A stretch of 32,608 nt of DNA. Source: an uncultured Candidatus Saccharibacteria bacterium (GTDB lineage: Bacteria; Patescibacteria; Saccharimonadia; Saccharimonadales; CAMLKC01). Shown here in pieces: positions 1 through 32,608 of this stretch. The translations under genes and the position numbers were made by a program. The stretch is taken from positions 1 through 32,608 of the forward strand of contig CAMLDM010000008.1 in the NCBI GenBank assembly GCA_946479025.1. The letters are read 5' to 3'. Under the pieces are notes generated by a model that was not told where the DNA came from, made no database searches, and saw only the letters and a list, made by a program, of their open reading frames with translations. Within the stretch, counting starts at the first letter, position 1. Each line of letters starts with the position of its first letter.

Positions 1-37
1 TCGCCCCCTTCCTCTCGATCACACTCAGTATTTATCA

Positions 38-64
38 AAACAGCCTCCATTTTGGAGGCTGTTT
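38..64 (-). terminator. Intrinsic terminator after secA
   Basis: A perfect 12-bp stem (38-49 with 53-64) closes a TTT loop just past the secA stop codon. T-rich stretches lie on both outer sides, so it could also end a plus-strand transcript entering from the left. Bases 1-37 hold no gene that I can see. Confidence 0.8.
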
Positions 65-67
65 CTT

Positions 68-2689
68 TTAGTGGTGGCTTTTCTTACGGTTCTGGCGCTG
101 CGCTTTTTTCTTCTTGCGAGCGTTGTTTTTTGCTTTGTTTGCTTCGCTCGCCGATTTCGCTTTCTTCGCCTTGAAGTCAGTATCGCGGTTTTGCTCGCCG
201 CCGGTCACTTCGTTAACGCCGCGCTCCACGGCCGATTCCGCCAAACGCGTTAGCTCAGTATCATGCTCTTCTTCGCTCTGCACCACGACGTCATTCGGGC
301 GAACGTGCATGACGGCGCGAAGCACTTCGTCGCGAAGCGTCGCCTGTAGGCTCTCGAACAGTTTTTGCGATTCAGATCGGTACTCTACCAGCGGGTCGCG
401 CTGACCAACGGAGCGCCAGTGAATTCCCTCGCGGAGGTGCTGCATGTTTTCGAGGTGTTGCATCCACAAGGTATCAAGCACCTGCAAGTACACTTCGCGC
501 TCAACCTTGCGCATGATCTCCGGCGTCAGCTCTTTTTCTTTGTCTTTATATAGCTTAGTGACGATCTTTTGAGCCTTTTCCAGCCGCGTCTTGTCTTTTT
601 TCTCGTCGCCAATCTCTTTGATTTTCTTAGCGTCAACCGGGAAGACTTCTTCAAACTGCTCGGCAAATTTCAGGTTGTTTTTTGCCGGCACGTACGTTAC
701 CTCAAGCAATTTGTCATCAATCAGGCGCTGGATTTCCGGCTTGATATTGTCGCCCTCAAGAATTTTGCGGCGGATCACATACACGACACGGCGGTGACGG
801 TTGATCACGTTGTCGTACTGCACGACATTTTTGCGGGTATCGAAGTTGTAACCCTCTACGCGCTTTTGCGCGGCTTCAAGCGTTTTTGAAACAGTCTTGT
901 TCTGGATCGGCTGGTCTTCATCGACACCAAGCTTGTCCATCAGGCTCGCGATACGTTCGCCCTGGAAAATACGCATCAGGTCGTCTTCGGTAGAAACGTA
1001 AAACTGCGTTTCACCCGGGTCGCCCTGGCGTCCACCACGACCACGAAGCTGGTTGTCGATACGACGTGACTCGTGGCGTTCACTTCCAATGACCACCAGA
1101 CCACCGAGCTCTTTTACGCCTTCGCCGAGCTTGATGTCGGTACCACGTCCGGCAATGTTGGTAGCAAGCGTAATCGCGCCTTTTTCGCCGGCTTTTTCAA
1201 TGATGGCCGCCTCACGCTCATTGTTTTTAGCATTCAAAATTTCGTACGGGATGTTCTCTTTGTCGAGCCACTGGGCGATCAGTTCGTTCTTCGAAATCGA
1301 TGCCGAGCCCACCAGCACCGGACGGCCCGCCTTGTGATATTCCTTGATCGCGGCAGCCACAGCCTTCAGCTTGCCCTTCTCTGTTTTGAAGATCAAGTCC
1401 TGTTTGTCATCGCGGATCACCGGCTTGTTCGGCGGAATCTGAACGACATCGAGGCTGTAGATTTGCTGGAACTCTTCAGCTTCGGTAAATGCCGTACCGG
1501 TCATGCCGGAAAGCTTTTCATAAAGACGGAAGTAATTCTGGAACGAGATCGTCGCGAGCGTCATGCTTTCCTGCAGTACTGGCACGCCTTCTTTCGCTTC
1601 AATCGCCTGGTGAAGTCCTTCGTTATAGCGTCGGCCCTGCATCAAGCGGCCAGTGTGCTCATCCACGATGATTACTTCACCCTCATTTGTAACCACATAA
1701 TCTTTATCGCGTTTGAACAATGTTTGTGCGCGAAGCGCTTGATCGAGGTGGTAGACAGAACGCACGTATTCCGGCGTGTATAAGTTTTTTACTCCGAGCA
1801 ATTTCTGCACCTTTTCAACGCCCTCGTCGGTAAGCGCGACGCTGCGGCGCTTCTCATCAAGAGTATAATCTTCTGGCGTCAGCTTTGCCGCGATTTTCGC
1901 GAACTGGTAGTAGCTGTCCGGATTTTCGGCGGCTGGCGCGCTGATGATAAGCGGCGTGCGGGCTTCATCGATAAGGATTGAATCCACTTCGTCCACGATG
2001 GCGAAGTTCAGCTCACGCTGGCGAAGCAGCTCCACCTCGTTCACCATGTTGTCGCGCAGGTAGTCAAAGCCGAATTCGTTGTTCGTACCATACGTGATGT
2101 CGGCTGCGTAGGCTTCTTTGCGGGTCACCGGGCGAAGCTTTCGCATACGCAGATCACTGTGATTCTCGTTGTCGTAGTTTTTGTCGTACACGAACGACGC
2201 GTCGTTGATGATCACGCCCGTCGAAAGACCGAGAAAATCATACAGTTCGCCCATCCACCCGGCGTCACGCTGCGCCAGATAATCATTGACCGTCACCACA
2301 TGCACGCCCTTGCCAGACAGCGCATTCAGATAGGTCGGCAGCGTCGCAACCAGCGTCTTACCTTCACCGGTCTTCATTTCAGCAACGTTGCCGTCGTGAA
2401 GCGCCATGCCGCCGATCAGCTGCACGTCGAAATGACGCATCTTGAGTACACGGTCGCTGGCTTCACGAACCAGCGCAAACGCATCCGGCAAAATATCATC
2501 GAGCGTAGTCTTTTTATCTTCAAGGCGCTTCTTCAAAGCTTCTGTCTGCTTCGGAAGCTCAGTCTTTTTCATCGCCTTGTATTTTTCTGTAAGCGCGTTG
2601 ATAGCGCCGACCCGCTTTTCGAGTCCTTTCAAGACCCGCTTTTGCGGATCACCAAACACCTTCGTTAACGCTGATTGTCGGCTGACCAT
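68..2689 (-). CDS. secA: Preprotein translocase ATPase SecA
   Basis: SecA is the cytoplasmic ATPase motor that drives unfolded preproteins through SecYEG. The 873-residue protein is full length. Walker A reads MKTGEGKT (105-112), the Walker B region is VDEVDSILIDEA (about 232-243), and the second helicase half carries AGRGTDI and the QLRGRGGRQGDPG motif. The N-terminal ALTKVFGDPQKR is typical. The C-terminus lacks the cysteine/histidine zinc motif that binds SecB in proteobacteria; instead the last 30 or so residues are an Ala/Asn-dotted Lys/Arg tail, probably binding lipid or ribosome. The ATG is preceded by GAGGG about 7 nt upstream. It has its own sigma-70-like promoter and a strong terminator, so it is probably monocistronic. 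Identification is certain. Confidence 0.98.
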   Translation of the reverse strand: MVSRQSALTKVFGDPQKRVLKGLEKRVGAINALTEKYKAMKKTELPKQTEALKKRLEDKKTTLDDILPDAFALVREASDRVLKMRHFDVQLIGGMALHDGNVAEMKTGEGKTLVATLPTYLNALSGKGVHVVTVNDYLAQRDAGWMGELYDFLGLSTGVIINDASFVYDKNYDNENHSDLRMRKLRPVTRKEAYAADITYGTNNEFGFDYLRDNMVNEVELLRQRELNFAIVDEVDSILIDEARTPLIISAPAAENPDSYYQFAKIAAKLTPEDYTLDEKRRSVALTDEGVEKVQKLLGVKNLYTPEYVRSVYHLDQALRAQTLFKRDKDYVVTNEGEVIIVDEHTGRLMQGRRYNEGLHQAIEAKEGVPVLQESMTLATISFQNYFRLYEKLSGMTGTAFTEAEEFQQIYSLDVVQIPPNKPVIRDDKQDLIFKTEKGKLKAVAAAIKEYHKAGRPVLVGSASISKNELIAQWLDKENIPYEILNAKNNEREAAIIEKAGEKGAITLATNIAGRGTDIKLGEGVKELGGLVVIGSERHESRRIDNQLRGRGGRQGDPGETQFYVSTEDDLMRIFQGERIASLMDKLGVDEDQPIQNKTVSKTLEAAQKRVEGYNFDTRKNVVQYDNVINRHRRVVYVIRRKILEGDNIKPEIQRLIDDKLLEVTYVPAKNNLKFAEQFEEVFPVDAKKIKEIGDEKKDKTRLEKAQKIVTKLYKDKEKELTPEIMRKVEREVYLQVLDTLWMQHLENMQHLREGIHWRSVGQRDPLVEYRSESQKLFESLQATLRDEVLRAVMHVRPNDVVVQSEEEHDTELTRLAESAVERGVNEVTGGEQNRDTDFKAKKAKSASEANKAKNNARKKKKAQRQNRKKSHH

Positions 2690-2737
2690 ATCATTCCCTC
2701 ACTTGTCTATCTGAAACTCTGTAAAATACTACCCTGT

Positions 2738-2766
2738 ATTATACGCTGTTTCCCCGCAAGAGACAA
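2738..2766 (-). promoter_or_regulatory. secA promoter
   Basis: On the minus strand TTGTCT (2761-2766), a 17-nt spacer and a perfect TATAAT (2738-2743) precede secA. The predicted leader is about 40 nt and carries the ribosome binding site. Confidence 0.75.
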
Positions 2767-2791
2767 TGAAACCGTCGGATTGCAAAGACGA

Positions 2792-3370
2792 TTACGCAAT
2801 TTCAATTTCTTTGCCTTGAAATTCCGACAGCAGAAGCAGCTCAGAAACATTGCTCAAATCTTCGAGGAGCCGACCGATCTCTTTCGCTTCGCCCATCTGC
2901 TTCACTTTGTCGAGTGGCAAAAGGTCGATGGTGATTTTCTCTCCCGCATCAACATGTGGCGCAGCGACTTCGGCGACGTCCCAAGCAACAAACAAATGGA
3001 TAAACCATTCTATTTTAGTTTGCGGCTGCCATACTTCCACGAGACGCCACTGCTTAAAGCTATAGCCGGTCTCTTCGTGCACTTCGCGTTTTGCGGCATG
3101 CAAAATTGCCTCGTCTTCATCATCCACGCGGCCGCCGGGAAAACTCTGCCGGACTCCCCGGTGGGGCTGCTCGTCGTTGATCACAAGAATTTTATCATCA
3201 ACCACGCCAAGAACCACGACCGTATCTGGCCTCCTTAGCATCTCAAACGTCGTTTTTGAACCATCAAAGAGTTCCTGCTGCCACTGGTATACGTCGTAGA
3301 TTACCCCTTGAAAAACACGTTGGGCCGCATCAGGAATCAGTACGGAGCGATTCGGAACGATCTTCTTCAT
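2792..3370 (-). CDS. NUDIX hydrolase, ADP-sugar pyrophosphatase-like
   Basis: NUDIX enzymes cleave nucleoside diphosphates linked to another moiety, using Mg2+ held by the glutamates of the box. The 192-residue protein has a beta-rich N-terminal half and a NUDIX box at about 79-103 ending REVHEETGY. The glycine-to-first-glutamate spacing is one residue longer than the canonical Gx5Ex7REUxEExGU, but all catalytic glutamates are present. The layout resembles ADP-ribose/NudF-type members; the real substrate cannot be read from sequence. The ATG lies 5 nt after the hpf stop, so it is co-transcribed with hpf. No good ribosome binding site is visible, suggesting coupling. No convincing terminator separates it from secA. 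Confidence 0.88.
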   Translation of the reverse strand: MKKIVPNRSVLIPDAAQRVFQGVIYDVYQWQQELFDGSKTTFEMLRRPDTVVVLGVVDDKILVINDEQPHRGVRQSFPGGRVDDEDEAILHAAKREVHEETGYSFKQWRLVEVWQPQTKIEWFIHLFVAWDVAEVAAPHVDAGEKITIDLLPLDKVKQMGEAKEIGRLLEDLSNVSELLLLSEFQGKEIEIA

Positions 3371-3375
3371 CCGCT

Positions 3376-3750
3376 TTATTGGCCTTCTCTCGCGTAGCTG
3401 CGCTTAAAACGGCTCAGTACCCCCCGCCTGCCGACATGCGGCATGGTTGTTTGTTTGTACTTTCGGAGTTGCGTCACAATTTTTGCTTCCACAATATCAA
3501 GGGCCGCAAGCGCATTCACCGTTGAGTCGCGCGCCGTCAAAACCTTGTCGGGAACCTGCAAAATGACCTCGGCTTCATATTTATTACCATGATCGCGATT
3601 AACCTGGCGCAGTTTCACCTCGGCCATCACGCTTTTGCGCGCGTGTTTCGGGAGATAACGATCGAGCCGCCCGATTTTTTTCAGGACGTATTTTCTTGTC
3701 GCCGCATCTACATCAAATTTGACGCCGGTAATTTCGATCGATTCAATCAT
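3376..3750 (-). CDS. hpf: Short ribosome hibernation factor HPF/RaiA
   Basis: This family binds the 30S decoding channel and silences or stabilises ribosomes in stress. The 124-residue product starts IEITGVKFDVDAATRKYV, the family's N-terminal strand and helix, and ends in a basic tail (RRGVLSRFKRSYAREGQ). It is the short form, without the C-terminal domain that drives 100S dimers in long HPFs. I chose the ATG at 3750 because AAGGAGG sits at ideal spacing before it and a promoter lies just upstream; the 51-codon upstream extension would run into serS and has no family match. It leads a two-gene unit with the NUDIX gene. Confidence 0.9.
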   Translation of the reverse strand: MIESIEITGVKFDVDAATRKYVLKKIGRLDRYLPKHARKSVMAEVKLRQVNRDHGNKYEAEVILQVPDKVLTARDSTVNALAALDIVEAKIVTQLRKYKQTTMPHVGRRGVLSRFKRSYAREGQ

Positions 3751-3783
3751 GGAATCCTCCTTTGGCCTTAGCCTTGCAGTATC

Positions 3784-3813
3784 ATTATATCGCTTTACGG
3801 GGCGGATACTCAA
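3784..3813 (-). promoter_or_regulatory. hpf promoter
   Basis: TTGAGT (3808-3813), an 18-nt spacer and a perfect TATAAT (3784-3789) on the minus strand, directly after the serS stop codon. It supports the shorter hpf start. Confidence 0.75.
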
Positions 3814-3820
3814 TGACCGG

Positions 3821-5119
3821 CTAGATCGTTTCCCTGTCGCCCATGTAGCGCCGGAGCACTTCCGGTACGCGCACATTGCCCTCCGCGGTCTGGAAGTTTT
3901 CAAGAATCGCGATCAGCGGACGCTCCGAAAATACCGTCGCATCGTTCGTGTGTGCAAGCTCTACGCCGCCATCCGCCCGGCGCACGCGGGTTTTCATGGC
4001 ACGGGTTTGGAAATCCGTGATGTAATCGGCGGTATGTGTTTCGCGGTAGCTCGCCTGCACCGGCAGCCATGTTTCAATATCGACGCCCTTGGCGTTCGGC
4101 CGGCCAATGTCGGCCGTACATTTTTCCAGCACCTGATACGGCAGCCCGAGCTGCTGCATAAGATACTCTTGGATAGCCACCATGAATAAATGCTCATCGA
4201 GCGAATTTTCAGCACCGGTAAAGCTCTCCATTTCGAGCTTGTTGAACTGATGCAAACGGAAAATTCCTTCCGCATCCTTGCCATACGTGCCGGCCTCACG
4301 GCGAAATGCTGTTGTGTACCCTACGAGCCGGATTGGCAGCTGCGCTTCCGGCAGCGTTTCGTTCATGTACATCGGCGCCATGGTGTGTTCGGCACTGGCG
4401 TTCAGCCACAGGTCTTCGTCTTCAAGCTTGTAAGTCTGCTCTTCTTTGTTGAGACGTCCCGTCGCCTGAAAGACCTCCGTGCGCGCCACGGCCGGCGGAA
4501 TGACCGGCGTAAACGGCTTGGCGCTTACTTTCAAGTTATTTTCGTCGATGATTTTTTGCAGGATTTCTTCACTGCCTAGCACATCCATACCGAACTGCCA
4601 AAGGGCCATTTCAAGACGTACCAAATCGCCCTTCAGGTAAGCAAAGCGAGCCCCGGCAATTTTCGCCGCGCGCTCTTTGTCGATCCAATCTTTCGCCTCG
4701 GCAAGCTCCCAGCTGCTCTTTGGCGTGAAGTCGAATTCTGGTTTTTCCCCGATAGTGCGGACAACGACATTTTCATCTTCCGTCGCACCGACAGGTACGG
4801 TAGGAAGTGCCATGTTCGGCAGTTTTTTCAGCTCTGTCCAAAAAGTCTCTTCGGCATTCTTCAACTCGGCTTCGAGCGTGCCGAGGCGCTCCTTCACTTC
4901 TTTTCCTTCAGCGATCAGCCCCTGGTCCGGCCTGCCGCCTTTCATCTGCGCGGCAATGGCGTTCCGTTTCTCACGAAGACTATCCACCTCGCCCTGAAGA
5001 TCGCGCCGCGAAGAATCAAGCCGCAGGATCTCATCGACGTTGATGTTGGCATAGCCCTTGTTGCGGGCGTTTTCCTGGACTTCTTTCGCGTGTTCGCGGA
5101 CAAAACGGATATCTAACAT
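3821..5119 (-). CDS. serS: Seryl-tRNA synthetase
   Basis: Class II synthetase charging tRNA-Ser. The 432-residue length is normal. The N-terminal region to about 105 is the long antiparallel coiled coil that grips the tRNA variable arm (LDSSRRDLQGEVDSLREKRN). Motif 2 is FRREAG (272-277) in the GTYGKDAEGIFRLHQF context, the serine-binding TxE loop appears as SAEHT (242-246), and motif 3 lies near the C-terminus. The ATG has no Shine-Dalgarno sequence; a perfect extended -10 box ends 6 nt before it, so the mRNA is probably leaderless. It stands alone between the ABC permease terminator and the hpf promoter. Confidence 0.97.
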   Translation of the reverse strand: MLDIRFVREHAKEVQENARNKGYANINVDEILRLDSSRRDLQGEVDSLREKRNAIAAQMKGGRPDQGLIAEGKEVKERLGTLEAELKNAEETFWTELKKLPNMALPTVPVGATEDENVVVRTIGEKPEFDFTPKSSWELAEAKDWIDKERAAKIAGARFAYLKGDLVRLEMALWQFGMDVLGSEEILQKIIDENNLKVSAKPFTPVIPPAVARTEVFQATGRLNKEEQTYKLEDEDLWLNASAEHTMAPMYMNETLPEAQLPIRLVGYTTAFRREAGTYGKDAEGIFRLHQFNKLEMESFTGAENSLDEHLFMVAIQEYLMQQLGLPYQVLEKCTADIGRPNAKGVDIETWLPVQASYRETHTADYITDFQTRAMKTRVRRADGGVELAHTNDATVFSERPLIAILENFQTAEGNVRVPEVLRRYMGDRETI

Positions 5120-5125
5120 GTCGCC

Positions 5126-5131
5126 ATTATA
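5126..5131 (-). promoter_or_regulatory. serS extended -10 promoter, apparently leaderless
   Basis: The minus strand reads TGGTATAAT (hexamer 5126-5131), an extended -10 with only 6 nt before the serS ATG. A start point 6-7 nt downstream of the -10 would fall on or next to the A of ATG. There is no recognisable -35; the spacer is made of the 3' arm and U tract of the preceding terminator. Confidence 0.72.
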
Positions 5132-5134
5132 CCA

Positions 5135-5163
5135 AAAACCGCCCCTGTAAGCGAGGCGGTTTT
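5135..5163 (-). terminator. Terminator of the padR-pspC-ABC operon
   Basis: A 9-bp GC-core stem (5135-5143 with 5155-5163) with an 11-nt loop and a T run on the minus-strand side. It lies between the permease stop and the serS -10 box. Confidence 0.8.
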
Positions 5164-5167
5164 TCGG

Positions 5168-6436
5168 CTACTCCGTGCGGAGCGCTTCGATCGGATCGAG
5201 CTTGGCGGCTTTTCGCGATGGAAAGTATCCGGCCAGCACGGCGATCAGCATGAGGCTGAGAATCAAAATGATACTTGTGATCGGATTGAACTGAAGCAGG
5301 TCGGTTCCTTTTTCAAGATCGAGACTTTTTGCGATCCACGGATTAAGCAGGCTCGTGGCAAACGCCAGCAGCGTTCCGATCGCACCACCAAGGAAGCCGA
5401 CCCACGCCGCTTCGTAGCGGAACAATCGCCCCACGTCTTTTCGCCGCGCGCCAAGCGCCTTCATCAGGCCGATCTGCTGCGTCCGCTCAAGCACGCTGAT
5501 GTACTGAGTGTTGATAATCCCGAACACGGAGGCTAGAATCGCGAGGAATCCAAACCCGGCAACACCCCACTTCACCACGTTGATAAACTGGAAAAGCGTT
5601 TCCTGGATGTCTTTGGCTGACCGTACGATGTAGCCTTTGTCTTTAACCGCCTGTTTGACCGAATCAATCTTTGCGATGTCGGTAACCCGGGCAGTAACTG
5701 CCACATATGCGTTTGGCTGGCCCGAGCCCGCCCGCTGGTAATCGTAGATCGCTTTGCCGTCGCTTGTTGAAATGGCCAGGCGCGGCTGATAGTCTAGCGC
5801 CAGGCCCGACTTTTCATTGACGGCAGCAATCTTGAAGCTGATATCTTTCCCCGAGCCCATCTGGCCCGGCAGTGCCTTGTCAAAATGAACGATAACCGTT
5901 TTGCCGATTGCGCTCTTTGCATCTTTAAAACCAAGCACACCAAGATATTCGTGCGAAATGACTGCACTCCCCACTGGCACTTGGTTGTTCTCAAGCGTTC
6001 CGGCTTCAAGTTTCATTGCCATGCGGTCGCTCTTTGGTGAAACGTTCGTCTGGTACTTCTTTGCGCCGGCGCCTCGTGTCATGTAGCTGGCGGAGATGCT
6101 ATAAATCGGCGTGACGTCCTCAAGACCTGGCGTTTGTTTTACCTTCTCAACATCCGCATCCCCCAGCTGGTCTTTTTGCGAAGGAGCAGCACCTTTCGGG
6201 TCATATTCTTTCGGCGTTTGGTCTTGGTCGTCGGATTTAGCCTGAACGTATAGCGTGCTTTCGTCGACGTTGCTTTTAATAAGGTTGTTCGTATAGTCTT
6301 GCGTACCCGCCCCAGCAGCCAGCGCCACGGTCACGGTAAATGCGCCGACACTAATCGCAAGGCTGGTAAGCATCGTGCGGGCTTTCGCGTGAGCCAAGCT
6401 TCGGCCGGCGCGACGCGCGGTATCTCGGATTCTCAT
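5168..6436 (-). CDS. MacB/FtsX-type ABC transporter permease
   Basis: Membrane subunit of a mechanotransmission-type ABC system. The 422 residues give the family layout: an N-terminal membrane helix (about 21-43), a large extracytoplasmic domain (about 45-285), then three C-terminal helices (about 289-310, 338-362, 387-407) with the FtsX-like stretch MKALGARRKDVGRLF and the closing motif PSRKAAKLDPIEALRTE. The start codon overlaps the ATPase stop in TAATG, so translation is coupled to its partner. Family members export peptides or lipoproteins, or transmit force to envelope enzymes; context with PspC and PadR favours envelope stress or antimicrobial-peptide resistance. The substrate is unknown. 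Confidence 0.9.
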   Translation of the reverse strand: MRIRDTARRAGRSLAHAKARTMLTSLAISVGAFTVTVALAAGAGTQDYTNNLIKSNVDESTLYVQAKSDDQDQTPKEYDPKGAAPSQKDQLGDADVEKVKQTPGLEDVTPIYSISASYMTRGAGAKKYQTNVSPKSDRMAMKLEAGTLENNQVPVGSAVISHEYLGVLGFKDAKSAIGKTVIVHFDKALPGQMGSGKDISFKIAAVNEKSGLALDYQPRLAISTSDGKAIYDYQRAGSGQPNAYVAVTARVTDIAKIDSVKQAVKDKGYIVRSAKDIQETLFQFINVVKWGVAGFGFLAILASVFGIINTQYISVLERTQQIGLMKALGARRKDVGRLFRYEAAWVGFLGGAIGTLLAFATSLLNPWIAKSLDLEKGTDLLQFNPITSIILILSLMLIAVLAGYFPSRKAAKLDPIEALRTE

Positions 6437-7125
6437 TATTTTGCCCCTTTCTTGGTTTCAATGGTCTGGATTTTTCCGTCTTTAATGTGGATCTGCATAT
6501 CGCATTTTTTCGCGAGGTCCGGGTCGTGCGTGACAATAATGAGCGTCACGCCGCGCGCTTTATTGTAGGCGAACAGCAGCTTTTCGATCACGGCGCCCGT
6601 TGCGCTGTCGAGATTTCCCGTCGGTTCGTCGGCAAACAAAATTTTCGGCTCGTTCACGATCGCGCGGGCAATCGCCAGGCGCTGTTTCTGCCCGCCAGAA
6701 AGGTCACGGGCACGGGATTTCTTCTTGTCGTAAAGTTCTACCGCCTGAAGTGCCGCCGCGATTTTTTTGCGGCGTTTGCCTAGGGGTACGTTCGCGATTT
6801 CGAGCGGCAAACTTACGTTATCATAACAACTTTCGTTCGCCTGCACGAAAAAGCTTTGGAAAATAAAGCTCATTTGGTGCGCTCGGAATTCGTCGATCGC
6901 TTTCGTTTTCAGCTTTAAAATATCTTTGCCATCAATAATAACTTCGCCGGTTTCCGGCCGGTCGAGGCCGCTCATGGCGTGCATAAGCGTCGATTTTCCC
7001 GAGCCGGACTTTCCAAGAATTGCCACACTGGCGCCATCCGGAATCGTAAATGTCGCATCATCCAGCGCCGTGAACGCATTATGTTTCTTACCGTACGTTT
7101 TGGTAATGTGCTTTACTTCGATCAT
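6436..7125 (-). CDS. ABC transporter ATP-binding protein (LolD/MacB family)
   Basis: Cytoplasmic ATPase partner of the adjacent permease. The 229 residues contain Walker [10 protein letters not shown] (38-46), signature [14 protein letters not shown] (from 142), Walker [13 protein letters not shown] (from 162) and the switch histidine in VTHD (H200). The [10 protein letters not shown] sequence is characteristic of the MacB/LolD/FtsE group. Its ATG overlaps the stop of the pspC gene (TGATG) and its stop overlaps the permease start, so three proteins are translationally chained. Confidence 0.95.
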
Positions 7126-8750
7126 CAGTTCTCCTCACTTTCTATTGTAAGCGCTACGCATCCCGAATCGTTTGTTTTTGCATCGCGCTTTTTGCCGTTA
7201 ATCGTCATGCTTCCGCTTGCAACGCGCCACACGCTGATGTATGTCTCCGCGGCGTGCGCCGGACAAGACGATTCCTGATCGTTCAGTGTCAGTGTTTGGA
7301 CTGTACCAGCATCTACCTGACTGGAAGTCTTAACGGTTGCCATAAGGTGCTGAATGGTTGCGTCTGCCACTGAAACATTCGCGCCGCGCTCAGCAGTAAT
7401 CGTCACATTTTCCACCCCACCAGAGGTTACGGAAATATCCGCGTTTCCTTGCGCCGTCAGTGTCAGATCATTTTGGTCGGCAGCCTCGTATTTGACCGAT
7501 GACCCCTCGCCTGCCGTCAGCTGCGAAAGCGCGGGACCATAAACGGTGACTGTCGGCTCGCCGCCACAACCCCACCGCGGCAAACACATATCTTCTACCG
7601 TGGCCTGCGCATCGATGCTCAGCATGCCATTCCGCATAGCAAGCGTAATGTCCGGCATTGAGGCGTTGTCTTTCGCAAGCGCGCGCAAAGTTGCCTTCGG
7701 CACACTTTTCGACGCGATATATTGTACGTGCACACCCTTAGCACGAACTGAAAGTGCCGTCATTTTACTTACGGCCGCTGGCATTTTCAACGTTACCTCG
7801 CGGGTATTCGCTTCAATCGTTCTCGTCAGTTGCGTACCGCCAAGATACGTAAGAATGCCGGCCGAGCCAAACGATGCCAGGCCGAGCGTCACTACAACGC
7901 AAATGCTCACGATAACGCGCCGCGTCATCTTCTGTGCGAACGCCGCATATGCACCAAGAATAAACAGCGCCACAAGCAGCAACCCACTCACTATCGCTAA
8001 AATATACGCCGGCAGCAAGTACCCAGAATGCATTACCACGTCGGACAAGCGTGCACGGCCGCTAAGTAGCATCGCGAACGCCGCAAAAACCGTGATGCTT
8101 GCCGCGATAAAGGCACCGAACACGCAGATAACCCCAGCAAGAACCGTAAGGACGCGCCGGCCGTCTGCGCCGCCGCGCGACGATTTGGTTGCCTCAATTT
8201 CATTCTGTTCACGAATCGATTTCACCGTTACTGGACGCCCGGCCATCTGCAACTTATCAGCCGCCGTTTTTGCCTCAGGCACCGCAATCCACAACACGGC
8301 ATACACTAAAATCATCGTACCGAACGATGCCAGCGCCAGAAGAATAAACACAAGGCGCACCCACAGTGGATTTACCTTGAAAAACGCCGCGATGCCGGCC
8401 AGCACGCCGCCGATGACCGCGTTCTCCGTATCACGATAAAGCTTGCGTGGCGTACCGTCACTCGTTTCTGTTTCATCAGGACCGATAGCGATATCACCGT
8501 CTGCCATAAAATCTTCCGGCGCGCCCAGCTGCTTTTTCAGCACCTTTACGTCGGCTGCGGAGATGACGCCATCTCTTTTAACGCCGCGCTCCGCCAGAAT
8601 CTCCGTAATTCGCACCTCGATGTCCTCGATGATTTCCGCGTCGATATTGTATGCTTCGAGCGACGATATATATGCTTCGAGTTCTTTCTTGGCCGCCGTT
8701 TCCACTTCGTACGGTGTTTTTGCGATATGAATTCGTGTGATTTCCTTCAT
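7125..8750 (-). CDS. PspC-domain membrane protein with extracytoplasmic beta-repeat domain
   Basis: A probable envelope-stress sensor of 541 residues. Residues 1-82 are a helical N-terminal domain like that preceding PspC in many Bacteroidota proteins (IIEDIEVRITEILAERG ... LGAPEDF). Residues 102-160 are the PspC domain (KLYRDTENAVIGGVLAGIAA ... VLWIAVPEA) with its helix at 133-157. Three further membrane segments lie near 199-229, 242-270 and 278-303. Residues 315-541 form an outside domain of short Val/Thr/Ser/Gly strands resembling DUF4097/'toastrack' repeats, with cysteines at 389, 395, 496 and 531 that could form disulfides. It follows padR by 11 nt and overlaps the ATPase start. The domain calls other than PspC are from residue pattern only. 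Confidence 0.85.
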   Translation of the reverse strand: MKEITRIHIAKTPYEVETAAKKELEAYISSLEAYNIDAEIIEDIEVRITEILAERGVKRDGVISAADVKVLKKQLGAPEDFMADGDIAIGPDETETSDGTPRKLYRDTENAVIGGVLAGIAAFFKVNPLWVRLVFILLALASFGTMILVYAVLWIAVPEAKTAADKLQMAGRPVTVKSIREQNEIEATKSSRGGADGRRVLTVLAGVICVFGAFIAASITVFAAFAMLLSGRARLSDVVMHSGYLLPAYILAIVSGLLLVALFILGAYAAFAQKMTRRVIVSICVVVTLGLASFGSAGILTYLGGTQLTRTIEANTREVTLKMPAAVSKMTALSVRAKGVHVQYIASKSVPKATLRALAKDNASMPDITLAMRNGMLSIDAQATVEDMCLPRWGCGGEPTVTVYGPALSQLTAGEGSSVKYEAADQNDLTLTAQGNADISVTSGGVENVTITAERGANVSVADATIQHLMATVKTSSQVDAGTVQTLTLNDQESSCPAHAAETYISVWRVASGSMTINGKKRDAKTNDSGCVALTIESEEN

Positions 8751-8761
8751 ATTATTTCCTT

Positions 8762-9106
8762 TTATAGTTTCTTTAGGGTTGCGTTTAACGTTGCGATCTT
8801 TTTTGTCACGTGGCCTAAAACTTCCTCACCAAACTCCGTTACCTCGTAATATTTGCGCGGCGGCCCCTGCTCGGATTCCTGCCACTGATGCCTCAGCAAG
8901 CCGTCTTTTTGCAGGCGCGAAAGTAATGGATAAATCGTTCCTTCCACCACCACCAGCTCAGCTTCGCTCAGCCGGCGAATGATATCACTGGTGTACATCG
9001 GCGCGCCCGTGCAAACCTTCAGCACGCAGTAGGCCAAAAACCCTTTGCGGAGCTGCGTTGCCAACTGTTCGGCGTAAATTTCACTCGACTCAACTTTATG
9101 TACCAT
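8762..9106 (-). CDS. PadR-family transcriptional regulator
   Basis: Winged-helix repressor of 114 residues, a normal length for the short PadR class. The family signature is clear: YTSDIIRRLSE, then the recognition region VVEGTIYPLLSRLQKDGLL, and the wing segment GPPRKYYEVTEFGEE. PadR proteins often repress the membrane-protein and ABC genes beside them, released by a ligand or a partner protein. Here it is the first gene of the padR-pspC-ABC operon. Its ATG lies inside a palindrome next to a -10-like box, pointing to autoregulation. No Shine-Dalgarno sequence precedes the ATG. Confidence 0.93.
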   Translation of the reverse strand: MVHKVESSEIYAEQLATQLRKGFLAYCVLKVCTGAPMYTSDIIRRLSEAELVVVEGTIYPLLSRLQKDGLLRHQWQESEQGPPRKYYEVTEFGEEVLGHVTKKIATLNATLKKL

Positions 9107-9120
9107 AGTTCTATGTTATA
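9104..9120 (-). promoter_or_regulatory. padR -10 box and candidate operator
   Basis: TATAAC (9115-9120, minus strand) ends 8 nt before the padR ATG. The inverted repeat CATAG-TT-CTATG (9104-9115) spans the start codon and touches the -10 box. This arrangement suits PadR self-repression. The arms are only 5 bp, so the operator call is tentative; no strong -35 is visible. Confidence 0.45.
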
Positions 9121-9149
9121 CAAGGTACTGTAAAAAAGCAAGTATAAAA

Positions 9150-9171
9150 TAAGAGCCCGGAAGGGCTCTTA
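9150..9171 (-). terminator. Terminator of the 9.2-9.9 kb gene
   Basis: A perfect 9-bp stem (9150-9158 with 9163-9171) with a 4-nt loop, followed on the minus strand by a T-rich tract. It separates the unknown acidic-protein gene from padR. Confidence 0.82.
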
Positions 9172-9189
9172 CAATATTTGAATGCTCTT

Positions 9190-9918
9190 TTATCCGTTAA
9201 CTGCTGTCGTGCCTATGTTTTGCGCAGTGCGACGGTCATCGTTAAATTTATCAATAGCTCCATGAACTTTACGCATGAATCCAAGAAGATACTCCTCTTT
9301 TCCAATCGTTTCCTCGTCTCTTGGCCTTTTTTTATTGACCTCGGGTAGCGGAGAGGAACCATCGGTCGGCACACGGCCACGTGCGTGCCGCGTGATACGT
9401 GTACCCTTAGGGAAATCGAGAGTCTCTTCCAACGTCTGCTCGTCTTCTACCACCATCTCCTCACCCTCTTCATGGATCAGGTACTGTCTCACAAGGCCAG
9501 TGCCGTCCATCGAAAGAACGAGACCATCGACAAAATCGTCCTCTTCCTCTCTCGGGTACTCAACAAGATATGTTACGGGAATGTCCATATGTGTCCAAGC
9601 ACCCCTGCCAAACTGATGCTTGGCCCACTCTCTCATCGTATCCATTTCATCTTCGACGATCGATTTCATCGTACGCCGCTCACCACGTTTGCCCGTTATG
9701 GTTTCCCCCATTACAAGCTCAACAACATCATGCTGCTCGCCAGATTCTCCCGTTTCCCGGTCAGATACAGCGACACGGCTACGGCGTGCCGGATCCGCTG
9801 CTTCTTCGTAGAGATAAGGAATATCCCGCCCATCGGTCGCCAAGACTTGCGATTGCTTACCCTTTTCGTAACCAGGAGTGCTGGCTTCATGTCGTTTTCT
9901 AAAACTTAACATACTCAT
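9190..9918 (-). CDS. Unrecognised soluble acidic protein
   Basis: I do not recognise this 242-residue protein. It has no membrane helix, signal peptide or cysteine. A basic N-terminus (MSMLSFRKRHE) leads into a charged, probably partly disordered region, a likely folded middle (about 85-150, containing MREWAKHQFGRGAWTHMDIP and YLVEYPREEEDD), and acid-rich stretches (HEEGEEMVVEDEQTLEET). The ATG at 9918 is chosen because the -10 box of a near-consensus promoter ends 6 nt before it and there is no ribosome binding site; a GTG five codons upstream would lie inside the promoter. The start codon sits in a perfect inverted repeat. The gene has its own terminator and is single. It is read as coding from clean frame, promoter and terminator. 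Confidence 0.75.
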   Translation of the reverse strand: MSMLSFRKRHEASTPGYEKGKQSQVLATDGRDIPYLYEEAADPARRSRVAVSDRETGESGEQHDVVELVMGETITGKRGERRTMKSIVEDEMDTMREWAKHQFGRGAWTHMDIPVTYLVEYPREEEDDFVDGLVLSMDGTGLVRQYLIHEEGEEMVVEDEQTLEETLDFPKGTRITRHARGRVPTDGSSPLPEVNKKRPRDEETIGKEEYLLGFMRKVHGAIDKFNDDRRTAQNIGTTAVNG

Positions 9919-9929
9919 ATCATGAGTAT
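9911..9929. repeat. Perfect inverted repeat over -10 box and start codon
   Basis: ATACTCAT (9911-9918) and ATGAGTAT (9922-9929) are exact reverse complements separated by 3 nt. The right arm covers most of the -10 hexamer and the left arm ends with the start codon. It is long and well placed enough to be an operator for an unidentified dimeric repressor. Confidence 0.65.
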
Positions 9930-9953
9930 ACACTATAATGCGTGATTTGTCAA
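9925..9953 (-). promoter_or_regulatory. Near-consensus promoter, apparently leaderless
   Basis: TTGACA (9948-9953), a 17-nt spacer and TATACT (9925-9930) on the minus strand. The ATG begins 6 nt after the -10 box, so the transcript should start at or next to the initiation codon. Confidence 0.82.
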
Positions 9954-9971
9954 GTAGTTTATGCTTGGCGC

Positions 9972-10514
9972 TTATTTTTCGGCTTCGATCCAGGCTGAAA
10001 ATGCTTCGATATACTTCTTCAAATTTTCACGCCAGTGTTCGTCCGTAAGGTTGCCGTCTTCGTCGAAATACGTGTTCGCCGCGGCCATGTAGACTTCGGG
10101 CTGTCCCATAATTTTCATCTGCAAAAACGTCATGATGTGCCTTAGATCGGCCTGTGCGATTGCTGTTCCTACAGGAGTTGGCGATGCCCCGACCGTTCCT
10201 GCAGGCTTGTCTTTGAACGAGTTCGTTCCCCATGGACGACTTCCCCAATCAATCGCATTTTTCAGAACACCCGAAATGCTACGGTTGTATTCCGGCGTCA
10301 CAAACAGGACGCCGTCGGCCGCTTCCACGAGGTCTTTCATTTTTTTTGCGCTCGCCGGATAATCTGCCTCCAGGTCCTGGTTGAATAACGGAAGGTTCAG
10401 GTCGACATACTGAAATTCTACCCCTTCCGGCGCAAGCTCCTCCAAACTCTTTGCTAAGTTTTTATTGTGCGACTTCTCTTGCAGACTTCCTACAAATACG
10501 GCAATTTTTGTCAT
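9972..10514 (-). CDS. NAD(P)H-dependent FMN reductase
   Basis: Flavodoxin-fold oxidoreductase of 180 residues that reduces FMN, quinones or azo compounds with NAD(P)H. The FMN-phosphate loop is GSLQEKSHNKNL (9-20) and the second signature is PEYNRSISGVLKNAIDWGSR (74-93). Together they place it in the ArsH/YieF/chromate-reductase branch; physiological substrate unknown, quinone or oxidative-stress reduction is plausible. The ATG is preceded by AAAGGGG, so it is translated from a normal leader. It has its own promoter with a palindrome over the -10 box, between two unrecognised genes. Confidence 0.93.
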   Translation of the reverse strand: MTKIAVFVGSLQEKSHNKNLAKSLEELAPEGVEFQYVDLNLPLFNQDLEADYPASAKKMKDLVEAADGVLFVTPEYNRSISGVLKNAIDWGSRPWGTNSFKDKPAGTVGASPTPVGTAIAQADLRHIMTFLQMKIMGQPEVYMAAANTYFDEDGNLTDEHWRENLKKYIEAFSAWIEAEK

Positions 10515-10531
10515 GTTTCCCCTTTCGTTTA

Positions 10532-10568
10532 CTATACAAAGTATAGCACGGCATCTCTTCTGTGTAAA
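10532..10568 (-). promoter_or_regulatory. FMN reductase promoter with palindrome over the -10
   Basis: TTTACA (10563-10568), a 17-nt spacer and the extended -10 TGCTATACT (hexamer 10540-10545). The inverted repeat CTATAC-AAA-GTATAG (10532-10546) covers the -10 and the likely transcription start, an operator-like position. The regulator is not evident. Confidence 0.7.
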
Positions 10569-10590
10569 TCAAATTTATTACATAAGCGTA

Positions 10591-10619
10591 TTGCTTTTTT
10601 GTATACATTATGCTAATGT
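10591..10619 (+). promoter_or_regulatory. Promoter of the duplicated acidic-protein gene, apparently leaderless
   Basis: TTGCTT (10591-10596), 17-nt spacer, and extended -10 TGCTAATGT (hexamer 10614-10619). The ATG follows 6 nt later with no Shine-Dalgarno sequence. Confidence 0.6.
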
Positions 10620-10625
10620 TTAATT

Positions 10626-11348
10626 ATGAAAATCACATTCGGCGAAGGCGCACATTTCGAACCAGACGACGGCAAAAACCCGAACGTCACCAGTTCTGTA
10701 AGTGGTAAGGCAAGGGTCGGCCATCGCGGCAACGTAACAGGAGAGGTCCACGTTGATATGAGCGGCTTCTTTGATGATGACCCTGAAGTCACCGTTGAGG
10801 GCCTAGACGACGATGCCGCCACTGCCGAGGCGCAGACCGAAAGCGACCGATACAACCCAAACAATTACCGCGCTCCGAAGGAAGAACTTACGGACATGGG
10901 CGAAGCCGCGGTATCCGCACTAACAACAGAAACATTGCCGGGCGCTTCCCGCGAAGTACGTATGTCGCCTAACGATCAAGAGCACGCGAGAAATCTACGT
11001 GCCGTTCTGGCTGCCGTTGAAGCGTATCGGAAGAATGGAGCTCCGGCCGATTCCACTGAAGCCACTGACGACTTTCAAGATGATGGTTTCGATGATTTTG
11101 ATGACCTTGATCCCGGCTCTTCAGTCACCAATGTCGCCAGCGGCCATGATAACTTCCTCGTTCAAGGCCGGGTTGCAGGAAAAGTGTACGGCTCTGGCGG
11201 AGAAGAAATTGATCCGTCCGAATCGCCGTATTTTCAGGTGGGCCCTAACCAAAAAGAGCAAGAGCGCGCCAATAATTTAGATCGCCTACGTGAAGCCCTT
11301 CGCAAAATGGAAGAAGAGGGCGACGATTCCCCCGACGTACGCAACTAG
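10626..11348 (+). CDS. Unrecognised acidic protein with internal duplication
   Basis: I do not recognise this 240-residue protein. It is soluble, cysteine-free and rich in Asp/Glu (FDDFDDLD near 155-162). Two copies of a module are visible. The Gly/Val part occurs at 21-43 (SVSGKARVGHRGNVTGEVHV) and 168-190 (VASGHDNFLVQGRVAGKVYG). The helical part occurs at about 114-138 (SPNDQEHARNLRAVL ... YRKNG) and 206-232 (GPNQKEQERANNLDRLREAL). Copies keep order and spacing of key Gly, Val, Pro-Asn and Ala-x-Asn-Leu residues. The spaced V-x-G-x-V pattern recalls beta-solenoid (bactofilin-like) turns but is too short to assign. Start chosen by a leaderless-type promoter; a strong terminator follows. Confidence 0.75.
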   Translation: MKITFGEGAHFEPDDGKNPNVTSSVSGKARVGHRGNVTGEVHVDMSGFFDDDPEVTVEGLDDDAATAEAQTESDRYNPNNYRAPKEELTDMGEAAVSALTTETLPGASREVRMSPNDQEHARNLRAVLAAVEAYRKNGAPADSTEATDDFQDDGFDDFDDLDPGSSVTNVASGHDNFLVQGRVAGKVYGSGGEEIDPSESPYFQVGPNQKEQERANNLDRLREALRKMEEEGDDSPDVRN

Positions 11349-11355
11349 AAAAACA

Positions 11356-11383
11356 AAAAGCTCCCTAATCTCAGGGAGCTTTT
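11356..11383. terminator. Bidirectional terminator between convergent genes
   Basis: An 11-bp perfect stem (11356-11366 with 11373-11383) around a 6-nt loop, with T runs on the exit side of both strands. It serves the acidic-protein gene on plus and lysS on minus, whose stop is 2 nt away. Confidence 0.88.
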
Positions 11384-11384
11384 T

Positions 11385-12887
11385 CTATTCAAAAGAAACT
11401 TCAGGGTATATTTCGCGGGTCGTGCCGTCGTAATCGGTACGAAGTTGCGGGAACGGGACGCCCTCGCGCGCCGTGACGCCTTCGAAAATCCAGAAGACAC
11501 GCTCGCTATACCCCCAACCACAAGCCGGCGGCATGCCGTATTCCAGCATTTCCACGTAGTCGATGTCGAGCATCATCGCCTCGGCGTCGCCAGCTTCTCG
11601 CATTTTTTGCTGCTCCAGGAAGCGTTCTAGCTGATCGATCGGGTCATTCAGCTCCGAGAAACCGTTGCCGAGCTCGCTTCCGGCAATCACCGGCTGAAAA
11701 CGCTGCACGACGCGGTCATCTTCAGGGCTGCTTTTGGCAAGTGGGCTGATGAATTTCGGCGTGTTAATCAGCCATACTGGACCAGCTACGTCTTTACGGA
11801 TATTCTTCCACAACTTATCAATACCACGGGCGCGGTTTTCGGTTTGCTCGACCTCGAGTTTGTTGTCGGTGAGCGCCTTCTTTACGTCCTCAAGCGAACT
11901 TTCGTACACGTCGATGCCGTAACGCTCACGAATAACCGTTTCATAGTCCCACACTTCCCACTCATTGCTCATATCAACGTCAAAATTGCCGAGCTTGAAC
12001 TGAAGTGTTCCAAATGTTTCCTGCAGTACGTATTTGTACATGCCTTCCATGAATTTCATACCATCCTGCCAGTTGGCGTAGGCCCAGTACCATTCCATGG
12101 CAACGTGCTCCGGAAGATGCTCATCAGAGTAATTTTCGTTCCTGAAGCGCGGACCGAGATCATAGACCTTCTCGAAACCCGCACCAATAAGTCGTTTGAG
12201 CGGCAACTCGTGGCTAATGCGAAGATAGAAATCCTGGTCGAGCGCATCCATATGCGTCACGAAGGGATTAGCATCGGCACCACCGGTGGTATGCTCGAGG
12301 ACCGGCACATTCACTTCGGTAAACCCGTTTTGGTTGAGGTAATCACGCGTTGCTTGCCAGAATTTGCTACGGCGGATGAAGCGCTCACGAATATCACTAT
12401 TCACGTTCATGTCGAGATAACGACGACGGAGGCGCTCTTCTTTGTTTGTCAGCTCCGTCGGCATCGGCCGTAGACTTTTTGTAAGAAGGCGCAGCGTCTT
12501 GACGCCAACTGAAATTTCGCCGGTCTGCGTTTTGATCACCTCGCCGGTTGCCTCGACGAAATCACCGGTGTCGAGCAGCGGAATCTCCTTCATGCCGAGT
12601 ATGCCGTTTTTGGCGTCGAGCTCACTCACCTCACCGGTGCGAAGAAACAGCTGGATCTGGCCGGTTTGGTCTTTCACGACAATAAACGCCAGTTTGCCAA
12701 ACTTACGAAGCCCTGCAATCCGGCCAGCAACCGTGACCGTCCGACCTTCCATTTCGCTGAATTTCGGTGCAATTTCACCGGCACCTATGGTTCGGCTACT
12801 GTCGGCCGGGTACGGGTTGACTCCCAAAGCCTTGAGTTCGTTTAATTTTCGCAGCCGCTCACCGCGGTAATCTTGGAGTGTTGCCAT
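11385..12887 (-). CDS. lysS: Lysyl-tRNA synthetase, class II
   Basis: Charges tRNA-Lys. The 500-residue protein has the N-terminal OB-fold anticodon domain (about 48-140, VTVAGRIAGLRKFGKLAF), motif 1 in ERRLRRRYLDM-like sequence near 151-180, motif 2 RFRNE (247-251) in GPRFRNENYSDEHLPEH, and motif 3 near the C-terminus (GVTAREGVPFPQLR). Length and motifs are normal. It lies downstream of greA but behind its own terminator and -10 box. TATACT ends 9 nt before the ATG and no ribosome binding site is seen, so the mRNA is probably leaderless or nearly so. Confidence 0.96.
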   Translation of the reverse strand: MATLQDYRGERLRKLNELKALGVNPYPADSSRTIGAGEIAPKFSEMEGRTVTVAGRIAGLRKFGKLAFIVVKDQTGQIQLFLRTGEVSELDAKNGILGMKEIPLLDTGDFVEATGEVIKTQTGEISVGVKTLRLLTKSLRPMPTELTNKEERLRRRYLDMNVNSDIRERFIRRSKFWQATRDYLNQNGFTEVNVPVLEHTTGGADANPFVTHMDALDQDFYLRISHELPLKRLIGAGFEKVYDLGPRFRNENYSDEHLPEHVAMEWYWAYANWQDGMKFMEGMYKYVLQETFGTLQFKLGNFDVDMSNEWEVWDYETVIRERYGIDVYESSLEDVKKALTDNKLEVEQTENRARGIDKLWKNIRKDVAGPVWLINTPKFISPLAKSSPEDDRVVQRFQPVIAGSELGNGFSELNDPIDQLERFLEQQKMREAGDAEAMMLDIDYVEMLEYGMPPACGWGYSERVFWIFEGVTAREGVPFPQLRTDYDGTTREIYPEVSFE

Positions 12888-12896
12888 ATCTGTTAC

Positions 12897-12902
12897 AGTA
12901 TA
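12897..12902 (-). promoter_or_regulatory. lysS -10 box close to the start codon
   Basis: TATACT on the minus strand, 9 nt from the lysS ATG. No acceptable -35 hexamer at 16-18 nt; the region upstream is a T run and the greA terminator. Confidence 0.5.
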
Positions 12903-12935
12903 TCGTATTCTCCCAAAAAAATCTCATCACCATGC

Positions 12936-12962
12936 AAAAACCGCCCTACCTCGGCGGCTTTT
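12936..12962 (-). terminator. greA terminator
   Basis: Stem 12936-12945 with 12953-12962 (one G-U wobble on the transcript) and a 7-nt loop, followed by TTTTT on the minus strand. The arm sequence is nearly the same as that of the 5135-5163 terminator. Confidence 0.82.
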
Positions 12963-12984
12963 ACGAATATAGGAATGAGGAAGA

Positions 12985-13440
12985 TTACTTAATTGAGACG
13001 ATTTCGTAGACGATTTCGCCTTTTGGCGTACTGATTGTTACGCTGTCACCGACTTTTTTGCCCATAAGTGCAACGCCGATCGGCGACTCGTTGCTGATTT
13101 TGCCTTCAAGCGGGTCGGCTTCAACCGGGCCGACAACACTGTACACCACGGTTTTCTTACCTGTTTTCAGCTCGACTTTACTGCCAAGAACGACTTTCGA
13201 GCTTTTGCTCGCCTTGATGATTTCCGCATTAAGCAGAATGCCTTCAATCTCGGCAATACGGCTCTCTACGAGCCCCTGCTCTTCACGAGCAGCGTCATAC
13301 TCGGCATTTTCACTGAGGTCACCGTAGCCGCGCGCATCGGCGATTTTTTCGGCGATCGCACCGCGTCGGCCTTTCAATTCTTCAAGTTCCGATTCAAGCT
13401 CTCGTTTACCCTCCTCGGTGATCTGGTATGTTTTTTTCAT
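12985..13440 (-). CDS. greA: Transcription elongation factor GreA
   Basis: Rescues backtracked RNA polymerase by stimulating transcript cleavage through the secondary channel. The 151 residues show the N-terminal coiled coil (ELESELEELKGRRGAIAEKI, then the acidic tip region DARGYGDLSENAEYDAAREE that carries the catalytic acids) and the FKBP-like C-terminal domain (SNESPIGVALMGKKVGD near its end). The ATG has a GGAAGAGG site upstream. It lies between proS and lysS; a greA-lysS pairing is widespread. Confidence 0.96.
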   Translation of the reverse strand: MKKTYQITEEGKRELESELEELKGRRGAIAEKIADARGYGDLSENAEYDAAREEQGLVESRIAEIEGILLNAEIIKASKSSKVVLGSKVELKTGKKTVVYSVVGPVEADPLEGKISNESPIGVALMGKKVGDSVTISTPKGEIVYEIVSIK

Positions 13441-13519
13441 GATCCTCTTCCTTACTGTTTAATTAGCGTTTTTGTAAGTATGCACACCCCTATATATAGC
13501 GTACGCCCCACTCAAAACT

Positions 13520-14773
13520 TTACAATTCTCTAAGTTTAGCAAGCACCTCATCGTATGTCAATACCTCTGTTAACCCACTCATACGAGGTGTATATTCGTA
13601 TGTTTTTGTCTCAATCAGCCGGTCGCTTACGGTAATGCGGTGCGGAATACCCAAAAGTTCGCTGTCGGCAAACTTCGTGCCAGGACGCTCGTCACGGTCG
13701 TCATAGAGCACTTCGATTCCCTTTGACATAAGATCCTCATACAGTTCATCGGCATACTTAACCGCCACCTCACCGCCGATTCGTACAAGATACACCTTCA
13801 TCGGCGCAACGTTTTCCGGCCACACTAAGCCCTTTTCATCCGAGAAATGCTCGGCAAGAACGCCCATAAGCCGGCTGATGCCGACGCCGTAGCATCCCAT
13901 AATGATCTGCTGCTTGTTGCCGTTTTCATCGGTATAGTAGACGTCGAGCGCATCGGTGTATTTGGTTTCAAGCGGGAATATATTTCCCACCTCAATAGCT
14001 TTCTTCTCTACCAGCTTCGATTTGTCGAGGCCTAGCTTAGCCAGATTCTCATCGGTGTAAACTTCTTCGTTGACCGCAAAGCGTTTTTCTTCGTCGAGGT
14101 AAATCGTATCCTCGCCAATATCGCTGATAGCCTGAAACTCGTCACTGAACCGCTCGGTAAAGATACCCCCGTCCGCCGCCGTGCGGTACGTAATATCGCC
14201 GATACCAAGCCGCTCATAAATGCGGTGGTATGCCTCGGCAGCACGCTCGTAAAGCTCGTCGTGCTCCTGCTGCGTGCGTGCGAACGAGTACATATCTTTC
14301 ATGACGAATTCGCGGCCACGCAGCAGTCCGCTCTTAGCGCGGAGTTCATTTCGGAATTTGTTCTGGATCTGATAGACAAAAATTGGCAGGTCTTTATACG
14401 AATTTATGTAGCCGGACAGCGCGTCGACGATCGGCTCCTCGTGCGTCAGGCCGAGGCCGAGCTCGGTGCCGTTCGCCAGTTTCGTCTTGAACCAGTTGTC
14501 CACCTTGGCGTCATCCCAGCGGTCGGTCTTTTCGAAAATGTCACGTGGCTGCAGCGCCGTCATCATGACTTCCTGTCCGCCAATCGCGTTCATTTCCTCG
14601 CGGACGATTTTTTTGATGTTTTCAAGCACGCGTAACCCAAGTGGCAGATAGGCATATACGCCGGCCATCTCTTTATGAATGAATCCTGCGCGGGTCAAAA
14701 GCTGGGCGTTCTTTGCTATCTCGCCTTGCGGGGCTGTCTTGCTTGTTTTAGTAAATTGCTGTGATACTCGCAT
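13520..14773 (-). CDS. proS: Prolyl-tRNA synthetase, short form without editing domain
   Basis: Charges tRNA-Pro. At 417 residues it is about 150 shorter than the common bacterial ProRS of about 570. The class II core is present: TxE loop LTHEEP (109-114), motif 2 FRNELRAKSGLLRGREF (140-156), and motif 3 in MGCYGVGISRLMG (292-304), then a C-terminal anticodon domain. Where the INS editing domain (about 180 residues) normally sits, only a short link around 230-262 joins IGEDTIYLDEE to KKAIEVGNIF. Similar INS-less enzymes are known in some alphaproteobacteria. Ala-tRNA-Pro clearance would have to occur in trans or not at all. AAGGAAA precedes the ATG. It follows rseP and the CPBP gene, as proS often follows rseP. 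Confidence 0.96.
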   Translation of the reverse strand: MRVSQQFTKTSKTAPQGEIAKNAQLLTRAGFIHKEMAGVYAYLPLGLRVLENIKKIVREEMNAIGGQEVMMTALQPRDIFEKTDRWDDAKVDNWFKTKLANGTELGLGLTHEEPIVDALSGYINSYKDLPIFVYQIQNKFRNELRAKSGLLRGREFVMKDMYSFARTQQEHDELYERAAEAYHRIYERLGIGDITYRTAADGGIFTERFSDEFQAISDIGEDTIYLDEEKRFAVNEEVYTDENLAKLGLDKSKLVEKKAIEVGNIFPLETKYTDALDVYYTDENGNKQQIIMGCYGVGISRLMGVLAEHFSDEKGLVWPENVAPMKVYLVRIGGEVAVKYADELYEDLMSKGIEVLYDDRDERPGTKFADSELLGIPHRITVSDRLIETKTYEYTPRMSGLTEVLTYDEVLAKLREL

Positions 14774-14877
14774 GGTATTTCCTTGTTAACGTTAGTCGTG
14801 TCACGTGTGTAAAATAAAATAATCCTACCGACAAAGCGGCATGCGAGGAGCGAAAGTTGGAACGATTGGTTTCGTCA

Positions 14878-15669
14878 TTACCCTCCTATTGTATGCAAAA
14901 GAGCCGGATTAATAAAGAGGATGTAGAAAGCCACGCCGTTTTTTAGAAGATGAAGCAGCATGCCCGCCCATATGTTCCCCGTTATTTCGCGCAGGCTGCA
15001 AAGCACCATACTGAGCGCGAATACGTCGATTGCTACGTTCCACTGGCCATGCACCAGGCCAAAAACAATACTCGTGAGTAGCATCGCTACCCAGACAGGC
15101 AGTGCTTTACGCAGCTTGCCGTACAAATATCCCCGAAAAATCATCTCCTCGGCCACCGGTGCAAGTATGACCAACACCCCAAACACCAAGAGGTACTGAT
15201 AGTATAAATGTATGTTCTCAAATCCCGTTTCCTGCGTTTGCGTTAGGTCGATGCTCGGAACTAGCTGTGAAAAAACGTAAACAAGCACCGAGGAAACAAA
15301 GAAGTACACGACAAGCCCTACGGGAGCCAACCCGATGTCTGTCCAGCTCATAAGGCGCGTAAGACCCATGTCTTCTCTACTTGTGCGGTATTTTTTTGTC
15401 CACCAAGGCACGCCGATAAGTACAAGAAGCGTCAGCCCATACACCAGCAGCGCCGACACTGCCGTAAGAACGGTCCGGTCGGTGTCGGCGAGCGCAACGC
15501 CGAACGACTGCAATGCGAATCCCACGCCAACGACAAGCACCTGGGCGATGCCAAAACCGGCCACCGTCCAAAAGAGCACGACGAGCGCAACGCCCCAATG
15601 CGCCCGTCCGTTCGCGGCGGACGCGCCATTCTTCTTAAAGGGTAGTCTATTTAAAAAGTTTGCTAACAT
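14878..15669 (-). CDS. CPBP-family intramembrane metalloprotease
   Basis: A membrane protein of 263 residues with roughly seven to eight hydrophobic segments and the Abi/CAAX-protease motifs: EEMIFRGYLYGKL (EExxxR) and FGLVHGQWN (FxxxH). These Glu and His residues form the intramembrane active site in the family, whose bacterial members process small peptides or act in bacteriocin immunity and signalling. The start overlaps the 3' end of rseP by 23 nt with no ribosome binding site, so expression is coupled. It sits between rseP and proS. The role is unknown; protection against peptide toxins of host or neighbour bacteria is one inference. The 104 bp between it and proS show no clear terminator. 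Confidence 0.88.
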   Translation of the reverse strand: MLANFLNRLPFKKNGASAANGRAHWGVALVVLFWTVAGFGIAQVLVVGVGFALQSFGVALADTDRTVLTAVSALLVYGLTLLVLIGVPWWTKKYRTSREDMGLTRLMSWTDIGLAPVGLVVYFFVSSVLVYVFSQLVPSIDLTQTQETGFENIHLYYQYLLVFGVLVILAPVAEEMIFRGYLYGKLRKALPVWVAMLLTSIVFGLVHGQWNVAIDVFALSMVLCSLREITGNIWAGMLLHLLKNGVAFYILFINPALLHTIGG

Positions 15670-16795
15670 CTGCGACCGTCACAACTATTACGAGTAACAT
15701 AAGAACCAAAAAGCCTGTTCCCTGAATCTGCTCTTCACGCTCCTTGGTCAGTGTCTTTTTGCGCAAACGGAAATACACCATAACAAACCAGCGGCCGCCG
15801 TCGAGTGCCGGAATTGGCAAAACGTTCATGACCGCGAGCGTCAGCGAGATGATTGCTGTCAGGAAAATAAGCTGGGTAGGGCCGGCCTGCTCGGCTTCCG
15901 GGAAAATCGTACCTAAAATGCCCACCGGCCCGGCCACACTGTTACCTGCCGTTGCCAGTTGCTCGTGCGCGTGCTGACGCGTGTCGTTATTGGAGCTGAA
16001 TTGCAGCACAACGCCCGAAACGAGGTTCGAGACCAGACTCCCCAATCCTTTTAGCGTCTCAAGCGTGTACTGACCTGTCGTTACCACGCCGACCACGGGC
16101 GCCGACCAGCTGGCCTGAATTTGCTCGTGCTGACCGGAGCCGACTCCAAGATACCCCTGGTTATTTTCGTCAGCCGTGCGTAATGTTGCCGTCGCACTGT
16201 GCTCAACGCCCGACCGAGAGTAAATAATCTCGACGGTCTGGCCTTTTTTCGCCTTCGTCTGCTCAGACAATGCGTTCGCAGTTGGTACCTGTTCACCCGC
16301 AAAACGCAAGATCTGGTCGCCAACCTGCAGGCCCGCCTTGCTTGCGGGAGAGTTATCCGCGATGAAGGTTAATTCGACAGGTTTTTTCACGATCGTCGTG
16401 TCGCCGGGAATCGAAAACTGATTCGGCAAAATTTTCGGAAGGCCCGTCCATGCCAAAATCGAGAGCAACCCGGCCGCGACCACCCAGTTAATCAGCACGC
16501 CTGCCAGCAGGATTTTCGTTTTTGCCCAGAAACTGGCCGCACCATAATCACCTTTTTTATTCGCCGAGTCGTGCTCACCCTGTAGCTTCACAAACCCGCC
16601 GAGCGGCAGCCAGTTGATACTGAAATTTACGCCGTTTTTCAGCTTTTTCGCCCAGGCGCGCGGCGGAAATCCAATGCCGAATTCTTCAACCACAACACCG
16701 TTGCGCCGCGCAACGATCGCGTGTCCGAGCTCGTGTACGACCACTAAAATGACCAACACTAACAAGCCTAAAATTATCCCAAAAATCAGTTCCAT
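15647..16795 (-). CDS. rseP: Site-2 intramembrane protease RseP/RasP
   Basis: Zinc metalloprotease that cuts anti-sigma factors and signal-peptide remnants within the membrane. The 382 residues show HELGH (21-25) in the first helix, a single PDZ domain in the middle (SPASKAGLQVGDQILRFAGE), and the second metal motif PIPALDGGRW. Helices flank the PDZ region as expected. The ATG follows AAGGGGAGG closely and starts 9 nt after the uppS stop. In many bacteria cdsA and dxr lie between uppS and rseP; here they are absent. Confidence 0.95.
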   Translation of the reverse strand: MELIFGIILGLLVLVILVVVHELGHAIVARRNGVVVEEFGIGFPPRAWAKKLKNGVNFSINWLPLGGFVKLQGEHDSANKKGDYGAASFWAKTKILLAGVLINWVVAAGLLSILAWTGLPKILPNQFSIPGDTTIVKKPVELTFIADNSPASKAGLQVGDQILRFAGEQVPTANALSEQTKAKKGQTVEIIYSRSGVEHSATATLRTADENNQGYLGVGSGQHEQIQASWSAPVVGVVTTGQYTLETLKGLGSLVSNLVSGVVLQFSSNNDTRQHAHEQLATAGNSVAGPVGILGTIFPEAEQAGPTQLIFLTAIISLTLAVMNVLPIPALDGGRWFVMVYFRLRKKTLTKEREEQIQGTGFLVLMLLVIVVTVADVSKLFK

Positions 16796-16804
16796 ATCCT
16801 CCCC

Positions 16805-17494
16805 TTATCCTCCAATGCGCCTATCGCGGCGTGAATATTCTTCCAGTATAGCGGCCACGTCGTCTTTTGTCATGTCCGGCCAGAGTTTTTCTAGAAATAT
16901 AAACTCACTGTACGCCGCGCGCCACAGCATGAAGTTACTGAGGCGCTGTTCGCCGCTAGTACGCACGATCAGATCGATCGGCGGGATTTCCGGATAATAC
17001 AGATTCTGCGAAACCACATCCGGCGTAATATCTTCTGCTGGAATGCCGGACTGAACAATATTTTTAACCGCATCGGCAATCTCGAGCTGGCCGCCATAGT
17101 TAAAGCAGATGGCAAGCGTACCGCGTGTATTGTCGGCCGTGCGCGCTTCGGCGTCATTTATAGCTTTTAAAATCTTGTCGCTGACATTTTGTGTGGAACC
17201 GAGAATCTTCAGTCGGATGTTTTCTTCTTCAAAAATATGCAGATCACTCGTGAGCAGCTTAAGCACCAACCCCATGAGCTTGCCGACTTCCTGCTCGCTG
17301 CGCTTCCAGTTTTCTGTGCTGAAAATATATGCCGAAACATACTGAACGCCAGCGTCAAACGTAGCTTTTGCCACGTCTTGAATCGCATTATATCCCGCAA
17401 GGTGTCCTTCGTATGTTGGTATGCCGTGCGTTTTTGCCCAGCGGCGGTTGCCGTCAACGACATAACCAACGTGGCGTGGGATACCTCCGGCCAT
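16805..17494 (-). CDS. uppS: Undecaprenyl diphosphate synthase (cis-prenyltransferase)
   Basis: Condenses IPP onto FPP to make the C55 lipid carrier of wall synthesis. The 229 residues contain the catalytic Asp in HVGYVVDGNRRWAK (D14), the substrate motif STENWKRS, the VRTSGEQRLSNFMLW region and the C-terminal RRDRRIGG. Length is slightly shorter than the usual 240-260. The ATG overlaps the frr stop by one base (TAATG), giving tight coupling. With no dxr next to it, the isoprenoid precursors may be scavenged. Confidence 0.95.
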   Translation of the reverse strand: MAGGIPRHVGYVVDGNRRWAKTHGIPTYEGHLAGYNAIQDVAKATFDAGVQYVSAYIFSTENWKRSEQEVGKLMGLVLKLLTSDLHIFEEENIRLKILGSTQNVSDKILKAINDAEARTADNTRGTLAICFNYGGQLEIADAVKNIVQSGIPAEDITPDVVSQNLYYPEIPPIDLIVRTSGEQRLSNFMLWRAAYSEFIFLEKLWPDMTKDDVAAILEEYSRRDRRIGG

Positions 17495-18048
17495 TAGATC
17501 GTTAAGATATCCTTCTCTTTGGCCTTGAACGCCGCGTCGATTTTTTCCTGGTAGTCGCTCATCAGCTTATCGAACTCTTTCTCAATGTGTTTGACGTCGT
17601 CTTCGCTCAGCTCCTTGGCTTCTTTCTTGCGCTTAGCGTCTTTCAGTCCGTCCTGACGAATGTTACGCAGAGCAATACGCACTTCTTCTACTTTTTCACC
17701 GGTCTGCTTTACCAGCTGGCGGCGGCGCTCCTCAGTGAGCGGCGGCACTGGCACGCGCACAATGCGGCCGTCATCACTCGGATTGAACCCAAGGGACTGG
17801 TCGGCGCGAATAGCGGCGGCAATAACCTGGACGTTACTTGGATCAAACGGTGTTACCTGTAACAGCTGCGGCTCGGGCGCAGTAATATTCGCCACCTGGT
17901 TGAGCGGCATTTTCTGGCCGTACGCCTCGACCTGTACGCTATCGAGCATGCTCGGGTGCGAGCGTCCGGTGCGGACTTTTTTCAGCTCGTCTTCAAAATG
18001 CGCGAGCGCGAGCGTCATTTTTTCTTCGTAGGGATCGGTATTAAACAT
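17494..18048 (-). CDS. frr: Ribosome recycling factor
   Basis: Splits post-termination ribosomes with EF-G. The 184 residues match the normal 185. Family landmarks are the N-terminal FEDELKKVRTGRSHPSMLD, the mid region ANITAPEPQLLQVTPFD, and the helical bundle with PVPPLTEERRRQLVKQ and VRIALRNIRQD. It begins the frr-uppS-rseP-CPBP unit. The ATG has no ribosome binding site but a -10-like TAAAAT 6 nt upstream, so it may be leaderless. pyrH, its usual upstream neighbour, is missing; a GC-rich foreign-looking gene occupies that place. Confidence 0.97.
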   Translation of the reverse strand: MFNTDPYEEKMTLALAHFEDELKKVRTGRSHPSMLDSVQVEAYGQKMPLNQVANITAPEPQLLQVTPFDPSNVQVIAAAIRADQSLGFNPSDDGRIVRVPVPPLTEERRRQLVKQTGEKVEEVRIALRNIRQDGLKDAKRKKEAKELSEDDVKHIEKEFDKLMSDYQEKIDAAFKAKEKDILTI

Positions 18049-18054
18049 GTATAT

Positions 18055-18060
18055 ATTTTA
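18055..18060 (-). promoter_or_regulatory. Possible frr -10 box
   Basis: TAAAAT on the minus strand, 6 nt before the frr ATG, in an AT-rich patch against GC-rich DNA. No matching -35; weaker than the other leaderless-type promoters. Confidence 0.4.
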
Positions 18061-18121
18061 ACATGAATCAGCCCGTCACCTCACACACATCCGGCCCTTC
18101 CTCTATGTTTAGGCATGAAGC

Positions 18122-18151
18122 AGCCCCGTCTCGCTTGCGCGTGACGGGGCT
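18122..18151 (-). terminator. GC-rich hairpin after the secreted-protein gene
   Basis: Perfect 9-bp stem AGCCCCGTC/GACGGGGCT (18122-18130 with 18143-18151) with a 12-nt loop. No T run follows on the minus strand, so it resembles the U-poor terminators of high-GC bacteria more than its neighbours here. Confidence 0.5.
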
Positions 18152-18183
18152 CCCTCGGGAACGCTTGCTGGGTTGAAGAAAAG

Positions 18184-18867
18184 TCACAGCCACATGACCT
18201 CGGCGAGGACGCTCTGCACGAGCGACTCGTCGATGTCGTAGTCGCCGTTGTCGGCGGCCTCGATGGCGACACCGCCCTCCTGGTCGTACCAGAAGTAGTT
18301 GTCCGTGCCGTCCTGGCAGCCCTGGTAGTAGAACTTGACAGCCGTCCCGCCCATCTTGGTGTCGACCGGGCCCTGCAGGGGGTCGGGTACGCTCTGAGCG
18401 CAGGCCTGCTGCTTCCAGCTCGCGACCGGGTCGTCGCCGTAGGTGTTGCCCCACGACGGCGATTTCCGACTCACGATCGTGATGGTCGGGCACGCGGTGT
18501 CCGCCGGGCACTTCTGGACGATGTCGAGCCTGTTGGCGTCGACCTCAGGAGGCGTGTTCAGCCACCAGCTCTTGCTCGGGTACGATAGCCGCAGCTGCGT
18601 CCCGAGCGTCGCCCAGCCATCGCCGTTGAACGGCTTGGTCTGAGGCACGGTCAGGACACCGGTGGGCGTGATCGGCGCCGGCGTGGCCGCCGGGCTGCTC
18701 GGCTGGGCCGAGGTCACCTTGGGAGCCGCGACGGACGCGGCCGTGACATCGTTGCCGGAGCTGATCATCAGGGTGGCGACGGCACCGACCAGGAGCAGAA
18801 TCACGACGGCCATCGCACTGATGACGATCGCGACCTTGTTCTTGCGTACACGCTCGGGAAGCTGCAC
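18184..18867 (-). CDS. GC-rich membrane-anchored extracellular protein, probably acquired
   Basis: I do not recognise the family. The 227-residue protein has a basic start (MQLPERVRKNK), one membrane helix (about 12-34), a Pro/Ala/Thr/Ser-rich linker (42-80) and a compact outside domain of about 145 residues rich in Trp, Tyr and Asp with four cysteines (120, 126, 156, 184), suggesting two disulfides. GTG at 18867 is chosen: GGAG lies 6 nt before it; an in-frame TTG four codons upstream overlaps that site. Codon choice is strongly G/C-ending; two 60-base lines counted by hand are 65% and 72% GC against 52% in frr. It sits between tsf and frr with its own promoter and hairpin. Actinobacterial origin is an inference. 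Confidence 0.8.
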   Translation of the reverse strand: MQLPERVRKNKVAIVISAMAVVILLLVGAVATLMISSGNDVTAASVAAPKVTSAQPSSPAATPAPITPTGVLTVPQTKPFNGDGWATLGTQLRLSYPSKSWWLNTPPEVDANRLDIVQKCPADTACPTITIVSRKSPSWGNTYGDDPVASWKQQACAQSVPDPLQGPVDTKMGGTAVKFYYQGCQDGTDNYFWYDQEGGVAIEAADNGDYDIDESLVQSVLAEVMWL

Positions 18868-18895
18868 GGTAATCTCCAATTCTCTCGAGGATCTT

Positions 18896-18917
18896 CCCCG
18901 GTAGCGTTCTACCGAAG
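18896..18917 (-). promoter_or_regulatory. Leader hairpin of the secreted-protein gene
   Basis: Six perfect base pairs CGGTAG/CTACCG (18899-18904 with 18909-18914), extended by two G-U pairs and one G-C to 18896-18917, closed by a 4-nt loop. It lies in the 5' leader between promoter and ribosome binding site. Function unknown; mRNA stabilisation is possible. Confidence 0.5.
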
Positions 18918-18926
18918 GTTAGGTAA

Positions 18927-18955
18927 ATAATACCATATATTATTAATATTTGCAA
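18927..18955 (-). promoter_or_regulatory. Promoter of the secreted-protein gene
   Basis: TTGCAA (18950-18955), 17-nt AT-only-like spacer, and extended -10 TGGTATTAT (hexamer 18927-18932). The AT-rich promoter contrasts with the GC-rich coding region it serves. Confidence 0.72.
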
Positions 18956-18992
18956 GTTATTGCCTCCCCCCACCCCTGTTAAATACATAACA

Positions 18993-19021
18993 AAAATACC
19001 CGGCCTAAAACCGGGTATTTT
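18993..19021 (-). terminator. rpsB-tsf terminator
   Basis: Perfect 11-bp stem (18993-19003 with 19011-19021), 7-nt loop, and TTTTT on the minus strand, 17 nt after the tsf stop. It marks the end of the rpsB-tsf operon. Confidence 0.88.
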
Positions 19022-19038
19022 ATACGTTTGAGCGTATA

Positions 19039-19635
19039 CTATTCGCTTACGCCGAGCTCAATTCGCTTGAACTGGCGAACGATAACATTCTCGCCCAGTT
19101 TCGCGATGTTTTCTTTTACGTAATCTTCCACACTCTTCTTGTCGTCGAGGATGAACTGCTGACTCATCAGCACCTTCTCTGCGAAGTGCTTTTTCACCTG
19201 GCCGTCGACGATCTTTTCAGCGATCTCGGCAGGCTTGCCTTCAGCCTTCACGCGCTCCATTGCTTCCGCGCGAACGCGCTCCATTTCTTCGGCTGGGATA
19301 TCAGCTTCCGAAACGTACTGCGGGCTCATAGCAGCAATCTGCATAGCGATTTCGTGTGCGAGCTTCTTGAAATCGTCGAGACGGGCAACGAAGTCGGTTT
19401 CACAGTTGACTTCCACTACCACGCCAATGCGGCCGCTGTGAACGTAGCTGTCGATCACGCCTTCGCGAGCTTCGCGGTCACCTTTTTTCTCTGCGCGGGT
19501 CAGACCTTTTTTGCGCATTGCTTCAAGGGCCTTGTCGAAGTCGCCGTCGGCTTCTACGAGCGCGCCTTTGGCGTCGGTCAGGCCAACACCGGTCAGTTCT
19601 TTGAGTTTTTTAATGTCTTCGATAGAAACAGCCAC
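19039..19635 (-). CDS. tsf: Elongation factor Ts
   Basis: Guanine-nucleotide exchange factor for EF-Tu. At 198 residues it is the short form (E. coli has 283), as in Thermus and other compact versions with a single core subdomain. The N-terminal UBA-like domain (IKKLKELTGVGLTDAKGALV) and the exchange motif CETDFVAR (TDFV at 80-83) are intact. I start at the GTG at 19635: GAGGAG is 7 nt upstream and the product begins MAVSIEDIKKL as the family does. A longer reading would extend 12 codons into rpsB. One base separates it from the rpsB stop. Confidence 0.96.
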   Translation of the reverse strand: MAVSIEDIKKLKELTGVGLTDAKGALVEADGDFDKALEAMRKKGLTRAEKKGDREAREGVIDSYVHSGRIGVVVEVNCETDFVARLDDFKKLAHEIAMQIAAMSPQYVSEADIPAEEMERVRAEAMERVKAEGKPAEIAEKIVDGQVKKHFAEKVLMSQQFILDDKKSVEDYVKENIAKLGENVIVRQFKRIELGVSE

Positions 19636-19636
19636 C

Positions 19637-20338
19637 TTATTTCTCCTCTTTTTTAGTTGCACCCTCAGCAACCGCCGCTACGAAGTAGTCGAGCAGTAGC
19701 TGGATACCTTTGATCGCGTCGTCGTTCGCAGGAATAACGTAGTCAATGCCGTCCGGATTTGCGTTGGTGTCAACTACACCTACGACTGGCACGCCGAGGT
19801 TTTTCGCCTCTTTTACCGCGTTCGCGTCGGTCAGGATGTCGGTAACGATCACCATACCCGGCTTGCCGTTCAGGTTTTTGATGCCACCGTACTTTTTGTT
19901 GAGCTCGTCGATCTCTTCCTGGAAGCGCTGCACTTCAAGCTTGTTGTAGCGCTTTTCGAGGTCGCCGCTAGCCATGCGCTTTTCGAGGTCTTTGAGCTTC
20001 TTGATCTGCTGCGTCATAGTGCCGACGTTAGTCAGCATACCGCCAACCCAGCGCTCAGTAACGAACGGCTGACCGGCTTTCTCAGCAGCTTCACGGACGA
20101 TGTCTTTCGCCTGCTTTTTGGTGCCGACGAAAAGGATCTGCTTGCCGTTAGTCGCGGCTTTTGTGATAGCCGGAAGTGCTACTTCGAGAGCTTCGACGGT
20201 TTTCGTCAGGTCGATGATGTGCGAATCCTGGCGTTTAGAATGAATGTACGGCGCCATTTTCGGGTGCCAGCGGCTCGTTTTGTGTCCAAAGTGGACACCA
20301 GCTTCGAGCAAAGCTTTAATATCGACAGATACTGCCAT
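19637..20338 (-). CDS. rpsB: Small ribosomal subunit protein uS2
   Basis: Assembles late on the 30S subunit beside S1 and S8. The 233-residue protein has the typical start VDIKALLEAGVHFGHKTSRW and the later blocks ILFVGTKKQAKDIVREAA, ERWVGGMLTN and VPVVGVVDTNANPDGIDYVI. The ATG has AAGGAG 8 nt upstream. It is transcribed from a near-consensus promoter through a structured leader of about 80 nt, with tsf directly downstream. Confidence 0.98.
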   Translation of the reverse strand: MAVSVDIKALLEAGVHFGHKTSRWHPKMAPYIHSKRQDSHIIDLTKTVEALEVALPAITKAATNGKQILFVGTKKQAKDIVREAAEKAGQPFVTERWVGGMLTNVGTMTQQIKKLKDLEKRMASGDLEKRYNKLEVQRFQEEIDELNKKYGGIKNLNGKPGMVIVTDILTDANAVKEAKNLGVPVVGVVDTNANPDGIDYVIPANDDAIKGIQLLLDYFVAAVAEGATKKEEK

Positions 20339-20360
20339 GAGTTTTACTCCTTGTTCCTCA

Positions 20361-20395
20361 TCTTCCGTCCTGATAGTTCAGGAGCTTACGGAAGA
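20361..20395 (-). promoter_or_regulatory. Structured rpsB leader hairpin
   Basis: In the rpsB 5' leader an 8-bp stem (20388-20395 with 20361-20368) continues, after a one-sided 5-nt bulge AAGCU, into a 5-bp stem (20378-20382 with 20369-20373) with a 4-nt loop. There is no T run after it, so it is not a terminator. A bulged hairpin between promoter and ribosome binding site of an r-protein operon suggests autogenous control by S2; not proven. Confidence 0.6.
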
Positions 20396-20424
20396 TTGTG
20401 TCATTAAAAATTTGTTACTCGACA

Positions 20425-20453
20425 ATTATAACGTATTCACCCCTGTTGGTCAA
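20425..20453 (-). promoter_or_regulatory. rpsB promoter
   Basis: TTGACC (20448-20453), 17-nt spacer, perfect TATAAT (20425-20430). One of the strongest promoters in the window, as expected for a ribosomal operon. Confidence 0.9.
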
Positions 20454-20481
20454 CGCTCTGGCGCAAAATGAGTTTTAACCA

Positions 20482-20487
20482 TATACT
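20482..20487 (+). promoter_or_regulatory. -10 box of the iron-permease-family gene
   Basis: TATACT ends 10 nt before the ATG at 20498. No ribosome binding site lies in between and no clear -35 is seen upstream. Divergent from rpsB. Confidence 0.45.
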
Positions 20488-20497
20488 TAATAACATC

Positions 20498-20980
20498 ATG
20501 AAAGACATTTTTCGCGCAATCGCTACCCGTATTTCAACCTGGACCGGTACGGCAACCGTGTTCCTAAGTGCCGTTCTTATCGTTATTATATGGGCATTCA
20601 CCGGCCCAATGTTCCACTATTCCGACACCTGGCAGCTCGTTATCAACACCGGTACGACGATTATCACCTTCCTGATGGTCTTCCTCATCCAAAATACGCA
20701 AAACCGTGACGGGAAAGCCGTACAGCTGAAGCTGGACGAGCTGATCCGCGCCACTAAGGGCGCGCGCAACCAGTACGTGGGGCTTGAAGATCTGAGCGAC
20801 GTTGATCTTGATGAGCTCGACAAGGAGTTCAAAATGCTCACTCAAAATCCCGGCACAATCCACGCCATGAAGCGCCTGCACGAAAAAATCGCCAGCGAAC
20901 ATGCCCGGCGACATATGGGAACTTCGGTCTTGAACCGTCTGCATATTACCAGCGACCCTTCGGCAGATGACAAAAAATAA
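20498..20980 (+). CDS. Low-affinity iron permease family protein (PF04120-like)
   Basis: A 160-residue protein with two membrane helices (about 19-36 and 45-64) joined by the short loop GPMFHYSDTWQLV, then FLIQNTQNRDGKAVQLKLDE and a helical C-terminal part with LEDLSDVDLDELDKEF. This pattern matches the bacterial 'low affinity iron permease' family named after yeast Fet4; transport activity of these two-helix proteins is not well established. I start at the second ATG because a -10 box overlaps the longer reading and MKDIFRAIATRISTW fits the family N-terminus. It is flanked by divergent rpsB and convergent terC. Confidence 0.85.
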   Translation: MKDIFRAIATRISTWTGTATVFLSAVLIVIIWAFTGPMFHYSDTWQLVINTGTTIITFLMVFLIQNTQNRDGKAVQLKLDELIRATKGARNQYVGLEDLSDVDLDELDKEFKMLTQNPGTIHAMKRLHEKIASEHARRHMGTSVLNRLHITSDPSADDKK

Positions 20981-20995
20981 TTTCGGTTCACTCGC

Positions 20996-21032
20996 CGCGA
21001 AACCCCAGGAATAGTACATCCGGGGTTTCGCG
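20996..21032. terminator. Hairpin between convergent iron-permease gene and terC
   Basis: Perfect 11-bp stem (20996-21006 with 21022-21032) with a 15-nt loop. No T run is adjacent on the plus strand; on the minus strand a T run starts about 15 nt on. It may end terC transcription or block reverse decay of either mRNA. Confidence 0.5.
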
Positions 21033-21047
21033 AGCGAAGCGAAAGAG

Positions 21048-21989
21048 TCAGGAGGGTATGCCATCACCCTCCTTTTTACTGGTCTCGGGCCAGACCCTAC
21101 TGGCCGCGACGCTCCCCAGAAGAACCGTGGCGATGAACACCAGGCTCACCCAGGTGGGCGGCTCGTATTCTGGCAGAAAATAGCCGAGGATCATCTTGGC
21201 GCCGACGCCAGCGAGAATGACCGCCAGACCCTCATCCAGCCGAGTGAACTTACTTTTTACCCGGTCGAACAAAAAGTACAGCGACCGCAGCCCCATGATC
21301 GCCATCGCGTTCGAACTGAACACAATAAACGGATCACGGGAGATCGCCAGCACCGCTGGCACGGAGTCGATCGCAAACACGATGTCGACCAACCCGATAA
21401 CCATGGCACAAAGCAGCAGTACCGTGACCTTCAGCTTCCCGCCCTCGCGGACAAAAAACTTGGTACCGCGCCAGCCTCTAGCGACGGGCAGACAGCGGGC
21501 AAGTACCCGGTAGGCGAACATCTCGCTCACGTCTTTGGGGTTGTCGTCGCTCAGGGCCAGACCGATGCCGGTCCAAACCAAGAACGCGCCCATGACGACC
21601 ATCATCCACTCGAAGCGATTGATGACCGTCACGCCGGCAAGGACAAAAACGAACCGCAGCACTACGGCGCACATGATGCCCCAGAACAACACGGCGTGCT
21701 GGCTCACCTTAGGAACAGCGAAGAACCCAATGATGAACGACCACACGAACACATTGTCCACGCTCAGCGAATACTCCACAACGTACCCCGCAAGGTACTG
21801 CTGAACGTTTTCGGCGCCAAATCCGGTAAGCGCCAAGCCGGCGGCGAACGCCAGTCCAAGCGTCATCCAGAGCAGCGTTTGTACCGTCGCCTGCTTAAGC
21901 GACGTTGCCTCTTTCCCCCGGCCTAGCACCAGGAGGTCGAGCACGAGCGCGACAACGATTACCACCGTGAACACCATCCAGTGCGTCAC
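21048..21989 (-). CDS. TerC/Alx-family membrane protein
   Basis: A polytopic protein of 313 residues with about eight to nine helices. The family motifs are EYSLSVDNVFVWSFI and DIVFAIDSVPAVLAISRDPF, whose acidic residues in the membrane are conserved, plus SNAMAIMGLRSLYFL. TerC/Alx proteins act in tellurite resistance, manganese export and metallation of secreted proteins. GTG at 21989 is chosen because AAGGAGGTGA lies 7 nt upstream; a GTG three codons earlier overlaps that site. This is the best Shine-Dalgarno match in the window. It is inserted between an iron-permease-family gene and rpmE; horizontal acquisition is possible but composition is only mildly different. Confidence 0.93.
   Translation of the reverse strand: MTHWMVFTVVIVVALVLDLLVLGRGKEATSLKQATVQTLLWMTLGLAFAAGLALTGFGAENVQQYLAGYVVEYSLSVDNVFVWSFIIGFFAVPKVSQHAVLFWGIMCAVVLRFVFVLAGVTVINRFEWMMVVMGAFLVWTGIGLALSDDNPKDVSEMFAYRVLARCLPVARGWRGTKFFVREGGKLKVTVLLLCAMVIGLVDIVFAIDSVPAVLAISRDPFIVFSSNAMAIMGLRSLYFLFDRVKSKFTRLDEGLAVILAGVGAKMILGYFLPEYEPPTWVSLVFIATVLLGSVAASRVWPETSKKEGDGIPS
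21050..21077 (+). terminator. Terminator of the iron-permease gene inside the terC 3' end
   Basis: 8-bp stem (21050-21057 with 21066-21073), 8-nt loop and T tract to 21077 on the plus strand. The same bases encode the last codons of terC on the minus strand. Confidence 0.75.
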
Positions 21990-22036
21990 GGCTCTCACCT
22001 CCTTAAACTCTCTCTTTCTCTTAATGAGACTCCACT

Positions 22037-22065
22037 ATCATATAATCGTATAGACAGGCCGTCAA
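22037..22065 (-). promoter_or_regulatory. terC promoter
   Basis: TTGACG (22060-22065), 17-nt spacer, TATGAT (22037-22042) on the minus strand. Its -35 lies 5 bp from the -35 of the divergent rpmE promoter. Confidence 0.8.
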
Positions 22066-22070
22066 TTCCT

Positions 22071-22099
22071 TTGACTTTTCTGTTCAAAACAGATACAAT
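22071..22099 (+). promoter_or_regulatory. rpmE promoter, apparently leaderless
   Basis: TTGACT (22071-22076), 17-nt spacer, TACAAT (22094-22099). The ATG starts after 9 nt with no Shine-Dalgarno sequence, leaving a leader of 0-3 nt. Confidence 0.82.
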
Positions 22100-22108
22100 G
22101 GTTCGGAT

Positions 22109-22429
22109 ATGAAAAGCAGTATACACCCTACAACATACCGCCCGGTCGTATTTAGCGACGACGTGGCTGGGTTTGCGTTTCTCACTCAGAGCACCGCGCA
22201 AACAAACGAAACTATCAAATGGGAAGACGGCAACGAGTACCCGCTCGTAAAAGTCCACATTTCCAGCGCTTCTCACCCGTTCTTTACCGGTGAGGAAAAG
22301 ATCATCGACACCGAAGGTCGTGTCGACCGCTTCAAGGCGAAATTTGCCGCCGCAGAAGCCCGCAAAGAAGCTCTTGCGAACAAAGCCAAGAAAGCCGCTG
22401 CTAAAAAAGCCCAAAAAGCTGAAAAATAG
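22109..22429 (+). CDS. rpmE: Large ribosomal subunit protein bL31, type B
   Basis: Bridges the 50S central protuberance and the 30S head. The 106 residues start [18 protein letters not shown] and contain [20 protein letters not shown], both typical of type B, which lacks the zinc-binding cysteines of type A. The C-terminus has an unusual Lys/Ala repeat tail ([13 protein letters not shown]). It is followed by a terminator and then prfA-prmC, the same order as in many Firmicutes and Actinobacteria. Confidence 0.95.
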
Positions 22430-22444
22430 CACCGCACATTCAAG

Positions 22445-22471
22445 GAGGCTGTCATTTGATAGCCTCTTTTT
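22445..22471 (+). terminator. rpmE terminator
   Basis: Stem 22445-22454 with 22457-22466, one G-U pair and a short loop, then TTTTTA. Bases at the loop and 3' side coincide with the region where the prfA -35 should lie. Confidence 0.8.
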
Positions 22472-22472
22472 A

Positions 22473-22478
22473 TATGAT
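22473..22478 (+). promoter_or_regulatory. prfA -10 box
   Basis: TATGAT directly after the rpmE terminator U tract, 11 nt before the prfA ATG, with a GGAAG ribosome binding site between. A weak -35, CTGTCA (22449-22454), falls inside the terminator stem at 18-nt spacing. Confidence 0.45.
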
Positions 22479-22489
22479 AGGAAGTAGAT

Positions 22490-23560
22490 ATGCCAAAGAT
22501 CAGTCTCAACATCGACGAACTAACCCACGAAAAAGCCGAGCTCGGCGATTTTTTGGCATCGCCAAATGCCTACAGCGACCCAGCGTTCAGCACCAAAAAT
22601 AAGCGCTTCACCGAACTTGAGAATATTATCGAGAAAGCCACGCTTCGTGAAACACTCGAGAAGCAACTGCTTGAAGCAAAAGAACTTTCAAACGGCGGAG
22701 ATGATCTGGCGGAGCTTGCGAAAATGGAGGTTGGCGAAACCGAAGAAAAGCTGGCGAGCCTTGAGGATGAGCTATTCATCATGCTGGCGCCAAAAGACCC
22801 GAACGACGAGAAGAACGTCATCATGGAAATCCGCGCCGGTGCCGGCGGCGACGAGGCAAGCCTGTTTGCCGCCGAACTTTACCGCATGTATCTCCGCTAC
22901 TGCGAAGCGCATTCCCTCAAGACCGAGCTTCTCAGCGAAAGCCCGAACGACGCGGGCGGCTACAAGGAAGTCGCGTTTAAAATCACCGGCGACGCTCCGT
23001 ATTCACAGCTTAAGTTCGAATCCGGCGTCCACCGCGTACAGCGCGTCCCTGCAACCGAAAGCCAGGGCCGCATCCATACCAGCACCGTGACCGTCGCTGT
23101 GCTTCCTGAAGCCGAGGAAACGGATATCGAAATCAGCCCGGGCGACCTGAAAATCGACGTCTACCGAGCCGGCGGTCATGGCGGCCAAAGCGTGAACACG
23201 ACCGATTCGGCCGTACGCATCACTCACCTTCCTACCGGACTGGTCGTCACAAACCAGGATGAAAAATCTCAGATAAAAAACAAAGATAAAGCTATGAGCG
23301 TTTTGCGCGCCCGCCTTCTTCAGCAAAAGATCGACGCCGAACAATCCAAGCTCGCCGCTGAACGCCGCAGCCTGATCGGATCAGGCGACCGAAGCGAAAA
23401 AATCCGCACGTACAACTTCCCGCAAGACCGCATCACCGATCACCGCATTGGTTACAGCCGCAGCGGCATTCCGCAGGCCATGAACGGCCAGATAGAAGAT
23501 ATAATTGAGCACCTGCAAAGCTATGAACGAGAACTCGCAGCCAAAAATGCCAGCAATTAA
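22490..23560 (+). CDS. prfA: Peptide chain release factor 1
   Basis: Reads UAA and UAG and releases the finished peptide. The 356 residues carry the stop-codon motif PAT (187-189; PxT is RF1-specific, RF2 has SPF), and the catalytic GGQ (231-233) in [21 protein letters not shown]. The N-terminal helical domain and the [10 protein letters not shown] stretch are normal. Since UGA is also used as a stop here, an RF2 gene must lie elsewhere. prmC overlaps its 3' end. Confidence 0.98.
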
Positions 23561-24377
23561 CGACTGGATCAAAGACGCCACAGTACAGCTGGTCGGGGTC
23601 GGTATTTCTTCCGCCAAGCTCGATGCCGAAATCATTCTGGCGCACACGCTCAGAAAAAGCCGCACGTTTTTGCACGCTCATGGAGATGAACCGCTAACCG
23701 CGCGCCAAGAAGAAATCGCCGACGCGCGCCTCCAGCTTCGCCTTGACCGTACGCCGGTCGCCTATATCGTCGGGCATAAAGAATTTTACGGCCGACTGTT
23801 CCGGGTGACGCCCGCAACACTTATTCCGCGACCGGAATCCGAAGGCTTCATTACACTGTTAAAAGAACTGCTGCCAAAGAATACCTCGCTTCTTCGCGAA
23901 TCGCCAAAACGACTGGTCGACATCGGCACCGGCAGTGGCTGTCTTGGCATTACCGCGAAACTGGAATTTCCCGAACTTGACGTGACACTTCTTGATATCA
24001 GCAATCACGCGCTGAAAGTCGCCGAGGCCAATGCCAAAGACTTGAGCGCCGACGTCACTCTTATCCGCAGCGACCTGCTTAATGATTATCCGTTTGCGGC
24101 CGATATTATCTTGGCGAATCTTCCCTACGTTGATCCCACCTGGGAGCGTTCGCCGGAAACAAATTACGAGCCGGAACTCGCGCTGTTTGCCGATAAAGAC
24201 GGCTTGTCTCTCATCAACAAGCTCATCCTCCAAGCTTCCGCGCGGCTGGCTTCAAACGGCCTGCTTCTGCTTGAAGCCGACCCGCGCCAGCATGATACCA
24301 TGATAAAAACAGCTAAAACCCACGGATTCGCTGTACGCGAAAGCCGCGGGTTTATTGTTGCGCTAGAGAAGATTTAG
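23547..24377 (+). CDS. prmC: Release factor glutamine methyltransferase PrmC
   Basis: Methylates the glutamine of the GGQ motif in RF1/RF2 using SAM. The 276-residue protein has the N-terminal substrate domain (to about 95, with [15 protein letters not shown]), the lead-in [11 protein letters not shown] loop [11 protein letters not shown] (125-135), and catalytic motif NLPY (191-194), where most members have NPPY. I start at the ATG overlapping prfA by 14 nt because [11 protein letters not shown] fits the family and length; an ATG eight codons upstream is possible. Its stop overlaps the htrA stop by 4 nt in tail-to-tail arrangement. Confidence 0.93.
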
Positions 24378-25585
24378 CCCTGGTACGTCGCAAGCGTTAC
24401 TTTGACTGTCATCGTTTTGCCGTCACGCAGCACTGTCAGCTCAATTGTATCGCCCGGCGCGTATTCCGCCACGAGACTCGACACGCCGCCCTTGTCGCCA
24501 ACTTCAATGCCACCGACCTTCGTAATAATATCCTTGTCTTTTATGCCGGCCTTGTCCGCCGGGCTGCCACTCACCACAGACGGCTTACTGTTTCCGCTAA
24601 ATACATACGCGCCCTTTTTTACTGGCAAATCGTAGTGTTTGGCAACATCGGCCGTAATAGGGATGTAGTTGATGCCGAGGAATGCACGTTTTACACCTTC
24701 GCCCTTCAGCACGCCTTTGAGTGCGCCCTTGGTCGCGCCAATCGGAATAGCAAATCCAATGCCTTGGGCGTTTTCGATAATTGCCGTGTTGATGCCAATG
24801 ACCTGACCGGCAAGGTTTAGTAACGGTCCGCCTGAATTACCGGGGTTAATGGCTGCGTCGGTTTGAATCAGGTCTGTCAGATCTTCGACGGAATTGCCCG
24901 CCTGTGCCGAGATCGGCCGGCCGGTACCAGAAATAATGCCGCTCGTTACCGTGTTTTGATACTGCCCCAGCGAGTTACCGATCGCCACGACTTTCTGTCC
25001 TACCTGAATGGAGGTAGAATCACCGAGCGTTGCCGGCGTCAGATCGGTGACATCCGGAATCTTGAGAAAGGCAACGTCGTTTAGCGGATCGGTGCCTAGT
25101 ACCTTGACGTTATCGTAATTTGTCCCGTCCGAAAGAACAACGCTCACCGTATTTGCTCCATCGACAACATGTTTGTTCGTAAGTACGTAGCCGTCCTTAC
25201 TCACGATTACCCCGGTACCAGCGCCGTCTTGCTCCTGAACCCCGTATGGCGTAACGCTGCCCTGAGATTTCGTCAAAACCGACACTACGCTCGGAGATAC
25301 TTTGGAGACAACATTCGCAATATCTGACTCCTCCTGCGTAATCGCTTTGTTGCCGTCGTTTGCAACCGTCTGATGGCCAGTGGTTGGCGAGTTATTATTT
25401 GCCAGAAACTCATCGAGTTTCGCTCCACCGATACCCGCCACAAGGCAAATCAGCGCAATAATAATAACTGCCCCTATTATCCGGCGGCGTGACGATTGGC
25501 TGCGCGTAACAACAACCGGCTCGCTAGTTGAATGCTCTTTTGAATCTGACGTTTTCTCTACCCGTGGTTCGTTTGATTTTTCCAT
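24374..25585 (-). CDS. htrA: HtrA/DegP-like membrane-anchored serine protease
   Basis: Envelope protease for misfolded proteins. The 403 residues begin with a cytoplasmic charged tail (1-35), a membrane helix (about 36-54), then a trypsin-like domain with catalytic H139 (TNKHVVDG), D170 (DPLNDVAFLKI) and S251 (NPGNSGGPLLN), and one C-terminal PDZ domain (SGSPADKAGIKDKDIITKVGG). All triad residues are present. The ATG follows AGGGG. It lies 37 nt after the upstream membrane-protein gene and is probably in its operon. No terminator separates it from the convergent prmC. Confidence 0.96.
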   Translation of the reverse strand: MEKSNEPRVEKTSDSKEHSTSEPVVVTRSQSSRRRIIGAVIIIALICLVAGIGGAKLDEFLANNNSPTTGHQTVANDGNKAITQEESDIANVVSKVSPSVVSVLTKSQGSVTPYGVQEQDGAGTGVIVSKDGYVLTNKHVVDGANTVSVVLSDGTNYDNVKVLGTDPLNDVAFLKIPDVTDLTPATLGDSTSIQVGQKVVAIGNSLGQYQNTVTSGIISGTGRPISAQAGNSVEDLTDLIQTDAAINPGNSGGPLLNLAGQVIGINTAIIENAQGIGFAIPIGATKGALKGVLKGEGVKRAFLGINYIPITADVAKHYDLPVKKGAYVFSGNSKPSVVSGSPADKAGIKDKDIITKVGGIEVGDKGGVSSLVAEYAPGDTIELTVLRDGKTMTVKVTLATYQG

Positions 25586-25622
25586 ATTGCCCCTAGCCTA
25601 CCCTTTCACTCTTAGACAATGC

Positions 25623-26402
25623 TTAAACCGCGCCAGTTCCAGGCGTGTTGAAGAGAAGAAGCGGTATGATAATAACACTGACACCAAGTAACAGGGGCAA
25701 AAGTATGTCATTTGAACGCACCACGCCATGGCGCGTATAACTTGAATAAACCCGCTCCGCCATAAAGCTAAGCGCAAGCGAAATAAGTGCGACCTGCGGC
25801 AATTTTATGTCAGAGGTACCTGATAATTCGTAGGCAAAGGTCCAGTGATATGCCAGCCATCCGATCTCCGAGAACACCAGCCCCCACGTCAGACTGTAAA
25901 ACGATATGTGCGCCTCATCGTAACTTCCCAGCACGTGCCGCGCGGCACTGTATCCGATTACCCACATCGCGATAACGACTGGCGAGGCAATCCAGTCAAA
26001 CGATACCATCATCAGTGCAGTAACCCCAAGAAATACGGCGGTACCAGCCTGAATAGCAATATATGAACGCTTCGAACGCGGCTTGATAAGCAGCAGCCAG
26101 CCAACATACAACACCGCCAGAACAACCTGTATTACATCAGCACCGTGCGCCGCATACAAAAGCACCACCGTACTCAGTCCAACAATAATATCTACCATGT
26201 TCGCTTGCAAATTGGCAAACCAGTAGCGTGGGCGAACTGCAAGAATACGCCACTTGCTAAGCAGGATCAGCGCAAACGCGGCATACGGCGAGCCAATTCC
26301 CCACACGATCGCAAGAAGCGCAGCCGCAAGCGCCACATTAAGCATAATGTAGATGAACTCACTTATCAGCGAGCGACGCTTTGATGATTTCAAAAACTCC
26401 AT
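25623..26402 (-). CDS. Unrecognised polytopic membrane protein
   Basis: I do not recognise the family. The 259 residues contain about seven or eight hydrophobic segments, with notable loops LSKWRILAVRPRYWFANLQAN after the second helix, LIKPRSKRSY, and HVLGSYDEAHISFYSLTWGLVF in the middle; conserved-looking Trp, Tyr and charged residues in these loops suggest a real enzyme or transporter fold. It has no signal peptide and no cysteine. It carries its own extended -10 promoter and precedes htrA, so it may share an envelope-quality role. Coding status is supported by promoter, length and hydrophobic periodicity. Confidence 0.82.
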   Translation of the reverse strand: MEFLKSSKRRSLISEFIYIMLNVALAAALLAIVWGIGSPYAAFALILLSKWRILAVRPRYWFANLQANMVDIIVGLSTVVLLYAAHGADVIQVVLAVLYVGWLLLIKPRSKRSYIAIQAGTAVFLGVTALMMVSFDWIASPVVIAMWVIGYSAARHVLGSYDEAHISFYSLTWGLVFSEIGWLAYHWTFAYELSGTSDIKLPQVALISLALSFMAERVYSSYTRHGVVRSNDILLPLLLGVSVIIIPLLLFNTPGTGAV

Positions 26403-26414
26403 AATTCTCTGTCT

Positions 26415-26442
26415 ATTATAGCATCATCAGTTCGATGGTGAA
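26415..26442 (-). promoter_or_regulatory. Promoter of the membrane protein-htrA unit
   Basis: TTCACC (26437-26442), 16-nt spacer and perfect extended -10 TGCTATAAT (hexamer 26415-26420). The -35 lies inside the last codons of the LCP gene. Confidence 0.75.
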
Positions 26443-28073
26443 GGGTCTTTGCCGAAGATAACGACAAAATCCGTTCCGCTAGCCACCGTAAATGGTAACT
26501 TGGTCGTCTTTACTTTCACATTAAACAGTGATTCCAGCTTATCTTTCGTGGCCGGCTTATCCTTGCCGATCTGGTAAACCTCAACGTCGGCGTACTTGTC
26601 ATCCGGTGCCGTGTCGACGCCACTAATCACAAAGCCGTCCGCGGTTAGCTTGTCGGCTTGCTTTTGCGCGACACCCGTTTCACCCGAACCATTCAACACG
26701 ACAACCTGCGCATCCTCACGCGTGACAGGATTTTTGCTCAGCTTCTTTCGGAGCAGCGCCTTGAGCGGGCCAAACTCGTATTTGCCCGCCGTCGGCTGCG
26801 CATCACCGTTCATGATAGGCTTGTCGCCATCAATCAAACTGATTGATTTGATGTCTTTGCTCTGGATATCTTTGGCAAGCGACACGAGCGTGCGTACCTC
26901 GCTCGACTCAAACGTCGTGCGGAGGTTATTTCCAAGGCTGTCGAGAATTGCCGTTACCTTGCCGAAGTTCGTCAGCACGCCGGCGCTGAGCGCCTTCTCG
27001 CGGATTGCCTTCACAATCTTCTGCTGGTTTTTCTCGCGGTCAAAGTTCGATTGTTCAAACCCGTATGTAGGCGCCACATCGCCACGGGCCTGCGCCAGAT
27101 ATAGGGCATGCTCAGCATCAAGATGAACGGGACCGTTCGGATAATCGATAAAGTGACCGTTCGGCGGACAGCGCCTTAAGACTTCCGCCCGGCTCACCTT
27201 CCAGTCGCCCACACCGCATTTCCAGTCGAAGTTGCTGTCCATCTGGCCGCGCGGGTCACGGCTTTCAATAGTAACCGTAATACCTCCGATAGCCTTAACG
27301 ATATCGCGCATCACCGTGTAGTTGACGTGTACGCCATACTGAATATCCATGCCGACGATTTCCTTGCCGAAGAATTGAGCCGTTTTCGTGAGCGCCTCGC
27401 GGTCGGCGTTTATGTTTTTTGTGCCGCCGCCAACACAACTGAAGTACACGTTTACCTTACCTGCACTGCCCGGCACACACAACTGGCCGTACTGCACCTC
27501 AAGGTCGCGCGGAATACTGATCATGTAGGCGTTCTTGTTTTTCTGATCGATACTGAGAATCATGATCGAGTCTGTCAAGTTCGCCCCTTGGTGCCCCGGG
27601 TCGTCCTCGGACGTTCCCAAGATCAGGATGTTACTGCGGCCGTTGGCATCTTCTTTGAGCGGTTTGTTTTGAATAAGGCCCAAAAGGTCGCCCTTGAAGA
27701 TATTGCCGCCGGCGTGCAAAACCTTGTAGGCAAACCAGCCCGCTAAAAGAAGCAAGATAATACCAAGAATGAGCGCCACGCGCTTGATAATACGTCGGCG
27801 CCGGCTTTGCGGCTTCTTGTTTTTACGGCCTTTTTTACCACCAGTCGGGCCGTCGATCGTGTCGATATCTTTAAGCGACTCGTCGATATCCGTCCGGGCA
27901 ATGCCAAGATCAGAGCGGCGAAGCGTCGTCGGTGCACTTTCTTGGCGGCGGACAGGCTGAAAACCACTCGCACTGCCTCTCACCTGGCGCGGCTGGGGCG
28001 TGTGGTGTTCACCCAATTGGCTACCTGGGCGGCGTGGAACAAATCCGTCTATCGTAGGTCGTTGTCGTGTCAT
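26427..28073 (-). CDS. LytR-CpsA-Psr (LCP) family cell-wall glycopolymer ligase
   Basis: LCP proteins transfer glycopolymers from lipid carriers to peptidoglycan outside the membrane. The 548-residue product has a long cytoplasmic N-terminus (1-95, Arg/Pro rich), one helix (about 98-117), an LCP domain (about 150-330) with NILILGTSEDD, TDSIMILSID and ISIPRDL (catalytic Arg/Asp region), and a C-terminal LytR_C domain (VVVLNGSGETGVAQKQADKL ... FVVIFGKD). ATG at 28073 is chosen from GGAG 5 nt upstream and a promoter that overlaps the longer reading of 22 extra codons. It is divergent from lepB. Confidence 0.95.
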   Translation of the reverse strand: MTRQRPTIDGFVPRRPGSQLGEHHTPQPRQVRGSASGFQPVRRQESAPTTLRRSDLGIARTDIDESLKDIDTIDGPTGGKKGRKNKKPQSRRRRIIKRVALILGIILLLLAGWFAYKVLHAGGNIFKGDLLGLIQNKPLKEDANGRSNILILGTSEDDPGHQGANLTDSIMILSIDQKNKNAYMISIPRDLEVQYGQLCVPGSAGKVNVYFSCVGGGTKNINADREALTKTAQFFGKEIVGMDIQYGVHVNYTVMRDIVKAIGGITVTIESRDPRGQMDSNFDWKCGVGDWKVSRAEVLRRCPPNGHFIDYPNGPVHLDAEHALYLAQARGDVAPTYGFEQSNFDREKNQQKIVKAIREKALSAGVLTNFGKVTAILDSLGNNLRTTFESSEVRTLVSLAKDIQSKDIKSISLIDGDKPIMNGDAQPTAGKYEFGPLKALLRKKLSKNPVTREDAQVVVLNGSGETGVAQKQADKLTADGFVISGVDTAPDDKYADVEVYQIGKDKPATKDKLESLFNVKVKTTKLPFTVASGTDFVVIFGKDPSPSN

Positions 28074-28086
28074 AAATACTCCACTC

Positions 28087-28115
28087 ACTATATACGACTT
28101 CGCTTCTTTTTTGAA
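28087..28115 (-). promoter_or_regulatory. LCP gene promoter
   Basis: TTCAAA (28110-28115), 17-nt spacer, TATAGT (28087-28092) on the minus strand, 13 nt before the LCP ATG. Confidence 0.6.
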
Positions 28116-28138
28116 TAAAAAATCATAACTGGTTTGCA

Positions 28139-28166
28139 TTTACAGATACGTGAAAGCGTGTATAGT
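28139..28166 (+). promoter_or_regulatory. lepB promoter, apparently leaderless
   Basis: TTTACA (28139-28144), 16-nt spacer, TATAGT (28161-28166). The ATG at 28174 comes 7 nt later and no Shine-Dalgarno sequence is present. Confidence 0.7.
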
Positions 28167-28173
28167 AAATGTA

Positions 28174-28785
28174 ATGGAAGCAACGTTTATGCAGCGGCAC
28201 CCGTTTTTCAAAGACGCCCTGGGCATTTTGGTGTTCATCGTCTGTGTGCTCATCGGCACGCTTCTCATTAATACGTACATTTTTCGCAGCTTCAATGTGC
28301 TTGGCCCAAGCATGGAAACGACACTCTACACCGGCGACCGTTTGATCGTCAACCGGCTTCCTGTCACGATGGCACAACTACAAAACAAGCCGTACGTACC
28401 GCAGCGCGGGCAGATTATCGTGTTTAAAAATCCGCAATACAATCCCGGTATGGGAGATGAATACATCGTCAAGCGTGTGATCGCCTTTCCCGGCGAACGT
28501 GTCACCGTAAAAGACGGCGTACTCACCGTTTACAACGCGCAGTACCCAACCGGATTTCACCCGGACGACGCTCAGAAAAACAGCCCGGGCAATCAGCCGG
28601 GCTCACCAACCAGCGGTGACGTTGATACCGTCGTTGCCGACGACTCCCTGTTCGTTTCCGGTGACCACCGCGTCGGCGATTATTCATATGATTCTCGCAG
28701 CGGCCTTGGCTTGATTCCCTACTACGACGTCGTGGGGCCAGTTAGCCTGCGCATTTACCCGGTTACGAAAATTCGCGCGTTTTAG
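28174..28785 (+). CDS. lepB: Signal peptidase I
   Basis: Cleaves signal peptides of exported proteins at the outer face of the membrane. The 203 residues have one N-terminal helix (about 15-35), catalytic Ser46 in GPSMETTLYTGD, catalytic Lys100 in YIVKRVIAFPGE, and the SGDHRVGDYSYDSRSGLG box. A Pro/Gly/Ser-rich insert (about 130-150) lies before that box. I start at ATG 28174 because the -10 box falls within the longer GTG reading that begins at 28150; a third choice is the ATG five codons on. The stop abuts the parB stop with no intervening base. Confidence 0.94.
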   Translation: MEATFMQRHPFFKDALGILVFIVCVLIGTLLINTYIFRSFNVLGPSMETTLYTGDRLIVNRLPVTMAQLQNKPYVPQRGQIIVFKNPQYNPGMGDEYIVKRVIAFPGERVTVKDGVLTVYNAQYPTGFHPDDAQKNSPGNQPGSPTSGDVDTVVADDSLFVSGDHRVGDYSYDSRSGLGLIPYYDVVGPVSLRIYPVTKIRAF

Positions 28786-29673
28786 CTACTCGCTAAGCAA
28801 TTTCTGAATCCGCTGAAAATCAAGGTCATTTTTAAACTTGATAACGATCTGGCCTGCGCCTTTGGCGTTGGTTTTTACACTCACATCGGTTGCAAGACGC
28901 TTGATAATACGCTTCGTATCTTCCTCGTACGGAATATGGTCGATCTTTTTCTGTTTGGCTTCAATCGGCGATTTACTGGCTTTTTTCAACTGCACGATAA
29001 ACTGCTCGATTTTGCGCGCACTCCACTCTTCCTCGAGAATGCGCGGCAACACCTCCTCGATAATCTGCGGATCGGCACCGATAAGTGGCCGAGCCTGACC
29101 TTCGCGCAGCTTCCCTTCAAGCAATGCCGCGCGCACCGATTCTGGCAGGCGCAAGAGCCGCAGCGTATTACTCACTGCACTGACTGATTTGCCACCGACA
29201 CGCTGGCCGATTTCATCAAGCGTCAGATTGAATTGGTCGCGCAGTTTCAGATATGCCGTTGCGGTTTCCAGTGGGTTAAGGTCGCGTCGCTGGAGGTTTT
29301 CGATTAACGAGAGCTCGAGCTTATGCTGATTGGAGAGCGTTCTCACAAGCGTCGGAATTTTGTCGAGGCCAGCTATTTTTGATGCGCGGTAGCGCCGTTC
29401 ACCGGCCACGATCTGGTAGCCGTCGTTTTTTGGCGTTACTACGATTGGCTGTACAACGCCATGTTCGCGGATCGACGCGGCCAATTCCTCAAGTGCCAGC
29501 TCGTCAAACGAGCGGCGCGGCTGGTCTGGATCAGGAATAATTTCTGTCAGCTTTATGTTGCGAAGCTCACTTACTTTGTCATCCTGCGCCGCCGTCGGAT
29601 CGAACGATTCATCAAAAAGTTCCGTTGGAATCAGCGAATCAAAACTTCGTCCTAGACCTTTTTTAGCCGACAC
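28786..29673 (-). CDS. parB: Chromosome partitioning protein ParB
   Basis: CTP-dependent clamp that loads at parS and organises the origin region. The 295 residues contain the CTP-binding core with GERRYRA (91-97) and ENLQRRDLNPLE (125-136), a helix-turn-helix (about 151-174, LDEIGQRVGGKSVSAVSNT), and a C-terminal dimerisation segment. The N-terminal KKGLGRSFDSLIP is the usual ParA-contact peptide. Its start overlaps parA by 11 nt. I see no parS-like 16-mer in the window. Confidence 0.97.
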   Translation of the reverse strand: MSAKKGLGRSFDSLIPTELFDESFDPTAAQDDKVSELRNIKLTEIIPDPDQPRRSFDELALEELAASIREHGVVQPIVVTPKNDGYQIVAGERRYRASKIAGLDKIPTLVRTLSNQHKLELSLIENLQRRDLNPLETATAYLKLRDQFNLTLDEIGQRVGGKSVSAVSNTLRLLRLPESVRAALLEGKLREGQARPLIGADPQIIEEVLPRILEEEWSARKIEQFIVQLKKASKSPIEAKQKKIDHIPYEEDTKRIIKRLATDVSVKTNAKGAGQIVIKFKNDLDFQRIQKLLSE

Positions 29674-30427
29674 GTTGCAGTACCTCCTTGGCCACGGCTT
29701 TATAGGCCCGCGCTCCTTTAGAAAATTTATCGTATGCCCCTACCGGCAGGCCATGACTCGGCGCCTCGGCAAGACGGATGTTTCGCGGAATCGTGCTCTT
29801 GAACACCTTGCCCGGAAAGTGTTTTTTAATTTCCTCGTACACCTGGCCGGAAAGTGTCGTACGGCCGTCGACCATGGTCGGCAAAACGCCAAGAAGATCC
29901 AGTGTCGGGTTCATGTTTTTGCGCACTAGCTTCATGGTTTCGAGCAGCTGGCCAAGCCCTTCGAGCGCGTAAAACTCCGCCTGCACCGGCAAAAGCACAT
30001 AACGCGCCGCGATAAGGCCGTTCACCGTAAGGAGACTGAGGCTCGGCGGACTATCAATAATAACAAAATCATATCTGTCGCCCAGCGTTCCGATGGCGTT
30101 TTTCAGACGGGTAAAACGGCGATTTGCCTGCGCCAGCTCAACCTCCGTGTTGGCGAGGTGCGGCGTCGAGGGTGCCAGAAACAGATTTTTGTGGTCGGTC
30201 GGCAGAATAACGTCGATCAGCTCTTTCGTCTCCAAAATCACTTCGGCCATTGTGGCATCGAGCTCCTGCTTGTCGACACCCAGCCCGCTGGTTGCATTTC
30301 CCTGAGGGTCGAAGTCGATAATCAACGTTTTTTTGCCCGATTTCGCCAAATAATACGCGATGTTTACCGCGCTTGTCGTCTTGCCCACTCCGCCTTTTTG
30401 GTTCGTTACTGAAATGACTGTCGCCAC
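29663..30427 (-). CDS. parA: Chromosome partitioning ATPase ParA/Soj
   Basis: Deviant-Walker ATPase that moves ParB-bound origins over the nucleoid. The 254 residues start VISVTNQKGGVGKTT (Walker A 11-18 with signature lysine), then LIIDFDPQGNATSGLG and the Walker B stretch FVIIDSPPSLSLLT. Length is typical of Soj (about 253). It uses GTG at 30427, which gives the correct family N-terminus. parB follows by overlap. An extended -10 promoter lies upstream, touching the stop of the ABC exporter gene. Confidence 0.97.
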   Translation of the reverse strand: MATVISVTNQKGGVGKTTSAVNIAYYLAKSGKKTLIIDFDPQGNATSGLGVDKQELDATMAEVILETKELIDVILPTDHKNLFLAPSTPHLANTEVELAQANRRFTRLKNAIGTLGDRYDFVIIDSPPSLSLLTVNGLIAARYVLLPVQAEFYALEGLGQLLETMKLVRKNMNPTLDLLGVLPTMVDGRTTLSGQVYEEIKKHFPGKVFKSTIPRNIRLAEAPSHGLPVGAYDKFSKGARAYKAVAKEVLQRVG

Positions 30428-30454
30428 TGTTTATTCTTCCCTCTTCTTTACCCT

Positions 30455-30483
30455 ATTGTAGCACGAGCGCGATGGAATTTTAA
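30455..30483 (-). promoter_or_regulatory. parAB promoter
   Basis: TTAAAA (30478-30483), 17-nt spacer, extended -10 TGCTACAAT (hexamer 30455-30460). The -35 overlaps the stop codon of the ABC exporter gene. Confidence 0.65.
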
Positions 30484-32276
30484 TCAGTTTCTTCAGTTAA
30501 TACACCGCCGCTCTGGTGCTGCCATAAACGGTAGTAGCGGCCTTTCTTTTTCAGCAGCTCCTTATGCGTTCCCTGTTCGGTAATGACGCCTTGGTCCATA
30601 ACGATAATCCGGTCCATGTTGCGAAGCGTCGACAACCGGTGCGCAATCGCGATGACCGTCCGGTCGTGCCAGAGATCTTCCAGCGCCTTTTGCACAAGCA
30701 CCTCTGACTCGCTATCGAGCGCACTCGTCGCTTCATCCAGCACCAAGATAGGCTTTTCACTCAAAAATGCGCGGGCAATCGCAATACGCTGACGCTGTCC
30801 CATCGATAATTTGATGCCCCGTTCACCTACCATTGCCTCGTATTGCTGATCGATCTGCATGATGAAGTCATGCGCATACGCCCGGCGTGCCGCACGCTCA
30901 ATGTCCGTCTGTGTCACGTCGCTGCTAGCTCCATAGGCAATATTTTCACTCACCGTGCGATGAAACAGCGACGTATCCTGCGGCACATACGAGATAAGCT
31001 CGACCAAATGCCGATTGTCAGTAGGTCGGTCTTCAAGCAACGTCATGTCTTCGGGCAGCGGGTAGTAACCGAGCAAAAGCTTAATGAGCGTGGTTTTACC
31101 GCTGCCGCTCGCACCGACGATCCCGACTTTTTCATCTTTACGGATGTTCAGTGATATATCTTTAAGCACCGCTACGTCCGGTTTGTCCGGGTACGCGAAA
31201 TTCAGGCCATCCAACCGGAGCGAGCTACGAAACGAAGGTACATTCAGCATAGAGTGGGCTTCCTTGTGCATGCTCGTCTCGTGTATCACGTTAGTGTCAC
31301 CAAACAGATACCGGTACGACTCTTCCATGCGCGCCAGTTTGACATTGAACTGCGATATATTCCATACCACCAACCAAATGAAGTCCGCGAAAATCATCAG
31401 CGCCGAAATAAACGTCGTCACCTGCGCCAAGCTCAGCTGGCCGTCCAAGAATAGCGTAACGTTCAAAATAATAGTCACCGGCCACACGATCCAGCGAATA
31501 AAGAGACTCATGACACTCCAAAATACAATCTCCCACAAAAACCTGCGCTTTGATTTGACGACCACTTTCTCGCGGCGTTTCACGACCGCTTCTGTCTCTG
31601 TCTGTTCGCGCCGAAACGCCTTTACGCTCACGAAGTTGCTGATTACGTCTATGATGTACCCCTCGAGACTGGAGACGGAATCCGTCAGGTCGCGTTCGGA
31701 CCGTGCGGTAAACTTCGCCAGATAACGGCCAGATATAAACATCAGGGTGAGCGAGGTAGCGAATATAATTCCCGTATAGCTGTTAACAGTAAACATGATC
31801 CCCGCCAAAATTGGCATTTTCACAAATAGATCGGCATACTGGTAACACGCCGCGTCAAGAAATTCGCGAAATTCTCGGCCGAGCCCTGTCACGTAGCCGC
31901 TTATCTTACCAGTAAATTTGCCCACAAAGTATGGATACGGCTTGGCCATAATCGCCCGGAACAGGATATTCTCAAACTCGTACTCCCGGCGATTTAGCAG
32001 TCCGCGGTACAAAAAATCACCCGCGCGCCACGTGGCGTCGTGCCCCACACTTATCAGCACTAAGACCGCCACCAGCAGGTACGCCGCGCCGCGATCAACC
32101 GGCTGATGTGTCAGCACTCCCACGAGCTGACCGATAAAAACCGGCAAAACGGCGAGTAGGATATCGGAAACGACGAAACTGCCGAGCGTCAGAAAAAACG
32201 CATATTTAAACGTCGAGATATAGCTGATGTACGCCCGTAATGAAATGTGGCGCGTTTTTGGTTGCTTCGTTTTCAT
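30480..32276 (-). CDS. ABC exporter, fused membrane and ATPase domains
   Basis: Half-size type IV exporter (MsbA/MdlB-like) that works as a dimer, moving lipids, peptides or drugs outward. The 598 residues hold about six helices in 24-305, then the ATPase domain with Walker A GASGSGKTT (388-396), Q-loop VPQDTSLF, signature LSMGQRQRIAIARA (490-503), Walker B ILVLDEATSALD (510-521) and switch H546. The second residue of LSGGQ is Met instead of Gly. I start at the ATG at 32276, with AGGAG only 2 nt away; a TTG six codons upstream is an alternative. Substrate cannot be told. It lies between rplU and parA. Confidence 0.94.
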   Translation of the reverse strand: MKTKQPKTRHISLRAYISYISTFKYAFFLTLGSFVVSDILLAVLPVFIGQLVGVLTHQPVDRGAAYLLVAVLVLISVGHDATWRAGDFLYRGLLNRREYEFENILFRAIMAKPYPYFVGKFTGKISGYVTGLGREFREFLDAACYQYADLFVKMPILAGIMFTVNSYTGIIFATSLTLMFISGRYLAKFTARSERDLTDSVSSLEGYIIDVISNFVSVKAFRREQTETEAVVKRREKVVVKSKRRFLWEIVFWSVMSLFIRWIVWPVTIILNVTLFLDGQLSLAQVTTFISALMIFADFIWLVVWNISQFNVKLARMEESYRYLFGDTNVIHETSMHKEAHSMLNVPSFRSSLRLDGLNFAYPDKPDVAVLKDISLNIRKDEKVGIVGASGSGKTTLIKLLLGYYPLPEDMTLLEDRPTDNRHLVELISYVPQDTSLFHRTVSENIAYGASSDVTQTDIERAARRAYAHDFIMQIDQQYEAMVGERGIKLSMGQRQRIAIARAFLSEKPILVLDEATSALDSESEVLVQKALEDLWHDRTVIAIAHRLSTLRNMDRIIVMDQGVITEQGTHKELLKKKGRYYRLWQHQSGGVLTEETD

Positions 32277-32338
32277 AACTCCTCTAGTTTTCAATCTGTA
32301 GTCCCACCTTACATTGCAAAACCGAGAAGCGAAGGATT

Positions 32339-32608
32339 CTATTTGATAGAAGTGATTTCGACGCGGCTGTATTTTTGGCGGTGACCGTTTTCTTTGTGAA
32401 CGCGCTTTTTGCTTTTGTAGCGGATAACGCGGATCTTGTCGCCTTTGACGAGATCGTCAACGACCTTTGCGGTTACTTTCACACCTTTTACCGTTGGTGT
32501 GCCGACGGTCGTCTTGTCGCCGTCAATAACCAACAGTGCATCAAGCGTGAGCTCTTTAGTTCCTTCCGGGAGGAGGTCCACCAGGAGGGTCTCTTTTTCG
32601 GCGACAAC
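32339..32608 (-). CDS. rplU: Large ribosomal subunit protein bL21, 5' end cut by window edge
   Basis: The frame is open to the last base of the window. The 89 visible residues begin VVAEKETLLVDLLPEGTKEL and contain the bL21 blocks TVGTPTVKGVKVTAKVVDD and KIRVIRYKSKKRVHKENGHRQKYS ahead of the terminal strand VEITSIK, so only about a dozen N-terminal residues are missing. bL21 binds 23S rRNA with bL20. An internal GTG would give an 80-residue reading, but this is not the real start. rpmA (bL27), its usual downstream partner, is not here; an ABC exporter gene follows after 62 nt without a clear terminator. Confidence 0.95.
   Translation of the reverse strand, partial: VVAEKETLLVDLLPEGTKELTLDALLVIDGDKTTVGTPTVKGVKVTAKVVDDLVKGDKIRVIRYKSKKRVHKENGHRQKYSRVEITSIK

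Follow-up and report, generated by a model that had tools for sequence, protein, structure and literature searches.

This analysis indicated that the gene lying between tsf and frr in the window (the whole stretch of DNA analysed, 32,608 nucleotides) encodes a protein, here called X, which we read, with middling confidence, as a rapidly evolving, clade-specific Saccharibacteria envelope protein, composed of a one-helix anchor, a stalk and an outer binding domain, preceded by its own leader, carried as cargo in a variable slot, and of old foreign origin followed by exchange. X was found here in few related genomes only, in some of them fused to a hydrolase, and it could act in contact with another cell. 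With its stalked, disulfide-type outer domain, far more variable than its neighbours, it offers a concrete candidate for the host contact of an epibiont.

The X gene (18184–18867, minus strand) encodes 227 residues from a GTG start at 18867, preceded by GGAG, to a stop codon ending at 18184, and is flanked upstream by tsf (19039–19635, minus strand; Pfam EF_TS) and downstream by frr (17494–18048, minus strand; Pfam RRF). Its GC content is 0.67 and its GC3 0.91, against a GC3 of 0.47–0.65 in the 31 other ORFs taken as genes of the window, one excepted (0.77). This second-highest value among the window genes listed belongs to a TerC-family membrane protein gene (21048–21998, minus strand), whose codon choice apart from GC3 (−0.085) lies inside the native range. 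Stretches of 684 bases other than X, sampled every 20 bases along the window, reached a GC content of 0.592 at most (mean 0.522, sd 0.024), against 0.668 for X. The first-pass annotation, which had described a GC-rich gene for an anchored protein between tsf and frr, is confirmed by coordinates, GC3 and sequence features, as are the GC contents that it had counted in two 60-base lines (0.65 at 18240 and 0.72 at 18360); its interval, 18068–18917, has to be redrawn, for it cut the leader described below and took in about 50 bases between the 3′ hairpin and frr.

In the protein, a basic start is followed by a single hydrophobic stretch beginning at residue 9, and hydropathy delimits one N-terminal membrane helix region at about residues 9–37 (18757–18843, minus strand), in which the model draws a helix at residues 11–27 with low confidence. 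Next come a linker (residues 39–82; 18622–18753, minus strand) consisting to 61% of P, A, T and S, and a domain (18187–18618, minus strand) for which structure models and fold searches predict a Mog1/PsbP/LpqN-like fold; its four cysteines (120, 126, 156 and 184) all lie past the membrane helix. The anchor, linker and four outside cysteines announced from the letters are indeed seen in the sequence, which also supports the reading of X as an exported one-helix protein. Elsewhere in the window, a gene at 7125–8750 (minus strand) encodes a 541-residue protein with PspC and DUF2807 (adhesin-head type) domains and six cysteines.

AlphaFold, supplied with eight sequences, returned a beta-rich domain with mean pLDDT values of 76–94 in blocks across residues 111–220 and of only 50–59 across residues 84–110; the domain alone gave a pLDDT of 77.9 and a pTM of 0.75. 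The top Foldseek row for the X model was PsbP (E 5.7e-4, TM-score 0.35/0.47), and a second fold search, in which rows within 1 Z of each other count as tied, listed Apa (9.8), TplEi (9.1), Mog1 (9.0), LpqN (9.0), Jonesia 3lyd (8.4) and MTC28 (7.3). With the domain-only model the lead rows were SciW (8.1), Mog1 (8.0), DcrB (7.8), Apa (7.7) and LpqN (7.3), values at the usual background level of the tool. Since a single class occupies the top rows, the domain likely belongs to the Mog1/PsbP/LpqN fold class, and these models make its likeness to mycobacterial envelope proteins suggestive. Sequence families gave no assignment: Pfam yielded no family, its sole match being DUF6346 in the helix region (E 0.11); the four matches from NCBIfam were all weak and covered helix and linker (the best being FliL, E 0.0002, 20.9 bits for a cut-off of 187); and the PDB sequences gave no family.

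Upstream of X lies a conserved promoter-leader (18893–18937, minus strand), recognised by comparing slot genes and by a covariance model, which comprises an extended −10-like element (TATGGTATTAT) and a short stem-loop. It precedes all six X-type slot genes (window, loci L002, L086, L085 and L004, and genome G056). In the last two it stands ahead of a small gene, itself upstream of a hydrolase fusion. A small one-helix protein gene precedes the fusion in L004 (2031–2468) and L185 (6955–7356), and, because the common leader stands before the small gene, small gene and fusion probably form one operon in these genomes. The covariance model R1, trained on the six slot sites, window included, scored 52.4 bits at the window leader, itself a training sequence. 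Over 985 kb (the window and the entire 952,504-base contig of genome G049), its clear matches were the two X loci only, followed by two weak matches (E 0.87 and 3.3); over 950 kb of other loci, it found the four remaining training sites and then L101 (18.1 bits, E 1.8), 34–70 bases upstream of the relocated X gene of genome G033, a score not above chance for which the position nevertheless speaks. Short tsf–frr slots gave no match, by pattern or by R1; with R1 matching at X loci, the leader therefore appears to belong to X rather than to the slot. A loose pattern match inside an ORF of L034 was taken as chance. Support for the stem-loop itself is modest: RNAalifold proposed no consensus structure for the leader, double changes in a named structure affected three of nine pairs (reached by 25 of 500 shuffles), the share of paired cells was no better than in shuffled alignments (211 of 500), and the leaders that folded better than almost every shuffle were those of the window, L085 and L004, those of L002, L086 and G056 failing to do so.

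One scan placed a terminator-like hairpin with a T-rich tail after tsf (18993–19021, minus strand) and a promoter-like site upstream of X (18927–18955). Neither kind of hit was commoner than chance (2 versus 1.5 and 5 versus 4.5 in shuffles), so that both elements are weak by themselves. Comparable T-tailed stems follow tsf in L085, L086 and L002; the stem that had been called an intact tsf terminator is present, and the proposal of a local AT-rich promoter region for X is supported by the conservation of the leader across slot relatives. On the 3′ side, the U-poor GC hairpin that had been noted is likewise present: fold calculation gives a GC-rich hairpin without a U run (18117–18156, minus strand; arms 18117–18134 and 18139–18156) in a region (18105–18166) of −33.6 kcal/mol and z −5.6, and similarly laid-out hairpins lie 3′ of X in the window, L085, L086 and L002. 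GC-rich inverted repeats without a U run were also seen by eye after two high-GC3 DUF3558-like genes (L170:2053–2160 and L195:1130–1233), as after X.

A word-limited search of 5.8 billion proteins with X returned X itself as sole match, and the same kind of search with the L002 protein its own match and nine weak proteins (E 0.011–1.0) without X among them; a six-row profile recovered both. The slot proteins of L002 and L004 resemble X, and profiles added relatives in G049 (L085), G024 (L086), G056 (L088), G033 (L101) and G070 (L110). A full-length profile (A2) matched in 51 of 392 genomes, mostly through helix and linker only, and was replaced by a domain-only profile (A4), applied to overlapping draws of genomes from the family (394), the order (392) and the phylum (346); seven carriers were counted in all (G002, G004, G024, G033, G049, G056 and G070). 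Weak A4 matches in G109 (E 0.006) and G838 (E 0.0096) were left out as members, and an anchored protein encoded elsewhere in the genome of G088 (L087) was not taken as one. The X-type gene lies between tsf and frr in five of the seven carriers (L085, L086, L002, L004 and G056), as in the window. Outside the slot, G033 carries X as a lipoprotein-like gene, next to a gene that we take to be tsaE, and G070 has the domain as a hydrolase fusion. In L004, L088 and L110 the X domain is joined to an alpha/beta hydrolase that has an export-type segment at its N terminus; for the hydrolase part of L088, a search listed six records from several phyla, including Streptomyces at 34.5% identity across 46% of that part. 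IMG/VR and phage records contained no relative of X. Set against its counterparts in L085, L086 and L002, X of the window is 24, 23 and 20% identical, versus 82–88% for tsf, and all comparisons among these four range over 16–36%. An assembly join at the X locus is unlikely, since the assemblies of four relatives (L002, L085, L086 and G056) show the order tsf–X–frr.

The locus was compared across the best 80 of 528 loci confirmed in an rpsB search of genome contigs. Labels of Saccharibacteria, Saccharimonadia, TM7 or one of their genera are borne by 59 of these 80, the others being labelled "bacterium" or Patescibacteria, with one Nomurabacteria, and the top rpsB locus is 86% identical to that of the window, which bears out the Saccharibacteria-type origin first proposed. 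Both tsf and frr were seen in 65 of these best 80 loci (15 did not show both); the gap between them is shorter than 200 bases in 26 of the 65 and 222–4257 bases long in the other 39. In the short gaps inspected visually, tsf is followed, in most cases, by a terminator-like stem, and then by a −10-like site and frr. The idea that X stands in the place of pyrH does not hold, as pyrH scored over the cut-off in 10 of 13 genomes, elsewhere than in the slot (three gave no match), and the tsf–frr gap is short in 26 of the 65 loci. Among slot genomes, pyrH lies on other contigs in G002, G004, G024 and G056, and about 97 kb away in G049. In the same best 80 loci, the filled gaps carry mutually homologous ATPases in 12 loci (Pfam RecF/RecN/SMC for L012, the one tested), type IV pilin-like genes in about six (five by motif, L007 by BLAST), and, as single cases, endonuclease/phosphatase-type, HAD and amidohydrolase genes. 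Pfam gave N_methyl for the pilin-like ORF of L008 and no pilin family for that of L034. As the filled gaps carry different genes, the tsf–frr interval is a variable cargo slot in these Saccharibacteria. The slot of G033, whose X lies elsewhere, holds a 137-residue ORF on the opposite strand (L183:8751–9164; GC3 0.59) with no Pfam match. A literature search for these two genes in Saccharibacteria retrieved no paper in the library consulted.

X looks foreign in the window, G049, G024, G056, G002 and G033. GC3 is raised in seven of the eight members, whether in the slot or at either of two further sites, L004 being native. In G049, 755 ORFs over 800 kb have a GC3 of 0.487 (sd 0.070), and 25 of the 833 ORFs of at least 120 residues on the whole contig exceed 0.65, X included, although this number probably includes shadow ORFs (with scores of −0.17 and −0.18 in two cases). 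High-GC3 accessory genes are scattered over G049 (L140–L179 and L187–L194), for instance at L170:1441–2052 and L170:14272–16584. One, lipoprotein-like with a weak, below-cut-off DUF3558 match, has a 30% identical relative in G056 (GC3 0.80); another, a GDSL hydrolase, has low-GC3 relatives in G033 and G002, and one of 0.70 with an internal stop in G056. Export as the reason for GC richness is ruled out, the single-N-terminal-helix proteins of G049 being normal as a group (mean GC3 0.491, n = 59, X included). With GC3 accounted for, codon choice of X is intermediate between native and actinobacterial in the window (+0.021), L085, L086, L101, L002 and L088, whereas L004 (−0.128) and L110 (−0.065) are native or lean that way. 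The first-pass annotation was thus right about non-native codon use, of an intermediate and not fully actinobacterial kind. It had named close homologues of native codon usage at this locus throughout the lineage as what would refute it, and this holds by half: homologues are present here in near relatives, but their GC3 is non-native too. A recent, genome-specific acquisition is not supported, for slot relatives behind the same leader mean that X is not a fresh insertion. The foreign-looking codons and a fold common to actinobacterial envelope proteins are in line with its interpretation; word-limited protein searches and a search of plasmids yielded no actinobacterial homologue of the domain.

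Between the window and its three nearest relatives, four-fold sites in tsf and frr have almost reached saturation (0.33–0.42 identical; between L085 and L086, 0.57 for tsf, which is less apart, and 0.21 for frr). If inherited from the ancestor of those genomes, X has been resident long enough for its silent sites to be randomised; either it moves between genomes or is imported anew, or its GC3 is maintained in some way. Recurrent import, each genome having taken its own high-GC sequence from actinobacterial hosts by natural transformation into the same slot, would account for high GC3 between near-saturated flanks, for the low identity of X beside that of tsf and for the partly actinobacterial codon score. 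We consider it unlikely, however, because protein and plasmid searches showed no donor-side homologue of the domain and because near relatives share the leader and have 3′ hairpins like that of the window, as expected of a single inherited unit. For six members, moreover, species-like trees, and with them a vertical history, were not rejected (p 0.07–0.09); with all eight, every one of the four other topologies tried was rejected against the domain tree, among them the species-like ones (AU p 0.0012 and 0.0002), the nodes of the species tree being weak here (30–69%). PMC10633639 reports natural competence in cultivated Saccharibacteria, a point in favour of such import, and an aquifer study (PMC12455944) counts most transfers into Patescibacteria, 109 events, as originating in other Patescibacteria, against one in Actinomycetota; taken together, these accounts fit exchange between epibionts better than steady uptake from hosts.

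A vertical gene of no foreign origin, its high GC3 kept by selection or local coding bias, would agree with the excess recurring in most members wherever the gene lies and with the conserved AT-rich leader. Codon choice apart from GC3 is shifted too, however, the single-helix proteins of G049 are not GC3-rich as a group, and L004 is native, so that we hold this explanation, too, to be improbable. Less credible again is an immunity- or inhibitor-like role, in which, on the outer side of the membrane, the domain would hold in check a lipase or another hydrolase, either of the cell itself or of foreign origin: in the slot, no gene of hydrolase size accompanies any of the four stand-alone genes, and the fold is common to many functions. 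A more elaborate proposal, which we regard as rather unlikely, makes the tsf–frr interval an expression site whose conserved promoter-leader and 3′ hairpin frame a repeatedly swapped high-GC surface-protein sequence, acquired through natural transformation from actinobacterial hosts or other epibionts and altering host contact. The paradox that X stays high in GC between flanks with near-saturated silent sites offers a case in which gene transfer among epibionts and hosts can be tested.

Under the preferred reading, that of an old foreign envelope protein, X, cargo in the tsf–frr interval, would be expressed from an AT-rich promoter of its own that carries a short, conserved leader, and would be inserted N-in through the N-terminal helix seen in its sequence. 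The P/A/T/S stalk would project it from the membrane, and its end would be a disulfide-capable domain of the predicted Mog1/PsbP/LpqN-like fold on the outside. This domain would most likely bind a lipid, glycan or protein of the envelope, own or of the host, in the manner of Apa, MTC28 and LpqN, and its fusion to hydrolases in three relatives suggests a binding or targeting module. The high-GC sequence would have entered from outside before the species of the clade split, and would then have been partly exchanged between Saccharibacteria.

Among known systems, Apa, which binds fibronectin, and MTC28 (Rv0040c), a secreted proline-rich antigen, both of M. tuberculosis, lie near the X domain in the fold search, with no sequence match and 6–7% identity in structural alignments; unlike them, X retains a membrane helix and four cysteines. 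LpqN, which takes part in cell envelope biogenesis in M. tuberculosis, is also close in fold, but X has a helix anchor and, by eye, no lipobox, whereas its G033 relative (L101) resembles a lipoprotein in our own reading. The PsbP/Mog1/DcrB fold class, finally, is among the top rows for X, with functions and partners that are unrelated.
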